A stretch of DNA of 64,000 nt from Paracoccus laeviglucosivorans (GTDB lineage: Bacteria > Pseudomonadota > Alphaproteobacteria > Rhodobacterales > Rhodobacteraceae): the NCBI RefSeq assembly GCF_900182695.1, contig NZ_FXTK01000001.1, forward strand, positions 1 to 64,000. Reading direction: 5' to 3'. Below the pieces are notes generated by a model. It ran no database searches. It was not told the DNA's origin and saw nothing but the letters and a program-made list of their open reading frames with translations. The translations under genes and the position numbers were made by a program. Below, in pieces: positions 1 to 64,000 of the stretch. Every line of letters begins with the position of its first letter. Positions within the stretch are counted from its first letter, which is position 1.

Positions 1-93
1 CATGGCGACGAGGGCAACGCCGCCGTCGAAGCCAAGGTCAAGGCCGAGGTCGAGGCACTTTGCGCGAAGTTCCCGCTATATAGCGGGATGTGA
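1..93 (+). CDS. glyA: Serine hydroxymethyltransferase, C-terminal fragment
   Basis: The window opens inside a reading frame whose last 30 residues end in a K-F-P-L-Y-x-G-M tail, typical of the C-terminus of alphaproteobacterial serine hydroxymethyltransferase. This is the PLP enzyme that interconverts serine and glycine and charges tetrahydrofolate with a one-carbon unit. The start and catalytic domain lie outside the window, so the call rests on the tail alone. The stop codon overlaps the GTG start of the following DUF817 gene by four bases (GTGA), which suggests translational coupling. Confidence 0.7.
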   Translation, partial: HGDEGNAAVEAKVKAEVEALCAKFPLYSGM

Positions 94-1031
94 GCGGGGC
101 TATGCCCCCATCGGCGCGCGGGTCCACCCGCGCGCTTGAACGACGACTTGGTGACTGGGCGCGCAAGCGTGTGCCCCGTCCCATCGTCGATCTGGTCTTG
201 TTCGTTCTGAAACAAGGCTGGGCCTGCCTGTTCGGCGCGCTGATGCTGGCCGCGATCATGCTGAGCCATCGGCTGTGGCAGCCCGACTGGCCCATCCGGC
301 GCTATGACGCGCTTTTCGTCTTTGCGATCTCCACGCAGACGCTGTTCCTGATCCTGCGACTGGAAACTTGGGCCGAGGCGCGGGTCATCGCGCTGTTCCA
401 TCTGACCGGCACCGCGATGGAAATCTTCAAGATCCATGCCGGATCATGGTCCTATCCCGAACCCGGCATCATGAAGCTGATGGGCGTGCCGCTGTTTTCG
501 GGCTTCATGTATGCCAGTGTCGGGTCATATATGGCGCGGGTCATCCGCATCTTCGACATGCGATTTACCCCCTATCCGCCTTTCTGGCTGACGGTTCTGC
601 TGGCGGTGCTGATCTACTGCAATTTCTTTGCGCATCACTTTCTACCGGACATCCGGCTGGCACTGTTCGCAGCCACCGTGATCATCTATGGCCGCACCAT
701 GATCTGGTTCCGGCCAGGTCGCTGGTATGCGATGCCCTTGCCACTGGCCGCGTTCCTGACCAGCCTGTTTCTGTGGATCGCAGAGAATGTCGGGACCAGC
801 ACCGGCACTTGGCTTTATGCTGGCCAGATGACGCTGGACCATGTGTCCTTCAGCAAGATCGGGTCGTGGTATCTGCTGCTTTACGTCAGCTTTGTCACCG
901 TGACGCTGGCCAGCAGGCGTGGCATCGGCTTAGATAAGCCCGCGTTGCAGCATGATCCAGACGGCCAGCGCGGCCAGCACCAACAGCCCCAGCACGACGC
1001 CCGAGGCCCAGCTGATAAAACCGCCCTGTAG
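90..1031 (+). CDS. DUF817 family integral membrane protein
   Basis: This 313-residue protein matches the DUF817 family, whose function is unknown. It has about seven or eight hydrophobic segments between residues 40 and 275 and family-typical blocks such as K-I-x-x-G-S-W-S-Y-P near residue 115 and the C-terminal G-T-W-x-Y near residue 240. The GTG start overlaps the glyA stop; an in-frame ATG four codons later is possible. The last 35 or so residues are polar and Gln-rich, unlike the rest, and are read from DNA that also encodes the C-terminus of the opposing gene. The frame has probably run past an ancestral stop. The family call is good; the role is unknown. Confidence 0.8.
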   Translation: MSGAMPPSARGSTRALERRLGDWARKRVPRPIVDLVLFVLKQGWACLFGALMLAAIMLSHRLWQPDWPIRRYDALFVFAISTQTLFLILRLETWAEARVIALFHLTGTAMEIFKIHAGSWSYPEPGIMKLMGVPLFSGFMYASVGSYMARVIRIFDMRFTPYPPFWLTVLLAVLIYCNFFAHHFLPDIRLALFAATVIIYGRTMIWFRPGRWYAMPLPLAAFLTSLFLWIAENVGTSTGTWLYAGQMTLDHVSFSKIGSWYLLLYVSFVTVTLASRRGIGLDKPALQHDPDGQRGQHQQPQHDARGPADKTAL

Positions 1032-1313
1032 CCGCGCGCCCTGTCCCAGAGGGCGCAGATAGGTGGTCAGCGCCTTGTGCGCGCGCTCAAGCCTGGTGAA
1101 ATCGACCTGCCGGGCCAGCTTGGGGTTGCCCGACATGCGATCGGCCTGCGTCAGAAACATCGCCTCGCGCCGCAGACGACGTGGCAAAGCGCCGCCGCGC
1201 TTGTGCATCATCGCCTCCAGATCGGGCTGCTGTCCGCGCTTGGCCCCGCCATAGCGCGACGCCATCAGGCTAGCCACCTCATCGGCCATCGGCCGGATGT
1301 CTTCGATACCCAT
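930..1313 (-). CDS. Small hypothetical protein with C-terminal membrane anchor
   Basis: The product is 127 residues. Its N-terminal 90 residues are charged and Arg-rich, followed by one strongly hydrophobic segment (about residues 99-122) that would anchor it in the inner membrane with the basic part in the cytoplasm. The Met-Gly-Ile-Glu-Asp start fits, with no longer plausible extension. It resembles uncharacterised short proteins of Rhodobacterales, but no domain is recognised. It is convergent with the DUF817 gene and its last 100 bp are shared with that frame on the other strand. Base composition and codon use look normal for the genome. Confidence 0.6.
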   Translation of the reverse strand: MGIEDIRPMADEVASLMASRYGGAKRGQQPDLEAMMHKRGGALPRRLRREAMFLTQADRMSGNPKLARQVDFTRLERAHKALTTYLRPLGQGARLQGGFISWASGVVLGLLVLAALAVWIMLQRGLI

Positions 1314-1383
1314 CGCACCGTCCCCTTTTGGCGCAAGGCTACCGCCTCTGGCGCTGCTTCGCCAGTGGCGCTAGGGTCGCGCC

Positions 1384-2154
1384 ATGATGCTGAACATGAC
1401 CGAAATCGGAGAGGATTCGGGCCAGCCTCCGGTGCTTTTGGCACATGGGCTGCTTGGATCGGGCAAGAACCTTGGCGGGATCGCGCGCAGGCTGGCACAG
1501 TCGCGCCGCGTCATCATGCTGGACATGCGCAATCACGGCGACAGCTTCCATGATCCCGATCACAGTTATCCGGCGCTGGCGGATGATCTGGCGCAGATCA
1601 TCGCCGCGCAGGGCGGTCAGGCGGATGTGCTGGGCCATTCCATGGGCGGCAAGGCCGCGATGATGCTGGCGCTGACCCACCCGGATCTGGTGCGCAAACT
1701 GCTGGTCATGGACATCGCCCCCCATGCCTATGGCCACAGCCAGACCCCGCTGATCGACGCGATGGAGGCGGTCGAGCTGACCGACCTGCGCCTGCGGTCG
1801 GAAGCCGATGCGCGGCTGGCCCGGCATGTGACCGAACCGGGCGTGCGGGCATTTCTGCTGCAATCGCTGGACCTGAAATCGCAGCCGCCGCGCTGGCGTT
1901 TCAACCTGACCGCGCTGCGTGACCAGATGTCCAATCTGGTCGGCTGGCCCACCGACACGCCGAAAGCCGCCTTTCACGGTCCGGCGCTGTTTCTGGCGGG
2001 CGCGGCATCGGATTACTGCCGCGAACCGCAGGTGCAGGCCATCCGCGAATATTTCCCCGAAGCACGCATCAAGTTTCTGGCTGGTGCCGGACATTGGCTT
2101 CACGCCGACCGTCCTGCGGAAGTAGCTGAAATGGCCGCGGAATTTCTAGGCTAG
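1384..2154 (+). CDS. Alpha/beta-fold hydrolase, YbfF-type esterase
   Basis: This 256-residue protein is a single alpha/beta hydrolase domain. It shows the oxyanion-hole H-G at residues 21-22 and the nucleophile elbow G-H-S-M-G-G with Ser86. Asp110 lies in V-M-D-I-A-P, at the position of the catalytic Asp of E. coli YbfF, and His237 in G-A-G-H-W-L. YbfF homologues hydrolyse short acyl esters and acyl-CoA-like thioesters; the natural substrate is not known. No signal peptide is visible, so it is cytoplasmic. It converges on the small lipoprotein gene downstream with a four-base overlap of stop codons. A nearby methionine, two codons in, is an alternative start. Confidence 0.85.
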   Translation: MMLNMTEIGEDSGQPPVLLAHGLLGSGKNLGGIARRLAQSRRVIMLDMRNHGDSFHDPDHSYPALADDLAQIIAAQGGQADVLGHSMGGKAAMMLALTHPDLVRKLLVMDIAPHAYGHSQTPLIDAMEAVELTDLRLRSEADARLARHVTEPGVRAFLLQSLDLKSQPPRWRFNLTALRDQMSNLVGWPTDTPKAAFHGPALFLAGAASDYCREPQVQAIREYFPEARIKFLAGAGHWLHADRPAEVAEMAAEFLG

Positions 2155-2462
2155 CAACGCAAAGCGATTTCGGCGACACCTGTATCGCCGGGGATTTTCG
2201 TTACCATGCTGTTCGGAATCGGCGTGCAGCCCGTGGCTTGCGCTGCAGCGGTCACCATCAGGCCGGGAACACGCGCGCGGTTTGACCGGGACAGATAGCC
2301 CAGCCGGATCACCTGCGCCCGTGTGGGGTTCTGAAACACCGCGAAATCCACGCCATCGACGGTGACGTCATGACGCACAGCCCCCATGAACCCCACCGAG
2401 GGCGAAGCACAGGCGGCAAGCAGAAGCAGTAGCAGGAAAACGATCATATGCATGACCCGCAT
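2151..2462 (-). CDS. Small predicted lipoprotein of unknown function
   Basis: The 103-residue product begins with a short hydrophobic stretch rich in Leu followed by a lipobox L-A-A-C, so the mature protein would be lipidated at Cys18 and sit in the periplasm. The remaining 85 residues include an F-Q-N-P-T-R-A-Q segment and two Cys residues near the C-terminus that could pair. No domain is recognised. Three in-frame ATG codons lie within the first six codons, so the exact start is open. It diverges from the entericidin-like gene; the roughly 95 bp between them hold a CtrA-like box. Confidence 0.65.
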   Translation of the reverse strand: MRVMHMIVFLLLLLLAACASPSVGFMGAVRHDVTVDGVDFAVFQNPTRAQVIRLGYLSRSNRARVPGLMVTAAAQATGCTPIPNSMVTKIPGDTGVAEIALRC

Positions 2463-2477
2463 CGTTGCACGAAAGCG

Positions 2478-2493
2478 TTAAGCAACTGCTAAC
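2478..2493. promoter_or_regulatory. Candidate CtrA half-matching box
   Basis: The sequence reads TTAA, seven bases, CTAAC. It differs at one base from the CtrA consensus TTAA-N7-TTAAC used in Caulobacter and Rhodobacterales. It lies between a divergent lipoprotein gene and an entericidin-like gene, about 65 bp before the latter's start. This is a motif match only. Confidence 0.3.
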
Positions 2494-2557
2494 ATCCGGC
2501 GGAACCTGCCGGGGTTTCAGTGCGTTATCCGTCCGACAATTCATGCAGGAGTGCATC

Positions 2558-2701
2558 ATGCGCCAAGTTCTGAAACTGACCCCGATCCTTGCCCTGCTGG
2601 CGCTGGCCGCCTGCGAAACCGTGCAGGGCGCGGGACGGGACATGCAGGCCGCCGGTCAGGCGGTGTCGCGCGAAAGCCAGGAAGCCCAGATGGGGATGTG
2701 A
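2558..2701 (+). CDS. Entericidin-type small lipoprotein
   Basis: The 47-residue product has a signal peptide ending in a lipobox (L-A-A-C, Cys18), then the entericidin signature E-T-V-Q-G-A-G-R-D-M. Entericidin A/B family members are tiny envelope lipoproteins first described in E. coli as a stress-controlled bacteriolytic/antidote pair; many homologues have no known activity. The start is the ATG with AGGAG seven bases upstream; a longer in-frame reading from about 90 bp upstream has no support. A strong terminator follows. A second, longer paralogue lies 240 bp downstream, after the terminator, so the two are separate units. Confidence 0.85.
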   Translation: MRQVLKLTPILALLALAACETVQGAGRDMQAAGQAVSRESQEAQMGM

Positions 2702-2723
2702 TCCCCGTTTCCGGCGCGTGACC

Positions 2724-2751
2724 AAAGGCGGCCCTGCCAGGCCGCCTTTTT
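2724..2751 (+). terminator. Rho-independent terminator after the first entericidin gene
   Basis: A perfect 10-bp stem (AAAGGCGGCC paired with GGCCGCCTTT) encloses a six-base loop and runs into a T tract. It sits 22 bp after the first entericidin stop. Confidence 0.85.
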
Positions 2752-2941
2752 ACATGCGATTCGCTCATGCCGTGCGGATGCAGCCAAAGCACAACCCACG
2801 CCACAGGCAATTCCCGCCCGGAATGAGAGGATTTCCGCCGATATGTCCGAAATTTGCATTCCTCGCGTTTCCGTGAGGGGTGATCGGCAGCAGGGTGCAT
2901 TAGATTCCCTGAAAAAACGAGCAGACAAGAAAGGAACGATA

Positions 2942-3181
2942 ATGGGACGGATGCTTCAATTCGCGCCGTTGCTGGGTCTGATGGCGATTTCCGCCTGCGA
3001 GACGATGCAAGGGGCAGGACGCGACATGCAAAGCGCCGGGGCAATGCTGACCGAGCAAAGCGCCAACGCGCAGACGCAGATGGGCCAGACGACCTTGGGC
3101 ACCTCGCCTTCGTATAGCGCGACGACGCCTTATGGTGGCGCGTCTCCGGCACCTTATTCGCCGACGCCCGCGCCTTACTGA
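2942..3181 (+). CDS. Entericidin-type lipoprotein with Pro/Tyr/Ser-rich tail
   Basis: The 79-residue product starts at the ATG preceded by AAGGAACGATA. It has a signal peptide with a Cys after an A-I-S-A run, then E-T-M-Q-G-A-G-R-D-M-Q-S-A-G, nearly the same core as the upstream paralogue. It differs in carrying about 35 extra residues made mostly of Ser, Thr, Pro, Tyr, Ala and Gly, ending in P-T-P-A-P-Y. The low-complexity tail looks extended and would project into the periplasm. No partner gene is seen. The pair most likely arose by duplication, after which this copy gained the tail. Function is unknown. Confidence 0.75.
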   Translation: MGRMLQFAPLLGLMAISACETMQGAGRDMQSAGAMLTEQSANAQTQMGQTTLGTSPSYSATTPYGGASPAPYSPTPAPY

Positions 3182-3206
3182 CAGATCGACCACCGCTATG
3201 TGGCAC

Positions 3207-3228
3207 GGCTCCGCCTTGCGGGGCCTTT
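3207..3228 (+). terminator. Terminator between the second entericidin and the SGNH gene
   Basis: An 8-bp stem with one G-U pair (GGCTCCGC against GCGGGGCC), a three-base loop and a short T run follow the entericidin gene. It could serve both convergent transcripts, though the minus-strand side lacks a T tract. Confidence 0.55.
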
Positions 3229-3235
3229 CGGTCGT

Positions 3236-4534
3236 TCAGGGTGTGAAAGGCCCCGCCGCCTGCCCCGGCGGGATGGCCAGTCGAAAGCCCGGCAGCCAGT
3301 GATGCAGATGCTTGCCCGGATAGATGCGCGACGGGCTGGAAAATCCGGTGCGGATCTGGCCGCCGCCAAAGGGCAGCGGGCGCGGTTCGCCACGGCTGGC
3401 CGGATCGCTGCGCCGGAACGCATAGTCCAACACCAGCCCGCCCCGTGCCGGGCTTTCCAGTTCGACGACGATACGGTCGGGGCCTGTCAACGCGACGTCG
3501 GAAATCCTGTTCGGAATACGCGCCGGCAATGAGAAGCCGAAATTCGGATAGGCGGGCGCATCATGGTCGGTCATCAGGGGACCATCCGCGAAGACATCTA
3601 TCTGGATGCGCCGGTCGTCCAGTCGCCGCCAGCTTAGGGGCCGTGGCGCGTGCCATGCCTGCCCGGCCTCCAGCGCGGAAATGGCCAGGGCTGAAAGTTC
3701 GCCGATCAGTGTCTTGCCTTCGGGACCGTGATGGATGCTGTCTTGCAGCGAATAGGGGTAAAGCGGGCCAAGAAAGGTCAGGTTCGCACCGCCCTGCTGC
3801 GCGATACGCAGGATCGCCTGACGGCTGTGCCAGTCATTGCCCGAAAACTCGCCCGTTGTCCCGGCAATCTGCGTGACCAGCCAATGCGGGCGGCAGCCCA
3901 GCCGGATCAGGCTTTCATCGATCATCGTCTTGGCCTGATGGAACGCCTCGACATAGGCATCGACGGGTGTGGCGCGGTCCGCCTCGCCGTGGATGAACAG
4001 GATATAGCAGCGCGAGGCATCGCGGCCATTCGCCCGCGCCGCGGCCAGCAATTCCGCCGCGTCGTCCAGCATATCCTGCAGGATCGGCGAAACCGAGCCA
4101 TCCGCCAGCCGGAAAATCCCGGTCAGATACTGGTGCGGCGGCGGCAGGCCGACCAGACGCATTCCACCCTTGGCCGCTGACTGCACATAGATCCCGTCAT
4201 ACCCCCCGGACGCCATCAGCACGCTGCCCGCCACATGCAGGATCGAGGTCGAACCGATCGCGCGCCATGCTGTGGGCATGATACGCTGCAGATGTTCGGG
4301 GCGCAGGCGGCGTCCGTCCTGCCAGAACACTTGTCGCGCCTGTTTGCGCTGACCCGAAACCTCGCGCGCGTTGCTGGCCGAAGGGGTCAGCACCTCGGGA
4401 TTTTCCAGCAGTGGCGATTGCGGGCGACCTGCCGTAACGAAGCCATCCGCGTTGGACTGACCATAGGTGAAAATCAGCAAGGCGGGCTTCAGATCGGTGT
4501 CTGGCAAGAACGCAGCAGGTTCGGGCACGGGCAT
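3236..4534 (-). CDS. SGNH/GDSL-type carbohydrate esterase-like hydrolase
   Basis: The 432-residue protein has the opening block Y-G-Q-S-N (Ser near residue 27) and F-I-H-G-E-A-D near residues 181-187. This corresponds to the sialate O-acetylesterase/CE6 motifs G-Q-S-N and Q-G-E-x-D. A D-S-I-H block near residues 265-268 would supply the catalytic Asp and His. Such enzymes remove acetyl groups from sugars or polysaccharides. No signal peptide is visible, which is odd for this class and suggests a cytoplasmic or capsular-precursor substrate. The C-terminal 130 residues look like a beta-rich appendage. ATG is used as start; a TTG two codons earlier is possible. It is monocistronic between terminators. 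Confidence 0.75.
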   Translation of the reverse strand: MPVPEPAAFLPDTDLKPALLIFTYGQSNADGFVTAGRPQSPLLENPEVLTPSASNAREVSGQRKQARQVFWQDGRRLRPEHLQRIMPTAWRAIGSTSILHVAGSVLMASGGYDGIYVQSAAKGGMRLVGLPPPHQYLTGIFRLADGSVSPILQDMLDDAAELLAAARANGRDASRCYILFIHGEADRATPVDAYVEAFHQAKTMIDESLIRLGCRPHWLVTQIAGTTGEFSGNDWHSRQAILRIAQQGGANLTFLGPLYPYSLQDSIHHGPEGKTLIGELSALAISALEAGQAWHAPRPLSWRRLDDRRIQIDVFADGPLMTDHDAPAYPNFGFSLPARIPNRISDVALTGPDRIVVELESPARGGLVLDYAFRRSDPASRGEPRPLPFGGGQIRTGFSSPSRIYPGKHLHHWLPGFRLAIPPGQAAGPFTP

Positions 4535-4716
4535 ATCCAAATATGGGGAACAAAGCTGATCGTGGAAAACGAAAACATGTAACTAAAAAACGCCGTGTCA
4601 GAAATCTGCGGCTTGGAAAGTGAACCAAACGGCGGGCAGACAAGTCAAGCAAATGCCAGGAGGCCCGGCACGCGCTGGCCCGACGTGGCAATCCGACCAC
4701 GCGGGCCGGAAAAGCG

Positions 4717-4738
4717 AAGGGGCGCCGAAGCGCCCCTT
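4717..4738 (-). terminator. Terminator of lepA
   Basis: Read on the minus strand, a 9-bp stem (AAGGGGCGC against GCGCCCCTT) closes on a TTCG tetraloop just after the lepA stop. A T-rich stretch follows about ten bases later. Confidence 0.8.
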
Positions 4739-4741
4739 GTC

Positions 4742-6541
4742 TTAGTTGTCCATCTTGAGCGCCTGGATAAAGGCTGTCTGCGGGATTTCGACCTTGCCGA
4801 ACTGCCGCATCTTCTTTTTCCCGGCCTTCTGCTTTTCCAGCAGCTTCTTCTTGCGCGTCGCGTCGCCGCCATAGCATTTCGCGGTCACGTCCTTGCGCAT
4901 CGCAGACAAAGTTTCACGCGCAATGACGCGGGCGCCGATGGCCGCCTGAATCGGGATCTTGAACATATGGCGCGGGATCAGCTCTTTCAGCTTTTCCACC
5001 ATGACCCGGCCACGCGATTCCGCACGGTCACGGTGGACCATGATCGACAGCGCATCCACCGGCTCGTCGTTCACAAGGATCGACATCTTGACCAGAAAAT
5101 CCTCGCGGTATTCGCTGATCTGATAGTCGAAACTGGCATAGCCCTTGGTCACCGATTTCAGACGGTCGTAGAAGTCGAAGACCACTTCGGCCAGCGGTAG
5201 ATCATAGACAACCATGGCGCGGTTGCCCGCATAGGTCAGGTCCATCTGGATGCCGCGGCGATCCTGGCACAGCTTCAGCACGTCGCCCAGATATTCGTCG
5301 GGCACCATGATCGTGGCCTTGATGCGCGGCTCTTCGATATGGTCCACATAGGTCAGGTCGGGCATGTCGGCGGGATTGTGCAGGTCGCGCACTTCGCCGT
5401 CCTTCATGTGCAGCTTGAAGACCACGCTGGGCGCAGTCGTGATCAGGTCCAGATCATATTCGCGTTCCAGACGGTCGCGGATCACCTCAAGGTGCAAAAG
5501 CCCAAGGAAGCCGCAACGGAAACCAAAGCCAAGCGCGGCCGAGGTCTCCATCTCATAGCTGAAGCTTGCGTCATTCAGTGCCAGCTTTTCGATGGCATCG
5601 CGAAGCGCCTCGAAATCGTTGGCGTCCACCGGGAACAGGCCGCAGAACACCACCGGTTGCGCGGGTTTGAAGCCCGGCAAAGGCGTATCCGTGCCCTTTT
5701 TCTCATGCGTGATGGTATCGCCCACGCGCGTGTCGCGAACCTGCTTGATCGAGGCGGTGAAGACGCCGATCTCACCCGGTCCAAGTTCGGCGATGTCCTG
5801 CATCTGCGGGCGCAGAACGGCCAGCTTGTCGATGCCGTAAACCGCGCCGGTCTGCATCATCTTGATGCGTTCGCCCTTTTTCACCACGCCGTCCATGACG
5901 CGGATCATGACGACGACGCCCAGATAGGCGTCATACCATGAATCGACCAGCATCGCTTTCAGCGGCGCGTTGCGGTCGCCCTTGGGGGCGGGCAGACGGG
6001 TGACGATGGCTTCCAGCACGTCGGGAATGCCAAGGCCGGTTTTCGCGGAAATCGGGATCGCGTCCTGCGCGTCGATGCCGATGACTTCCTCGATATTCGC
6101 CTTGACCCGCTCGGGTTCTGCGGCGGGCAGGTCGATCTTGTTCAGGACCGGCACGATTTCATGGCCCGCGTCAATCGCCTGATAGACGTTGGCCAGCGTC
6201 TGCGCCTCGACACCCTGCGAGGCATCGACGACCAGCAGCGAACCTTCGACGGCGCGCATCGAACGGCTGACTTCATAGGCAAAGTCCACGTGGCCGGGTG
6301 TGTCGATCAGGTTCAGGACATAGCGCTTGCCGTCCTTGGCCGGATAATCGATCCGCACGGTGTTGGCCTTGATGGTGATACCGCGCTCACGCTCGATATC
6401 CATGCTGTCCAGAAGCTGGGCTTTCATGTCGCGTTCGGCGACCGTGCCCGTCATCTGGATCAGCCTGTCGGCCAAGGTGGATTTGCCGTGGTCGATATGC
6501 GCCACGATGGAAAAATTACGGATGAGGTCAAGGTCGGTCAT
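4742..6541 (-). CDS. lepA: Elongation factor 4 (LepA), ribosome back-translocase GTPase
   Basis: At 599 residues this is full length. The GTPase motifs are intact: G1 A-H-I-D-H-G-K-S at 14-21, D-T-P-G-H at 80-84 and N-K-I-D at 134-137. The C-terminal domain unique to LepA is present, with the basic [13 protein letters not shown] block near the end. LepA binds elongating or assembling ribosomes and has roles in translocation fidelity and 30S biogenesis. It stands 60 bp downstream of the EamA transporter gene on the same strand and has its own terminator. Confidence 0.98.
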
Positions 6542-6601
6542 GATGGGCGGGCTATACAGGGGGTTTCGCGTTCTCGCCAGAGATTTCGCGCGTTCGGGCC
6601 G

Positions 6602-7501
6602 TCAGGTCGTGAAACCCGCTGCGCGAAGCTTGCGGCGGCGCAACTGTGCTTCGCGCCACATGGCATAACAGCCTGAACCGACGATGACCGCAGCACCCAG
6701 CAAGGTCAGCATATCGGGCCGCTCGTCGAACACCACAAGCGCCAGAACGATGGCAAAGACCAGACGGACATAGCGAAAGGGGGCCAGCGCCGCCGCCTCG
6801 CCCAATCGGGTGGCGGTGACCAGCAGCGCATAGCCCAGAATACCGACCGTCAGACAGGCCGCGACGCGCAACCATTGCCCGGCATCTGGCATCACAGGGC
6901 GCTGCCCCAGGACCAAAGCCATGGGCACCGCGACCACCGCCAGCCCCAGAAACGCCGATGCGGCAAGTTGCAGCGACGGGATGCGGGCGGGAACGCGGCG
7001 CGTAACGATGTCGCGGGCGGCAAAGCAGATGACTGCCAGCAAAGCGATCAGCGACGTCACCGAAAAGCCGTCGATGCCGGGCCGGATCACCAGCAATACG
7101 CCCAGAAAGCCCAGCCCGATCGCGCTCCACCGTCGCCAGCCCACCGGCTCGCCCAGAAAAAGTGCAGCGCCCAGCACGATGGCCAAGGGCTGCGCCTGCA
7201 TGATCGCGGCCGTGGGGGCCAACTCCCCCAATGCCAGCGCCGCCACGAACAGGACCGAGCCGCCCGCCTCGCCCAGATTGCGCAGTATCAGCGCCGGATA
7301 CCACAGATCACGGGTGAACAGGCGCCCGCCCTGCAATCGCAGCCCGATCCAGAACCCCATCCCACCGATCAGTCCGATCAGCCCCAGCACCTGGGCATAG
7401 GGCAACTCTGCGGAAAGCAGTTTGATAAACATGTCCTCAAAGGCGAACAGCACCATTGAGACGACCATGAGCATCGCCGCACGAAAATTTTCGCTGACCA
7501 T
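6602..7501 (-). CDS. EamA/DMT-superfamily transporter
   Basis: The 299-residue protein contains about ten evenly spaced hydrophobic segments arranged as two EamA repeats, the layout of drug/metabolite exporters. The start at M-V-S-E-N-F is chosen because AGGA stands eight bases upstream; a longer frame would add 21 residues without membrane character. A G-E-P-V-G-W block closes the first repeat and an F-D-E-R-P block the second, both usual in this family. Substrate cannot be told from sequence. It diverges from the small metallochaperone gene and may be cotranscribed with lepA. Confidence 0.88.
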   Translation of the reverse strand: MVSENFRAAMLMVVSMVLFAFEDMFIKLLSAELPYAQVLGLIGLIGGMGFWIGLRLQGGRLFTRDLWYPALILRNLGEAGGSVLFVAALALGELAPTAAIMQAQPLAIVLGAALFLGEPVGWRRWSAIGLGFLGVLLVIRPGIDGFSVTSLIALLAVICFAARDIVTRRVPARIPSLQLAASAFLGLAVVAVPMALVLGQRPVMPDAGQWLRVAACLTVGILGYALLVTATRLGEAAALAPFRYVRLVFAIVLALVVFDERPDMLTLLGAAVIVGSGCYAMWREAQLRRRKLRAAGFTT

Positions 7502-7601
7502 CAGTCGATCCTGACCGCAAATTGGATGTGTTGGGGAATTGCGGCAGACCGCTCCTTGCCTCAATCATAGGCACATTGTGACCGGGAAGGAAGGTGAGCC
7601 G

Positions 7602-7787
7602 ATGAAATTCCGCGTCATGGACATGACCTGCAACCATTGCACCGCCACGATCGAACAAGCGGTGGCCAAGGCCGGCGGCACGGCACGCCCCGATCTGTCC
7701 CTGCATCTGGTCGAGATCGAGGGGCTGGCACCCGGCCGCGCCGAGCAGGTGATTCGCGACGCCGGTTACACCCCGGAACCCGCCTGA
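7602..7787 (+). CDS. HMA-domain heavy-metal (copper) chaperone
   Basis: The 61-residue product is a single HMA domain of the CopZ/Atx1 type, with the metal site M-x-C-N-H-C (Cys10, Cys13) just after the first beta strand. Such proteins carry Cu(I), sometimes Zn(II) or other soft metals, to P-type ATPases. The ATG preceded by GAAGGAAGGTGAG gives the family's usual length. No copA or cueR is next to it in this window, so its partner must be elsewhere. The central residue of the CxxC is His, less common than Gly, Ala or Gln. Confidence 0.88.
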   Translation: MKFRVMDMTCNHCTATIEQAVAKAGGTARPDLSLHLVEIEGLAPGRAEQVIRDAGYTPEPA

Positions 7788-7946
7788 CGGCATATCTTGC
7801 GCCGCGCCCGGACCTGCGCGCCATCACTTGTCACGCCCCCGCGATTGAGCGTGATCGGGCTTTCTGATAGGCTGCCCCCTATAACATGCGGCTGCATAAG
7901 GGTGCCTAGCCTTGCCGCGACCAGGCAAATGCCCAAGGAGACAGTG

Positions 7947-8252
7947 ATGATCAATCGCCTGATGATCGCCGCAGCCGCGGTGGTGCTGACTGCGCCGCTT
8001 GCCGTTGCAGGCCCCATCGATTCCGCCTGCATCCGGTCCGAACGCTCGGCCAGCAGCCGCCAGCTTTGCGGCTGCATCCAGCAGGTTGCCGACATGACGC
8101 TGTCGCGCGGTGACCAGCGCCGCGCCGCCGCATTCTTCAAGGATGCCGACTCGGCTCAGGAAGTGCGCATGTCGAAAAGCAACGCCGACAACGCATTCTG
8201 GGCGCGCTACAAGAATTTCGCGGATTCTGCCGAGGCATATTGCGCGAACTGA
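7947..8252 (+). CDS. Secreted small cysteine-containing protein
   Basis: The 101-residue product begins with a clear Sec signal peptide (hydrophobic residues 5-20, cleavage after A-V-A). The mature part has four cysteines, including a C-G-C pair and one three residues from the end, so disulfides are likely in the periplasm. The start is the ATG with AAGGAG seven bases upstream. It is similar in size and pattern to uncharacterised Rhodobacterales periplasmic proteins; no domain is named. The sirtuin gene begins seven bases after its stop and may be cotranscribed. Confidence 0.7.
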   Translation: MINRLMIAAAAVVLTAPLAVAGPIDSACIRSERSASSRQLCGCIQQVADMTLSRGDQRRAAAFFKDADSAQEVRMSKSNADNAFWARYKNFADSAEAYCAN

Positions 8253-8259
8253 GGCGATC

Positions 8260-8949
8260 ATGCGCATCGCCATTCTGACGGGGGCCGGCATTTCGGCCGA
8301 AAGCGGCATCCGAACCTTCCGCGCCACGGACGGGCTTTGGGAAGACCATCGCATCGAAGATGTCGCAACCCCTGCGGGATTTCGCGCCGACCCCGCGCTG
8401 GTGCATCGCTTTTATAACATGCGCCGCGCCGATGCGGCCCGCGCCCAGCCGAATGCCGCGCATCGGGCGCTGGCCCGGTTGGCAAAGCAGCATGACGTGA
8501 CCCTGATCACGCAAAACGTCGATGATCTGCACGAACGCGGCGGCTCGCCCAATGTGATCCACATGCATGGCCGCCTGCTGGGCGCGCTATGCGCGACCTG
8601 TGGCCATCGCTGGCCCGCCACTTTGGTCATGCGTTCGCAGGATCGCTGCCCGTCCTGCACCAAACCCGCCACACGCCCCGACATCGTGTGGTTTGGCGAA
8701 ATCCCCTATCACATGGAGCAGATCTGGCAGGCCGTCGAAGACGCGGACCTGTTTGCCGCCATCGGCACCTCGGGTCAGGTCTATCCGGCGGCGGGTCTTG
8801 CCCAGCACGCCAGACGCGCGGGGGCGCAGACGGTCGAGCTGAATCTGGCCCAGACCGCCGCCAGCCGCGACTTCATGGAACATCTGATCGGACCGGCCAC
8901 GCTAATCGTTCCGCAATGGGTCGATGAACTTTGCCACCCTGCCCCCTGA
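8260..8949 (+). CDS. cobB: NAD-dependent protein deacylase, sirtuin (CobB type)
   Basis: The 229-residue protein has every sirtuin landmark: G-A-G-I-S-A-E-S-G at 8-16, T-Q-N-V-D-D-L-H at 84-91, catalytic His103 in H-M-H-G, and a four-Cys zinc site (111, 114, 130, 133). Tyr52 and Arg55 form the Y-x-x-R pair that marks class III sirtuins able to remove succinyl as well as acetyl groups. It would regulate metabolic enzymes such as acetyl-CoA synthetase by lysine deacylation in the cytoplasm. It follows the small secreted protein gene after seven bases. Confidence 0.95.
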   Translation: MRIAILTGAGISAESGIRTFRATDGLWEDHRIEDVATPAGFRADPALVHRFYNMRRADAARAQPNAAHRALARLAKQHDVTLITQNVDDLHERGGSPNVIHMHGRLLGALCATCGHRWPATLVMRSQDRCPSCTKPATRPDIVWFGEIPYHMEQIWQAVEDADLFAAIGTSGQVYPAAGLAQHARRAGAQTVELNLAQTAASRDFMEHLIGPATLIVPQWVDELCHPAP

Positions 8950-8970
8950 ACGGACGACACCGCTAGGCCC

Positions 8971-9153
8971 TTAGTCCTTTTTCGTCGGCAATCCCTTGCG
9001 CTTGGTCGAGGCAAGCTCTTCCAGCTCGCTCTCGCTCATCGACTTATACATGTCCTGCGACGCGCCTTGCAGATCCTTGACCTTGGTATCGCCGCGTTTG
9101 GCCGACAGGGCCGCGCCTGCGGCCTTTTGCTGTGCCTTGCTGGTTGCCTTCAT
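8971..9153 (-). CDS. DUF3008 family small protein
   Basis: The 60-residue product is rich in Lys, Ala and Ser and shows the family-wide pattern S-K-A-Q-Q-K-A-A-G, a central G-A-S-x-x-M-Y-x-S-M-S, and T-K-R-K-G-L-P at the end. Family members are short proteins of alphaproteobacteria without known function. Its start overlaps the yqeY stop in an ATGA, so the two are cotranscribed and probably translationally coupled. Confidence 0.85.
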   Translation of the reverse strand: MKATSKAQQKAAGAALSAKRGDTKVKDLQGASQDMYKSMSESELEELASTKRKGLPTKKD

Positions 9154-9614
9154 GTCATCAACCGATCCTTGATCATCGGACCGACGGCGCCGAAATCCAT
9201 CTGGCCCGCGTGACGGTTGCGAAGCTCGGCCATGACGCGGCCCATGTCGCGGATCGAACTTGCGCCCAGATCGGCAACCACCGCGTCGATGGCGGCCTGC
9301 GTCTCGGCCTCGTCAAGCTGACGCGGCAGATAGGACTGGATGACCGCGATTTCGGCCTGTTCGCGCTCGGCCAGTTCCAGACGTCCGCCTTCCTCATAGG
9401 CTTTGGCGGATTCCTGACGTTGCTTGACCATCTTCGACAGGATTGCTGTCAGGTCGGCATCGGTCAGCCCCGCCTCATCGCCGCCGTCGCCACGTGCCGC
9501 GATTTCGCGATCCTTGATGGCTGCGGAAATCAGCCGCAGCGTTGACAGCCGTGCGCTATCCTTGGCCTTCATCGCTTCTTTGGTGTCGGCCGAGATCCGT
9601 TCGCGCAGTGCCAT
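9150..9614 (-). CDS. yqeY: GatB/YqeY domain protein
   Basis: The 154-residue protein is a stand-alone YqeY domain, the helical tail module of amidotransferase subunit GatB. It shows conserved blocks E-A-M-K-A-K-D-x-x-R-L-S-T-L-R near the start, I-x-x-Y-L-P in the middle and D-M-G-R-V-M-A near the end. The module is thought to contact tRNA, but the free form has no settled function. The start is taken at the second of two adjacent ATG codons because GAGG lies five bases before it; a much longer frame has no support. It diverges from carA. Confidence 0.9.
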   Translation of the reverse strand: MALRERISADTKEAMKAKDSARLSTLRLISAAIKDREIAARGDGGDEAGLTDADLTAILSKMVKQRQESAKAYEEGGRLELAEREQAEIAVIQSYLPRQLDEAETQAAIDAVVADLGASSIRDMGRVMAELRNRHAGQMDFGAVGPMIKDRLMT

Positions 9615-9759
9615 CATATCCTCGTGGGCTAAGTTCAGCGGCGTTGTTTCTTGCTTCGCCTTTGGCGTCAACCCAAGCCATATGGGCAAAGTTCCCCGGA
9701 TGCGGCCTTGACGCCTGCGGGCACTGCTTCTAGTTTCCCGCCGATTTATTCCCGGAGAA

Positions 9760-10911
9760 ATGACGATGGCCCAGAAACCGACCGCATGTCTAGCACTTGC
9801 CGACGGCACCGTTTTCCATGGCCAGGGCTTCGGCGCCACGGGCGAGGTTGTGGCCGAACTGGTCTTCAACACCGCCATGACCGGCTATCAGGAGATCATG
9901 ACCGATCCCAGCTATGCCAGCCAGATCGTCACCTTCACCTTTCCCCATATCGGCAATACCGGCGTCACCGAACAGGATGACGAAGCGGCCGATCCCGTCG
10001 CCTCGGGCATCGTCGTCAAATGGGACCCGACCGAGCCGTCGAACTGGCGCGCCACCAGCGATCTGGTCGCCTGGATGGAGCGGCGCGGCCGCATCGGCAT
10101 CGGCGGCATCGACACCCGCCGCCTGACCCGCGCGATCCGTCAGCAAGGTTCGCCCCATGTGGTGCTGGCCCATGATCCGCAAGGGAATTTCGACATCGCC
10201 GCCATGGTCGCCCGCGCGCGCGACTGGCAGGGTCTGGTCGGTCTGGACCTCGCGAAAGACGTGACGACCCGGCAAAGCTATCGCTGGGACGAAGGGCTGT
10301 GGGAATGGCCGGGCCAGTTCGGCGCAGCGACCGAAGCCAAGCCTTTCAAGGTCGTGGCGCTGGATTACGGCGCGAAACGCAACATCCTGCGCTCGCTTGC
10401 CGGAAGCGGGGCCGAGGTGATCGTGCTTCCCGCCACCGCCACCGCCGACGAGGTGATGGCCCACGAGCCCGAAGGCGTCTTCCTGTCGAACGGCCCCGGC
10501 GATCCGGCGGCCACCGGCACGTATGCCGTGCCGATGATCCGCGAACTTCTGACACGCGATCTGCCGATCTTTGGCATCTGCCTTGGCCACCAGATGCTCG
10601 CTTTGGCGCTGGGTGCAAAGACCGTGAAGATGGGTCACGGCCATCACGGCGCGAATCATCCGGTGCGCGACGTGGAAACCGGCAAGGTCGAGATCACCTC
10701 GATGAACCACGGTTTTGCCGTCGATGCACAGACCCTTCCCGAAGGCGTGATCGAAACCCATGTCAGCCTGTTCGACGGCTCGAACTGCGGCTTGCGGATG
10801 GCGGACCGCCCGGTCTTTTCGGTGCAATACCACCCCGAAGCCAGCCCCGGCCCGCAGGACAGCGCCTATCTGTTCGACCGCTTTGCCGAGGCGATGCGCG
10901 CCCGCCGCTAA
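9760..10911 (+). CDS. carA: Carbamoyl-phosphate synthase small (glutaminase) subunit
   Basis: The 383-residue subunit hydrolyses glutamine and passes ammonia to CarB to make carbamoyl phosphate for pyrimidine and arginine synthesis. The N-terminal CPSase_sm domain fills residues 1-150. A class I glutamine amidotransferase follows, with nucleophile Cys274 in G-I-C-L-G-H-Q and partners His358 and Glu360 in Y-H-P-E. GGAG stands just before the ATG. carB is not adjacent, as is common in alphaproteobacteria. It diverges from yqeY over about 145 bp. Confidence 0.98.
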   Translation: MTMAQKPTACLALADGTVFHGQGFGATGEVVAELVFNTAMTGYQEIMTDPSYASQIVTFTFPHIGNTGVTEQDDEAADPVASGIVVKWDPTEPSNWRATSDLVAWMERRGRIGIGGIDTRRLTRAIRQQGSPHVVLAHDPQGNFDIAAMVARARDWQGLVGLDLAKDVTTRQSYRWDEGLWEWPGQFGAATEAKPFKVVALDYGAKRNILRSLAGSGAEVIVLPATATADEVMAHEPEGVFLSNGPGDPAATGTYAVPMIRELLTRDLPIFGICLGHQMLALALGAKTVKMGHGHHGANHPVRDVETGKVEITSMNHGFAVDAQTLPEGVIETHVSLFDGSNCGLRMADRPVFSVQYHPEASPGPQDSAYLFDRFAEAMRARR

Positions 10912-10923
10912 GGCGCGTGTTGG

Positions 10924-10939
10924 TTAACCGGTTCTTAAC
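10924..10939 (+). promoter_or_regulatory. Exact CtrA-type box upstream of the MshEN glycosyltransferase
   Basis: TTAACCGGTTCTTAAC matches the CtrA consensus TTAA-N7-TTAAC at every defined base. It sits 24 bp before the glycosyltransferase start and 13 bp after the carA stop. In GC-rich DNA such a match is uncommon. Regulation by CtrA is inferred from the motif only. Confidence 0.6.
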
Positions 10940-10962
10940 TCCTTTCGTGCAACACGAAGGGG

Positions 10963-12921
10963 ATGAACCGGGGACCGACCGTGGCAACAAGCGCAGCAGC
11001 CATCAAGCCAAGGCAGGAACGGCCTTTGCCGGTCGTGGCCGAACGCGACTTGCGCCCGCTTGGCCAGATCCTGATGCAGGATGGCGCGGTTCAGCCGGCA
11101 AACCTGTTTCGCGCCTTGGTGATCCGCCAGCGCCAGCAGATGCGGCTGGGCGAGATCCTTTTGGCACATGGCTGGGTCAAGGAAGATGCGCTGACCCGCG
11201 CGTTGGCGCAGCAATGGCGTGCGACGATCGTCGATCTCAACTCTGACCCGCCCGATCCGCGTCTGCTTGACGATCTGGGCGCGGAAATCTGTCTTGCCGA
11301 AGGGATCGTGCCCTGGCGTCGTGTAGGTGGCATCACCTTTGTCGCGACTGCCCGACCCGAAGCCTTCGATGCCTTGCAAAACCGCCTGCCCCGCGACTGG
11401 GGCACGGTGCGAATGCTGCTCTGCTCTGAAAACGCCGCCCGCAACGCGGTGGAAAAAACCCGCAAGACCCAGATGATCCGGTTGGCCGAGGCGCGGGTGC
11501 CTGCCACCCAAAGCTGCCGCACCCGCAACGAACGCCGCACCGGACGCATCGCGGTCCTGCTGATCGTGTTGGCCGTTCTGGGTCTGCTGATCGCCCCGGT
11601 CGCCGTCATCGCCACGCTGACAGGCTGGGCGGTGCTGACGCTGATCGCCTCGATGTGCCTGAAAATCGCGTCGTTTCAGGCGGTGCTGCGCCAGAACCGA
11701 CAAAACCGCGATACGGCCCCTGCCACTGCTCATGCACCGCTGCCCGTCATCTCGGTCATGGTGCCGATGTTTGCCGAGGCGGATATCGCGGACCGCCTGA
11801 TCGGGCGGTTGTCGCGTCTGGATTACCCGCGTGAGCTGATGGACATTCTGATCGTGGTCGAGGAATCCGACCACATCACCTGCGCCGCGCTGGCCACGGC
11901 CAGATTGCCGCGCTGGATACGCGTGGTGAAGGTGCCCGACGGTCCGGTCCGCACCAAGCCGCGCGCGTTGAACTATGCGCTGAATTTCTGTCGTGGCCAG
12001 ATCATCGGGGTCTGGGATGCCGAAGATCGCCCCGAACCGGACCAGTTGCATAAGGTCGCGCGGGGTTTTCAGCAGGCTGCGCCGGACGTGGCCTGCCTGC
12101 AAGGCGTGCTGGATTACTACAACCCCCGCAGCAACTGGCTGGCGCGGGTATTCACCATCGAATACGCCGCATGGTTCCGTGCGACGCTGGCAGGGGCCGC
12201 CGCGCTGGATCTGGTGGTGCCGCTGGGTGGCACGACGCTGTTCTTTCGCCGCGAGATTCTGGAAAATATCGGTGCATGGGACGCCTGGAACGTGACCGAA
12301 GATGCCGATCTGGGCGTGCGCCTGACCCGGCACGGCTATCGCACCCAAATGCTGGACACCGTGACGCATGAGGAGGCGAATTGCCGCCTGATCCCGTGGG
12401 TCAAGCAACGGTCCCGCTGGCTCAAGGGGTTCATGATGACATGGGGGGTGCATATGCGCGACCCGGTGGCGTTGTGGCGCGATCTGGGGCCGCGCCGCTT
12501 TCTGGCCTTGCAGGTGCAGCTTGCCGCCTCGGTCTCGCAATACCTGCTGGCGCCCGTGTTGTGGAGCTTTTGGCTGCTGACGCTGGGCCTGCCCCACCCG
12601 ATGCGCGAAATGCTGACCGGCCAGATGGGCGGCAATGCAATCCCGCTGCTGTTCACGGTGTTTCTGGCATCGGAACTGCTGAACTGGTCCGTCGCGCTAT
12701 GGGCCGTGCGCGGGCAAGGGCATCGCCACCTGATGCCTTGGGTTCCGACGCTGCACCTGTATTTCCCGCTGGGCTGCCTTGCCGCGTGGAAAGCGGTATA
12801 TGAAGTGGTGATGAAACCATTCTATTGGGACAAGACCCAGCACGGGCTGTTCGACAGCACCGATGACGCCGCAGGCTTGCCGAACGACCCGCAGGCGCGG
12901 ATCATCGAAAGGCGGGCCTAA
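10963..12921 (+). CDS. Membrane glycosyltransferase family 2 with N-terminal MshEN (GspE-N) domain
   Basis: The 652-residue protein joins two modules. Residues 32-84 hold two 24-residue repeats separated by five residues, of the form L-G-x-I-L-x-x-x-G-x-V-x-x-x-x-L-x-x-A-L, the MshEN c-di-GMP binding signature. Two membrane helices follow (about 195-240). A GT2 domain then carries D-A-E-D (352-355), T-E-D-A-D (445-449) and Q-R-S-R-W (482-486), typical of processive polysaccharide synthases, with more helices after 510. E. coli NfrB combines the same two modules and is c-di-GMP controlled, which suggests an envelope or exopolysaccharide role. A GTG six codons in has better ribosome-site spacing and may be the real start. 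The neighbours are not polysaccharide genes. Confidence 0.88.
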   Translation: MNRGPTVATSAAAIKPRQERPLPVVAERDLRPLGQILMQDGAVQPANLFRALVIRQRQQMRLGEILLAHGWVKEDALTRALAQQWRATIVDLNSDPPDPRLLDDLGAEICLAEGIVPWRRVGGITFVATARPEAFDALQNRLPRDWGTVRMLLCSENAARNAVEKTRKTQMIRLAEARVPATQSCRTRNERRTGRIAVLLIVLAVLGLLIAPVAVIATLTGWAVLTLIASMCLKIASFQAVLRQNRQNRDTAPATAHAPLPVISVMVPMFAEADIADRLIGRLSRLDYPRELMDILIVVEESDHITCAALATARLPRWIRVVKVPDGPVRTKPRALNYALNFCRGQIIGVWDAEDRPEPDQLHKVARGFQQAAPDVACLQGVLDYYNPRSNWLARVFTIEYAAWFRATLAGAAALDLVVPLGGTTLFFRREILENIGAWDAWNVTEDADLGVRLTRHGYRTQMLDTVTHEEANCRLIPWVKQRSRWLKGFMMTWGVHMRDPVALWRDLGPRRFLALQVQLAASVSQYLLAPVLWSFWLLTLGLPHPMREMLTGQMGGNAIPLLFTVFLASELLNWSVALWAVRGQGHRHLMPWVPTLHLYFPLGCLAAWKAVYEVVMKPFYWDKTQHGLFDSTDDAAGLPNDPQARIIERRA

Positions 12922-12942
12922 AGGCGCCGATGGGCGCATCCG

Positions 12943-15750
12943 TCAGGCGTCCGACACGGCCAGGGATGCGTCGATGATCCGCCCGGCCTCGGCCACCACC
13001 TGTTCCAGCCGCTGCTGCAATGCCTCAAGCGTCGGGGTATCGGTTTCGCGCAAAAGGAATGCCTGACCGCCGCGCCCAATGTGATCCATATCCAGCGGGC
13101 GTTCCGTCAACAGCCGACCCGCGCATTGCAGGCTCCACAAGAACCGCCGGGCCGAGGCCAGTGCATCGGCATCCTCGCGCGACAAAAGACCGGCGCGCAG
13201 ACCCGCACGCAACTGCGCCAAGGCGGCACGCGCGGGGCTGGCGGCACGCAGGGCGCAGGATTGCGCCAGCAATTCAATGTCTTGCAGACGACCCCGCCCA
13301 ATCTTTGCTTCCCACCGACCATCGGCGGCTTTGGCCGCGAAGATGCGGGCGCGCATTTCGGCCAGATCGCGCATGACCTGCGGGGCGCTGCCGCGCGTCG
13401 TCAGGATCTCGACCCGCAGGGTTTCGACCTGCTGGGCCAATGCCTGCGCATCCGTGCCGCATTGCCCGATCACGCGGGCGCGGGTCAGGGCCAGATGCTC
13501 CCATGTCCACGCCTCGGTCAGTTGATAGTCGCGGAAACTTTGCACCGAGGTCGCGACCGGCCCCTGCCGACCCGAAGGGCGCAGCCGCATGTCCACCTCA
13601 TACAGTCGCCCGGCCGATGTGGGGGCGGAAATCGCCGTGATCATCGCCTGCGTCAGCCGCGCGTAATAGGCGCGGGGTGCCAGCGGCTTCGGCCCGTCCG
13701 ATCCTTCGGACCCATCCGCATCATAGATCACGATCAAGTCCAGATCGGATGCCGCGTTCAGTTGCCGTGCCCCCAGCGAACCCATGCCCAGAACGACCGC
13801 GCCGCGCCCCGGCGGTGGACCGTGACGGCGGGCGAATTCATCGGTCACGACCGGGAACAGCGTCGCCACGACGGCATCGGCGATATCTGCATATTGCCCG
13901 CCCGCCTCCTCGGCGCCGATCAGGGCGCGAAGGTGATGCACGCCGGTGCGGAACTCCCATTCATGCGTCCAGCGCCGCGCTGCATCCAGCGCGCGTTCAT
14001 AGCTGCCATCCGGCCCGGAAAGCACCTGCCGCAGCACCCGTTCCAGATCGTCGCGCAGGCCCGCCGCACCGGGCCATTCCGAAAAGAAGCTGCCCCCCAG
14101 CACCGCGTCCAGCACATCGGGATGCCGCGCCAGATGCGCCGAAAGCCCCGGAGAGGTGCCGCAAATATCCACGATCAGGTCGATCAGCTGCGGATTGGCC
14201 TCGAACAGCGAAAAAAGCTGCACGCCAGCGGGCAAACCGGCCAGAAAAGCGTCGAAACTGGACAGGGCTTCGTGCGAATGCGCGGCGGCGGTCAGGCGGG
14301 TCAGCAATTCCGGCTCGATCCGGGCAAAAACCTGACGGGCCCGTTCGGAACGCAGGGCGGGATAGGCCCGCCAGCGTTCGACCATCCCCTCGGCCTCCGA
14401 GGACAGCTTGGGGCGCTGGCCGTGATCGGTGGGCGTAAAGAAATCCGCCGTCAGCGCCTCGACCCGCGCCAACCGTTCGGCAAGGCGGGCGGACCAGACC
14501 TGCACGTCCGCCTCTCCCATCAGATGCGCGATGGTTGCGACCCCTTCGGGTTGCGGGGGAATCTGGTGGGTTTGCGCGTCATTGACCATCTGGATGCGAT
14601 GTTCGATGTCGCGGTGTTCGCGGTAATGCCGGGTCAGTTCGGCTGCGACATCGGGCGGAACCCAGCCTTTTTCGGCCAGACGCGCCAGACCTTCGACGGT
14701 GCCGCGCACCCGCAGGTCGGGGTCACGGCCCCCGGCAATCAACTGGCGGGTCTGGGTGAAAAATTCGATTTCGCGGATGCCGCCCTGCCCCAGCTTCATA
14801 TTGTGGCCCGGCACCTCGATCCGGCCATGCAGGCCTTTGTGATCGCGGATGCGGCGGCGCATGTCGTCGGTGTCCTGAATCGTCGCGAAATCCAGATGCC
14901 TGCGCCAGACAAAGGGGCGCATCTCATGCAGGAAGCGTTCCCCCACGGCGATATTGCCCGCACAGGCCCGCGCCTTGATATAGGCCCCGCGTTCCCAGGT
15001 CCGCCCCTCGGCCTCGTAATAGGCCAGCGCGGCCGAGACCGAGATGCAGACAGGCGTCACCGCAGCGTCGGGCCGCAGCCGCAGATCGGTGCGAAAGACG
15101 TAACCCTGTGCGGTATTGTCCGAAATCGTGGCCGCAGCCTTGCGCGTGGCCCGGATCAGGGCGGCGCGGGCCTCATACTGGTCAGCGGGGGCATAGGCCG
15201 TGTCGTCGTAATAGACGATCAGGTCGATGTCGGACGAATAATTCAGCTCTCCGGCACCCATCTTGCCCATGGCCAGCGCGGTGATGCCGCCCGCATCCGC
15301 GTCGGTGTCGGGCAGCTTGCCGCGCGCCGCCTCATGCGCGACATGGACGCGCAGGGCCAGATCGGTGGCACGATCGGCCAGATCGGTCAGCGCGCCCGTC
15401 ACGCGTTCAAGCGTCCAGACGCCGCCCAGATCGGCCAGGGCGGTCCACAGCGCCACGCGCCGCTTGGCAAGCCGAAGCGCAGGGCCAAGCGCATCCGCGG
15501 ACAGATCGCCGAACCCCTGCGTCACGCGCGCCACCATATCGGCGTCTGGGGACGTCGGATCGGCCAGCGTATCGGCCAGCCATTCGGCTTCGTGCCCGAT
15601 CAGCCCGGCGATATAGGGGCTGGACCCGGCGGCCCCCCGGATCAGGTCGGCCAGGGCGGGATCGGTGATTCCCGTCAGCGCCAGCGCGGATTGTCCGCGG
15701 CTTGGGTCCATGGGAATCGGCTGGCGGGTGATCTGGGTCGCAAAGCTCAT
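12943..15750 (-). CDS. glnE: Bifunctional glutamine synthetase adenylyltransferase/adenylyl-removing enzyme
   Basis: The 935-residue protein adenylylates and deadenylylates glutamine synthetase in response to PII. Two nucleotidyltransferase cores are visible: G-K-M-G-A-G-E-L-N-Y-S-S-D-I-D near 162-176 (removing half) and G-S-L-G-A-R-Q-L-N-A-A-S-D-L-D near 655-670 (adenylylating half). Both Asp-x-Asp metal sites are intact, and a PII-uptake domain follows each. The start at M-S-F-A-T-Q is the first methionine consistent with family alignments; a 62-residue upstream extension is poor. It is slightly shorter than E. coli GlnE, as is usual in Rhodobacterales. The 3' end converges on the glycosyltransferase gene with a 21-bp gap. 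Confidence 0.97.
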   Translation of the reverse strand: MSFATQITRQPIPMDPSRGQSALALTGITDPALADLIRGAAGSSPYIAGLIGHEAEWLADTLADPTSPDADMVARVTQGFGDLSADALGPALRLAKRRVALWTALADLGGVWTLERVTGALTDLADRATDLALRVHVAHEAARGKLPDTDADAGGITALAMGKMGAGELNYSSDIDLIVYYDDTAYAPADQYEARAALIRATRKAAATISDNTAQGYVFRTDLRLRPDAAVTPVCISVSAALAYYEAEGRTWERGAYIKARACAGNIAVGERFLHEMRPFVWRRHLDFATIQDTDDMRRRIRDHKGLHGRIEVPGHNMKLGQGGIREIEFFTQTRQLIAGGRDPDLRVRGTVEGLARLAEKGWVPPDVAAELTRHYREHRDIEHRIQMVNDAQTHQIPPQPEGVATIAHLMGEADVQVWSARLAERLARVEALTADFFTPTDHGQRPKLSSEAEGMVERWRAYPALRSERARQVFARIEPELLTRLTAAAHSHEALSSFDAFLAGLPAGVQLFSLFEANPQLIDLIVDICGTSPGLSAHLARHPDVLDAVLGGSFFSEWPGAAGLRDDLERVLRQVLSGPDGSYERALDAARRWTHEWEFRTGVHHLRALIGAEEAGGQYADIADAVVATLFPVVTDEFARRHGPPPGRGAVVLGMGSLGARQLNAASDLDLIVIYDADGSEGSDGPKPLAPRAYYARLTQAMITAISAPTSAGRLYEVDMRLRPSGRQGPVATSVQSFRDYQLTEAWTWEHLALTRARVIGQCGTDAQALAQQVETLRVEILTTRGSAPQVMRDLAEMRARIFAAKAADGRWEAKIGRGRLQDIELLAQSCALRAASPARAALAQLRAGLRAGLLSREDADALASARRFLWSLQCAGRLLTERPLDMDHIGRGGQAFLLRETDTPTLEALQQRLEQVVAEAGRIIDASLAVSDA

Positions 15751-16003
15751 GCCGGGAAGCCTATCTGCGCGCCGTGCCGCGTCAATGGCATGAAATCGCC
15801 CGCCTTCCGCGCATCCGGGCACCATGCGGTGAACAGGCGGTTTCCCCGCTTGGCGAGGGGGTGAACTGTTGCTAGGCTTTGCCGCACCCGCATACCCGAT
15901 GATAGCAGATGAGCCGCCCGCCGAAGATGCGCGCAATCAGGATCAGACCGACGCAGCCCCCGCCCTGCCGCACCTGCGGGCCTGTCCCAGCGGGGCTTTT
16001 CTG

Positions 16004-16837
16004 ATGCGTCACAGTCTGCCGCATGCGCCGCAGTTTTATGTGACGGCGCCGCAGCCGTGCCCTTATCTGCATGGCCGCGCCGAACGCAAGCTGTTCACCG
16101 CGCTGGCGGGCGATAGCGCGAATGAACTGAACAACGCGCTGTCGCGCCAAGGCTTTCGCCGTTCGCAGAACGTGCTTTACAGGCCAAGCTGCGAAAGCTG
16201 CGTGGCCTGCATGTCGGCACGAATCCGGGTGTCGGAATTCCAGCCCTCGCGCACACAGCGCCGGGTGCAGCGCAAAAGCACGCATCTGCGTCGCCTGCCC
16301 ACCAGCGCCTGGGCGACCGAGGAGCAGTATGAACTGTTCCGCCGCTATCTGGACGAACGCCACGCCGATGGCGGGATGGCCGACATGGACATCTTCGAAT
16401 TCGCCGCCATGATCGAGGAAACCCCCGTCCGCACCCGCGTCATAGAATATCGCCAGACCGAGCCGGGCAGCCCGATTTCCGACGATGATCGCCTTGCCGC
16501 CGTCTGCCTGACCGATGTGCTGGATGACGGGCTGAGCCTTGTCTACAGCTTCTATGACCCTGCGCTGGAGGCATCCAGCCTAGGCACATACATGATCCTT
16601 GACCATATCGAGCTGGCGCGCAGCGCGGGCCTGCCCTTTATTTATCTGGGCTATTGGGTGCCGGGCAGCCGCAAGATGGATTACAAGGCCAAGTTCTCGG
16701 CGCTTGAGATCTATAAGGGCGGCGTATGGCAGCCCATCGGCGATCCCGCGCAGCATTCTTCGGACATCCACCCCCTGTCGGTCGATCCGATCGTAGAGCA
16801 GGTTGCCCGCATCACATTGCCGCAAAAGCAGCGTTAA
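16004..16837 (+). CDS. bpt: Aspartate/glutamate leucyltransferase (Bpt)
   Basis: The 277-residue protein is an arginyltransferase-family enzyme of the Bpt type, which attaches leucine from Leu-tRNA to N-terminal Asp or Glu of proteins, marking them for the ClpS/ClpAP N-end rule pathway. It shows the N-terminal C-P-Y-L and G-F-R-R-S-Q blocks, the conserved Y-R-P-x-C-x-x-C cluster and the later Y-L-G-Y-W-V-P-G-S-x-K-M-D-Y-K block diagnostic of the ATE C-terminal domain. The start M-R-H-S-L-P is the family's; upstream in-frame codons are not conserved and the ribosome site is weak. It stands alone, followed by the ilv promoter region. Confidence 0.93.
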
Positions 16838-16913
16838 TTAGCCTGCGCCGTCAATTACGGTAATAAAATTTCAAGAATTTGCAAAGCGGCGTCATTTTAT
16901 TTGAAAATCGCCA

Positions 16914-16942
16914 TTGACCCTGCCCGGCAAGCCCCATAGTTT
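16914..16942 (+). promoter_or_regulatory. Possible sigma-70 promoter for ilvBN
   Basis: TTGACC is followed after 16 bases by ATAGTT, a fair -35/-10 pair, within the A/T-rich gap before the acetolactate synthase genes. The leader would be about 55 bases; no peptide or riboswitch is evident in it. Confidence 0.35.
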
Positions 16943-17003
16943 CCGGCGACGCGGCGGCGGGAGGACCGTGCCGCGACGTGTATCAAAGCTATGGAGAATG
17001 GGC

Positions 17004-18761
17004 ATGTCCCGAAGCATGACGGGTGCAAGGATGGTTATCGAAGCTCTGCGCGATCAGGGCGTCGATACCGTATTCGGCTATCCGGGCGGCGCGGTACTAC
17101 CCATCTATGACGAGATTTTCCAGCAAAACGACATCAAGCACATTCTGGTCCGCCATGAACAGGGCGCGGTCCACATGGCCGAAGGTTATGCGCGTTCGAC
17201 GGGCAAACCGGGCGTGGTGTTGGTCACTTCCGGTCCGGGCGCAACCAATGCGGTCACCGGGCTGACCGATGCGCTGCTGGATTCGATCCCGTTGGTCGTG
17301 CTGTCGGGTCAGGTCCCGACCTTCCTGATCGGCACGGATGGCTTCCAAGAGGCCGATACCGTCGGCATCACCCGCCCCTGCACAAAGCATAACTGGCTGG
17401 TCAAGGATACCGATCAACTGGCCGGAACCATCCACAAGGCGTTCCACGTCGCGACCTCGGGGCGTCCGGGGCCGGTGCTGGTCGATATTCCCAAGGATGT
17501 GCAATTCGCGACCGGCGAATATGTCGGCCCCGATCAGATCGCCACGCCCAGCTACCAGCCGGTGAAAAAGGGCAATATCGACGCGATCACCCATCTGGTC
17601 GAACTGATGGAAAAGGCCGAGCGTCCGATCCTTTATACCGGCGGCGGCGTCATCAACTCGGGCCCGCAGGCCAGCGCGCTGCTGCGCGAATTGGCTGACG
17701 CGACGGGCTTTCCGCTGACCTCGACCCTGATGGGTCTTGGCGCATATCCCGCATCCGGGAAAAACTGGATCGGGATGCTGGGAATGCATGGCCTGTATGA
17801 AGCCAATATGGCGATGCATGATTGTGACCTGATGATCGCCGTCGGTGCGCGTTTCGACGACCGCATCACGGGCCGCGTGGCCGATTTCAGCCCCGGCTCG
17901 GTCAAGGCGCAGATCGACATCGATCCCAGCTCGATCAACAAGGTGATCCATGTGGATCTGCCCATCGTCGGCGACATCGCCCATGTGCTGGAGGACGTGC
18001 TGAACGTCTGGAAATCGCGCGGACGCAAGCTGAACCAGGCGGGCCTGACCCAATGGTGGGCGCAGGTCGAGGCCTGGAAATCGGTCGATTGCCTGAAATA
18101 CAGGAACTCTGACAAGACCATCAAACCGCAGCACGCGCTGGAACGCCTGCAGGCGCTGACCGCGCATCGCAAGGACCGCTACATCACGACCGAGGTGGGC
18201 CAGCATCAGATGTGGGCCGCGCAATACCTGCATTTCGAAGATCCGAACCGCTGGATGACCTCGGGCGGGTTGGGGACCATGGGCTATGGTCTGCCTGCAT
18301 CCGTGGGCGTTCAGGTGGCCCATCCCGATGCGCTGGTCATCAACGTCGCCGGCGAAGCGTCATGGCTGATGAACATGCAGGAAATGGGCACGGCGGTGCA
18401 GTTCCGCGCGCCCGTCAAGCAGTTCATCCTGAACAACGAACGGCTGGGCATGGTGCGGCAATGGCAGCAATTGCTGCATGGCGAGCGTTACAGCCAGTCG
18501 TGGTCCGACAGCCTGCCCGATTTCGTCAAGCTGGCCGAGGCGTTCGGCTGCAAGGGCCGTCTTGTCAGCGACCCCGCCGATCTGGACGCCGCGATTCAGG
18601 AAATGCTGGATTACGACGGCCCGTTCATTCTGGACGTGATGGTCGAGAAGCATGAAAACTGCTTCCCGATGATCCCGTCGGGCAAGCCGCATAACGAAAT
18701 GCTTTTGGGCGAAGCCTCGACCGAGGGTGCCATCACCGGCGCCGGCGCGGCTCTGGTCTGA
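17004..18761 (+). CDS. ilvB: Acetolactate synthase large (catalytic) subunit
   Basis: This 585-residue TPP enzyme condenses two pyruvates, or pyruvate and 2-ketobutyrate, in the first step of branched-chain amino acid synthesis. The N-terminal PYR domain has G-Y-P-G-G and the catalytic Glu in R-H-E-Q-G-A. The central FAD-binding domain and C-terminal PP domain follow; the Mg-binding loop reads G-E-A-S, the variant usual in Rhodobacterales. It then has N-N-E-R-L-G-M-V-R-Q-W-Q-Q. The ATG with GGAG seven bases upstream is preferred to an ATG two codons earlier. The regulatory subunit follows after 14 bases. By numbering it might equally be called ilvI. Confidence 0.97.
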   Translation: MSRSMTGARMVIEALRDQGVDTVFGYPGGAVLPIYDEIFQQNDIKHILVRHEQGAVHMAEGYARSTGKPGVVLVTSGPGATNAVTGLTDALLDSIPLVVLSGQVPTFLIGTDGFQEADTVGITRPCTKHNWLVKDTDQLAGTIHKAFHVATSGRPGPVLVDIPKDVQFATGEYVGPDQIATPSYQPVKKGNIDAITHLVELMEKAERPILYTGGGVINSGPQASALLRELADATGFPLTSTLMGLGAYPASGKNWIGMLGMHGLYEANMAMHDCDLMIAVGARFDDRITGRVADFSPGSVKAQIDIDPSSINKVIHVDLPIVGDIAHVLEDVLNVWKSRGRKLNQAGLTQWWAQVEAWKSVDCLKYRNSDKTIKPQHALERLQALTAHRKDRYITTEVGQHQMWAAQYLHFEDPNRWMTSGGLGTMGYGLPASVGVQVAHPDALVINVAGEASWLMNMQEMGTAVQFRAPVKQFILNNERLGMVRQWQQLLHGERYSQSWSDSLPDFVKLAEAFGCKGRLVSDPADLDAAIQEMLDYDGPFILDVMVEKHENCFPMIPSGKPHNEMLLGEASTEGAITGAGAALV

Positions 18762-18775
18762 TTAGGAACAAGAAA

Positions 18776-19336
18776 ATGGCAGCACTGAAACTTCAGAAAG
18801 GCGCGTCCAGCCATTCGGCCTATGACCTGCGCGATCCGAATGCCGAAATCATCGAAAGCCACACTCTTGCGGTGCTGGTCGAAAACGAACCGGGGGTTCT
18901 GGCCCGAGTGATCGGGCTGTTTTCGGGCCGCGGCTTCAACATCGACAGCCTGACCGTCGCCGAGGTGGACCATCTGGGCCACCGTTCGCGCATCACCATC
19001 GTGACGCGCGGCACCCCTGCGGTGATCGTGCAGATCAAGGCGCAGCTTGGCCGCATCGTTCCGGTCCACGAAGTCCACGACCTGACCGTCGAAGGGCCAA
19101 GCGTCGAGCGTGAACTGGGCTTGTTCAAAGTCTCGGGCAAAGGCGAAAAGCGCGTCGAGGCGCTGCGTATCGCAGAAATCTTCCGTGCGAATGTGGTCGA
19201 TTCGACGCTGGAAAGCTTTGTGTTTGAGATGACCGGCACGCCCGAGAAACTTGACGCATTCGCCGATCTGATGCGACCGCTGGGCCTGATCGACCTGGCC
19301 CGCACGGGCGTGGCTGCGCTGGCGCGCGGCGCCTGA
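18776..19336 (+). CDS. ilvN: Acetolactate synthase small (regulatory) subunit
   Basis: The 186-residue protein carries an N-terminal ACT domain (about residues 28-100, with V-E-N-E-P-G-V-L-A-R-V and F-N-I-D-S-L) and a C-terminal ALS_ss domain. It activates the large subunit and confers valine feedback inhibition. The conserved G-x-x-x-R-G-F-N-I-D loop that binds the amino acid is intact. It is in an operon with the large subunit, 14 bases apart, with AGGAACAAGAAA before its ATG. The first 27 residues form a family-typical variable extension. Confidence 0.97.
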   Translation: MAALKLQKGASSHSAYDLRDPNAEIIESHTLAVLVENEPGVLARVIGLFSGRGFNIDSLTVAEVDHLGHRSRITIVTRGTPAVIVQIKAQLGRIVPVHEVHDLTVEGPSVERELGLFKVSGKGEKRVEALRIAEIFRANVVDSTLESFVFEMTGTPEKLDAFADLMRPLGLIDLARTGVAALARGA

Positions 19337-19342
19337 TCGAAA

Positions 19343-19687
19343 TCAGCCTGCCGCCGCAACCTTGCGCGGCGTCAGGTTGCCACCCGGATAGGAATTGTTG
19401 GAAATGACGCGCAGCACCGGCTGGCTTCGGCCAGAGGTGCGCCCCATATCGCGCAGCAATCCCGGCAATTCTGAACGATTGCCATTATTGACCAGCGACA
19501 CGCTGCGGGCATGACGCAATTCACGGATCGTCTCGAACTCAAGTTCGACCAGATCACCGGCTTCGGGCCAGTCATTGCCCGGAACCAGATTCCCATGCCC
19601 CTGAAGATAGGCCAATGCGCCGTGATCTTCGCACCATATGACAGCCTTTTCCTTGGCAAGGCTGCTCCACAAAATGACGCCAATCAT
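19343..19687 (-). CDS. Hypothetical protein, Rhodobacterales type
   Basis: The 114-residue product has no signal peptide beyond a weakly hydrophobic N-terminus and no recognised domain. It contains a D-L-V-E-L-E-F-E-T-I-R-E-L-R helix-like stretch and ends in a basic region with N-N-S-Y-P-G-G-N-L. A GGGGG run seven bases before the ATG and a plausible -10 element some 60 bp upstream support it as a real gene. It converges on ilvN with a six-base gap. Codon use looks normal. Function is unknown. Confidence 0.6.
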   Translation of the reverse strand: MIGVILWSSLAKEKAVIWCEDHGALAYLQGHGNLVPGNDWPEAGDLVELEFETIRELRHARSVSLVNNGNRSELPGLLRDMGRTSGRSQPVLRVISNNSYPGGNLTPRKVAAAG

Positions 19688-19748
19688 AAAATAGCCCCCG
19701 AAAATTGAGCCCCAGAACGGCGGGCCACCGTCTCAATCACTGGGGGAA

Positions 19749-19770
19749 GTTATAGGCGAACTCTCGCCTA
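19749..19770 (-). promoter_or_regulatory. Inverted repeat overlapping a candidate -10 element
   Basis: TAGGCGA and TCGCCTA form a perfect 7-bp inverted repeat with a four-base spacer. On the minus strand its edge overlaps TATAAC, a good -10 for the gene starting about 60 bp further on. The arrangement looks like an operator, but no regulator is known. Confidence 0.35.
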
Positions 19771-19848
19771 CGAAAGTGATTTTTCGTAACAGCAATATGA
19801 CCCACCCATGCGCAGTCCAGCATTTTGACGCATTTGTCAGCTCTGGTG

Positions 19849-19871
19849 AAAAACTGGACTGACCAGTTTTT
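19849..19871 (-). terminator. Terminator of the M48 peptidase gene
   Basis: A perfect 9-bp stem AAAAACTGG/CCAGTTTTT with a five-base loop lies 75 bp after the M48 stop. Both arms carry the A/T runs, so it can work in either direction. Confidence 0.75.
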
Positions 19872-19944
19872 ATAAACCCAAGGGAAATCAGCCCACTAAC
19901 ACCCGAAAGCTCTTCTGCGGCAAGACTGCCACAGCGCATGACTT

Positions 19945-20697
19945 TTATCTGGTGCGCCCGGAACGATAATCCGCGACCGCGCGCGCAACTTGAGCCATGC
20001 GCGACGCCCGCGAGGGGTGTGTGCCTAAAATTTTATCACCCGGATCGGGAATGCGGGCAAAGAATTGCGCGCCATGTTCAGGGTCATAGCCTGCATTCAT
20101 GGTGATAATCGCGCCCAGATAATCCGCTTCCAGCTCCCAGTCCTTGGAGTAATAGCGTGCGCCGAATTGTGCGCCCATTTGCTGGGCACTTTCGATCGCG
20201 TCGGGGTTGCCGCCATAGGCGCTGGCCAATCCGCCCAGAATCACCGCCCCCATGGCGGCGGCGCTGCTTTTGCGGTTGATGTGGCCAAGGATGTGGTGGC
20301 TGGCCTCATGCCCGACCACAAAGGCCAGTTCATCAGGATTGCGCGCCTCTCCGATCAGGGACAGCGTGAAGCCGATGATCGGGCGACCATTGTCGTCCAC
20401 GGTCTGAAAGGCGTTCGGCTCCAGCCCCGAACGATCATCGACGATGAACTGGAAATCGCAGTTGATCGGCTGCTGGCGGCGCTGCATGCATTCACGCTCG
20501 ACCGCGGGTTCCATCCGGCTGATGACCTGCACAAAGGCGCGGGCCGATGCGCGCGCGCCCGAAGGCGTGTCGGGCGACGGGCGGATCTGGGATGCGGGCA
20601 ACGCGATCTCGGCGCCCTGCGATGGCGCGATGGGCTGTGTCGCGCAGCCCGCAAGGACCAGCGCCGCCATTGCCGCCATCTGCCATGCCCGGATCAT
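19945..20697 (-). CDS. M48 family metalloprotease lipoprotein
   Basis: The 250-residue protein has a signal peptide with lipobox L-A-G-C (Cys18), so it is a periplasmic, membrane-tethered lipoprotein. The zinc site H-E-A-S-H is at 130-134 and the third-ligand region W-E-L-E-A-D at 187-192, as in Oma1/LoiP/BepA-type M48 peptidases. The C-terminal T-H-P-S-R-A-S-R block is also family-typical. Four-Cys content is low, with two Cys near residues 70-80 that may pair. Homologues act in outer-membrane protein quality control. A bidirectional hairpin follows its stop. Confidence 0.92.
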   Translation of the reverse strand: MIRAWQMAAMAALVLAGCATQPIAPSQGAEIALPASQIRPSPDTPSGARASARAFVQVISRMEPAVERECMQRRQQPINCDFQFIVDDRSGLEPNAFQTVDDNGRPIIGFTLSLIGEARNPDELAFVVGHEASHHILGHINRKSSAAAMGAVILGGLASAYGGNPDAIESAQQMGAQFGARYYSKDWELEADYLGAIITMNAGYDPEHGAQFFARIPDPGDKILGTHPSRASRMAQVARAVADYRSGRTR

Positions 20698-20848
20698 TCT
20701 GTCGCCCCCTGCCCGCTGTCTCCGGCACGGTGCGGCCGGGATATTCGGGCCACCTTATCCGTCCATGACATACCGCGCCAAGCCCCGCTCTTGCCCCTGC
20801 GCGCAGTTCACGCGAAAGTTGGGGCGCAAACGCAAGGAAAGGCCCGCG

Positions 20849-21103
20849 ATGTTCACCATCGAACACGATTTCGACGCGACCGTGATCACATTGGTCGATG
20901 AACTGCCCCGCGGCCCGAATGCCGAAACGCGGCCCCTGAACGAAGATGTGGTGATCCAGACCTTTGACGACCGAGTGGTGGTCGAACAGTTCGATCCCGA
21001 TACCGGCGAACTGGCGCAGATCGTGATGACCATCGAGCAGCTTGAGGAGTTGCGCGCCGCGCTGAACCTGCCCGAAGGGAATTACCGGCTGGAACGCCGC
21101 TAA
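20849..21103 (+). CDS. Conserved hypothetical protein, 84 residues
   Basis: The product is acidic in the middle and starts at the ATG with AAGGAAAGG upstream; an in-frame upstream extension overlapping the M48 gene is rejected. Blocks such as V-D-E-L-P-R-G-P, a run of beta-like segments (D-V-V-I-Q-T-F, V-V-V-E-Q-F) and a final E-Q-L-E-E-L-x-x-A-L-N helix suggest a small globular domain. No domain name or function is recognised. It converges on the DUF167 gene with overlapping stop codons. Confidence 0.6.
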   Translation: MFTIEHDFDATVITLVDELPRGPNAETRPLNEDVVIQTFDDRVVVEQFDPDTGELAQIVMTIEQLEELRAALNLPEGNYRLERR

Positions 21104-21348
21104 TCCAGCCGGAACAGCTTGTCGCGCGCGGTGGCGCCGCGCACCAGAACCAGCCGCGATTTCGCGACGCCCAGCGATTTCGCCAGCAGCTTGATAACGG
21201 CGGCATTGGCCTTGCCGTCTTCGGGAACGGCGGTGACGGTCACGCGGATGGTCTGACCGTCCAGCGCGACCGCGTTGCGCGACGCGCGGGGCGTCACACA
21301 AACGGCGATTTCGGCACCGGGTTGCGCAAGATGGCTTAGATCGGTCAT
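21100..21348 (-). CDS. DUF167/YggU family protein
   Basis: The 82-residue protein carries the DUF167 (YggU) fold, with V-T-P-R-A-S-R-N-A near the start and G-K-A-N-A-A-V-I-K-L-L-A-K near residue 50, which are the family signature. Function is unknown; structures are small alpha/beta proteins. The ATG with AAGGGGAAG directly upstream is preferred to a TTG four codons earlier. It lies between the small hypothetical gene and the deacetylase-like gene, diverging from the latter. Confidence 0.88.
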   Translation of the reverse strand: MTDLSHLAQPGAEIAVCVTPRASRNAVALDGQTIRVTVTAVPEDGKANAAVIKLLAKSLGVAKSRLVLVRGATARDKLFRLD

Positions 21349-21382
21349 CTTCCCCTTCAAGCGGCAAGGGGGCGGGAAAGCA

Positions 21383-22474
21383 ATGGCGACCGGGTTTTTG
21401 CATGATGAACTGACTCTGTGGCATGGCGGCGGTGATTACGCCCTGACCCTGCCCGTGGGCGGCTTTGTCCAGCCCGGCGCGGGCATGCCCGAAAGCCCGG
21501 AAAGCAAGCGGCGGCTGGTCAATCTGATGCAGGTCAGCGGGCTGATGGCGGAACTGCGGCTAACTTCGGCCCCGCCTGCCACGCGCGACGATCTGCTGCG
21601 CGTGCATCCGGCGCGTTACCTGGACCGCTTCAAGGCCGCGTCGGATGCAGGCGGCGGCGAATTGGGCCACCACGCCCCCTTTCTGCGCGGCGGGTATGAG
21701 ATTGCAGCCCTGTCGGCGGGGCTGGCCAAGGCGGCGGTCGGTGCGGTCCTGCGCGGCGATCTGACCAGCGCCTATGCCCTGTCGCGCCCGCCGGGTCATC
21801 ATTGCCTGCCCGACGATCCGAACGGCTTTTGCCTGCTGGCCAATATCGCCATCGCCATCCACGCCGCCCGCGCAGCCGGGCTGGCGCAGCGGTTCGCGGT
21901 GGTCGATTGGGACGTGCATCACGGCAACGGAACTGAGGCGATCTTTCTGGACGATCCCGACGTGCTGACCGTCTCGCTGCATCAGGACCGGAACTACCCG
22001 CTGGATACCGGCGCGGCCAGCACGCGCGGCGCGGCGGGCAGCAACATCAACATCCCCCTGCCCCCCGGCTGCGGGGATGCAAGCTATACCGAAACGCTGG
22101 AGCGGATCGTCATCCCCGCCCTGACCCGCCATCGCCCCGAGATCATCATCGTGGCCTGCGGCTTCGACGCCTCGGCCATGGACCCATTGGGACGGATGCT
22201 GGTCTCGGCTGCGGGGTTCGGGGCGATGACGGGGCAGTTGCAGCAGGCCGCTGCCGATCTGTGCAAGGGCCGTCTGGTGCTGGTCCATGAAGGCGGCTAT
22301 TCCGAGGCCTATGTGCCGTTCTGCGGCCATGCCGCCATCGCCCGGCTAGCCGGATCAGGCATCGACGTGCCCGATCCGCTGGCCCAGACGATCGCAACCC
22401 GCCAGCCCGACGCGCGTTGGGTCAACAACGTCTCGGCGCATCTGCGCGAGCTTGCAGAATTTTTCGAGGTCTGA
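21383..22474 (+). CDS. Class II histone deacetylase-like / acetylpolyamine amidohydrolase family enzyme
   Basis: The 363-residue protein is a zinc amidohydrolase of the arginase-deacetylase fold. It has the paired catalytic His139-His140 in R-P-P-G-H-H and zinc ligands Asp177 and His179 in D-W-D-V-H-H-G-N-G. Asp262 (G-F-D-A-S) and the E-G-G-Y loop at 303-306 complete the site. Bacterial relatives act on acetylated polyamines, amides or unknown acyl compounds; the substrate here is unknown. The start follows GGGAAAG. The nitroreductase gene begins immediately after it, its GTG preceded by GAGG inside this gene's last codons, so the two are coupled. Confidence 0.9.
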   Translation: MATGFLHDELTLWHGGGDYALTLPVGGFVQPGAGMPESPESKRRLVNLMQVSGLMAELRLTSAPPATRDDLLRVHPARYLDRFKAASDAGGGELGHHAPFLRGGYEIAALSAGLAKAAVGAVLRGDLTSAYALSRPPGHHCLPDDPNGFCLLANIAIAIHAARAAGLAQRFAVVDWDVHHGNGTEAIFLDDPDVLTVSLHQDRNYPLDTGAASTRGAAGSNINIPLPPGCGDASYTETLERIVIPALTRHRPEIIIVACGFDASAMDPLGRMLVSAAGFGAMTGQLQQAAADLCKGRLVLVHEGGYSEAYVPFCGHAAIARLAGSGIDVPDPLAQTIATRQPDARWVNNVSAHLRELAEFFEV

Positions 22475-22475
22475 A

Positions 22476-23042
22476 GTGCAACATACCGATCCACAGACGC
22501 TTTACTTCCTGCGCCACCGCCGTTCGCATCCACCGAAACTGCTGTCCGGCCCGGCGCCTTCCGACCGTGAACTGATGGACCTGCTGGAACTGGCCGCCCG
22601 CGTCCCCGACCACGGCAAGCTGGAGCCGTGGCGTTTCATCGTGCTGGGCCGCGAGACACTGGACAGGCTGGCTCCGATGCTGGGCGATCATGTCGCGGCG
22701 ACCGGCGGCGACGATGCGGCGGTGGACAAGGCGCGCTCGGCGTTCGGCTCGCCCGTGATCGTGGCGGTGGTTTCGGCCCCGGTGGACAGCCCCAAGATCC
22801 CGGAATGGGAACAGTTCCTGTCGGCGGGGGCGGTATGCCTTGAGCTGGTCAACGCGGCCTTGGCGGCGGGCTATGGCGCGGCATGGCTGACCGGCCCCGC
22901 AGCGCAGCCGGAATTTGCAAACGCACATCTGGGCGTCAGCACGGGCGAGCGTGTGGTGGGCCTGATCCATATCGGCCAACGCGGCAACGCCCCGCCCGAA
23001 CGTCCACGCCCGGACATCGCCGCCAAGACGGTGTTCCTGTGA
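22476..23042 (+). CDS. Nitroreductase family protein (YdjA-like)
   Basis: The 188-residue protein is a small FMN-dependent nitroreductase. The N-terminal R-H-R-R-S and the A-A-R-V-P-D-H-G-K-L-E-P-W-R block are the FMN-binding pattern of the YdjA/TdsD group, and G-Y-G-A-A-W-L-T-G follows in the C-terminal half. Such enzymes reduce nitro groups or quinones using NAD(P)H; the physiological substrate is unknown. The GTG with GAGG six bases upstream gives a start two bases after the preceding stop; an ATG 24 bases earlier would overlap. Its own stop overlaps the next gene's start (GTGA). Confidence 0.9.
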   Translation: MQHTDPQTLYFLRHRRSHPPKLLSGPAPSDRELMDLLELAARVPDHGKLEPWRFIVLGRETLDRLAPMLGDHVAATGGDDAAVDKARSAFGSPVIVAVVSAPVDSPKIPEWEQFLSAGAVCLELVNAALAAGYGAAWLTGPAAQPEFANAHLGVSTGERVVGLIHIGQRGNAPPERPRPDIAAKTVFL

Positions 23043-23743
23043 TCGTTCCGACCGCGCTGTTTCGTGCCATGGGCGATCTGCCCCGCCCCCGCATCTTCGG
23101 TGTGGTGGCGTTGGGGGTGCTGTTGTCGCTGGTGCTGTTTGCGCTGCTGCAGGCAGCAGCGATCTGGGCGATCCGCGCCTTTGGTCCCGATGTGCTGACG
23201 CTGCCGCTGATCGGGGACATCCACATCAACGGCGCGCTGTCATGGGGTTCGCTGATCCTGTTCCCGATCATGTCGGTCTTCCTGATGGCCCCGGTCACCG
23301 CAGGCTTTGCCGGTCTGTTCGCCGAACATCTGGCCAAGGCGGTCGAGGATATCCACTATCCCGGCGTTCAGGGCAAATCCGTCCGCTTCCGCGAGGGGCT
23401 GCTGGAATCGCTGGCGGTGATGGGCGCGGTGCTTCTGGTTACGCTGGTCACCTTGGTGATGACGCCGTTTCTGGGGCCGCTGGCATCGCTGCTGTTTTAC
23501 GGGCTGAACGGCTGGCTGCTGGGCCGCGAATTCCTGCAGATGGCGGCGCGGCGGCACCTTAGCGCGAATGATACCCGCGCGCTGCGCAAGCGCCTGTTCA
23601 AACAGGCCACGGCGATGGGGGTCATCATCGCGCTGCTGGCGACCGTGCCGTTCCTGAACGTCTTTGTTCCGGTGCTGGCGGCGGTGGGGTTCACCCACCT
23701 GTACCATGTCAGCGCGTCCACGCCTCAAGGTCGGCGCGGGTGA
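23039..23743 (+). CDS. EI24 domain (CysZ-like) membrane protein
   Basis: The 234-residue protein has four to five hydrophobic segments and matches the EI24/CysZ group. The family-like A-R-R-H-L-S-A-N-D-T-R block stands near residue 180, before the last pair of helices. CysZ transports sulfate, but many EI24 proteins of alphaproteobacteria have no assigned substrate. The GTG start overlaps the nitroreductase stop. Its 3' end overlaps the opposing DUF1467 gene by 35 bp. With the two upstream genes it forms a tightly coupled three-gene unit. Confidence 0.82.
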   Translation: MIVPTALFRAMGDLPRPRIFGVVALGVLLSLVLFALLQAAAIWAIRAFGPDVLTLPLIGDIHINGALSWGSLILFPIMSVFLMAPVTAGFAGLFAEHLAKAVEDIHYPGVQGKSVRFREGLLESLAVMGAVLLVTLVTLVMTPFLGPLASLLFYGLNGWLLGREFLQMAARRHLSANDTRALRKRLFKQATAMGVIIALLATVPFLNVFVPVLAAVGFTHLYHVSASTPQGRRG

Positions 23744-23969
23744 TGACACCGCCAAGGATGATATAGGCGATCACACCCCACAGGACGGTGGTGATGATCG
23801 TGGCCCAAAGCATCTTCTTTTTCAGCTTTGGTTCATGCGGGGCACCCGGAGGGGTGCCCATCGTCACCTCTCCCATATCAGCCTGACTGCGCTGGCCGAT
23901 GGGCAACAGCACGAACATGACCAGAAACCACAGGACGGAATACAGCACGATGCCGCCGGTCAGGTTCAT
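23709..23969 (-). CDS. DUF1467 family small membrane protein
   Basis: The 86-residue protein has two transmembrane helices (about residues 5-25 and 53-75) joined by a polar loop with P-K-L-K-K-K. The first helix block L-W-F-L-V-M-F-V-L-L-P and the P-P-G-A-P-x-x-P-K-L-K-K-K loop are the DUF1467 pattern. In Rhodobacterales this gene regularly follows methylmalonyl-CoA epimerase, as here, with a one-base TGATG overlap. Function is unknown. Confidence 0.88.
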   Translation of the reverse strand: MNLTGGIVLYSVLWFLVMFVLLPIGQRSQADMGEVTMGTPPGAPHEPKLKKKMLWATIITTVLWGVIAYIILGGVITRADLEAWTR

Positions 23970-24373
23970 CAGATCTGCTCCAGCTCGATCAGGCAGCCGT
24001 TGAAGTCCTTGGGGTGCAGGAACAGCACGGGCTTGCCGTGGGCGCCGATCTTCGGCTCTCCGCTGCCAAGGACGCGGGCGCCTTCGGATTTCAGGCGGTC
24101 GCGCGCAGCAAGGATGTCATCCACCTCGAAGCACATATGATGGATACCGCCCGAGGGGTTCTTTTCCAGAAAGCCCCTGATCGGGCTGTCATCACCCAGC
24201 GGATACAGCAGCTCCAGCTTGGTATTGGGCAGCTGGATAAAGATCACCGTGACGCCGTGGTCCGGTTCGTCCTGCGGCTGGCCCACCGCAGCGCCCAGCG
24301 TGTCGCGATATTGCGCCGCCGCTGCCTCAAGGTCGGGCACGGCAATGGCGATATGGTTCAGGCGTCCGATCAT
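23969..24373 (-). CDS. mce: Methylmalonyl-CoA epimerase
   Basis: The 134-residue protein is a single glyoxalase/VOC domain. Its likely metal ligands are His7 (L-N-H-I-A-I-A-V), His79 (G-I-H-H-M-C-F-E-V) and Glu130 near the end. The enzyme converts (S)- to (R)-methylmalonyl-CoA in propionyl-CoA degradation and, in this group, in the ethylmalonyl-CoA context. The residue pattern K-L-E-L-L and H-P-K-D-x-x-G are family-typical. It overlaps the DUF1467 gene by one base. Confidence 0.95.
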   Translation of the reverse strand: MIGRLNHIAIAVPDLEAAAAQYRDTLGAAVGQPQDEPDHGVTVIFIQLPNTKLELLYPLGDDSPIRGFLEKNPSGGIHHMCFEVDDILAARDRLKSEGARVLGSGEPKIGAHGKPVLFLHPKDFNGCLIELEQI

Positions 24374-24444
24374 CTGCTCCTCCGTTCATGCAGTTCTAGG
24401 ACGGCGGGGCATGTGGGGAAAGCACAAATCAATTCCTGCGGGCG

Positions 24445-24459
24445 TTAACCACTTATTAG
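24445..24459 (+). promoter_or_regulatory. Candidate CtrA box upstream of the receiver protein
   Basis: TTAA-N7-TTAG, one base from the CtrA consensus, lies about 50 bp before the receiver gene start in a short A/T-richer intergenic gap. It is a motif match only. Confidence 0.35.
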
Positions 24460-24511
24460 CCGAATCGGCGGAACCTGCATCAAGGGGGCGATCCATTCGG
24501 GGAACCATGTG

Positions 24512-25234
24512 ATGAACGACACCGCCGTTGACGACATTCCGCCTTGGACCGCCGCATCATCGGCCCGGCCCCTGACCGGGCTGACAGTGCTGGTGGTCGA
24601 AGATTCCCGCGTCGCGTCCGAGGCGGTGCGGCTTTTATGCCTTCGTTCGGGTGCGCGGATCAGGCGGGCGGATACGATCCGGGCGGCGCTGCGGCATCTG
24701 CAGACCTATCGCCCCGTCGCGGTCATCATCGACATGGGCCTGCCCGATGGCGACGGGGCCGACATGATCCGCACCGTCGCGCAGGCCGTCCCGCGCGTTC
24801 CGGTGATCCTTGGCACCTCGGGCGATGCCGACAATCGCGATGCGGCCATGGCGGCGGGGGCGGACGGGTTCATCACCAAGCCCATCGAAAGCCTTGCCCG
24901 ATTTCAACAGGCCATTCTGGACGCCCTGCCCCCGCAGGCCCGCCCGCAAGACCCGGTGATCCTGGCCGACGATGTGATCGTGCCGGATCAGGCTGCGCTG
25001 CGCGACGATCTGGCCCATGTGGCCGAGGTGCTGGCCGTCGCCAATGACGATGCCGCCATCGACTATATTGCGCGGTTCCTTGCAGGCATTGCCCGCGCAT
25101 CCCACGACCGCCCGCTGGAGGATGCCGCAACCGCGCTGGCCCGCGACGGGGCAAGGGGACGTGTTCTGGCCATGGACCTGACCCGCATCGGCGACATGGT
25201 GCAGGACCGTCTGGCCGCCGCTCACTCTTCCTGA
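24512..25234 (+). CDS. Orphan response-regulator receiver protein
   Basis: The 240-residue protein has a receiver domain at about 24-135, with acidic pair Glu30-Asp31, phospho-acceptor Asp74 (I-I-D-M-G-L-P), Thr102/Ser103 and Lys123 in the I-T-K-P loop. The remaining 105 residues are helical and match no output domain I recognise; there is no HTH and no GGDEF or EAL motif. It could act by protein contacts, like single-domain or helical-tail regulators of alphaproteobacteria. The ATG with GGGGAA upstream is chosen over an adjacent GTG. No kinase gene is near. A CtrA-like box precedes it. Confidence 0.85.
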   Translation: MNDTAVDDIPPWTAASSARPLTGLTVLVVEDSRVASEAVRLLCLRSGARIRRADTIRAALRHLQTYRPVAVIIDMGLPDGDGADMIRTVAQAVPRVPVILGTSGDADNRDAAMAAGADGFITKPIESLARFQQAILDALPPQARPQDPVILADDVIVPDQAALRDDLAHVAEVLAVANDDAAIDYIARFLAGIARASHDRPLEDAATALARDGARGRVLAMDLTRIGDMVQDRLAAAHSS

Positions 25235-25920
25235 CGCGCGCGGCTGGTCAGGTCTGACAGGCGCTGGCGCTGGTTGCCATCGGGGGCGAAATTCGAAGGA
25301 GCCAGCCAAGCGGCATGGGCCGGACCCAGCCGTGCCCATTCGTGATCCATGATCGCGAACCACGCGGAATCGCGGTTACGGCCCCGGACCAGCATATGCT
25401 GGCGGAACGTGCCTTCGTAGGTAAAACCATAGCGTCGCGCCGCAGCCATTGACGGCGCGTTCAGCGCGTTGCATTTCCATTCGACGCGGCGATAGCCCGC
25501 CTCGAATGCCCAGCGGATCATCAGCGAAATCGCCTCGGTCGCGGCGGGGCTGCGCTGAAGTGTGGGCGCAATCTCGATATGGCCAATCTCAATCACGCCA
25601 TTGGCCGGGTCGATGCGCAGGTATGATGCGACACCGCCAACCGCACCGCTGCGATTGTCGCGCAACGCGTAAAAGAACGGATCGGATTTGGCAGCCGCCT
25701 GCGCCTGCCAGTCGCGATAATCCTGCAGCGTCGCAAAGGGGCCATAGGGCATGTAATCCCATACCCAGTCCTGCCCCTGATTGGCGTGGAACAGGTCGTC
25801 CGCGTGACGGGCAGGGTCCAGCCGCTCAAGCGTGACGTGGATACCCGCGATCCGGTCTGGACCGGGCGCGGGCGGGGTGACAAAGCCCTGCACCAGTGGG
25901 CCAATGGGTCTGTCGGTCAT
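25222..25920 (-). CDS. GNAT family N-acetyltransferase (RimJ/RimL type)
   Basis: The 232-residue protein has a GNAT domain with the acetyl-CoA loop region I-E-I-A-P-x-L-Q-R-S-P-A-A-T-E-A and the C-terminal A-A-R-R-Y-G-F-x-Y-E-G-T-F pattern of the RimJ/RimL group. In these the usual substrates are ribosomal N-termini or amino acid derivatives; the one here is unknown. It converges on the receiver gene with a 13-bp overlap, and follows the DUF1501 gene after 26 bases on the same strand. Confidence 0.87.
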   Translation of the reverse strand: MTDRPIGPLVQGFVTPPAPGPDRIAGIHVTLERLDPARHADDLFHANQGQDWVWDYMPYGPFATLQDYRDWQAQAAAKSDPFFYALRDNRSGAVGGVASYLRIDPANGVIEIGHIEIAPTLQRSPAATEAISLMIRWAFEAGYRRVEWKCNALNAPSMAAARRYGFTYEGTFRQHMLVRGRNRDSAWFAIMDHEWARLGPAHAAWLAPSNFAPDGNQRQRLSDLTSRARQEE

Positions 25921-25946
25921 GCTGTCCTGATGCGTCTTTATAACTG

Positions 25947-27128
25947 TCAGGCCAGCATCTTCGGATCGCCGCCAAGGTCAAGTCCCGGAAAGATGCTGCG
26001 CTCCAGCATCTCGCGGTCGGTGCCGAACAACCCGCGCATCGCCCATGCGGCATAGGCGCGGATGTCGCGCGTGGGCATCAGGTCGCGATCCGCATAAAGC
26101 TGGCCGTCACCCAGCCCCGGCCAATCGCCAAAAGCGCGACCGCCGCGAATGGCCCCGCCCGCCATCAGCATCGCCCCGCCCGTGCCGTGATCGGTCCCGG
26201 CCGAGCCGTTTTCGCGCACGGTGCGGCCGAATTCGGTCATGGCCAGCACGGTCGTGCGCTGCCAGTTCTGGCCCAGCCCGTCGCGCAGCGCCAGAATGGC
26301 CGCCGCAAGCCGGTCCAGCGACCGACCCAAGGTCTGCGACTGGTTGGCATGGGTATCCCAGCCGGCAATCGAAAAAGCCGCGATGCGCGATTCCCCGTTC
26401 AGCCGGTTCGCCGCGAAATTCCCCAAGGCGACAGCATCGCCGGTCGGGCCCTGCGCGCGTTCGCCCATTTCGGTCTCGGACCCGATGCGGACGGCATCAC
26501 GCGCCGCGTCCCGAAACAGCGGATCGTCGTGATAGACATGCTCAAGCAGCATCTGCGCCTGAGGCGACAGCGTGAGCGAGGCGCGTGGCGCCCAGCTGAG
26601 ATGCGCGGCCTGTCCCGACAGAATGCGCATCTGCTCCACACCCACCGCATAGGCTGTCTCTGCCGAAGTCTGGGGCATACTTTGCAGCAAGCGGTTCAGC
26701 CAGCCGCCGACCTGATTATCCACCGGCAGGTCGTTGCCGGTCCCCGCCTCAAGCAAGTCCTGACCATCGAAATGACTGCGCTTGTCGCGATAGGGGGTCG
26801 AAACGGCATGGGCAAAGGCCAGTTCGCCCTTCTGCCAAAGGGGCATCAGCGGCTGCAGCTTGGGGTGCAGCGCGTAAAATCCGTCCAGATCCAGCGCGCC
26901 ATTGTCCGGGCCGGTCGAAATCTGCTGGCGCAGCTTGGCCAGCATCGGATCGCCGTAGGGCTGGATCACGTCCAACCCGTCCATCGCGCCGCGCAGGATG
27001 ATCACCACCAGCCGGTTGTCCGACGGGACCGAGGCGAAGGTCATCGACGTCATCAGCGGATGCGCTGCTGCCGAGCAGCCGATCAGGGCTGCGCTTTTCA
27101 GAAACAGGCGCCGGTCCAGTTCGATCAT
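25947..27128 (-). CDS. DUF1501 family, Tat-exported protein
   Basis: The roughly 393-residue product belongs to DUF1501, a sulfatase-fold-like family usually encoded beside DUF1800, as here. It opens with a twin-arginine motif R-R-L-F-L-K and a hydrophobic stretch, so it is probably Tat-exported. Later blocks include I-L-R-G-A-M-D-G-L-D, F-D-G-Q-D-L-L-E-A-G and E-F-G-R-T-V-x-x-N-G-S-A-G-T-D-H-G. The biochemical role is unknown. The second of two adjacent ATG codons sits five bases after GGAGG and is preferred. It starts about ten bases after the DUF1800 stop. Confidence 0.88.
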   Translation of the reverse strand: MIELDRRLFLKSAALIGCSAAAHPLMTSMTFASVPSDNRLVVIILRGAMDGLDVIQPYGDPMLAKLRQQISTGPDNGALDLDGFYALHPKLQPLMPLWQKGELAFAHAVSTPYRDKRSHFDGQDLLEAGTGNDLPVDNQVGGWLNRLLQSMPQTSAETAYAVGVEQMRILSGQAAHLSWAPRASLTLSPQAQMLLEHVYHDDPLFRDAARDAVRIGSETEMGERAQGPTGDAVALGNFAANRLNGESRIAAFSIAGWDTHANQSQTLGRSLDRLAAAILALRDGLGQNWQRTTVLAMTEFGRTVRENGSAGTDHGTGGAMLMAGGAIRGGRAFGDWPGLGDGQLYADRDLMPTRDIRAYAAWAMRGLFGTDREMLERSIFPGLDLGGDPKMLA

Positions 27129-27137
27129 CATCGCCTC

Positions 27138-28511
27138 CTATCGCCGGTTGAAATCGGTCGAGGCCAGCACAAGCGCCACCCCCTCGACTTCGCTTTCGGC
27201 CTTGGGCACCGCCCAGGCCAACTGTTCGGAATGCGTGCCGCCCAAGGCGGTCTGCAGGAATTCGCGCGGGTCGGGCAGCTGTCGTTTCAGCATCCTGCTG
27301 GGCATCTGCAGCGACCAGTTGATACGCGCGGCCAGCATCTGCGGCGCGATCCACGCATCGGCATGTTCGGGCCAGCCGTCCGGGCCGGTCTGGCGCGACC
27401 ATGGCTGGCCCATGCGGTTCATCGTGTCGAAGGTCTGGCTGGGCAGTTGCGGAAAATCCAGCGCCATCAGGTCGTCCCCGGTGATCCCAAGGGCGCGATA
27501 GCCCGACACCAGCAGATCAAAGGGCTGACGCACCTTTTTGCGCATGTCGCTTGCCAGATCGGCATGGGTCACCATCACGCGATAGACTTGCGGCAGATCT
27601 CCGCCCGTGTCGCGCCAGGTCGCGGCCATCGCCTGCACCAGCGCATCGGACGGGTCGTCCGAAATGAAATGCACCGCCAGTTTGCGCGACACGAATTGCG
27701 CCGTTTCGGGGCGACGGGCAATGTCGCGAAACGCGGCCTGAATATCCTGCAGCCCGCCACGGCGTTGCCCGCCATAGCTTTTGCCCAGCACGGTTTCCGC
27801 CCCCGGCTCGGCCATCTGCGGCTTGAAGGTGAATCCCTCGCGCGAGGTATAGCCCAGCCCGGTCAGCAGCTCGGCCAGTTGTCGCACGTCGTCCTGCGTA
27901 TAGGGCGCACCAACGCCCAGCGAATGCAGCTCCATCGCCTCACGGGCAAGGTTTTCGTTCAGGCCGAAATCCTTTTCGGGGCGACGCTTGGCAAACGGAG
28001 AGTTGGGACCACGGCTGCTGTTCTGGTTCAGATACAGCAACATCATCGGATGCGTGTCGGCGGCAAAGAACATGTCTTCAAAGCGGCCATTCACATGCGG
28101 GCGGATCGCTTCGTCCACAAAGGCCATGGCAAGCGGCTGGTTGCCCGAACTCATCGGAGCGACGGTGAAATGGTCGGCCCAGAACTGCACCAGCCGTTCG
28201 CCAAAGCCCACCGGATCATCGACCGCGCGCACCATGCGGCGCTGCAGGTCACGCACCAGCATCCGGCTAAGTTCGCGGTTATATACCTGATATTCCAGCT
28301 TTTCCGCCTCGCCGCCGTCCTTGCGGGCCTTGGTCAGATCGGCAAGGCGCAGGCTCATTTCGCGGGCTTTGTCGGTCGTCACCGCCTCGGGGCCGGGGCC
28401 AGCGGTATCGACGGCAGCCAGCACGGCCGCGGCATCCTTGGGCGGCGGCATCAGCGGCGAAAGCCCATAGCCAAGGCGGATCGCCGCAAGTTCGGGAAAT
28501 CCAAAAGTCAT
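27138..28511 (-). CDS. DUF1800 family protein
   Basis: The 457-residue protein matches DUF1800 and is the partner of the DUF1501 gene directly downstream. It shows R-L-G-Y-G-L at the N-terminus, F-W-A-D-H-F-T-V near the middle, the family-typical E-N-L-A-R-E-A-M-E-L-H-S-L-G-V and L-L-T-G-L-G-Y. No signal peptide is evident. The pair is widespread in bacteria but not biochemically defined. The ATG is preferred to a GTG three codons earlier because AGGTG is seven bases away. Confidence 0.88.
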   Translation of the reverse strand: MTFGFPELAAIRLGYGLSPLMPPPKDAAAVLAAVDTAGPGPEAVTTDKAREMSLRLADLTKARKDGGEAEKLEYQVYNRELSRMLVRDLQRRMVRAVDDPVGFGERLVQFWADHFTVAPMSSGNQPLAMAFVDEAIRPHVNGRFEDMFFAADTHPMMLLYLNQNSSRGPNSPFAKRRPEKDFGLNENLAREAMELHSLGVGAPYTQDDVRQLAELLTGLGYTSREGFTFKPQMAEPGAETVLGKSYGGQRRGGLQDIQAAFRDIARRPETAQFVSRKLAVHFISDDPSDALVQAMAATWRDTGGDLPQVYRVMVTHADLASDMRKKVRQPFDLLVSGYRALGITGDDLMALDFPQLPSQTFDTMNRMGQPWSRQTGPDGWPEHADAWIAPQMLAARINWSLQMPSRMLKRQLPDPREFLQTALGGTHSEQLAWAVPKAESEVEGVALVLASTDFNRR

Positions 28512-28618
28512 GCAAATCACCTGTCCAGCCGGGAAGGTCGTCTGCCACGCTTATCGCACGGCCAGCCGGAAAGGTCAGTTCACGCTTTTGGGGGGATGCC
28601 GCATTGCAGCAAGCATTC

Positions 28619-28643
28619 GCCGAAAGCCGCTTGGGCTTTCGGC
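28619..28643 (-). terminator. Hairpin downstream of aspS
   Basis: A perfect 10-bp stem GCCGAAAGCC/GGCTTTCGGC with a five-base loop lies 20 bp after the aspS stop. No T run follows on the minus strand, so it may be a weak or factor-assisted terminator. Confidence 0.55.
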
Positions 28644-28662
28644 AATCGTCAGGGCGCGCGCC

Positions 28663-30438
28663 TTATTCCTTGGGCAGCGCACGCAGGCGCAATTCGCGCA
28701 TCTGTTCGTTGGTGGGTTCGCTGGGCGCGCCCATCATCAGGTCTTCGGCGCGCTGGTTCATCGGGAACATGATGACTTCGCGGATGTTCTGTTCGTCCGC
28801 CAGCAGCATCACGATCCGGTCGATACCAGCCGCACAACCGCCGTGGGGCGGAGCGCCATAGCGGAAGGCCTTGACCATGCCGCCAAAGCGTTTCTCGACC
28901 TCATCCGCGCCGTAGCCTGCCAGTTCAAACGCCTTGAACATGATTTCCGGCTTGTGGTTACGGATCGCACCCGAGATCAGCTCATAGCCGTTGCAGGCCA
29001 GGTCGTACTGATAGCCCTTGACCGCCAGCGGATCGCCCGACAGCGCCTCAAGCCCGCCCTGCGGCATGCTGAAGGGGTTGTGGCTGAAGTCGATCTTGCC
29101 GTCGTCGGTTTTCTCATACATCGGGAAATCGACGATCCAGGCGAATTTGAACTGGTTTTCGTCGGTCAGACCCAGTTCCTGCCCGATCACGTTGCGGGCG
29201 CGGCCCGCGACGGCCTCGAACTGTTCCGGCTTGCCGCCCAGGAAGAAGGCGGCATCGCCCTCACCCAGACCCAGTTGCAGGCGCAGCGCCTCGGTGGGTT
29301 CAGCGCCAAGGGCTTTGGCGATAGGACCGGCGGCTTCGGTGCTGCCATCCTCGGCCTTGCGCCAGAAGATATAGCCCATGCCCGGCAGACCCTGCTGTTG
29401 GGCAAAGGCGTTCATGCGGTCGGCGAATTTGCGGCTGCCGCCCTTGGGCGCGGGAATGGCGCGAACCTCGGTGCCGTCCTGCTCCAGCAGCTTGGCAAAG
29501 ATCGCAAAGCCCGAGCCGCGGAAATGGTCGCTGACGATCTGCATCTCGATCGGGTTGCGCAGGTCGGGCTTGTCGCTGCCGTATTTCAGCATCGATTCCG
29601 CATAAGCGATGCGCGGCCAGTTGGTATCGACCGGACGGCCCTTGCCGAATTCCTCGAACAGGCCCTGAATGACCGGCTGGATGGTGGCGAAGATGTCTTC
29701 CTGCTCGACAAACGACATCTCAAGGTCAAGCTGGTAGAAATCGGTGGGGCTGCGGTCGGCGCGCGGGTCTTCGTCGCGGAAGCAGGGCGCGATCTGGAAA
29801 TACTTGTCGAAGCCCGCGACCATGATCAGCTGCTTGAACTGCTGCGGCGCCTGCGGCAGTGCATAGAACTTGCCCGGATGCAGACGCGAGGGAACCAGAA
29901 AATCGCGCGCGCCTTCGGGGCTGGACGCGGTGATGATCGGCGTCTGGAATTCGGTGAAACCCTGATCCCACATCCGGTTGCGGATCGAACGCACAACCTG
30001 CGAACGCAGCATGATGTTGTTGTGCAGCGTTTCGCGGCGCAGATCCAGGAAACGATAGGTCAGGCGGGTTTCTTCGGGATAGTCCTGATCGCCAAAGACC
30101 GGCAGCGGCAGGTCATCCGAGGCACCCAGAACCTCGACATCCGTGGCATAGACCTCGATCTCGCCGGTCGGCAGCTTGGGGTTCACCAGCGACGCATCGC
30201 GCAGTTTCACGCGGCCGTCGATGCGGATCACGGTTTCGGCGCGCAGTTTTTCCAGCGCCGAAAAGGCGGGGCTGTCGCTGTCGGCGATGACCTGCGTGAT
30301 GCCGTAATGGTCGCGCAGGTCGATGAACAGCACGCCGCCGTGGTCGCGGACGCGATGGACCCAACCCGACAGACGGATTTCGGACCCGGCGGCTGCGGCA
30401 GTCAGCTGGCCGCAGGTATGGCTGCGATAGGCGCTCAT
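28663..30438 (-). CDS. aspS: Aspartyl-tRNA synthetase
   Basis: The 591-residue class II synthetase is full length: the N-terminal OB anticodon-binding domain (about 1-110, with R-V-R-D-H-G-G), the catalytic core, the bacterial GAD insertion domain, and motif 3 G-A-P-P-H-G-G-x-A-x-G-I-D-R. Bacterial aspartyl-tRNA synthetases of this type often also charge tRNA-Asn, with GatCAB amidating the product; whether this one does cannot be told here. It stands alone with its own terminator-like hairpin. Confidence 0.98.
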
Positions 30439-30499
30439 CGTTTTTCCCCTTGCGTATCAGGCCACGCATGAACCGTGACGGGCGGGGGAAGTCAAGCGT

Positions 30500-31171
30500 T
30501 CAGAACGGTCGGACCACATTGCCGGAATAGAAGTATGCCCCCATTCCCACGGCGAACAGCACATTTCCCGCCACCGCGTGCAGCAACCAAGCCGCCGGAA
30601 AGCCCCGGTTCAGATAGGCGCGGGCAAAGGCCCAGCCCCCCAGAAACGTCATCAGCGCCACGACCCAAGACCAATACATCAGATGCGCGAATGAAAAGAT
30701 CGCGGCATTCAGCGCGATGGCCCCCCGCCCTTCGGGCAGCAGCGCGGCATAGCGATGAAAGAACAGCGGGCGAAAGATCAGCTCTTGCGGCAGGGCCGAC
30801 AGAAGCGGGTAGAACGCCCAGATCAGCAGCACCCGTTCGGGATGGGACCGCGCCATGGAGAAAAGCGACTCGGGGCGGGTCAGCCACAGGATCAGGACGC
30901 CCGCGACCAGCGTGATCAGCGCGATGCCCGCCAACTCCAGCAGGGGAACCCGGCTCCAGCCCCTGATCAGGCTGCGCCAGCGGAACCCGCCGGTGAACCA
31001 CAGCAACGCAAGGCCCGCGGCGCTGAAGACGGCCAGCGCCTCGAATAGCAGGTTGCCGGGCATGAACAGCGCGATGCCCAAGGGCGCCCCGATATAGAGC
31101 GCCCCGAACTCCACCCATAGCAGGGTGCGTCGTCTGGTTACTGCAAGCGTCGGCTCAGCCATTGGCGCCAT
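30500..31171 (-). CDS. CPBP-family intramembrane protein, altered motif 1
   Basis: The 223-residue protein has six or so transmembrane segments and the CPBP (Abi/Rce1-like) arrangement: motif 1 Q-E-L-I-F-R at 129-134, motif 2 F-S-F-A-H (His163), and motif 3 H-A-V-A-G-N (His198, Asn203). In canonical members motif 1 begins with two Glu; here the first is Gln129, so catalysis is doubtful though many family members vary. The start overlaps the end of the GH25 lipoprotein gene by 34 bp; another in-frame ATG nine bases later is possible. Its function is unknown. Confidence 0.8.
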   Translation of the reverse strand: MAPMAEPTLAVTRRRTLLWVEFGALYIGAPLGIALFMPGNLLFEALAVFSAAGLALLWFTGGFRWRSLIRGWSRVPLLELAGIALITLVAGVLILWLTRPESLFSMARSHPERVLLIWAFYPLLSALPQELIFRPLFFHRYAALLPEGRGAIALNAAIFSFAHLMYWSWVVALMTFLGGWAFARAYLNRGFPAAWLLHAVAGNVLFAVGMGAYFYSGNVVRPF

Positions 31172-31923
31172 TGCACAGGATCTCCGGCGAACACGTTCAG
31201 GTCTACATTGCCCCGGATACCCGGCACGATTCCCGTGCCAGTATATTGCCAGAACGAATAACGCTGGCCCGGATAGACGATGCGCGGATGGCCCGCGACC
31301 GAGCGCAGCCAGAACTCCTCGGGCCACGAGCCCAGATTGTTGTCACGGTAGAAGTCCACGGTGGTGTAGATGATCGGACGCTGCCCGTAATACTGATGCA
31401 GGATGTCCTTGAAAATCTTGGCCTCGCGCAGGACTTCGTGGCTTGGCGGGCGATGCGGACAGGTCTTGGATGCCGTCCATTCCAGATCCAGCACCGGCGG
31501 CAGCGCACCGCGTTCGCGCGGCACGTTCTGGATGAACCACGCCGCCTGCTGCGCACCGGAGCGGCAGAAGTAGAAATAATGATAGGCGCCGCGTGGAATG
31601 CGCGCCTGCCCCGCTTCATACCAGTAACGGCGGAAGTTCGGATCCGAATGGTCGCCCCCCTCGGTCGCCTTAATAAAGGCGAAGCTGACGCCCGAGCTGC
31701 GCACCCGGCTCCAGTCGATATCGCCCTGATAGCGCGACACGTCGATGCCATGGACCGGGTGGTCATAGGGATGACCGCCGACCCACGGATGCGGTTGGCT
31801 GTCGCCGAATTTGGGGCCAAGCCCCTGCCCGACCATGACGGCGCGCTGTTGCGTCGGTGCGCCGCCGCAAGCCGCAAGCGCGACCAGCATAAGCACCGAC
31901 AGAATGCGTGTAATAAACTTCAT
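31138..31923 (-). CDS. GH25 lysozyme-like lipoprotein
   Basis: The 261-residue protein has a signal peptide with lipobox L-A-A-C (Cys19). A GH25 muramidase domain follows, with Asp61 (G-I-D-V-S-R-Y-Q-G), Asp146 and Glu148 in V-L-D-L-E-W, the catalytic pair, and A-Y-H-Y-F. GH25 enzymes cleave the MurNAc-GlcNAc bond, so this would act on peptidoglycan from the outer-membrane or inner-membrane face in the periplasm. The ATG with AGAGGG upstream is preferred to a longer in-frame start. The following CPBP gene overlaps its 3' end by 34 bp, so the two are coupled. Confidence 0.92.
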   Translation of the reverse strand: MKFITRILSVLMLVALAACGGAPTQQRAVMVGQGLGPKFGDSQPHPWVGGHPYDHPVHGIDVSRYQGDIDWSRVRSSGVSFAFIKATEGGDHSDPNFRRYWYEAGQARIPRGAYHYFYFCRSGAQQAAWFIQNVPRERGALPPVLDLEWTASKTCPHRPPSHEVLREAKIFKDILHQYYGQRPIIYTTVDFYRDNNLGSWPEEFWLRSVAGHPRIVYPGQRYSFWQYTGTGIVPGIRGNVDLNVFAGDPVQWRQWLSRRLQ

Positions 31924-32008
31924 GACTGCCCTCTGCCCTCGCGCCTGTCCTCCGGCGCTTTCGGCCTTTATCGCAAAGGCGCAGAGTTCTGTCACGATGG
32001 CGTGACAG

Positions 32009-32614
32009 TCACGAATGTGTCAGGGACGGCAGCAGCGTCTCGATCGGCTGCCAGCCGGACGCCGGTTTGCGCGTCGCGATGTCGAATTCGAACCAGCAGC
32101 CCCCGCCGCCCGGCCCCTGATCGAAACGGCGGTCGATAGGCTGGCCCGCCAACGCGCAATAAAGCAGCGTGCCGACGCCGCCATGCCCGACGAACAGCAC
32201 ATCGCCCTGCGCGTGACCGGCAAGGCAGGCATCGACCTCGGCCAAGATGCGCGCCTGCGCGGCCTGCGCGGTTTCCCAGCCCCGCACGCTTTGCGTCGGA
32301 TGGGCAAAGAACTGGTCGGCCACCCGCTCAAATTCATCGGGGGGCAGGAAGCCCGTGGCGCTGCGGTCGTTTTCGTGCATGGCAGGCCGCGTCTCGACCG
32401 CCAGCCCCAGCGCGTCGGCCAGTGGGTGTGCGGTCTGCAGCGCCTTGACCTCGGCGCTGGAGATGATGCGGTTTGTCCGTCCCAGCGCGGCGGGGGTCGC
32501 GGCAAGTGCTGCGACGCGGGCATGGCCCACGGCGTTCAGCGACCATTCGGGGACCGGGACCAGCGGGTCCACCTGAACCTGCGGATGCGTCAGATAGCGG
32601 GCAATGCGCGACAC
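32009..32614 (-). CDS. Histidine-phosphatase-like protein with degenerate active site
   Basis: The 201-residue protein resembles the histidine phosphatase/phosphoglycerate mutase family in length and overall pattern. The canonical R-H-G block is replaced by L-T-H-P (His10 retained, Arg missing). The usual S-x-x-x-R-A-x-Q-T-A arginine is a Glu in S-A-E-V-K-A-x-Q-T-A (Glu55). His80-Glu81 and G-H-G-G-V-G (His144) remain. Relatives of this form occur in Rhodobacterales. The GTG start has AAGG upstream. Catalysis cannot be assumed; a binding role is possible. Confidence 0.72.
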   Translation of the reverse strand: MSRIARYLTHPQVQVDPLVPVPEWSLNAVGHARVAALAATPAALGRTNRIISSAEVKALQTAHPLADALGLAVETRPAMHENDRSATGFLPPDEFERVADQFFAHPTQSVRGWETAQAAQARILAEVDACLAGHAQGDVLFVGHGGVGTLLYCALAGQPIDRRFDQGPGGGGCWFEFDIATRKPASGWQPIETLLPSLTHS

Positions 32615-32681
32615 GGGGGATGACCTTGGCAATGGTGAACGGCGCCGATGATCGCGGCCCGCCAAAGCAAGGTCAACGCCC

Positions 32682-34055
32682 TTAATCCGGGATCACCTTG
32701 CCCGGATTCATGATGCCCTGCGGATCAAGCGCCGCCTTGATCGCGGCCATCACATCAACCGCGTCGCCATGCTGGGCGCGCATCAGGGGGCGTTTGCCGA
32801 TACCCACGCCATGTTCTCCGGTGATCGTGCCGCCGACCGACAGCGCACGTTCGGCCATGCGTCCTGCCACGCGCTTGGCGGCAGCCAGTTCATCGGCATC
32901 GCCCGGCATGACAAGCAGTTGCGAATGGAAATTGCCATCGCCGACATGGCCGACCATGGGACCGACCAGCCCTTCGGCCCTGATGTCGGCGGCGGCCGCC
33001 GCCACCTGCGCGGCCAGATGCGACATGGGCACGCAGACATCGGTGACCACGGCCGTTGCGCCGGGGCGCAGCGCAAGGCAGGCGCGATAGGCACCGTGGC
33101 GCATCCGCCAAAGCGCGGCGCGTTCCTCGGGGGTGGTGGCCCAGTCGAAGCCCTGTCCGCCGAAATCGGTCGCAAGCTCGCCGAACTTTTCGGCATCCTC
33201 CCTGACCGATACGGGCGAGCCGTTGAATTCCACCATCAGATGCGGCTGTTCCCGCATCTGGCTGCCTGATGCCTGATTAAAGGCCCGCGCGGCATCGGCA
33301 TCGACGAATTCGATCCGTGCCATCGGGATGCCCGACTGGATGGTGGCCGTGACGCATTCCACCGCCGCCTCAAGGTTGGGAAAGGCGCAGACGGCGCTGG
33401 CCACTTCCTCGGGCTGGCCATGCAGGCGCAGGGTCAGCTCGGTGATGATGCCCAGCGTGCCTTCGGACCCGACGAACAGGCCGGTCAGGTCATAGCCCGC
33501 AGACGATTTCGCGGCGCGGGTGCCTGTGCGGATGATGCGGCCATCGGCCAGAACCACCTCCAGCGCCAGGACATTGTCGCGCATCGTGCCGTAGCGCACG
33601 GCGGTCGTGCCGCTGGCCCGCGTTGCAGCCATGCCGCCAAGGCTGGCATTCGCGCCGGGATCGACGGGAAAGAACAGGCCGGTGGCGCGCAGTTCGGTGT
33701 TCAATGCCTCGCGCGTGACGCCGGGCTGGACGCTGACCTGCAAATCTTCGGACCGGATGTCCAGCACGCGGTCCATCTTCATCAGGTCGATCACGATGCC
33801 GCCATGGATCGCCAGCGCGTGCCCTTCAAGCGAGGTGCCCGTGCCCCAGCCGATCACCGGGATCAGGTGCTGTTGGCATATCGCCATGACCTGCGACACC
33901 TCGGCGGTGGTCAGCGGCCAGACGACCGCATCGGGTGGAGGGGCAGTGTGGAACGTTTCCGACTGGCCATGCAGGTCGCGATCGGCCTGCGACTGGGAAA
34001 AGCGCGGGCCCAGCAGTTGCGACAGGGCTTCGGCAGCGTTGGCGGGGATGGTCAT
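32682..34055 (-). CDS. FAD-binding oxidase, D-lactate/glycolate dehydrogenase (GlcD-like)
   Basis: The 457-residue flavoprotein has the FAD_binding_4 PP-loop G-W-G-T-G-T-S-L-E-G-H near residue 70 and G-S-E-G-T-L-G-I-I near residue 210. The C-terminal FAD-oxidase domain has H-V-G-D-G-N-F-H and G-E-H-G-V-G, which bind metal and substrate in D-2-hydroxyacid dehydrogenases. It oxidises D-lactate, glycolate or a similar 2-hydroxy acid to the 2-oxo acid, passing electrons to the respiratory chain. The ATG with AAGGAG upstream is chosen; an 18-residue longer frame lacks a site. It stands alone. Confidence 0.93.
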   Translation of the reverse strand: MTIPANAAEALSQLLGPRFSQSQADRDLHGQSETFHTAPPPDAVVWPLTTAEVSQVMAICQQHLIPVIGWGTGTSLEGHALAIHGGIVIDLMKMDRVLDIRSEDLQVSVQPGVTREALNTELRATGLFFPVDPGANASLGGMAATRASGTTAVRYGTMRDNVLALEVVLADGRIIRTGTRAAKSSAGYDLTGLFVGSEGTLGIITELTLRLHGQPEEVASAVCAFPNLEAAVECVTATIQSGIPMARIEFVDADAARAFNQASGSQMREQPHLMVEFNGSPVSVREDAEKFGELATDFGGQGFDWATTPEERAALWRMRHGAYRACLALRPGATAVVTDVCVPMSHLAAQVAAAAADIRAEGLVGPMVGHVGDGNFHSQLLVMPGDADELAAAKRVAGRMAERALSVGGTITGEHGVGIGKRPLMRAQHGDAVDVMAAIKAALDPQGIMNPGKVIPD

Positions 34056-34112
34056 GGGCAGTCTCCTTGGCGGTATGGCAGTTAAACCGCGCCACGCCGC
34101 CAAGGGCAAGCG

Positions 34113-35078
34113 TCACGCCTTGCCGAACATCCCCTTGGCCATCCCGATCGCCGGAGAGATGACGTAATTCGCAATCGGGATCAGCAGGAACCCCAGCAGC
34201 AGGCCAAAGATACCGTCAAAGAATGCCGTGGTCGCCCATTCGGCCAGACCCGGCGCGGCAGGCAGCGCGGCGGCTGCGGCCTGCGCCATGTGATGCACCC
34301 ATTCGTAAGGCTGGTGCTGGCCCAGTTCGTGCAGCCCGTGAACCACGATCTGACCGCCGACCCAGATCATCGCGGCAGTGCCCACGATGGTCAGCACCTT
34401 CATGAAGCCCGGCATGACATGCACGATACCGCGCCCCAGCCCCGCCAGCACCCCGCCGCGTTCGGCAAGATGCAGGCCAAAGTCATCCGCCTTCACGATC
34501 AGCGCGACAAAGCCGTAAACGGCGACGGTGATGCCGATGCCGACGATGGCAAGGATCAGCGCCTCTTTCCATAGGGGGTCGCCGTCGGGGATCGCGGCCA
34601 GCGCGATCGTCATGATTTCGGCCGACAGGATGAAGTCGGTCTTGATCGCGCCCGCCACGCGCTCCTCCTCCAGCCCGGCGCCACCGTCGGGCGTGGTCTG
34701 CAACTGGGGTTCGTTGACTTCGTGATGACCAAACACATGCGCGACCTTTTCCGCGCCTTCAAAGCACAGATAGGCACCGCCCAGCATCAGCAAGGGCGAA
34801 ATCGCCCAAGGCGCAAAGGCCGAAAGCAGCAGCGCGATGGGCAGCAGGATCACCAGCTTGTTGAACATCGAGCCGCGCGCGATCTTCATCACGATGGGCA
34901 GCTCGCGCTTGGCGGAAAAGCCGTGGACATATTTCGGCGTCACGGCGGCATCGTCGATCACTGCCCCCGCAGCCTTGGCCCCCGCCTTGGCCGCCTGCCC
35001 CGCCACATCGTCCACCGACGCGGCGGCGATCTTGGCGATGCCCGCCACGTCATCCAAAAGCGCCAGCAATCCGCTCAT
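34113..35078 (-). CDS. DUF808 family membrane protein
   Basis: The 321-residue protein is a DUF808 (YedI-like) multi-pass membrane protein. The N-terminal L-A-L-L-D-D-V-A and the R-E-L-P-I-V-M-K-I-A-x-G-S block, then the C-F-E-G-A-E-K-V and A-G-A-I-K-T-D-F-I-L-S-A-E-I-M blocks, are family signatures. About seven hydrophobic segments are present. The role is unknown. A 22-residue upstream extension is rejected because AAGG sits nine bases before this ATG. It diverges from nothing nearby and follows the sigma/anti-sigma fusion on the same strand after 92 bases. Confidence 0.9.
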   Translation of the reverse strand: MSGLLALLDDVAGIAKIAAASVDDVAGQAAKAGAKAAGAVIDDAAVTPKYVHGFSAKRELPIVMKIARGSMFNKLVILLPIALLLSAFAPWAISPLLMLGGAYLCFEGAEKVAHVFGHHEVNEPQLQTTPDGGAGLEEERVAGAIKTDFILSAEIMTIALAAIPDGDPLWKEALILAIVGIGITVAVYGFVALIVKADDFGLHLAERGGVLAGLGRGIVHVMPGFMKVLTIVGTAAMIWVGGQIVVHGLHELGQHQPYEWVHHMAQAAAAALPAAPGLAEWATTAFFDGIFGLLLGFLLIPIANYVISPAIGMAKGMFGKA

Positions 35079-35170
35079 GTCCCAAGGCCTTTCATTCACG
35101 ATCCGTTGAACCGGAGATTTGGGCAAGGAACGCGACAAGAGCAAGACGGTTCAACGCCTTGCCCACGTTT

Positions 35171-36169
35171 CTAGGGCGAATTGGGCAAATTCAACGGAGA
35201 GATGGCCATGATCGGTCCCGTTGCCTGCCCGTTGGGCGATCCGCCCTCGGGTTCGTCGGACAGTGCGATCTGGACGCCATCCTCGGGGTTGATGGTGCGG
35301 GGCAGGTCGCGACTGACCTCGCCCTCTTGCTGGGGAACAAGGCCCAGCGACACCGGGGGGGCGTCGCCCGGCGGCATCCACCAGATTTCCCAATCCCGCC
35401 CGACCGGCGCGGCCCCGCTTTGCAGCGCGACATGCATCCTGCGGTCGTTCAGGCTGAAATCGACGCGCAAACCGGCGGGCTGTGACACGATCTGCGTCTG
35501 GTAATCCTTGCCCGAGGCCGGACGCAGCAAAGGCACCAGCAGCACTGCCGCGACCGCGATCACGACGGCAATGGCCCCTAGCAGCGGCAGCGGGCGCTGC
35601 CACCAGCGGATGCGGGCGTCCAGCACCTCGGCAAAGGGGGGCTGGGCATGGCCCAAAGCCTCGCGCATCCGCTGGCGGGCACGGGCGGGCGGCATCACAG
35701 GGGTCAGCGCCAAGGCGTTCCGGGCAAGCTGTTCCTGACTATCCCGAACGCGGCGGGCGAAATCGGCGTCGCTATCATGGCGCGCCGCCGCAGCTGTTGC
35801 CGCGTCGCCTGCCAGCGCCGCCAGCGCGAAATCCGCAGCCAGCGCGTCATCATCGCTGGATGTCACCCTGGCTTCGGGCAGTTGTTCGCCCCGCGCGCGC
35901 AGCCGCTCGACCGCCTGCCCGCGTGCCTGCGTCATCAGCCACGCCATCGGCGTCAATCCGCTTGCAGGATACTGCCCTGCCTGACGCCAGACCGCGACGA
36001 AGGACTGCGCCAGCACATCCTCGGCCTCGGGCCGGTTGGGCAAAAGCGACAGGATCAGCGCGTAAAGCCGGGCCGAGGTCAGGTCGTAAAGCCCATCAAA
36101 TGCGGGCCGGTCGCCTTGTGCGGCACGCGCGATCAGCTCGTCCAGTTCGATCAGCCGGGCATCAGACAA
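35171..36169 (-). CDS. Sigma-region-2 fused to RskA-type anti-sigma, no region 4
   Basis: The 332-residue protein starts with an ECF sigma region 2 (about 12-92: A-F-D-G-L-Y, N-R-P-E-A-E-D-V-L-A-Q-S-F, A-W-L-M, R-G-Q-A-V-E-R-L-R), but lacks the linker and region 4. From about 106 (D-D-D-A-L-A-A-D-F-A-L) it reads as an RskA-type anti-sigma: a helical N-domain, one transmembrane helix (193-216) and a periplasmic domain ending in E-G-G-S-P-N-G-Q-A-T-G-P. In most genomes these are two adjacent genes. No stop or frame break is seen. TTG with AAGGA upstream is the likely start; an ATG 108 bp earlier would reach toward cobS. The role is uncertain. Confidence 0.8.
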   Translation of the reverse strand: MSDARLIELDELIARAAQGDRPAFDGLYDLTSARLYALILSLLPNRPEAEDVLAQSFVAVWRQAGQYPASGLTPMAWLMTQARGQAVERLRARGEQLPEARVTSSDDDALAADFALAALAGDAATAAAARHDSDADFARRVRDSQEQLARNALALTPVMPPARARQRMREALGHAQPPFAEVLDARIRWWQRPLPLLGAIAVVIAVAAVLLVPLLRPASGKDYQTQIVSQPAGLRVDFSLNDRRMHVALQSGAAPVGRDWEIWWMPPGDAPPVSLGLVPQQEGEVSRDLPRTINPEDGVQIALSDEPEGGSPNGQATGPIMAISPLNLPNSP

Positions 36170-36330
36170 TGGGGCGCGGTCCTTTCTTTCCGGTGGTCGG
36201 TTCAATCTAGGCGCCACCTTTGGGCGGGTCAACGAAACCGCACGGCGGTATTCCGCCCACGCCCGAGACGCTTGCACGTCACCCGCAAATGCGCGAACAA
36301 GTCTTTCGTTGCGAGGAAAGGGCCCCGAGG

Positions 36331-37305
36331 ATGCTGGACGTGAACGCCAAACCCACCGAAGAGATCGACCTGCGCGAGGTTTTCGGCCTCGACAGCGACA
36401 TGAAGGTGAAGGGCTTTGCCGACCGAACCGAACGTGTCCCCGAGATCGACACCACCTATAAGTTCGACCCCGACACCACGATGGCGATTCTGGCGGGCTT
36501 TGCCTATAACCGCCGCGTGATGATCCAGGGCTATCACGGCACGGGGAAATCCACGCATATCGAACAGATCGCCGCGCGCCTGAACTGGCCCTGCGTGCGG
36601 GTGAACCTTGACAGCCATGTCAGCCGGATCGACCTGATCGGCAAGGACGCGATCAAGCTGGTCGATGGCAAGCAGGTCACGACATTCCACGAGGGCATCC
36701 TGCCTTGGGCGCTGCGCAACCCGACCGCCATCGTCTTCGACGAATATGACGCGGGCCGCGCCGACGTGATGTTCGTGATCCAGCGCGTGCTGGAGGCCGA
36801 CGGCAAGCTGACCCTGCTGGACCAGAACGAGGTCATCACGCCGAACCCCTATTTCCGCCTGTTCGCGACCGCCAACACCGTGGGTCTGGGCGACACGACC
36901 GGCCTTTACCACGGCACGCAGCAGATCAACCAAGGCCAGATGGACCGCTGGTCGCTGGTCTCGACGCTGAACTATCTGTCGCATGACGCCGAGGCCGCGA
37001 TCGTTCTGGCCAAGAACCCGACCTACAACACCGAAAAGGGCCGCAAGATCATCAACCAGATGGTGACCTTGGCCGACCTGACCCGCACTGCCTTCATGCA
37101 GGGCGACTTGTCCACGGTCATGTCGCCGCGCACGGTGATCGCATGGGCGCAGAACTCGCGCATCTTTGGCGACAATGTGGGCTATGCCTTCCGCCTGACC
37201 TTCCTGAACAAGTGTGATGAGCTGGAGCGCCAGACGGTCGCCGAGTTCTATCAGCGCCTGTTCGACGAGGAACTGCCGGAAAGCGCGGCGGTCAAGGCGG
37301 GGTGA
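36331..37305 (+). CDS. cobS: Cobaltochelatase subunit CobS (AAA+ ATPase)
   Basis: The 324-residue protein is the AAA+ subunit of aerobic cobaltochelatase, which with CobT and CobN inserts cobalt into hydrogenobyrinate a,c-diamide in B12 synthesis. Walker A is G-Y-H-G-T-G-K-S-T at 67-75 and Walker B I-V-F-D-E-Y-D at 134-140; the sensor region [11 protein letters not shown] follows. The start is the ATG of M-L-D-V-N-A; a 37-residue upstream extension is not conserved. CobN is not in the window. Its stop overlaps the next gene's ATG (TGATG). Confidence 0.97.
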
Positions 37306-37841
37306 TGAACGCGATAGATGCCACAACAATGACTGGTGCCGCAGGCGAGCATCTGGTCATGTCGCGGCTTCTATCGCGCGGATATATCGCCGCTCTGGCA
37401 CCTCAGGGCGTCCCCAACTTTGACATCGTGGTTACCTCGGTGGAAGGCACACAGCTTTGTGCCTTTCAGGTAAAAACGCGGTGGGACAAGGGCAGCGATG
37501 GCGGCTGGCATATGAGGCAGAAGCATGAAAGCCTGAGAAACCCTCGGATTTTCTATTGCTTCGTCGATCTTGGCAAAACTGCATCTGCATCTGCGTCGGT
37601 GCATGTTATTCCAAGCGCGACTGTCGCCGATGTGGTTCAGATCAGCCATGCAACTTGGCTTTCCAAGCCCGGAGCGCGCGGGCAAAAGCGTAACGATTCA
37701 AGTATTCGTCGCCTTTTGCCCGACTACGAAAGGCTAATGGGTCCCGAAACACCCTATCGACTGGGATGGCTGGACCGGTATCTTGAAAATTGGGATCAGG
37801 TGGCTGCAATAGCGCAACCGGCTCCTGCAATCGAAAAATAG
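37305..37841 (+). CDS. PD-(D/E)XK-like hypothetical protein between cobS and cobT
   Basis: The 178-residue protein has an N-terminal pattern like restriction-endonuclease-fold nucleases: G-A-A-G-E (Glu15), then a hydrophobic helix, N-F-D-I-V-V (Asp40) and Q-V-K-T (Gln56, Lys58), that is E...D...QxK. The C-terminal half is unassigned. It could bind DNA or RNA, or be an inactive scaffold. Its ATG overlaps the cobS stop, and cobT starts two bases after its own stop. Its base composition looks visibly less GC-rich than the flanking genes, suggesting acquisition after cobS and cobT were already adjacent. Function is unknown. Confidence 0.72.
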
Positions 37842-37843
37842 CC

Positions 37844-39712
37844 ATGAAAAAATCCGACAACCCCGCCGATCCGTTCAAGAAAGCCCTGACCGAGGCCACG
37901 CGTGCCCTGTCTCAGGACCACGAACTGAACGTGACCTTCAGCGCCGACCCCTCGGGCGTCTCGGGCGATACCATGCGCCTGCCGCAGGTCAGCCGCCGCA
38001 TGACGCGGGACGAGGTGCTGATGGCGCGGGGCACGGCGGATGCGCTGGCGATGAAGCGCCGCCACCACGACACCGCGACGCATCTGAAATACGCCCCCAC
38101 CGGCCCGATGGCGCGCGACCTTTACGAAGCGATGGAAACCGCGCGTTGCGAGGCGCTGGGGGCCCGCGACATGCCCGGCGCGCTGTCCAATATCGACGCC
38201 AAGCTGGGACAGGAAGCCGACCGCAAGGGTTACGGCCAGATCAAGTCGGCCACCGATGCGCCGCTGTCGGTCGCGGCGGGCTATCTGCTGCGGCAGGCAG
38301 CGACGGGGCGGAAACTGCCACCCTCGGCCCAGCATGTCGCCGATCTGTGGCAGCCCTTCGTCGAGGAACAGGCGGGCGGCACGCTGGACAATCTGGCCCA
38401 TTCGCTGACCGATCAGGCGGCGTTCGCGCGGCTGGCGCGGCAGGTAATCTCGGACCTTGGCTATGGCGATCAGTTGGGCGAAGACCCCGACCAGCCGCAG
38501 GAAGACGAGGCCGAGGACAACGCCGAGCAAGATGAGGAAGCGGGCGACAACCAGTCCAACGATCAGGAACAGGGCGAAGACGCCGAAGCCTCGCCCGAGC
38601 GCACGCAGGAACAGACGCAGGACGAACGTCAGGCTCAGGTCAGCATGGATGACATGGCCGACGAGGAAATGGCCGATGAGGCCGAGATGTCCGAGGCCGA
38701 CACGCCCCCCGACATGCCGCCTCCGGTCAGCGAAGCCAGCGCGGATTACAAGGTCTATACGCAGGAATTCGACGAGGAGATCCGCGCCGAAGACCTTGCC
38801 GATCCCGCCGAACTGGAACGGCTGCGCGCCTATCTGGACAAGCAGCTTGAGCCCTTGCGCGGGGCCGTGTCGCGGCTGGCCAACAAATTGCAGCGCCGCT
38901 TGCAGGCCCAGCAGAACCGCAGCTGGGAATTCGACAAGGAGGAGGGCGTGCTGGATGCAGGCCGCCTTGCCCGCGTCGTCGCGAACCCGACCACGCCCCT
39001 GTCCTTCAAGGTCGAGAAGGATACCGAGTTCCGCGATACGGTGGTGACGCTGCTGCTGGACAACTCGGGTTCGATGCGCGGACGTCCGATCAGCATCGCG
39101 GCGATCTGCGCCGATGTTCTGGCGCGCACGCTGGAACGGTCGCAGGTCAAGGTCGAAATCCTTGGCTTTACCACCCGCGCGTGGAAAGGCGGCATGAGCC
39201 GCGAGAAATGGCTGACCGAAGGGCGTCAGGCCCATCCGGGGCGGCTGAACGACCTGCGCCACATCATCTACAAGGCGGCGGATGCGCCGTGGCGGCGCGT
39301 GCGCCCCAACCTTGGCCTGATGATGAAGGAAGGGCTGCTGAAAGAAAACATCGACGGCGAGGCGCTGGAATGGGCGCATAAGCGTCTGGTCAAGCGCCCC
39401 GAACAGCGCCGCATCCTGATGGTGATCTCGGACGGGGCGCCGGTCGATGACAGCACGCTGTCGGTCAATCCGGCGAACTATCTGGAAAAGCACCTGCGCG
39501 ACGTGATCGCCATGATCGAAAAGCGCAAGCAGGTGGAACTGCTGGCCATCGGCATCGGCCATGACGTGACGCGCTATTACCAGCGCGCCGTTACCATCAC
39601 CGATGCCGAACAGCTTGCGGGCGCCATGACCGAACAGCTTGCCGCGTTGTTCGAAAGCGATGCACGCAAGCGCGCGCGGGCCATGGGCAATTCCAGTCGC
39701 CGCGCGGGATAA
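37844..39712 (+). CDS. cobT: Cobaltochelatase subunit CobT
   Basis: The 622-residue protein has a helical N-terminal part (1-210) and a strongly acidic, Gln-rich linker (about 213-290). A C-terminal von Willebrand A domain with MIDAS motif D-N-S-G-S (406-410) follows, the layout of CobT. It partners the CobS AAA+ ring to drive cobalt insertion. It has no evident ribosome-binding site, the ATG following a stop by two bases, so it probably depends on translation of the preceding small gene. The 3' end is 77 bp from a glycosyltransferase gene. Confidence 0.97.
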
Positions 39713-39789
39713 GGCAGACCTGACGGGATCGCTTGATTGGCCGTCCGCCTCGTGCGACCAATCGGACGACCCGTTTTGGAGGCTCGGAC

Positions 39790-41049
39790 TTGTTGCGCAT
39801 TGGTTTCTTCATTCCCGAATTTCCGGGCCAGACCCATATCTTTTTATGGCGCGAACGGCAGGCATTGGCCGAACTGGGCGTCGATGCCGACCTGATCTCG
39901 ACCCGCCCGCCGCCGCGCAAGGTCGCCTCGCACAGCTGGACTGCCGAGGCGCAGGGCCGCACCCGCTATCTGACGCCGATTTCGGCAGGCGATGCGGCAA
40001 AAGCGGTGGGCGAAATGCTGCGCTCGCCAACCGGGACGCTGCGGGGACTGTCGGCGGCGATGACGGCCGAAACGCATGGCGGTGCCAAAGGCCGCGCGCG
40101 GATGCTGGGGCTTTTGCTGATGGGTGCCCGGCTGAAGCGGATCGCGCGCGAACAGGGCTGGCATCACGTGCATGTCCATAGCTGCGCGGACAGTCTGAAC
40201 ATCGCCATGCTGGCCGAAAGGCTGGGCGGGCCCAGCTACAGCCTGACCCTGCACGGCCCGACGCTGGAAGGATATGGACCGAACCAACGCCAGAAATGGC
40301 GACATGCGCGGTTCGCGACCATCATATCGCGGTTGCTGACGCGCGTGGCGCAGCAGGAGATCGGCACCGATCTGCCGGGCTTCGTGAACCTTGCGCCGAT
40401 GGGCGTGGATTTGTCGCAGATCAAGCGATCCACGCCCTGGCAACCGCCCGCCGCCGGTGGCCCGGTCCGCATCTTTTCCTGCGGGCGGCTGAACGCGGTC
40501 AAGGGCCATGATCACCTGATCGAGACGATCGGACAATTGCGCGCCCGCGGCATCGACGCACGGCTGGAAATCGCCGGAGAGGACGAACAGGGCGGCAGCG
40601 GCTATCGCCAGCATCTTGAGGGCATCATCCGCGCCAAGGGACTGTCGGACGCAGTGACCTTGCTGGGCGCAATCAATGAAACCGCCGTGCGCGACGCGCT
40701 TGAGCGGGCGCATATTTTCGCGCTGGCCAGCCTGAACGAAGGCATCTCGGTCGCGATCATGGAGGCGATGGCGATGGAGATGCCGGTCGTCGTCACCGAT
40801 GTCGGCGGCAATCACGAACTGATCGAAAGCGGGCGCGACGCCGTTCTGGTGCCGCCCGAACAGCCTGCCGTGATGACCGAGGCCATTGCCGCGCTGATCG
40901 CTGATCCTGACCATGCCGCACGGCTGGCGCAGGCGTCACGCGCGCGTATCGCCGCAGAATTTCACCACCGCCGCAGCGCCGAGGCCGTCGCCGAGGGGCT
41001 GCGCCACACCCTGCCCGGCGCCCAGGCCGCGCTGGCAAATACCGCCTGA
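39790..41049 (+). CDS. Glycosyltransferase family 4 (GT-B)
   Basis: The 419-residue protein is a GT-B glycosyltransferase. The C-terminal half contains F-S-C-G-R-L-N-A-V-K-G-H-D, the E-x7-E element in N-E-G-I-S-V-A-I-M-E, and D-V-G-G-N-H-E-L-I, as in GT4 enzymes that transfer sugars with retention. The N-terminal half holds a P-E-F-P-G-Q-T opening typical of polysaccharide-biosynthesis members. TTG is taken as start because GGAGG stands seven bases before it and no in-frame ATG fits. Acceptor and donor are unknown. pepP starts ten bases later. Confidence 0.88.
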   Translation: MLRIGFFIPEFPGQTHIFLWRERQALAELGVDADLISTRPPPRKVASHSWTAEAQGRTRYLTPISAGDAAKAVGEMLRSPTGTLRGLSAAMTAETHGGAKGRARMLGLLLMGARLKRIAREQGWHHVHVHSCADSLNIAMLAERLGGPSYSLTLHGPTLEGYGPNQRQKWRHARFATIISRLLTRVAQQEIGTDLPGFVNLAPMGVDLSQIKRSTPWQPPAAGGPVRIFSCGRLNAVKGHDHLIETIGQLRARGIDARLEIAGEDEQGGSGYRQHLEGIIRAKGLSDAVTLLGAINETAVRDALERAHIFALASLNEGISVAIMEAMAMEMPVVVTDVGGNHELIESGRDAVLVPPEQPAVMTEAIAALIADPDHAARLAQASRARIAAEFHHRRSAEAVAEGLRHTLPGAQAALANTA

Positions 41050-41059
41050 AAGCAGACCC

Positions 41060-42871
41060 ATGTTCCAGACCTATGACAGCCAATCCGACCCTGCCCGCCA
41101 TGTGCCGCGCCTGCAGGCTTTGCGCAGCGCGCTGACCGCGCGCAAGCTGGACGGTTTTCTTGTGCCCCGCGCCGACGCGCATCAGGGCGAATATGTCAGC
41201 GCCCGCGATGCCCGCCTGGCATGGCTGACCGGCTTTACCGGCAGCGCGGGTTTCTGCATCGTGACGGCGGAACGCGCCGGGGTGTTCATCGACGGGCGCT
41301 ATCGCGTGCAGGTCAAGGCCGAGGTCGATCTGACGCATTTCACCCCCGTCGCATGGCCCGAGGTGAAGGCGGCCGAATGGCTGCGCGAAGCCCTGGCCGA
41401 AGGCGGGCGCATCGGCTTTGATCCGTGGCTGCATACCCGTCGCGAAATTCGCGAGCTGGAAAAGGCGCTTGCGGGCTCGGGGATTGGCCTGCATCCGGTG
41501 CAAGGCAATCCCGTCGATGCGATCTGGGCCGACCAGCCCGATGCGCCGATCGGTGCGGTGCGGCTATGGTCCGATGCGCTGGCGGGCGAGACAGCGGCGG
41601 AAAAGCGCGCCCGCATCGCCGCGATGTTGCGCGATGCCGATCAGCAGGCCGCCGTGCTGACGCTGCCGGATTCGATTTCGTGGCTTTTGAACATCCGGGG
41701 GGCGGATGTGCCCAAGAACCCGGTCGTGCAAGCCTTTGCCATCATCGAGGAAGACGGCCGCGTCGCCGTCTTCACCAACCCCGCGAAATTCGGACCCGAG
41801 GTGCGGGCCGCGCTTGGTAACGAAGTTTCGATCCTGCCATTCGACGCATTGACGGTCGCGCTGACCAATCTGGGTGGCCCCGTCCGCGTCGATCCGGCCA
41901 CCGCGCCGGAACAGGTGTTTCGCCTGATCGAAAGCATGAGCACCCCGATCTCGGAAGAGGTCGATCCGGTGATCATGCCCAAGGCCGTCAAGAACGAGGC
42001 CGAGATCGGCGGCATGCGTGCCGCCCATCTGCGCGACGGCGCGGCCATCGTCGAGCTGCTTTGCTGGCTGGACGCCCGCGCGGCAGAGCTTGATGCCCAA
42101 CCACTGACCGAGATCGCCGTCGCCAGAAAGCTGGAGGCGTTGCGCGCCGCGCAAGGCATTCTGGATATCAGCTTCGACACGATCCTTGGATCGGGTCCGA
42201 ACGGCGCCATCGTGCATTACCGCGTGACCGATGCCACCGACCGCCGCATCCGGCCCGGCGACGTGCTGCTGGTCGATTCCGGCGGGCAATATGGAGACGG
42301 AACCACCGATATTACCCGCACGCTGCCGATGGGGCCGGTCGATGCCAAGGTGCGTCATCCCTATACGCGCGTGCTGCAGGGCATGATCGCCATGTCGCGG
42401 GCGCGGTTTCCCCATGGCGTGGCGGGCTGTCACATCGACGCACTGGCGCGCGCGCCGCTGTGGTCGGACGGCATGGATTACGACCACGGCACGGGACATG
42501 GCGTCGGTGCCGGGCTGTCGGTGCATGAAGGCCCGGTGCGGCTGTCGCGCGTGTCGGACATCCCCTTGCGTGCCGGCATGATCCTGTCCAATGAGCCGGG
42601 ATATTACCGCGAAGGCGAATTCGGCATCCGCATCGAAAACCTGATCGTCGTGCGCGAAGCGGGCAACCCGGATGGACGCGATATGCTGGGCTTCGAGACA
42701 CTGACCCTTGCCCCGATCGACCAGCGCCTGATCGAGCCTGGCCTGATGTCGGCAAGCGAACGCGACTGGTTGGACGCCTATCATGCGCGGGTGCGTGACG
42801 AGATCGGCCCGCTGGTTTCGTCCGAGGCGCGGGAATGGCTGGTTGCGGCTACGCAGCCGTTGACGGTCTGA
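41060..42871 (+). CDS. pepP: Xaa-Pro aminopeptidase (aminopeptidase P family)
   Basis: The 603-residue protein has the three-domain layout of large aminopeptidase P: two creatinase-like N-terminal domains and a pita-bread M24B catalytic domain. Metal ligands are visible in D-S-G-G-Q-Y, D-I-T-R-T, H-G-T-G-H-G-V-G, N-E-P-G-Y-Y and I-R-I-E-N. It removes the N-terminal residue before proline. The cytoplasmic form is expected, as no signal peptide is seen. It follows the glycosyltransferase after ten bases and is ended by a bidirectional terminator. Larger than E. coli PepP, as in eukaryotic-type APP1. Confidence 0.94.
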   Translation: MFQTYDSQSDPARHVPRLQALRSALTARKLDGFLVPRADAHQGEYVSARDARLAWLTGFTGSAGFCIVTAERAGVFIDGRYRVQVKAEVDLTHFTPVAWPEVKAAEWLREALAEGGRIGFDPWLHTRREIRELEKALAGSGIGLHPVQGNPVDAIWADQPDAPIGAVRLWSDALAGETAAEKRARIAAMLRDADQQAAVLTLPDSISWLLNIRGADVPKNPVVQAFAIIEEDGRVAVFTNPAKFGPEVRAALGNEVSILPFDALTVALTNLGGPVRVDPATAPEQVFRLIESMSTPISEEVDPVIMPKAVKNEAEIGGMRAAHLRDGAAIVELLCWLDARAAELDAQPLTEIAVARKLEALRAAQGILDISFDTILGSGPNGAIVHYRVTDATDRRIRPGDVLLVDSGGQYGDGTTDITRTLPMGPVDAKVRHPYTRVLQGMIAMSRARFPHGVAGCHIDALARAPLWSDGMDYDHGTGHGVGAGLSVHEGPVRLSRVSDIPLRAGMILSNEPGYYREGEFGIRIENLIVVREAGNPDGRDMLGFETLTLAPIDQRLIEPGLMSASERDWLDAYHARVRDEIGPLVSSEAREWLVAATQPLTV

Positions 42872-42938
42872 GCCAGACGCCCGGCGCCGCAAGGGTTTCC
42901 GCGTTCCGTTTTGGGTATTTTTAGAACTAAGAAGTCAC

Positions 42939-42965
42939 AAAGGGCCGCGCGGAATGCGGCCCTTT
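42939..42965. terminator. Bidirectional terminator between pepP and DUF475
   Basis: A 10-bp stem AAAGGGCCGC/GCGGCCCTTT with a seven-base loop lies between two convergent stops, with A and T runs on the two sides. It can end both transcripts. Confidence 0.85.
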
Positions 42966-42981
42966 GCTGTTTGGGCGGTGG

Positions 42982-44049
42982 TCAATCGGTATGCGTCTCG
43001 GCTTCCTCGGGGTGGGCGCGGCGCCATGCCAATGAGTTCACGAAGGCCACGCCGATGAAGCACGCGCCCAGAAGCCCGGTGATGTATTCCGGGATGGGGC
43101 GCAGGGTTTGGACGAACATGATGATCGACAGCACGAAGATCGACCAGAACGCGCCATGTTCCAGAAAGCGGAACTGCGCCAAGGTGCCCTTTTCCACCAG
43201 CATCACCGTCATCGAGCGCACATACATCGCGCCGATGCCCAGGCCGATGGCGATCAGAAACAGGTTCTGGGTCAGGGCGAATGCCCCGATCACGCCGTCA
43301 AAGCTGAACGAAGCGTCCAGCACTTCCAGATACAGGAACGCGCCGAAGCCGCCGCGCGCCATGTCACCCGCAGAGATGTCGCCCCCGCCCCAGCGGTCCA
43401 GCACATGGCCGAGCGCATCGACCAGCAGATAGGTGATGACGCCCCATGTGGCCGCGACGATGAAGGTATGTTCCTTTTCATCGGGCAGGAAATGCAGGAT
43501 CACCATCATGCAGACCAGCACGAAGCCGACTTCCATTCCGCGGATCTCGCCGATCTTGAGCAGGGCCTGTTCGATCCAGCCGATCCAGTGGACGTCCTTG
43601 CTTTGGTCGAAGAAGTAGTTCAGCGCCACCAGCATCAGGAAAGCGCCGCCGAAGCCCGCGATGGGCAGATGCGCTTCGTGGATGATCGAGGCGTATTCCT
43701 GCGGCTGGGTGGCGGCAAGGCGCACGGCCTCGATGGGGCCAAGCCGCGCTGCGATGACCACGATCAGCAGCGGGAAAAGCACTCGCATCCCGAAGACCGC
43801 GATGATGATGCCCCATGTCAGGAAGCGCCGCTGCCAGACGGGGGTCATCTGCTTGAGCTTGTTGGCGTTGACGATGGCATTGTCGAATGACAGCGAGATT
43901 TCCAGCACCGCCAGCACGGCAGCGATCAGGAAAAAGGAAAGCGCGCCCGCCTGCGTGCCGGAATATTGCCAGCCGATAAAGGCGGCAAGCGCCAGCCCCA
44001 GCCCTGTCACAATGAAGGGCCATGTCATGTAGCGGATTGTGGATTTCAT
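42982..44049 (-). CDS. DUF475 (TerC-like) integral membrane protein
   Basis: The 355-residue protein has eight or nine hydrophobic segments. It matches DUF475, a group within the TerC-like membrane family, with L-E-I-S-L-S-F-D-N-A-I-V-N-A near residue 60 and E-V-L-D-A-S-F-S-F-D-G-V-I-G-A near residue 245. The paired S-F-D motifs are typical and are suspected to bind or carry metal ions. Roles include manganese handling and tellurite resistance in relatives. The start M-K-S-T-I-R gives the family length; a long upstream extension is spurious. It diverges from DUF1045. Confidence 0.9.
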   Translation of the reverse strand: MKSTIRYMTWPFIVTGLGLALAAFIGWQYSGTQAGALSFFLIAAVLAVLEISLSFDNAIVNANKLKQMTPVWQRRFLTWGIIIAVFGMRVLFPLLIVVIAARLGPIEAVRLAATQPQEYASIIHEAHLPIAGFGGAFLMLVALNYFFDQSKDVHWIGWIEQALLKIGEIRGMEVGFVLVCMMVILHFLPDEKEHTFIVAATWGVITYLLVDALGHVLDRWGGGDISAGDMARGGFGAFLYLEVLDASFSFDGVIGAFALTQNLFLIAIGLGIGAMYVRSMTVMLVEKGTLAQFRFLEHGAFWSIFVLSIIMFVQTLRPIPEYITGLLGACFIGVAFVNSLAWRRAHPEEAETHTD

Positions 44050-44168
44050 CTGGGCGTCCCTGGATTGTGGACCTGCTGCGTCAGCCATAAGGTCGCGGCA
44101 CAGCGCGGGCAAGCCAAAGCCGCGCATTTCAGGCGGGATGCAGCCATGCGATGGCCAAGGAGCGAGCG

Positions 44169-44849
44169 ATGAATTTCCGGCGTTATGCGATCTATCACCT
44201 GCCGGGCGGCGATCTGGGGGCGTTCGGCGCGGCATGGCTGGGCTGGGATGTTCGCGCCGGAACCACGCCATCCCGTCCCGATGTGCCGGGCCTGCCGGGG
44301 GACGCGGCAGCAATGACCGCGCCCCCCATGCGCTATGGCTTTCACGCCACGATCAAGGCGCCCTTCCGGCTGGCGGAGGGGCATGAGGCCGCCGACGTGA
44401 TCCGTCGGGCCGAGATGATCTGCGACCATCTGGCACCCTTTGCCCTGCCGCTGGAACTGCGCTGCGATCACGGCTTCGTCGCGCTGCGCCCCGTGGTTCA
44501 GCCGCCCGAGTTGATGGCGCTGGAACAGGCATTGGTGACGCGGCTGGACGATCTGCGCGCGCCGCTGACACCTGCGGAATACGAACGTCGCAAGCCTGAC
44601 GCCCTGCCCGGCAAGGCCCGCGCGCATCTGGATCACTGGGGCTATCCTTGGGTGCTGGACCTGTTCAACTATCACCTGACGCTGTCAAGCAACATGCCCG
44701 CCGACCGCGCGCAGGATCTGAGGCTGGCCCTGACCCCTGCCCTGGCTGCGCTGATTGCCCAGCCCATGCCTGTTACCGACATCGCACTGGTCGGCGAGGA
44801 TGAGGAAGGCCGTTTTCACCACATCGCGGATGTGCCGCTGCGAGGTTAA
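44169..44849 (+). CDS. DUF1045 family, 2H-phosphoesterase-like protein
   Basis: The 226-residue protein belongs to DUF1045, often annotated as a putative phosphonate metabolism protein because it occurs in phn operons. Two H-x-T motifs, H59-A-T61 in Y-G-F-H-A-T-I-K-A-P-F and H169-L-T171 in Y-H-L-T-L-S, form the expected 2H-phosphoesterase pair, so phosphodiester cleavage is likely. No C-P lyase gene is adjacent in this window; the PhnM-like gene lies about 1.1 kb on, past corA. The ATG with AAGGAG six bases earlier is used. It converges on corA with a four-base overlap. Confidence 0.85.
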   Translation: MNFRRYAIYHLPGGDLGAFGAAWLGWDVRAGTTPSRPDVPGLPGDAAAMTAPPMRYGFHATIKAPFRLAEGHEAADVIRRAEMICDHLAPFALPLELRCDHGFVALRPVVQPPELMALEQALVTRLDDLRAPLTPAEYERRKPDALPGKARAHLDHWGYPWVLDLFNYHLTLSSNMPADRAQDLRLALTPALAALIAQPMPVTDIALVGEDEEGRFHHIADVPLRG

Positions 44850-45805
44850 AGCCAGTCCTTCCATTTCAGCAACACCAGAACGGCGGCGACCGAACAGACC
44901 ATCAGCGCCAGCGCCATGGGGAAGCCAAGGCTCCATTGCAGGGCCGGAATGCGGTCGAAGTTCATGCCGTAGATGCTGGCGATCAACGTGGGCGGCAGGA
45001 ACAGCGCCGTCATCACCGACAGGATGCGGACCCGTTCGTTTTGCTGCAGCCCGATCATCCCCATCGTGGCGTCGATGGTCATGCCGATGCGCGAGGTCAG
45101 AAAGTCCGCATGAACCTCAAGCGCCTGAATGTCGCGCTGCAGGGCGGTGCGCAGCGCGCGCGTGCCGTGCGCATCCGGGCGAGACGCGGTGTTGCTGGCA
45201 TGATAGACCAGAATGCGGTCCATCGACAAAAGCCCCATGCGGATACGGCCCATCAGCTCGGCCTGCTGGCCGATCGTCATCAACGCGGTTTCCAGAAAAT
45301 CCGAATTGCTGGGCGACGTCTTGCGCAACACGCGCGCGGCCGTGGTGTCCAGAACCTTGCTGACGTTTTCCGAGATGTCGGCCAGACGGCCCACGATCTC
45401 CTCGACCAATCCCAGAAACACCCGCTCGGGCGAAGCGCAGCCGCTGCTGGATCGGTCTGCGCGCGTTGGAAACGTCTCGAACGGGCGCGGGGCATGGTGG
45501 CGCACGGTGATCAGTTGCGTTGGGCCAAGGATGAATGTCACCGGCATCGCCGCACTTTCGCCATTGGGTAACTGGCCGGGCAGGACGCCCGTCATGTAGA
45601 TCTTGCCGCTTTCGGTATAAAGCCGGTTCGAGATCTCGATCTCTTCCATGTCGTCCAGCGTCGGCACTTCGTAGCCAAGCGCCGAAACGGCCTGAACCTG
45701 CGAATCCAGCGGACGATACAGGTCGATCCAGATGGCCTGCGCCAGATCCTGATCGTTGGCCAGCGGGGCAAGCCCCGCACCGGCGCTGACATAGGCGTAA
45801 AGCAT
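44846..45805 (-). CDS. corA: CorA-family magnesium/divalent cation transporter
   Basis: The 319-residue protein has the large N-terminal cytoplasmic domain, the long stalk helix and two C-terminal membrane helices of CorA. The G-M-N selectivity motif is intact in I-Y-G-M-N-F before the last helix. It would carry Mg2+ or Co2+ across the inner membrane as a pentamer. The final K-W-K-D-W-L forms a short basic tail. A Ser-rich R-A-D-R-S-S-S-G stretch sits in the middle of the cytoplasmic part. It is monocistronic, converging on DUF1045. Confidence 0.93.
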   Translation of the reverse strand: MLYAYVSAGAGLAPLANDQDLAQAIWIDLYRPLDSQVQAVSALGYEVPTLDDMEEIEISNRLYTESGKIYMTGVLPGQLPNGESAAMPVTFILGPTQLITVRHHAPRPFETFPTRADRSSSGCASPERVFLGLVEEIVGRLADISENVSKVLDTTAARVLRKTSPSNSDFLETALMTIGQQAELMGRIRMGLLSMDRILVYHASNTASRPDAHGTRALRTALQRDIQALEVHADFLTSRIGMTIDATMGMIGLQQNERVRILSVMTALFLPPTLIASIYGMNFDRIPALQWSLGFPMALALMVCSVAAVLVLLKWKDWL

Positions 45806-45961
45806 GCCGTCCCCTTATCGCTGGCGGTCGCGCGTGACCCTGCGCAGACTGTTGCAAATCGTCAACCCCGCAGGCGTTCGCGATGCGATCCGTCCGAAAT
45901 GTCACTTGCGTTTCACACGTCACGGGCAAGATGTGAATATCCACCGGCCTTAGGTTGTTCG

Positions 45962-47098
45962 ATGCCATATTTGCCCCCCATGCGCCTGACAGGCGCCACC
46001 ATTCTTCGCGAGGGCGAGTTGCGCCAGCGCTCGGTGGCGATTTCGCGCGGGCGGATCAGCAAAGGGCCGCTGCCGGGCGTGGATATGGATGGATACCTGA
46101 TCCTGCCGGGCATCGTCGATCTGCTTTTCGCTGCCCCCGCCGGGACCGAACCCGCGCTGCGCCTGCGCAATGCCACAACGACGGCCGCGCGGGCGGGTAT
46201 CACCACCGCATGGATCACGCCCTCATGGGGTTGGGACGCCAGCCATAACAGCCCCGAAGCGGCAGAAGCCCTGCTGCGTGCCGTTCGTCCGGGCCGTGCG
46301 CCCGACCTGCGCATGGGCCTGCGCATCGAAAGCTATCGCACCGACAGCACGCAGGCGCTGGTCGATCTGGCGCAGTCGCTGCGGCTGGAACTGGCATGGT
46401 TCGAAAGTGATTTCGCCCGGCTGCAGGAATTGCAGCGTCACGACTCGGATCAGTTTCAGACCGAAGCCGCGCAGCTGGGGGTCGATCCCGAAGTGCTGTC
46501 GCAGGCATTGGAGGGCGCTGCCGAACGGCGCCGCGAAGTGCCGCGCCACCTGTGCAGGCTGGCCGAGGGGTTCGATGACATCCGCGCCCGTTACGGCAGC
46601 ATCGGCGACACGGGCGGCGCCATGCGCGAAACCCATTCGATGATCGGCGCGGGCCTTGCCGCCTGCCCCATCGCCCATTCCGCCGCCGCCGCTGCGCGCG
46701 CCATGGGCGACCCGGTGCTGCTTTCCGCCCAGCAAGAGGACCGGCTGCGCGATCTGCTGCGCGGCGGTCTGGGCGATGCCATCGTCTCGGACGGTGCGCC
46801 TGATCGGCTGGTGCCGCTGGCCATGTCGCTGGCCGGTCCCGATCTGGCCGGTCTGCCGCGCATCTGGTCCCTGCTGTCGTCGCGTCCCGCAGATATCATG
46901 CGGCTGGCCGATCGCGGCAGGCTGGATCACGGCTGCCGCGCCGATCTGGTCATCGTGTCGCGCAGCACCGGCGCGGTCGAGGTCACGATCAGCGACGGCC
47001 AACTGACGCATCTTAGCGGCGAGGCGCGCGAACGCTTTCTGCAAGCCTCGCTTTCGCCTGTGCGCGGCGGCGACATGCTACGGATTGCCGCCGAATAA
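45962..47098 (+). CDS. PhnM-like amidohydrolase paralogue lacking metal ligands
   Basis: The 378-residue product has the length and overall plan of PhnM, the alpha-D-ribose 1-methylphosphonate 5-triphosphate diphosphatase: an N-terminal beta segment, L-I-L-P-G-I-V-D (46-53), and a C-terminal A-D-R-G-R-L-x-x-G-x-x-A-D-L-V. The metal sites are gone: after D53 comes L-L-F-A where H-x-D is expected, G-S-I-G-D-T (212-217) replaces G-S-H-D-D-H, and S-D-G-A-P-D (276-281) replaces S-D-Y-H-Y-P. It is probably not a metal-dependent hydrolase. Start uncertain; an ATG six codons later is possible. It diverges from corA. Confidence 0.72.
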   Translation: MPYLPPMRLTGATILREGELRQRSVAISRGRISKGPLPGVDMDGYLILPGIVDLLFAAPAGTEPALRLRNATTTAARAGITTAWITPSWGWDASHNSPEAAEALLRAVRPGRAPDLRMGLRIESYRTDSTQALVDLAQSLRLELAWFESDFARLQELQRHDSDQFQTEAAQLGVDPEVLSQALEGAAERRREVPRHLCRLAEGFDDIRARYGSIGDTGGAMRETHSMIGAGLAACPIAHSAAAAARAMGDPVLLSAQQEDRLRDLLRGGLGDAIVSDGAPDRLVPLAMSLAGPDLAGLPRIWSLLSSRPADIMRLADRGRLDHGCRADLVIVSRSTGAVEVTISDGQLTHLSGEARERFLQASLSPVRGGDMLRIAAE

Positions 47099-47127
47099 GG
47101 CAGGCCGCATAAGGTTGGTTGCGCGGG

Positions 47128-48363
47128 TCAGGCCCGCGCAAGCACCGCCAGATCGGCCACGTTCGTGCCTGTCGCCCCCGTCATCACCAGTGCATCGCCC
47201 GCAGCCAAGGCCGGGGTCGAATCGTTGTCAGCCAGCGCAGCCGCAGGATCGATCCCGCCTGCACGGATCGCGGCCAGCGTAGCAGGGCCGACCAGCCCGC
47301 CTGCCGCATCGCCCGGCCCATCGCGCCCGTCGCTGCCGACCGAAGCAAAGGCCCAGTCGAAATCCACAGGCTCAGCCTCGGCCAGCATGGCCAGTCGCAG
47401 CGCCAATTCCTGGTTTCGCCCGCCCATACCGCTGCCGGTCAGCTTGACCGTGGTTTCCCCGCCCATCGCCAGCGCCTGACCGGGGCGGAGATCGCGCGCA
47501 AGGCTCCAGATGCGGCGCGCGCAATCCTGCACGTCGCCATCCAGATCAGGACCGGCATCGGCCCCTTGCGCCAGCATCGCGGCCACCGAAATGCCGTTCG
47601 AACCGACAAGGATGTTGCGTGCCTGCGGCAAGGCACGGCGGTCTTCGGGGGTCAGCAACGCTTTGCAGGCGCTGTCGGGCATCCGGTCCCAGATACCCAG
47701 CTCCCGCGCCAGATCGGCGGCTTGCGCGCGGCTGCCGACGGGCGCCACGGTCGGCCCCGAGGCAATCACACGCAGATCGTCGCCCGGCACATCGGACAGG
47801 ATCAGCGCCGTGACGGGGGCCTGCGACACGCGCAGCCAACCGCCACCTTTCAGCCGCGACAGGCCCTGTCGGATCAGGTTGACCTGCGCAATATCCGCAC
47901 CCGAGGCCAGCAGCAGCTTGTTCACCGCCTGTTTGTCGGCCAGCGTCATCCCCGCCGCCGGCGCGGGCAGCATGGCCGAGCCGCCGCCGGAAATCAGCGC
48001 CAGCACCCGATCCTCGGCCCCCACGGCACGCAGGCGCGCCTCGACCTCATCTGCTGCCGCAGCGCCTTCGTCATCGGGTTGGGGATGGCCTGCGCGCATC
48101 ACCTTGGCCCCGGTCAGGGGCGTGTCGTTTCCGGCATTGGTCACGACCAGCGTTTCGGCGCCCGGCAGCGCCGCGAGCGCGGCTTCGGCCATGCTGCGCG
48201 CGGCCTTGCCAAGCGCGATGATCTGCCACCGGCCCCCGGCTTCGGGCGGGCTTTCCAGTGCCTGCGCCATGCCGCGGCGCACGGCGCTGGCGGGATCGGC
48301 TGCGGCGATGCCCGCACGGATCAGCGCCATGGCGCGTTCTGCGGGCTGCATCAGCCCACCCAT
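47128..48363 (-). CDS. gckA: Glycerate 2-kinase (GckA/DUF4147 type)
   Basis: The 411-residue protein matches the DUF4147/MOFRL glycerate 2-kinase family: L-G-K-A-A, S-G-G-G-S-A-M-L, V-N-K-L-L-L, I-L-S-D-V-P-G-D and the C-terminal G-G-R-N-Q-E-L-A-L-R are conserved blocks. It phosphorylates D-glycerate to 2-phosphoglycerate, feeding serine-cycle or tartronate-type carbon use. A second ATG four codons later follows a GGTGGG and could be the start. It is downstream of csaA on the same strand after 49 bases, and may be in the same unit. Confidence 0.92.
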   Translation of the reverse strand: MGGLMQPAERAMALIRAGIAAADPASAVRRGMAQALESPPEAGGRWQIIALGKAARSMAEAALAALPGAETLVVTNAGNDTPLTGAKVMRAGHPQPDDEGAAAADEVEARLRAVGAEDRVLALISGGGSAMLPAPAAGMTLADKQAVNKLLLASGADIAQVNLIRQGLSRLKGGGWLRVSQAPVTALILSDVPGDDLRVIASGPTVAPVGSRAQAADLARELGIWDRMPDSACKALLTPEDRRALPQARNILVGSNGISVAAMLAQGADAGPDLDGDVQDCARRIWSLARDLRPGQALAMGGETTVKLTGSGMGGRNQELALRLAMLAEAEPVDFDWAFASVGSDGRDGPGDAAGGLVGPATLAAIRAGGIDPAAALADNDSTPALAAGDALVMTGATGTNVADLAVLARA

Positions 48364-48412
48364 GCATCAAGGCGCGGCGACGCGGCGCGCGAACAGGTCG
48401 GCAGCAATTGCA

Positions 48413-48745
48413 TCAGTAAAGTCTCCCCCCTTCCGGCACCTCATGGCCCGGACCGATCAGCACCACCTCACCCCCGGCATCAGGGACGCCAAGGACCAGA
48501 ACTTCGGACATGAACTTGCCGATCTGGCGCGGCGGAAAATTCACCACGGCCAGAACCTGCCGCCCGACCAATTCCTCGGGCGTGTAGTGACGGGTGATCT
48601 GGGCCGAGGATCTGCGCTCGCCGATCTCTCCTCCGAAATCCATCCACAGCTTGATCGCCGGGCGGCGGGCTTCGGGGAATGGTTCGGCGCGGATGATGCG
48701 GCCGACGCGAATATCGACCTTTTCGAAATCGGCGTATTCGATCAT
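48413..48745 (-). CDS. csaA: tRNA-binding protein CsaA
   Basis: The 110-residue protein is a single OB-fold of the EMAP/CsaA type: the F[11 protein letters not shown] start and [11 protein letters not shown] near the end are the signature. CsaA binds tRNA and has chaperone-like properties; its exact role is unresolved. Its ATG overlaps the proC stop by four bases (ATGA), so the genes are coupled. Confidence 0.93.
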
Positions 48746-49545
48746 TTTCCCAGTTCCCGCCCGCGTTCGGCAGCCGCCGCAATCGTGCGGCGCATCAGGG
48801 GCGGCAATCCGACATCAACGTCCATCAACTGACGCAAGCCCGCAGCCGTCGTCCCACCCGGAGAGGTGACGTTTTCCCGCAGCTTGGCCGGGTCTTCGTC
48901 AGCAGACACCGCAAGCGCGCCCGCGCCCGCCACCGTCACGCGCGCCAGTTCCAGGGCCAGCGCGGGGGACAGCCCCTCGGCCTCACCCGCGGCGGCCATC
49001 GCTTCGATCATGTGGAACACATAGGCGGGACCTGAACCCGAAAGCGCGGTGACGGCATCCATCTGCTCCTCGGCCTCAAGCCGGACGACACGGCCCACGG
49101 CAGACAGCAGGGCCTGAGCCAGCGCAAGCTGCGGCTCACCCGCCTTGTCATTGCCGATGATCGCGGTAATCCCCTGCCCGATCGCCGCGGGGGTGTTGGG
49201 CATGGAGCGCACGATCGGCGCCGCCGGGAACGCCGCCTGATAGGCCGCCAGCGTCACCCCCGCCGCGACCGAGATGACCAGCGTATCCGCCCCCACCGAC
49301 AGGCGCGGCAGCACATCGGCCATCATCTGGGGTTTGACCGCGATCACCAGAACGGCGGGGTCTTCCGGCAATGCCCCGTTGACCGACACGCCCAGATCCG
49401 AAAGTTCCGGGCGCGGGTTGGGGTCAACGACGTGGACGGCGCGGGCATTCAGGCCGTTCTTCAGCCAGCCGTCCAGCAGCGCCCCACCCATGCGCCCGCA
49501 GCCGATCAGCACCAGCCCGCGGGCGTTCAACGTCGAAAAATCCAT
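48742..49545 (-). CDS. proC: Pyrroline-5-carboxylate reductase
   Basis: The 267-residue NAD(P)H reductase makes proline from pyrroline-5-carboxylate. The N-terminal Rossmann G-C-G-R-M-G-G, then A-V-K-P-Q, R-S-M-P-N-T-P and the proline-site helix with S-G-S-G-P-A-Y-V-F are present, with T-S-P-G-G-T-T near the end. The start has AGGGGG upstream; a 47-residue extension is spurious. It lies between YbjN and csaA in a conserved Rhodobacterales arrangement. Confidence 0.96.
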
Positions 49546-49582
49546 GCATTCCCCCTGCCTTGCCACCGCAGAGGGTGGTTTA

Positions 49583-50083
49583 TCAGGCGCGACCGTAAGC
49601 CTCGGACATTGCGATGTCCATTGCGGCTTCGGGCGTAGCATCGCCCCAGCAGGCCAGCTGGAAGCAAGGATAGAAGCGTTCCGCATTCTCGATCGCGTTG
49701 CGGATCATCTGGTCGATCTGTTCGGGGCTGGCCATCGCGTCACCCGACAGCACCAGCCCGTAACGCCAGACCATCAGCTTTTGCGGGCCCCAAAAGGTGA
49801 AGCCGCCATCCCAGACCTGATCATTGGCAAGGTTCAGCACTTCGTAAAGCGCGGGCAGCTTTTCTTCGGGCGGGTCCATGTCAAAGGTGCAGATCAGCCG
49901 CAGCACTTCCTCGCGCCCGGACCATGCCAGCGTGATCGAGTAATTGCGCCACTGACCTTCGACGGCCATGGCGATCTGATCTTCGGCCAGCCGGTCAAAG
50001 TCCCATTCGTGATGGGTCGCGACCGTCTCGACGATGTCGATGGGATGGATCTCGTCACTGTGGATAAAATCAAGCTGCGCCAT
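49583..50083 (-). CDS. YbjN domain protein
   Basis: The 166-residue protein has the YbjN fold, related to type III secretion chaperones, with I-V-E-T-V near residue 17, an A-L-Y-E-V-L-N-L-A-N-D-Q block and G-x-F-x-F-x-G-P. Family members may act as chaperone-like regulators; E. coli YbjN influences motility and stress responses. It is upstream of proC by 37 bases on the same strand and probably heads this operon. The start is a plain ATG with AGGGGG some bases upstream. Confidence 0.9.
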   Translation of the reverse strand: MAQLDFIHSDEIHPIDIVETVATHHEWDFDRLAEDQIAMAVEGQWRNYSITLAWSGREEVLRLICTFDMDPPEEKLPALYEVLNLANDQVWDGGFTFWGPQKLMVWRYGLVLSGDAMASPEQIDQMIRNAIENAERFYPCFQLACWGDATPEAAMDIAMSEAYGRA

Positions 50084-50292
50084 GTTCCCCCTGCCTTTCC
50101 AGAGTAGGGCCAGCCCACAAATCTTGGTGGGCCCCGACTACACCCGGCGTAGTTTCCCGAATGTGCCTACAACATATCGTGTTCCGGTTCCACGAGGGTG
50201 TAAAGAGAAAATTGAGTGACAATCGCCGGTTTCGCTGCAACTGCATTCGGTTAAACCTGCATCCGCAGCAAAGGGTTTTGGGGGATATGGAC

Positions 50293-51255
50293 ATGCGCGA
50301 TCATGGCGGAGATATCGACCTTGCGGCCCTTGGCCATGGCGGGACCGACTGGATCGACCTGTCCACAGGGATCAACCGCAGGCCGTACAACCCAGCCCCG
50401 CTTTCGCCTCATGCGTTTCAAGCCCTGCCCACGCAGGCGGATCAGGCGCGGCTGATCGCTGCCGCCTCGGCCCGTTACGGTGCATCGCCCGAACATATCC
50501 TGCCGCTGGCGGGGGCCTCGGCAGCGATCCAGCTGATGCCGCATGTGGTCGCGGGGCAACGCGCGACGGTCCTGTCGCCGACCTATAACGAACATGCGGC
50601 CAGCCTGCGGGCGGCGGGCTGGCAGGTCGATGAGGTGACGGACGCCGAATCGCTTGGCGGCGATCTGGCGGTCATCGTGAACCCGAACAATCCCGACGGG
50701 CGCAGTTTCGCCCCGACCGAAATCGTGCAGATCGCGGCAAGGGTCGGGCATCTGGTCGTGGACGAAAGCTTTGCCGATCCGCGCCCCGATCTGTCGGTGG
50801 TCGCGCTGCGCCCCGAAAATGTCACCGTGCTGCGCAGTTTCGGAAAGTTCTGGGGGCTGGCCGGATTGCGGCTGGGCTTCGCCATCGGCCAGCCTGCCCT
50901 GCTGGCGCATATGGCCGAACGCGCGGGCCCTTGGTCGGTCAGCGGCCCCGCGCTGGAGATCGGGACGCAGGCCCTGTCGGATGACGCATGGGCCGAGGCG
51001 GCGGTGACATGGCTGGCCGAAGCCGCGCTGCATCTGGACCAGATCGCCGGGGCGGCGGGCTGGCAGTTGACGGGCGGCACGCATCTGTTTCGCCTTTATG
51101 ACACGCCGGATGCGAAAGCGGCGCAGGCCCAACTGGCCCGCGCCGGTATCTGGAGCCGGATTTTCCCCTGGCATCCGACATGGATCCGCCTTGGCATTCC
51201 CGGCAATCGCGCGGAATTCGACCGCGTTCAGGCGGCGCTTACAGCACCCGGTTGA
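50293..51255 (+). CDS. cobC: Threonine-phosphate decarboxylase (CobC)
   Basis: The 320-residue class I PLP-dependent decarboxylase converts L-threonine-O-3-phosphate to (R)-1-aminopropan-2-yl phosphate, the aminopropanol linker of B12. Conserved elements are L-S-T-G-I-N near residue 23, N-P-N-N-P-D-G at 130-136, V-V-D-E-S-F-A-D and the PLP lysine K185 in S-F-G-K-F-W-G. The ATG with GGGGGAT upstream is preferred; another ATG two codons earlier is possible. No cobD or other B12 gene is adjacent. It converges on purK with a 17-bp overlap. Confidence 0.93.
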   Translation: MRDHGGDIDLAALGHGGTDWIDLSTGINRRPYNPAPLSPHAFQALPTQADQARLIAAASARYGASPEHILPLAGASAAIQLMPHVVAGQRATVLSPTYNEHAASLRAAGWQVDEVTDAESLGGDLAVIVNPNNPDGRSFAPTEIVQIAARVGHLVVDESFADPRPDLSVVALRPENVTVLRSFGKFWGLAGLRLGFAIGQPALLAHMAERAGPWSVSGPALEIGTQALSDDAWAEAAVTWLAEAALHLDQIAGAAGWQLTGGTHLFRLYDTPDAKAAQAQLARAGIWSRIFPWHPTWIRLGIPGNRAEFDRVQAALTAPG

Positions 51256-52282
51256 CGTGACCCATCTTGCGGCCGGGACGCGCAGCGCCCTTGCCGTAAA
51301 GATGGACCTGCGTGCGCGGCTGTTTCAGCAGCGCGGGCACACGGTCGATGTCGTCGCCGATCAGGTTCTCCATCTCGACATCGGCGTAACGCTGGCCGTC
51401 GCCAAGGGGCAGGCCCGCGACGGCGCGGATATGCTGCTCGAACTGATCCACGGCGCAGCCTGCCTGCGTCCAGTGACCCGAGTTATGGACCCGCGGCGCG
51501 ACTTCGTTGACGATCAGCCCACCGGGCGTCACGAAAAGCTCGACCCCCATGACGCCGACATAATCAAGCGCATTGACGATCTTGGCGGCAATCAGCACCG
51601 CATCCATCAACAGCGTGTTTGACAACCCGCAGGGCACGGTCGTGGTGCGCAGGATGCCTTCGCGATGCACGTTCAGGCCGGGATCAAAGGCCGCGACCTG
51701 CCCATCGGCGCCCCGCGCGACGATGACGCTGACCTCGGCCGAGAACGCGACAAAGCCCTCCAGCACCGAAGGGGCGCCGGTCCAGTCGCGCTGCGCGGTG
51801 TCGGCAAAGCGGATCTGCCCCTTGCCGTCATAGCCCATGCGCCGGGTCTTCAGGATCGCGGGCGCGCCCAGATCTGCCAGCGCCTGCGGCAGGTCGGCTT
51901 CGGTTTCGACATTGCGATAGGGGGCGGTGCGCAGACCGATTTCCGACAGGAAATCCTTTTCGGTCAGCCGGTCCTGCGACACGGCCAAGGCACGGCGATT
52001 GGGGCGGATGGGCCGGATCGATTCCAGCAAATCCAGTGCCGCCGTCGGCACGTTCTCGAATTCATAGGTGATGACATCGACAGACTGGGCAAAGGACCGC
52101 AAAGCCGCCTCATCCTCATACGGCGCGGTGGTCACGGCATGGGCCACGTCCCCGGCAGGGGCAGCGCCGGGTTCATAGATGTGCGTGCGATAACCCAGAC
52201 GGCTGGCCGCGACGGAAAGCATCCGGCCCAGCTGGCCGCCGCCCAGAATGCCGATCACGGATCCTGCGGGCAGTTCAGTCAT
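51239..52282 (-). CDS. purK: N5-carboxyaminoimidazole ribonucleotide synthase
   Basis: The 347-residue ATP-grasp enzyme carboxylates aminoimidazole ribonucleotide using bicarbonate in purine synthesis. It shows the N-terminal G-G-G-Q-L-G-R-M, the ATP-grasp block [11 protein letters not shown], and [11 protein letters not shown]. The start overlaps the purE end by eight bases. DUF465, purE and purK run in the same direction and are likely an operon. Confidence 0.96.
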
Positions 52283-52760
52283 CTTTCGGCTCCTGCGGAA
52301 TGGAATCGGACAAGGCCTGACGCCATGCGTCCAGACGCTCGGCCAAGGCGGGATCGTTGATCGCAAGGATGCCCGCCGCCATCAGCCCGGCATTCGCCGC
52401 GCCCGCAGCCCCGATCGCCATGGTCGCGACCGGATAGCCCTTGGGCATCTGCAGGATCGAGTAAAGCGAATCGACCCCCGACAGCGCCTTGGTCTGGACT
52501 GGCACGCCGATCACCGGCACGCGGGTCTTGGACGCCATCATGCCCGGCAGATGCGCCGCACCGCCCGCGCCCGCGATGATGACCTTAAGGCCGCGCGACA
52601 CGGCTGTCTTGCCGTATTCCCACAACCGGTCCGGCGTGCGATGCGCGCTGACGATCTTGGTTTCATAGGCGATGCCCAGCTCGTCCAGCAGGACGGCGGC
52701 TTCGCGCATGGTGGGCCAGTCCGACTGGCTGCCCATGATGATTCCGACGGGTTTTTCCAT
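52275..52760 (-). CDS. purE: N5-carboxyaminoimidazole ribonucleotide mutase
   Basis: The 161-residue class I PurE shows the opening [31 protein letters not shown] and V-P-V-Q-T-K signatures. It moves the carboxylate from N5 to C4 of the imidazole ring, next to PurK. The genes overlap by eight bases, so they are translationally coupled. Confidence 0.97.
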
Positions 52761-52811
52761 GAATCACGCCCCTTTTTGCCCTGCCCTATAGCGCCGGGGC
52801 GGGTGATGCAA

Positions 52812-53030
52812 TCACGCGATGATATCGGGCGTCAGGTCATCTTCCAGCCGCGCGATGCGGTCTTTCAGCAGCAGCTTTTGCTTTTTCAGCCGCAGCAGGC
52901 CCAGCGAATGCGTCAGGCTTTGTTCCGAAAGTGCGGCGATGGCGTCATCCAGATCGCGATGTTCCCGGCGCAGCACCTCAAGGCGCGCGCGGGCAATATC
53001 GTCTGAGGACATTTCGTATTGGGCGTTCAT
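52812..53030 (-). CDS. DUF465/YdcH family small protein
   Basis: The 72-residue protein is a helical DUF465 (YdcH) member: R-R-E-H-R-D-L-D-D-A-I near residue 21 and L-K-K-Q-K-L-L-L-K-D near residue 48 are the signature, forming a likely coiled coil. GAGG precedes the ATG; a much longer in-frame upstream reading is rejected. It is 51 bp upstream of purE on the same strand. Function is unknown. Confidence 0.88.
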   Translation of the reverse strand: MNAQYEMSSDDIARARLEVLRREHRDLDDAIAALSEQSLTHSLGLLRLKKQKLLLKDRIARLEDDLTPDIIA

Positions 53031-53219
53031 GTCGGGCCTCGGGCTGGACTTGAGGCTCTTATATCCTACCGTTTCCACGCTGTTAATGGCTTTGCACGGG
53101 AAAGGCGGGGAACGCTGCATCTTGTTTCGCGTCCCCCCTGCCCACATATTGGACTTGCCGGATCGCCGCATCACATCGGGGTCCAGCCGACAGTCGCTTT
53201 GATGAAAAGGGCTTGGGAG

Positions 53220-53630
53220 ATGACCAAGATCAGTCTGGCCGCACATCCGTTCCTGCTGGGTTTCGACCAGCTTGAACGTCTGGCCGAAAGGGCCGCCAAG
53301 GGTGCCGAAGGGTATCCGCCCTATAATATCGAACATCAGGGGCCGAACGGCTTCCGCATCACTTTGGCCGTCGCGGGCTTTTCCGACGACGATCTGGCCA
53401 TCACGCTGGAGGACCGCCAGTTGGTCGTGCGCGGCCGGCAAGCGGAACCGGATGAAAGCCGCGTCTTCCTGCACCGGGGCATCGCCGCCCGCGCGTTCCA
53501 GCGCAACTTCGTGCTGGCCGACGGGGTCGAGGTGGTGGCTGCGGGGTTGGAAAACGGCCTTCTGAACATCGACCTGCGCCGTTCGGTGCCTGACAGCATC
53601 GTGCAAACCATACCGATCAGCCGCAAGTGA
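53220..53630 (+). CDS. Small heat shock protein (Hsp20/IbpA family)
   Basis: The 136-residue protein has a central alpha-crystallin domain: Y-P-P-Y-N-I-E near residue 32, L-A-V-A-G-F and the C-terminal L-x-N-G-L-L-x-I-x-L block (I-x-I-like) that ends the fold. It would bind unfolding proteins as large oligomers. The ATG with GGGAG upstream is chosen over one six codons earlier. DUF1150 follows after 13 bases, an arrangement common in this group. I found no convincing heat-shock promoter in the 190-bp gap upstream. Confidence 0.93.
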   Translation: MTKISLAAHPFLLGFDQLERLAERAAKGAEGYPPYNIEHQGPNGFRITLAVAGFSDDDLAITLEDRQLVVRGRQAEPDESRVFLHRGIAARAFQRNFVLADGVEVVAAGLENGLLNIDLRRSVPDSIVQTIPISRK

Positions 53631-53643
53631 AAGGGGATCGCAC

Positions 53644-53871
53644 ATGAACGAGAAATTCGATTTCAGCCCGGAGGCTTCGGGCAACACCGTCTATATCCGC
53701 CGCGTCGCGATGGAGACCCTGCCCGAGGAAGTGCGTGCGCAGGTCCCGGATGCGGATGCGCTATACGCGGTTCACGGACCCGATGGCGAACGTCTGGCGC
53801 TGGTCAAGGACCGCAGCATGGCATTCATGCTGGCCCGCCAGAATGAGCTGGAGCCGGTCAGCGTCCATTAA
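53644..53871 (+). CDS. DUF1150 family protein
   Basis: The 75-residue protein matches DUF1150 through I-x-x-V-x-x-x-x-L-P, A-L-Y-A-V-H and the M-A-F-M-L-A-R-Q-N-E-L-x-P-x-S-V-H end. It usually follows Hsp20, as here, and is part of the same transcript, which ends at a hairpin just downstream. Function is unknown; a role with the heat shock protein is only inferred. Confidence 0.87.
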   Translation: MNEKFDFSPEASGNTVYIRRVAMETLPEEVRAQVPDADALYAVHGPDGERLALVKDRSMAFMLARQNELEPVSVH

Positions 53872-53875
53872 AATG

Positions 53876-53894
53876 GCGGGGCAAATTGCCCCGC
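53876..53894 (+). terminator. Hairpin after DUF1150
   Basis: A 7-bp GC stem GCGGGGC/GCCCCGC with an AAATT loop begins five bases after the DUF1150 stop. No long T run follows, so it is a moderately supported terminator. Confidence 0.6.
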
Positions 53895-54156
53895 TTCCAT
53901 ACCAGGCTGCAACAAAAACCCCACCAAAAGATGATTAAACTGTCGGGTTTTAGACACAAGCGCTGACCCGTTTCGCTAATTTGTCCGGGCAGTCCGGGGA
54001 ATCCAAGGTGATGTGCTTTGGTTGACAAGTTGCGGATCCCCTGGCCGCGTGCAGCGCCGGAGCTTCGTAGAAGCATTTTCAACAACTGATCCATTTGCGA
54101 TTTGCACGTTATTGGTGTTATTTCCCTTGCATCAGATGCGATGGGGAAACTTTTTC

Positions 54157-54891
54157 ATGTCGAACGGGATCGATTACGTTCCCGGCCCTGCGGCCGGGCG
54201 GGCCAAGCGCCCTGTTGCGCCTGTTACCGCCCGCGCCATAGGGGTCCGCACACTGCTGCCGGATCTGCTGAAAGGCCTGACCGAGGCCGAGCGAATGGCG
54301 TTTTACGCCGAATGCACGCCCCGGATTTGTCGCACCGCCACCGAAATTCTGCGTCAGGACGAACCCGCACCCTCGGGCTTTCTGATCATCGAGGGGCGGA
54401 TCCAGATCACGTTTGTCGATTGCGACGGCAATCTGGTGATCGCCCACGTCGCTTGCCCCGGCGAGGTCGTCGGAGAGATCGAGCTTTTGTCGGGCAAGAC
54501 CTGCGCTGCGACCTGCACTACGCTGCCCAACACCACGCTTTTGGTCTTTAGCGCCGCGCTGCTGACCAAACACGTCCCGACCGAGATGCTGCTGCGCAAT
54601 TTCGCGGGCATCCTGCACAGCCGCCTGATGCGCGACAACCGGCTGCAATCCATCGCCCAGTTCTATCCGGCCGAGGCGCGGATCTGTCTGCACCTGATGA
54701 ACCTGACCAACGAAGACCAGCCCGAGGCGCTGATCAGCCAAGGCCAGCTTGCCATTCTGTCGGGTTGTTCGCGCCAGACCGTGAACCGCACGCTGAACGA
54801 TCTGCGCGCCCAAGGCATCATCGAAATGGGCCGCGGCGTCATCCGCGTCATAGACGCGACCCGGCTGGAGGCGTCGCGGCTGCTGGACTAG
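54157..54891 (+). CDS. Crp/Fnr family transcriptional regulator
   Basis: The 244-residue protein has an N-terminal cyclic-nucleotide-binding-like domain (about 30-150) and a C-terminal winged helix with Q-G-Q-L-A-I-L-S-G-C-S-R-Q-T-V-N-R-T-L, the recognition helix. It lacks the clustered N-terminal cysteines of Fnr and the FixK-type layout is not proven, so the signal is unknown. The start follows GGGGAAA; a 48-residue extension is unlikely. The 285-bp upstream gap carries the DUF1150 hairpin and otherwise nothing I can assign. It converges on a glycosyltransferase with a four-base overlap. Confidence 0.9.
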   Translation: MSNGIDYVPGPAAGRAKRPVAPVTARAIGVRTLLPDLLKGLTEAERMAFYAECTPRICRTATEILRQDEPAPSGFLIIEGRIQITFVDCDGNLVIAHVACPGEVVGEIELLSGKTCAATCTTLPNTTLLVFSAALLTKHVPTEMLLRNFAGILHSRLMRDNRLQSIAQFYPAEARICLHLMNLTNEDQPEALISQGQLAILSGCSRQTVNRTLNDLRAQGIIEMGRGVIRVIDATRLEASRLLD

Positions 54892-55694
54892 GCGGGAAAG
54901 CCGTAGGCCTCGATCATGGCCCGGACAGCGCGGTCATTGCCGTCGCCACCCAGATTGCCGCCGCGCAGGTTTTGGACCTGCGAGCCGGGCCATTCGGTGA
55001 TGCGGAACCGCCCGCCGATTTTTTCCGGGCGCGATCCTGCCAGCCGGTGCATCCAGTAAAGCCAGACATCATCCGCCGATGGCGCAAGCTTGGTGAACAA
55101 TTCCGGGCGGCAGGTATCGGGATGAAACACGCCGGGCGCATATAACACGCCCCCCACCCCGGTCGGAAAGATCAAAGGCCCGGCATCGGGTGTCGGGATA
55201 TTGCGCTGCCAATCGTCGTAGCTGCGCGGTGCGCCATCCGTCAGCGTGACGCGGTGCGCGCGATGACTGACCACGCCCGCATCGGCATGGGCCACCAGCC
55301 GCTCAAGCCAGTCGGGGCGATAATAAATGTCGTCATCTGCGGTGGCGATAAAGGCATCGGGGGCCTCGATAAGTGTCGGGATGATCTTTTTGTAGCTGCG
55401 CCAATCCGGGCAGGTGCGTATCTCCAATCGCGGCAAGCGGGCGCTTTCGGGCAGGCTTGCTTCGTCGCAGGCATCCAGCCACAGGATGACCCGATCCGCG
55501 CGGACCGTCTGGTTCAGCAGCGATCGCAGCACCAGATGCAGGCTGGCAAAACGCGGGCCGTAACTGGTCAGGCTGACGATCAGCGGCGCGGGCAGGCCAT
55601 GCGGGCGCGGGTCGGTCTGGCGCGCCATGATCTCGGCCGTCGCCTGCGCGACGCGGCGCGACTGTTTCCAGCGCCGCAGCATGTCGCCGATCAT
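54888..55694 (-). CDS. Glycosyltransferase family A-like protein
   Basis: The 268-residue protein has a GT-A fold pattern: L-I-V-S-L-T-S-Y near residue 39, a variable region, and an A-D-D-D (119-122) metal-binding motif followed by D-I-Y-Y-R-P-D-W-L. Such genes act in surface glycan or capsule synthesis. Its ATG overlaps the upstream glycosyltransferase stop (ATGA), so the two genes are translated together. The sugar and acceptor are unknown. Its 3' end overlaps the Crp/Fnr gene by four bases. Confidence 0.78.
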   Translation of the reverse strand: MIGDMLRRWKQSRRVAQATAEIMARQTDPRPHGLPAPLIVSLTSYGPRFASLHLVLRSLLNQTVRADRVILWLDACDEASLPESARLPRLEIRTCPDWRSYKKIIPTLIEAPDAFIATADDDIYYRPDWLERLVAHADAGVVSHRAHRVTLTDGAPRSYDDWQRNIPTPDAGPLIFPTGVGGVLYAPGVFHPDTCRPELFTKLAPSADDVWLYWMHRLAGSRPEKIGGRFRITEWPGSQVQNLRGGNLGGDGNDRAVRAMIEAYGFPA

Positions 55695-56482
55695 GCCCGT
55701 TCGGTCCCCTGCCATGCCCGGCGCAGCCAGTCGATATTGCCGATGCGGCGATACCATTTGTTGCCACGCCCGGCGAAAACGTCTTCCATCTTGGGCGCAC
55801 CTGCGAACAGCACGATCTTGGCATTATCGGGCAGGGTCGGGTCCGCAAGGAAGCTGCGGAAATTGCGCGGCACGCAATCGTTCTTGAAACTGACGCACCA
55901 GCCGCGTGGCCAGTAATGCAGGTGCCCGTGCTTTTCCAGTTGCGCACTTTGGAACTGCTGGCTGATCTCATACCCTTGGGTCGCGGCTTTGGGGTCGGCC
56001 AGATACGCGTCAAGGATATAGCTATGCGCCCCCACCGTGTAGCGAAAGACCGAGGAATTGCCGACCGAATGCAGGAAACGGTCGCGCTCGGGATTGATCT
56101 TGCGCAGCGGCTTGGGGCGGAACAGGTCGTCGTCGCGGATGATGAAGAATTCGCCCGGCAGATCGAACAGCGGCGACAGATCATCCACCACCACCAGATC
56201 CAGATCCAGAAACAACGCCGTCATGCCCTGAAAGCCGCCCAGATCAGGGCGGTGCAGCGCCAGCTTGCGCCAGCGCGTGTCGCCATGCCCCTTGGGCAGC
56301 CCCAGTTCCGGCAGAGGCAGCACCTCGACGCCGGGATCGACGCCCACGCCATCCTCGGTAAAGCAGACGAAGCGGAAGGGCCGGGCCAGATGGCGGCGCA
56401 CCTGACGGTAAAGGCGGTTCACATCCTCGGCGCTGTAAAGCGTGCCCCATTTCATGGTCAGGATCAGGACCGGCTGGGTCAT
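55691..56482 (-). CDS. Glycosyltransferase, GT8/GT32-like
   Basis: The 263-residue protein shows an N-terminal beta region, W-R-K-L-A-L-H-R-P, and the D-L-D metal-binding motif (93-95) in F-L-D-L-D-L-V-V-V-D-D, with F-I-I-R-D-D-D and N-S-S-V-F-R-Y further on. This resembles GT8/GT32-type nucleotide-sugar transferases. It lies 54 bp downstream of the sat/cysC gene and overlaps the next glycosyltransferase, so the three genes may be one transcript. Its substrate is unknown. Confidence 0.78.
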   Translation of the reverse strand: MTQPVLILTMKWGTLYSAEDVNRLYRQVRRHLARPFRFVCFTEDGVGVDPGVEVLPLPELGLPKGHGDTRWRKLALHRPDLGGFQGMTALFLDLDLVVVDDLSPLFDLPGEFFIIRDDDLFRPKPLRKINPERDRFLHSVGNSSVFRYTVGAHSYILDAYLADPKAATQGYEISQQFQSAQLEKHGHLHYWPRGWCVSFKNDCVPRNFRSFLADPTLPDNAKIVLFAGAPKMEDVFAGRGNKWYRRIGNIDWLRRAWQGTERA

Positions 56483-56536
56483 CGGGTTTCCTTCCGTGGC
56501 GCTTGCGCCCTGCGATATGCCAAGGGCCGCTGGCGG

Positions 56537-58246
56537 TCAACCAAGCCCGATCAGACCCATCTGTTCCAGTTTCAGCAGCACCTGCTGGGCGGCGTAATCC
56601 ACGTCGAAACCTTCGGTCTGGATGCGCAGTTCCGGCGCTGCGGGTTCTTCGTAAGGGTCCGAGATGCCGGTGAATTCCTTGATCTTCCCCTCGCGCGCAA
56701 GTTTGTATAGCCCCTTGCGGTCGCGGCGTTCGCATTCCTCAAGGCTGGTCGCGACGTGGATTTCGACAAAGGCACCGCCCGCCTCGACCATATCGCGCAC
56801 GGCACGGCGGGTCGCGGCATAGGGCGCGATGGGCGCGCAGATGGCGATGCCACCGTTCTTGGTGATCTCGGATGCGACATAGCCGATGCGGCGGATATTG
56901 ATGTCGCGGTGTTCCTTGCTGAATCCCAGTTCGCTGGACAGGTGCTTGCGGACCACATCCCCGTCCAGAAGCGACACCGGCCGGCCGCCCATCTCCATCA
57001 GCTTGACCATCAATGCGTTTGCGATGGTGGATTTGCCCGACCCCGAAAACCCGGTGAAGAACACCGTGAACCCCTGCCGGTTACGCGGAGGAGAGGTGCG
57101 GCGCAGTTGCGTCACCACCTCGGGGAAGCTGAACCATTCGGGAATGTCCAACCCCTCGCGCAGTCGTCTGCGGAGTTCGGTCCCCGAGATGTCAAGGATG
57201 GTCGCGCCTTCCTCGACCTCATCCCTTGGTTCGTATTGCGCGCGTTCCTGCACATAGACCATCTGCTTGAAATCGACCATTTCCACGCCGATTTCGTCCT
57301 GCAACTGCCGGAACAGTTCCTGCGCGGCATAGGGGTCGTAAAAATCCTGATCGGCGCTGTTCTTGCCCGGCCCGGCATGGTCGCGGCCCACGATCATATG
57401 CGTCAGCCCGTGATTGCGGCGGATGATGCCATGCCAGACCGCCTCGCGCGGGCCGCCCATGCGCATGGCAAGGTTCAAAAGCGACAGATGCGTGGTGGCT
57501 GCGGGATATTTGTCCAAGACCGCCTCGTAGCAGCGGACGCGGGTGAAATGGTCCACGTCGCCGGGCTTGGTCATGCCGACGACGGGATGGATCAGCAGGT
57601 TCGCCTCGGCCTCGCGCGCGGCGCGAAAGGTCAGTTCCTGATGGGCGCGATGCAGCGGGTTGCGGGTCTGGAAGGCGACAACGCGCCGCCAGCCCAGCTT
57701 GCGGAAATGCGCGCGCAATTCGTTGGGCGTGTCACGCCGCGCCCGGAAATCGTAATGCATGGGCGCCTGCAGACCCTTGACCCGCCCGCCCAGATAGACC
57801 GGACCCGCGACGTGGTGCAGGTAATGGACCGCCGGATGCGCCTGATCATCCGCGCCGTAAACGCCCGTCGCCTCGCGCGATTTGTCGGGGGTCCATTTGT
57901 CGGTGACGGACAGGATCGCAAGGATCACGCCCTCGGCGTCGCGCAGCGCCACGTCATCGCCCGGCTCAACCCAGTCCGCGAAATCCTGCGAGACGTCCAG
58001 CGTCACCGGCATCGGCCACAGCAACCCCGAGGCCAGACGCATGTTATCCACGACGCTGTCGTAATCCGCCTGCGTCAGAAACCCCTTTAGCGGCAGAAAG
58101 CCGCCATTCATCAGCAGTTCCAGATCGCAGACCTGCCGCGGCGACAGATCCCATGACGGCAGCTTGCCCGCCTCGTGTTTCAGGCTCTCGGCGGCTTCGG
58201 AACTGACGTAAAGCTCGGGGATGGGCGCGTGGTTCGGCTGGGTCAT
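56537..58246 (-). CDS. Bifunctional sulfate adenylyltransferase/APS kinase
   Basis: The 569-residue protein joins an ATP sulfurylase (about 1-385) and an APS kinase (about 390-569), making PAPS from sulfate and ATP. ATP sulfurylase motifs are Q-T-R-N-P-L-H-R-A-H at 193-202 and G-R-D-H-A-G-P-G at 287-294; the kinase P-loop G-F-S-G-S-G-K-S-T is at 399-407. The fused form replaces CysDN plus CysC. It sits between trxB upstream and two glycosyltransferase genes downstream; PAPS could serve cysteine synthesis or sulfation. No CysH is in the window. Confidence 0.95.
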   Translation of the reverse strand: MTQPNHAPIPELYVSSEAAESLKHEAGKLPSWDLSPRQVCDLELLMNGGFLPLKGFLTQADYDSVVDNMRLASGLLWPMPVTLDVSQDFADWVEPGDDVALRDAEGVILAILSVTDKWTPDKSREATGVYGADDQAHPAVHYLHHVAGPVYLGGRVKGLQAPMHYDFRARRDTPNELRAHFRKLGWRRVVAFQTRNPLHRAHQELTFRAAREAEANLLIHPVVGMTKPGDVDHFTRVRCYEAVLDKYPAATTHLSLLNLAMRMGGPREAVWHGIIRRNHGLTHMIVGRDHAGPGKNSADQDFYDPYAAQELFRQLQDEIGVEMVDFKQMVYVQERAQYEPRDEVEEGATILDISGTELRRRLREGLDIPEWFSFPEVVTQLRRTSPPRNRQGFTVFFTGFSGSGKSTIANALMVKLMEMGGRPVSLLDGDVVRKHLSSELGFSKEHRDINIRRIGYVASEITKNGGIAICAPIAPYAATRRAVRDMVEAGGAFVEIHVATSLEECERRDRKGLYKLAREGKIKEFTGISDPYEEPAAPELRIQTEGFDVDYAAQQVLLKLEQMGLIGLG

Positions 58247-58307
58247 CGGCGGCCTCGGGCTGGGGAAAAGATCAGGCTAAGCCGCCGACCTTTTCCCGCG
58301 CAAGCCC

Positions 58308-59354
<1,047 letters not shown>

Positions 59355-59490
59355 CTACGTAATCACCCCTGCCCCGTCATGCAATCCACCCCGGACGCCC
59401 CGCGAAGGCGGAAATAATATTGCGCAAACCTGCCCGGCAAGGTAGCTTCCGGCATGTTTTTGGCCGAAAGATTGGCCCAAGAGGAAATGT

Positions 59491-59991
59491 ATGACAGGCG
59501 CCCGACTAGACGAAATCGACCGCAAGATCCTTGCCGAATTGCAAGCGGACGGTCGAATGACCAATGTCGAGTTGGCGCGGCGTGTGGGCATATCGGCCCC
59601 ACCCTGTCTGCGCCGCGTCCGCGCGCTTGAGGAGCTGGGCTATATCGGCGGCTACCACGCCGACATCAATGCCCGCGAACTGGGTTTCGAGGTGCAGGTC
59701 TTTGCCATGGTGCGCCTGCTGAGCCAATCCGAGCGTGACCTGTCCGCGTTCGAGACGCTGGCCCGTGGCTGGCCGCTGGTCCGCGAATGCCACATGCTGA
59801 ACGGCGAGATCGACTTTATCCTGAAATGCACCGCGCCGGACCTGCCCAGTTTTCAGCGGTTCTTGACCGAATGCCTGACCTCGGCCCCGAACGTCGCGTC
59901 GGTCAAGACCAGCCTTGTGATCCGTTGCGCCAAGGATGAACCCGGTGTCCCGTTCGAGGTGGTCGAGGATCGGATCGCCGCGCTTGGCTGA
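59491..59991 (+). CDS. Lrp/AsnC family transcriptional regulator
   Basis: The 166-residue protein has an N-terminal HTH (about 6-65: D-E-I-D-R-K-I-L, R-R-V-G-I-S, R-V-R-A-L-E) and a RAM/ACT-like ligand domain. The A-R-x-W-P-x-V-x-E-C-x-x-x-x-G-E-I-D region is typical. It controls amino-acid-linked genes as octamers or dimers; the divergent position suggests it could regulate trxB. The ligand is unknown. Confidence 0.92.
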   Translation: MTGARLDEIDRKILAELQADGRMTNVELARRVGISAPPCLRRVRALEELGYIGGYHADINARELGFEVQVFAMVRLLSQSERDLSAFETLARGWPLVRECHMLNGEIDFILKCTAPDLPSFQRFLTECLTSAPNVASVKTSLVIRCAKDEPGVPFEVVEDRIAALG

Positions 59992-60044
59992 ACCCGGCCC
60001 GGATTTCCGGCGTTGTCCCCGCAACCAACCAAGGGGGTGACGCC

Positions 60045-60347
60045 ATGATGATCCGATTGCTGCCTGTCCTGATCCTGCCGCTGCTGGCTGCTTGCGAAAC
60101 CGCACCGCCCGCGCCGCCGACAGTCGTTGCCAGCACCACGACCCTTTCCGTCTCGCCCGAATCGCCCGCCCGTCCGATGGACGAAGTGCCACAGCAGAAT
60201 TTGCTGGCCAATGGCGACCGGCAATATGGTTTCGCCAGCGGATGCAGGATCGTGGTCGAGCCGCGCCGCGCCGTGGTGAAATCCGAAACCGGGGCCTGCG
60301 AATTGCACCACCGCGATATTGCGCTGCTTTACGCCTCGGGCGACTGA
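60045..60347 (+). CDS. Small predicted lipoprotein
   Basis: The 100-residue product has a signal peptide with lipobox L-A-A-C (Cys17). A Pro/Ala/Ser/Thr-rich linker follows (about 20-45), then a region with two Cys and a G-A-C-E-L-H-H pattern that may be disulfide-bonded. No domain is recognised. Two adjacent ATGs follow GGGGGTGACGCC. It converges on pgeF ten bases away. Likely a periplasmic lipoprotein of unknown role. Confidence 0.68.
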   Translation: MMIRLLPVLILPLLAACETAPPAPPTVVASTTTLSVSPESPARPMDEVPQQNLLANGDRQYGFASGCRIVVEPRRAVVKSETGACELHHRDIALLYASGD

Positions 60348-60357
60348 AGCCGGGCGA

Positions 60358-61122
60358 TCAAAGCGCGATGGCCGAGATCAGCCGGCCATAATCGGCCTCA
60401 TGCTGATGCATGGTGCGGCGATAGGAATAGAAGCGGTCCGGGTCGGAATAGGTGCAATGGCCGGTCCATTCCGCCGTCACCCCCGCATCCCGCAGCCGCA
60501 TCAGGCCAAAGCCCGGCAGATCAAACATCGGCTTGCCGCTCGGCCCGCCAGAAAAGAACCGTTGCAGATCAGTGTCTTCGGTCAGGAATTCGTCCATGAA
60601 CTCCTCGCCGACCTCATAGGCGCGCTGGCTGATCGACGGGCCGATGACAGCGCGGATGCGGGTTGCGCCCAGATCGTTCATCGCGCCCACCGCCGCCTCG
60701 ATCACGCCCGACAGCGCACCGCGCCAGCCCGCATGGACCGCGCCGATCACGCCCGCCTGCGGGTCGGCCAGCAGGATGGGCTGGCAATCAGCGGTCAGCA
60801 CCGCCAGCGCCACGCCGGGCTGATCGGTCACGATCCCATCTGCGCGGATCTTGGCGAAATCGGTGGCCTGATCGCCTGCCCGCAGCACGGCCACATCGGC
60901 CGAATGGACCTGATGCACGGTCGCAAGCCGGTCGCGCCCCACCCCCATCGCGTCCGAGACGCGACCGCGATTGATCGCCACGATCTCGGCCTGATCGCTG
61001 GAGCCGAAGCCGCAATTCAGCCCCGCAAACAGCCCCGATGAGGCGCCACCGCGCCGCGTGAAGAACCCGTGCCGCACAGGTTGCAGCAGCGGATGTGTCA
61101 GAATCTCAAGCGTCGTGTGCAT
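60358..61122 (-). CDS. pgeF: Laccase-domain/PgeF (YfiH-type) purine nucleoside or peptidoglycan-editing enzyme
   Basis: The 254-residue protein is a DUF152/YfiH family member with the copper/zinc-site residues H-x-V-H-S near residue 75, A-D-C-Q-P-I-L-L near residue 115 and H-A-G-W-R-G near residue 135. YfiH/PgeF is reported to edit peptidoglycan precursors and, in some homologues, act on purine nucleosides; the activity here is not established. Its start overlaps the upstream methyltransferase end by 17 bases. Confidence 0.88.
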   Translation of the reverse strand: MHTTLEILTHPLLQPVRHGFFTRRGGASSGLFAGLNCGFGSSDQAEIVAINRGRVSDAMGVGRDRLATVHQVHSADVAVLRAGDQATDFAKIRADGIVTDQPGVALAVLTADCQPILLADPQAGVIGAVHAGWRGALSGVIEAAVGAMNDLGATRIRAVIGPSISQRAYEVGEEFMDEFLTEDTDLQRFFSGGPSGKPMFDLPGFGLMRLRDAGVTAEWTGHCTYSDPDRFYSYRRTMHQHEADYGRLISAIAL

Positions 61123-62161
61123 AAGGCTCCAAAGCGTCGAAACCGGGCGGAACCGGGGCCGACTGGCCCCAGATGGCGATGGTCTTGAATAGCTGGCCCA
61201 TTTCATCCGCTGCGGTCAAGCGGCGAAGCGCAGTCATCGCGCCCCCGTCCCCTGACCTGGCAAGGCGCGCTGCGCGTTGTTCGATCCCCAGACGCAGCAG
61301 CCATTCGCCTTGCGTCACCATGCGCGACACCTGCGCCCCCGCGGCACGCGCCGCACGGGCCAAGGGTTCGAAATCGACATGCGCAGTCAGATCGGCATCG
61401 CCCGGATGCGCAAAGGGGCTTTCCGGGCGATGCTGGCGCAGCGCTTGAAACGTGTCGCCATGCCCCGCCCAGTCGCCATAGTCGATGGCAATGGCGCAGC
61501 CGCCATGCCGCGCGATCCGCCCGGCGATTGCGGTGACGATCGGTCCCGCTGCGGGGCAGCTTTCGCGGATCTCATCCATGGGCGCGTCCGGCCCCGGCAC
61601 CGGCGGGCCAAGCGCAAAGCCCAGCTCGTCGCCCGCCAGCGCGACCAGCCGATGCGACCAGCCATCCGCCACGCGCTGCATCTGGCGGATCGGTAGCGCG
61701 TCAAAGAATTCGTTGGCGACCAGAAACAGCGGCAGCTCGGGCAATTCTTCGGCACGACCCAGATGCCGCACATCGCCCAGCTTGTCGCGTTGGACCTTGC
61801 GCAGATGGGCCGATGCCTCGATCAGAGTGATCTGCGCGGCCTCTGACATTCCGGGCACGATGCGGATGGTGCGCAGAATATCGGCCATCAGCGTGCCGCG
61901 CCCCGGCCCGATTTCGGCCAGCACGAAGGGCGCGGGACTGCCTTGGTCCAGCCATGACTGCGCCAGCGCCAGCCCCACCATTTCCCCGAACATCTGGCTG
62001 ATCTCGGGGGAGGTGGTGAAATCCCCCTGCGTGCCAAAGGGATCGCGGGTCGCGTAATAGCCGTGTTCGGGGTGCAGCAGGCAAAGCTGCATATATTCAT
62101 CCAGGCCCATCGGCCCGGTCAGGGCGATGCGTGCCGCGATGATGCGGCCCAGCGGGGTCAT
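61106..62161 (-). CDS. SAM-dependent methyltransferase, MidA/NDUFAF7 type (DUF185)
   Basis: The 351-residue protein matches the DUF185/NDUFAF7 group: the N-terminal Y-M-Q-L-C-L-x-H-P-x-H-G-Y-Y, [14 protein letters not shown]-x-G and [12 protein letters not shown] motif near residue 82, and [10 protein letters not shown]. Mitochondrial NDUFAF7 methylates an arginine of a complex I subunit; bacterial targets are less certain. The start overlaps the lgt stop (ATGA) and its end overlaps pgeF, so lgt, this gene and pgeF form one operon. A long upstream extension lies inside lgt and is rejected. Confidence 0.9.
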
Positions 62162-63039
62162 GCGGCGACGGGCGCCCGGCTGCGCGCCCGCAGGATAAAG
62201 ACCAGCCCGATCAGCACCATCGGCAGGGACAGCAATTGCCCCATCGTCACGCCCCAGACCGCGCCGCCGATCACATGGCCCAGCGGGTTGTCGGGCGTGA
62301 TGAACTGCGCATCGGCCTGACGGAAGAACTCGACGACAAAGCGTGACAGCCCGTAGCCCATGACAAAGACGCCGAGGCACAGCCCCGGCCAGCGCAGCGC
62401 GCCACGGCGGACCATGACGAACAGGACCAGCGCCAGCAGGACGCCCTCCAGCGCGGCTTCGTAAAGCTGGCTGGGATGGCGGGCGCAAAGGCCCGTGACG
62501 CCGGGACACATCTGCGCGGCCTCTCCGGGGAATATCACGCCCCAGGGCAGGTCTGTCGGACGGCCCCAAAGCTCGGCATTGATGAAATTCGCCAGCCGCC
62601 CAAGGCCCAGCCCGATGGGGGTCGCGACCCCAAGCGCATCGGCCAGCCGCAGCGCCGGGATGCCATTCGCGCGGCAATACAGCCACGACACGATGACCAC
62701 GCCCAGAAAGCCGCCATGAAACGACATGCCGCCATTCCAGACCTGCAGGATCTGCGACGGGTTGGCCATGTAATAGGCGGGCTCATAGAACAGCACAAAG
62801 CCAAGCCGTCCGCCCAGCACGACACCAAGGATCACCCATGTCAGCAACTCCTCGGGCTGTTCGGGGCGGAACGGCGCGCGACCGCCCCAGAGCGCGGGGC
62901 GACGGGCCAGCATGACCAGAATGCGCCAGCCGACCAGAAGGCCGACCAGATAGGCTAGCGCATACCAGCGCAGCGACAACGACAGGCCGAACAGGTGCAG
63001 CGTAAAGATTTCGGGCGAGATGTCGGGGAAAGGGATCAT
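62158..63039 (-). CDS. lgt: Prolipoprotein diacylglyceryl transferase
   Basis: The 293-residue membrane enzyme transfers diacylglycerol from phosphatidylglycerol to the lipobox Cys of prolipoproteins, matching the several lipoproteins in this window. Signatures include [25 protein letters not shown], and [15 protein letters not shown] near residue 150. Seven membrane segments are visible. It is the first gene of the lgt-methyltransferase-pgeF operon. Confidence 0.97.
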
Positions 63040-63165
63040 GGGCGTCCTTCTCTGGCGGGCGCGAGCGTATCCGCGCGTCAGGGGGTGTCAACATGCGCGC
63101 GCCCCGATTGAACCGCGCCGCATCAGGGGCCATATAGAGCGCAACGCGAAACCGAAAGGCCCGCC

Positions 63166-63408
63166 ATGACCGCAAATAACCGTTTCTTCGACGATCTCTC
63201 GAAATTGATGACCAATGCCGTGGGTGTGGCCCAGGGCGCCAAGGACGAGGCGCAGACCGCCTTCAACAGCTGGATCGACCGCTGGCTGGCCGACCGCGAT
63301 TTCGTGACGCGCGAAGAATTCGAATCCGTCCGCGAAATGGCGATCAAGGCCCGCGCCGAAAACGCCGAACTGCGCGCCGAGATCGAAGCGTTGAAGACTA
63401 AGGCCTGA
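63166..63408 (+). CDS. ubiK: UbiK-family accessory factor (BMFP domain)
   Basis: The 80-residue protein has the BMFP/UbiK pattern: an N-terminal F-F-D-D-L-S-K-L-M-T-N-A helix, a W-x-x-R-x-x-F-V-T-R-E-E-F-E block and a C-terminal heptad-rich coiled coil. UbiK helps ubiquinone synthesis late steps and can associate with lipid. It diverges from lgt, and its 3' end overlaps the opposing DUF6476 gene by 11 bases. Confidence 0.85.
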   Translation: MTANNRFFDDLSKLMTNAVGVAQGAKDEAQTAFNSWIDRWLADRDFVTREEFESVREMAIKARAENAELRAEIEALKTKA

Positions 63409-63703
63409 CTTCCTGACGCAAGCGACCCTGATGGTCGTAAAGCAGCACCTCGCCGCCTTCGGTCACCACGACGATCCAGTCGCGGGCAAATGTCAGGGCG
63501 GCGGGCTTTGCCCCATCGGGCAGCGCGATATGTTCGGGAAGCTGCGGCAGCGGCGCTTCGGACAGGCGCATCCACAACAGGACGGTGATCGCGATCACCC
63601 CCAATCCCATCACCGCGGCAAGCGAGGTGACCAGAAGGCGCAGCCAGCGCAGCATCGGCAGCGCTTCCTCTGGCCCCGGTTCCGCCCTATCATCCCGTGC
63701 CAT
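63398..63703 (-). CDS. DUF6476 family small membrane protein
   Basis: The 101-residue protein has an acidic N-terminus (about 15 residues), one transmembrane segment (about 20-45) and a C-terminal periplasmic beta-like stretch with A-L-T-F-A-R-D-W-I-V-V-V-T-E-G-G-E. The layout matches DUF6476 of Rhodobacterales; its function is unknown. Its ATG lies back to back with the ATG of the RluA gene, the two sharing the palindrome CATG. Confidence 0.8.
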   Translation of the reverse strand: MARDDRAEPGPEEALPMLRWLRLLVTSLAAVMGLGVIAITVLLWMRLSEAPLPQLPEHIALPDGAKPAALTFARDWIVVVTEGGEVLLYDHQGRLRQEVRP

Positions 63704-64000
63704 GCCCGAAATCCTTATCCACGTCCCCGAGGGACTGTCCGACCGGCTTGATAAGGCGCTTGCCGCCCTCGCACCAGAGGAAGCGGCGCTTTCACGCTCG
63801 CGCCTTGCGAAACTAATCGCCGAAGGCGCGGTCTTCGGCCCTTCGGGTGCCGTGACCGACGGCAAGTCCAAGGTCGAACCCGGCGAATACGCCATCGACA
63901 TCGGCGAACCCGAACCGCTTGAGGCGCAGCCCGAGGACATCCCGCTGGTCATCGTCCATGAAGATGCCGACCTGATCGTCATCGACAAGCCTGCGGGCAT
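63702..64000 (+). CDS. RluA-family pseudouridine synthase, 5' end
   Basis: The frame is open to the window end and gives 99 residues. An S4-like RNA-binding N-terminus with L-S-D-R-L-D-K-A-L-A and S-R-S-R-L-A-K-L-I-A-E-G-A-V is followed by V-H-E-D-A-D-L-I-V-I-D-K-P-A-G, the start of an RluA catalytic domain. The catalytic Asp motif lies beyond the window. Targets of this type are 23S rRNA uridines, as for RluD. No ribosome site is evident and the start is shared with the divergent gene's CATG. Confidence 0.87.
   Translation, partial: MPEILIHVPEGLSDRLDKALAALAPEEAALSRSRLAKLIAEGAVFGPSGAVTDGKSKVEPGEYAIDIGEPEPLEAQPEDIPLVIVHEDADLIVIDKPAG

Follow-up and report, generated by a model that had tools for sequence, protein, structure and literature searches.

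A single open reading frame beside cobS in the genome of Paracoccus laeviglucosivorans (G000) joins sigma region 2 to an RskA-type anti-sigma factor and has no region 4. It lies in a window of 64,000 nucleotides, the whole stretch of DNA that was analysed. With region 4 absent and the DNA-melting and core-binding residues altered, the fused protein would be unable to act as a sigma factor. The reading we favour, at about an even chance, is that the sigma factor has been retired, survives in cis within a membrane protein and no longer directs transcription. We propose that a SigK/RskA-type pair beside cobS lost region 4 and became a single gene in the ancestor of G000 and G032, another Paracoccus species. 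A single helix would anchor the product in the inner membrane. RskA_C would then lie outside, and on the inner side sigma region 2 would sit next to the anti-sigma linker and helix 4, which in known complexes bind region 2; here region 2 would be retained in cis, serving helix 4 as a structural partner. The protein would still be made, a vegetative-type promoter having apparently been kept. Since that promoter is kept and the protein is under purifying selection, a non-transcriptional role at the membrane is most likely, with the membrane helix and RskA_C as its main carriers. What the data show directly is the anatomy, the orthology, the residue losses and the selection; the docking in cis, the loss of polymerase binding and the membrane role are inferred.

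Anatomy of the fused reading frame

Profile searches of the kind that the earlier note had proposed placed Sigma70_r2 at residues 28-94 (E 2.9e-8, 33.8 bits) and RskA_C at residues 199-320 (E 5.7e-15, 56.2 bits), both past the Pfam cut-offs of 24 and 29.4 bits. The NCBIfam sigma models matched over only about their first 100 positions, all below cut-off, and the NCBIfam anti-sigma model NF052375 matched residues 110-312 with 68 bits, below its cut-off of 100. The closest solved structure to region 2 was SigK of the SigK/RskA pair (4nqw, 1.1e-13). A single hydrophobic helix was detected, at residues 191-221, with 111 residues C-terminal to it. The frame lies on the minus strand, which the earlier note had left unstated, and is open throughout; the earlier description of a sigma region 2 and an RskA anti-sigma with one membrane helix in one unbroken frame is borne out by Pfam, NCBIfam and hydropathy. 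A single-sequence AlphaFold model of the protein (pLDDT 48, pTM 0.25) was not used.

The absence of region 4, also claimed in that note, holds. No region 4 was found in the frame by Pfam, NCBIfam or a genus-built profile, and since only ~12 residues separate the end of region 2 (at about residue 95) from the start of the anti-sigma domain (at about 107), a region 4 of ~60 residues cannot fit. Compared with an ECF sigma factor, the protein has region 2 and lacks both region 4 and the conserved core-binding and -10 melting residues. Compared with RskA-type class I anti-sigma factors (ASDI), it has a predicted four-helix domain (70 bits) and a membrane helix with RskA_C outside, and G000 has no separate cognate sigma gene. 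Nor is it a hybrid of the IutY kind, in which a complete sigma factor is joined to a membrane anti-sigma part, region 4 being absent.

Table 1. Coordinates of the fused frame, its parts and its surroundings in the window
Feature	Position	Strand	Remarks
Fused ORF: sigma region 2, anti-sigma domain, membrane helix and RskA_C	35171..36169	-	332 aa, TTG start
Sigma region 2, residues 12-92; core-binding and DNA-melting residues altered	35894..36136	-	profile matches, residue mapping
Junction, residues 93-108, expected site of region 4	35846..35893	-	no region 4 profile match
Anti-sigma domain helices 1-3, residues 107-154, partly eroded	35708..35851	-	limits by alignment, not structure
Anti-sigma linker and helix 4, residues 154-173, kept	35651..35710	-	consensus retention
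Membrane helix, residues 191-221	35507..35599	-	Kyte-Doolittle
RskA_C extracytoplasmic domain match, residues 199-320	35210..35575	-	Pfam
cobS, divergent neighbour, anchor for finding the orthologous locus	36331..37305	+	
DUF808 membrane-protein gene, downstream neighbour	34113..35144	-	
-35-like TTGACC	36227..36232	-	
-10-like TAGATT	36204..36209	-	spacer 17 bases
AAGGA, likely ribosome binding site	36180..36184	-	

The locus across Paracoccus

Of 125 Paracoccus genomes, 122 gave a cobS match, and the survey covers these 122. In each, the stretch upstream of cobS was read and its open frames were scored with profiles for region 2, region 4, the anti-sigma domain and RskA_C, all four built from 34 ordinary Paracoccus pairs. 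The locus was present beside cobS in 65 of the 122 genomes, on the same contig in 64 cases and at the ends of two contigs in one (G130). Ordinary sigma and RskA pairs (type A) occupy 37 of the 65 loci. Two normal genes in relatives, which the earlier note had counted as a refutation, are thus indeed seen, but they show the ancestral arrangement at the locus and do not refute the fusion. Type B (10 loci) has separate sigma and anti-sigma genes, the latter ending after the membrane helix, a truncation point confirmed in 3 of the 10. In type C (16 loci), region 2, the anti-sigma domain and the membrane helix share one frame without RskA_C; there is little or no region 4, with a weak match of 14-26 bits in 11 of the 16. 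G000 and G032 form types D and E, one locus each, and are the sole two proteins of exactly the make-up described here. The fusion is therefore found in relatives, where the note had suggested looking for it, as one-frame genes in G032 and at the 16 loci without RskA_C, and the series from ordinary pairs to stumps is graded. The anti-sigma parts of all 16 type C loci and of the three type B loci checked stop right after the membrane helix, leaving no sensor outside the membrane.

The locus is absent from the remaining 57 genomes, in 51 of which the DUF808 gene starts at most 300 bases from cobS. No credible remnants were found in these 57; weak matches in eight (best 3e-4) were judged to be chance. 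Between cobS and cobT in the window, an ORF of 179 aa (37302-37841, plus strand) carries a stretch, QVK, that looks nuclease-like by eye, and gave no Pfam match at 1e-3.

Upstream of the locus, a -35/-10-like pair (TTGAC, 16-20 bases, then TAA or TAG) was present in 58 of 65 regions, against 0.4% of shuffles. Judged by its sequence, the pair resembles a housekeeping promoter, and expression would not need to depend on the lost sigma factor.

Residue positions in region 2 are given in E. coli RpoE numbering, and the altered loci are the 28 that are not type A. We take N80 and N67 of RpoE to serve -10 melting, and Q51 and E52 core binding. All 37 ordinary sigma factors keep N67, N80 and Q51; among the altered loci N67 is kept in none, N80 in four and Q51 in 10. 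The changes in G000 are Q51A, E52Q, N67S and N80G. The loss is concentrated in regions 2.3-2.4, where the positions of the type A consensus are retained at 0.99 in A, 0.52 in B, 0.50 in C, 0.48 in G000 and 0.29 in G032, against 0.77-0.86 for the rest of region 2 in the non-A types.

In known complexes of class I anti-sigma factors, the partner of helices 1-3 is region 4 and that of helix 4 is region 2 (PMC7406223). Retention of the anti-sigma consensus in helix 1, helix 2, helix 3, linker and helix 4, in that order, was 0.98, 0.88, 0.96, 0.94 and 0.92 in A; 0.89, 0.78, 0.82, 0.87 and 0.86 in B; 0.66, 0.25, 0.72, 0.92 and 0.90 in C; 0.70, 0.80, 0.83, 0.83 and 0.90 in G000; and 0, 0, 0.08, 0.83 and 0.80 in G032. 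From this contrast we conclude that in type C and in G032 the part of the domain that binds region 4 declines together with region 4, and the part that binds region 2 persists; the contrast is clear in G032 and slight in G000. Helix 4 adjoins the membrane, and its retention may serve that instead.

The docking positions F22, Y26, A35, E47 and W58 of region 2 are each kept in 27 or 28 of the 28 altered loci, which may reflect fold constraint, and Q51, also a helix-4 contact position, is mostly changed. Special conservation of the face that docks helix 4 was not borne out: retention of the face against the remainder of region 2 was 0.84 versus 0.77 in the 16 fusions and 0.62 versus 0.77 in G000, and the face is not better kept than the rest.

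Selection and history of the fusion

The main rival of the reading in which a retired sigma factor survives in cis is slow decay, in which the pair had become useless, fusion and residue loss were steps to deletion, and the frame is open by chance or RskA_C alone matters. We regard this as a serious possibility, though one that falls short of even. The absence of the locus from 57 of 122 genomes shows it to be dispensable, the graded series down to stumps fits such a course, and in G032 most of the anti-sigma domain is gone as well. The rate of change points both ways. By NG86, with confidence intervals from bootstraps, dN/dS in region 2 was 0.03-0.14 for type A pairs (9 pairs), 0.14-0.31 for type C pairs (9 pairs) and 0.52 for G000/G032 (95% 0.28-0.92), a raised value as decay would have it; RskA_C of G000/G032 gave 0.18. 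Against decay, all these values lie below 1, and bootstraps of region 2 reached 1 in only 0.9% for G000/G032 and in at most 0.2% for the other pairs without G032. Region 2 is still under purifying selection in the fusions. Furthermore, the matched domains of the 65 loci showed neither frameshift nor stop codon, and a crude neutral simulation left a 331-codon frame open in only 5% of runs at 0.2 changes per site, 1.7% at 0.4 and 0.7% at 0.6. The earlier suggestion of a decayed locus is right in so far as sigma function looks lost; the purifying selection and the want of any broken copy speak against the rest of it.

A tree of cobS, cobT, DUF808 and GH25 places G000 and G032 as sisters (support 99, and 100 on codon positions 1 and 2), and they also group by RskA_C (95 protein, 98 DNA) and by region 2 (80 and 89). 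In a tree of cobS only, the two stand apart with weak support, and constraining them together gave a log-likelihood 5.5 better. On these trees the simplest reading would be a single fusion in the ancestor of G000 and G032, after which G032 lost most of its anti-sigma domain; two separate fusion events are possible. A single clade of all fused loci was rejected (p 0.006; 17 of the 18 in the tree), so the fusions of types D and E have an origin separate from those of type C, unless the locus was transferred from one species to another. The 16 fusions without RskA_C were not rejected as one clade (p 0.095; 15 in the tree).

Alternative roles, known systems and meaning

A different role would be that of an anti-sigma factor acting in trans on another ECF sigma factor of the cell, which we consider unlikely. 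Helices 1-3 are fairly complete in G000 (0.70-0.83 of consensus) and its genome has further ECF sigma genes. The conserved tryptophan of helix 3, however, is a serine in G000, the region-4-binding bundle is lost or eroded in G032 and the 16 other fusions, and the nearest other sigma factor is only 33% like the lost partner and, by eye, apparently has a ChrR-type anti-sigma factor of its own.

That 33% comes from a search of G000 with the ordinary sigma factor of G009, in which the best match was the fused locus (63%, region 2 only) and the next a different, ordinary ECF sigma. The intact sigma gene elsewhere in the genome that the earlier note had thought worth looking for is thus not there in any form resembling the lost partner. 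The ordinary ECF sigma gene that came next in the search lies on contig C20 (L207 1162-2657) and is followed, by eye, by a ChrR-like anti-sigma gene. RskA_C occurs once in G000. A frame on contig C38 (L212) with a good region 4 match and no Sigma70_r2 match gave the first impression of a lone region 4 partner; read by eye, it may instead be an ECF sigma whose region 2 is poorly matched.

About as unlikely, in our view, is that region 2, tethered to the membrane, acts as a dominant negative by competing for RNA polymerase core, or does so after release by intramembrane proteolysis, the first of which the earlier note had raised. The main core contact surface lies within region 2 alone. According to PMC7406223, regions 2.1-2.2 bind the clamp helices of beta prime. 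D48 is kept in G000, and IutY shows that cleavage by Prc and RseP can activate a fused sigma/anti-sigma protein (PMC8999054). The equivalents of Q51, E52, N67 and N80 in G000, on the other hand, are A, Q, S and G, with R for E52 in G032, and region 2 adjoins the kept helix 4, which in known complexes covers the core-binding face of region 2 (PMC7406223). A sequencing or assembly error, by which region 4 might have been removed, is rejected as the cause and scarcely credible: G032, a different species with about 31-46% protein divergence from G000 and further in-frame change, has a one-frame fusion too, which makes an assembly slip very unlikely.

Several points weigh against a retired region 2 serving as cis partner of helix 4: the co-loss is weak in G000, the docking face is not specially kept, Q51 is mostly changed, region 2 changes faster in G000/G032 (0.52 versus 0.03-0.14), and the make-up is found in two proteins only. 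A broader version, which we advance tentatively, is that in Paracoccus an ECF sigma/anti-sigma pair has become one membrane protein on repeated occasions, region 2 and helix 4 forming a domesticated intramolecular module with a new, non-transcriptional role.

In the split sigma factor SigO-RsoA of Bacillus subtilis, two soluble partners jointly form a working sigma. The likeness is that regions 2 and 4 are not in one protein (PMC10141391, in part); the difference is that, viewing the candidates collectively, we saw no clearly orphan region 4 partner in G000. Sigma/anti-sigma hybrids as such are already known (IutY, ECF48/52/53 and some ECF36; PMC8999054). IutY of Pseudomonas putida (ECF243) likewise comprises in one protein a cytosolic ECF sigma part, one membrane segment and a periplasmic part, but its sigma works, being freed by Prc/RseP in iron cell-surface signalling (PMC5411451 and PMC8999054); the Paracoccus fusion has no region 4, changed key residues and RskA_C as partner domain. 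ECF48/52/53 of Actinobacteria are ECF sigma factors with a C-terminally fused, membrane anti-sigma-like part, which is however of the zinc-finger kind with extensions up to 400 residues, and the sections of PMC8999054 used here describe none without region 4. SigK/RskA of M. tuberculosis (4NQW) shares the closest region 2 structure, RskA_C and the class I anti-sigma domain, but consists of two proteins with a complete sigma and working regulation (PMC7406223 and PMC7509140).

Beyond the genus, a family-wide search gave matches in 185 of 394 genomes and, among the matches listed, with at most five candidates scored per genome, no single match other than that of G000 combined region 2 with RskA_C. 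A scan of genome contigs gave one weak locus (Marinobacter, 27%, region 2 only); of 138 plasmid records with a match, one covers at least 80% of the query and is annotated as two genes. In the open-access literature searched, we met no report of a sigma/anti-sigma hybrid lacking region 4 or of the Paracoccus series.

Within a single genus, the locus offers a natural gradation at one site from a working pair to single-chain proteins that keep region 2 without the essentials of a sigma factor. It makes it possible to study the use of region 2 and anti-sigma helix 4 apart from transcription, and bears on how signalling pairs retire. It also carries a warning for annotation, since proteins labelled sigma or anti-sigma factor at this locus may be neither.
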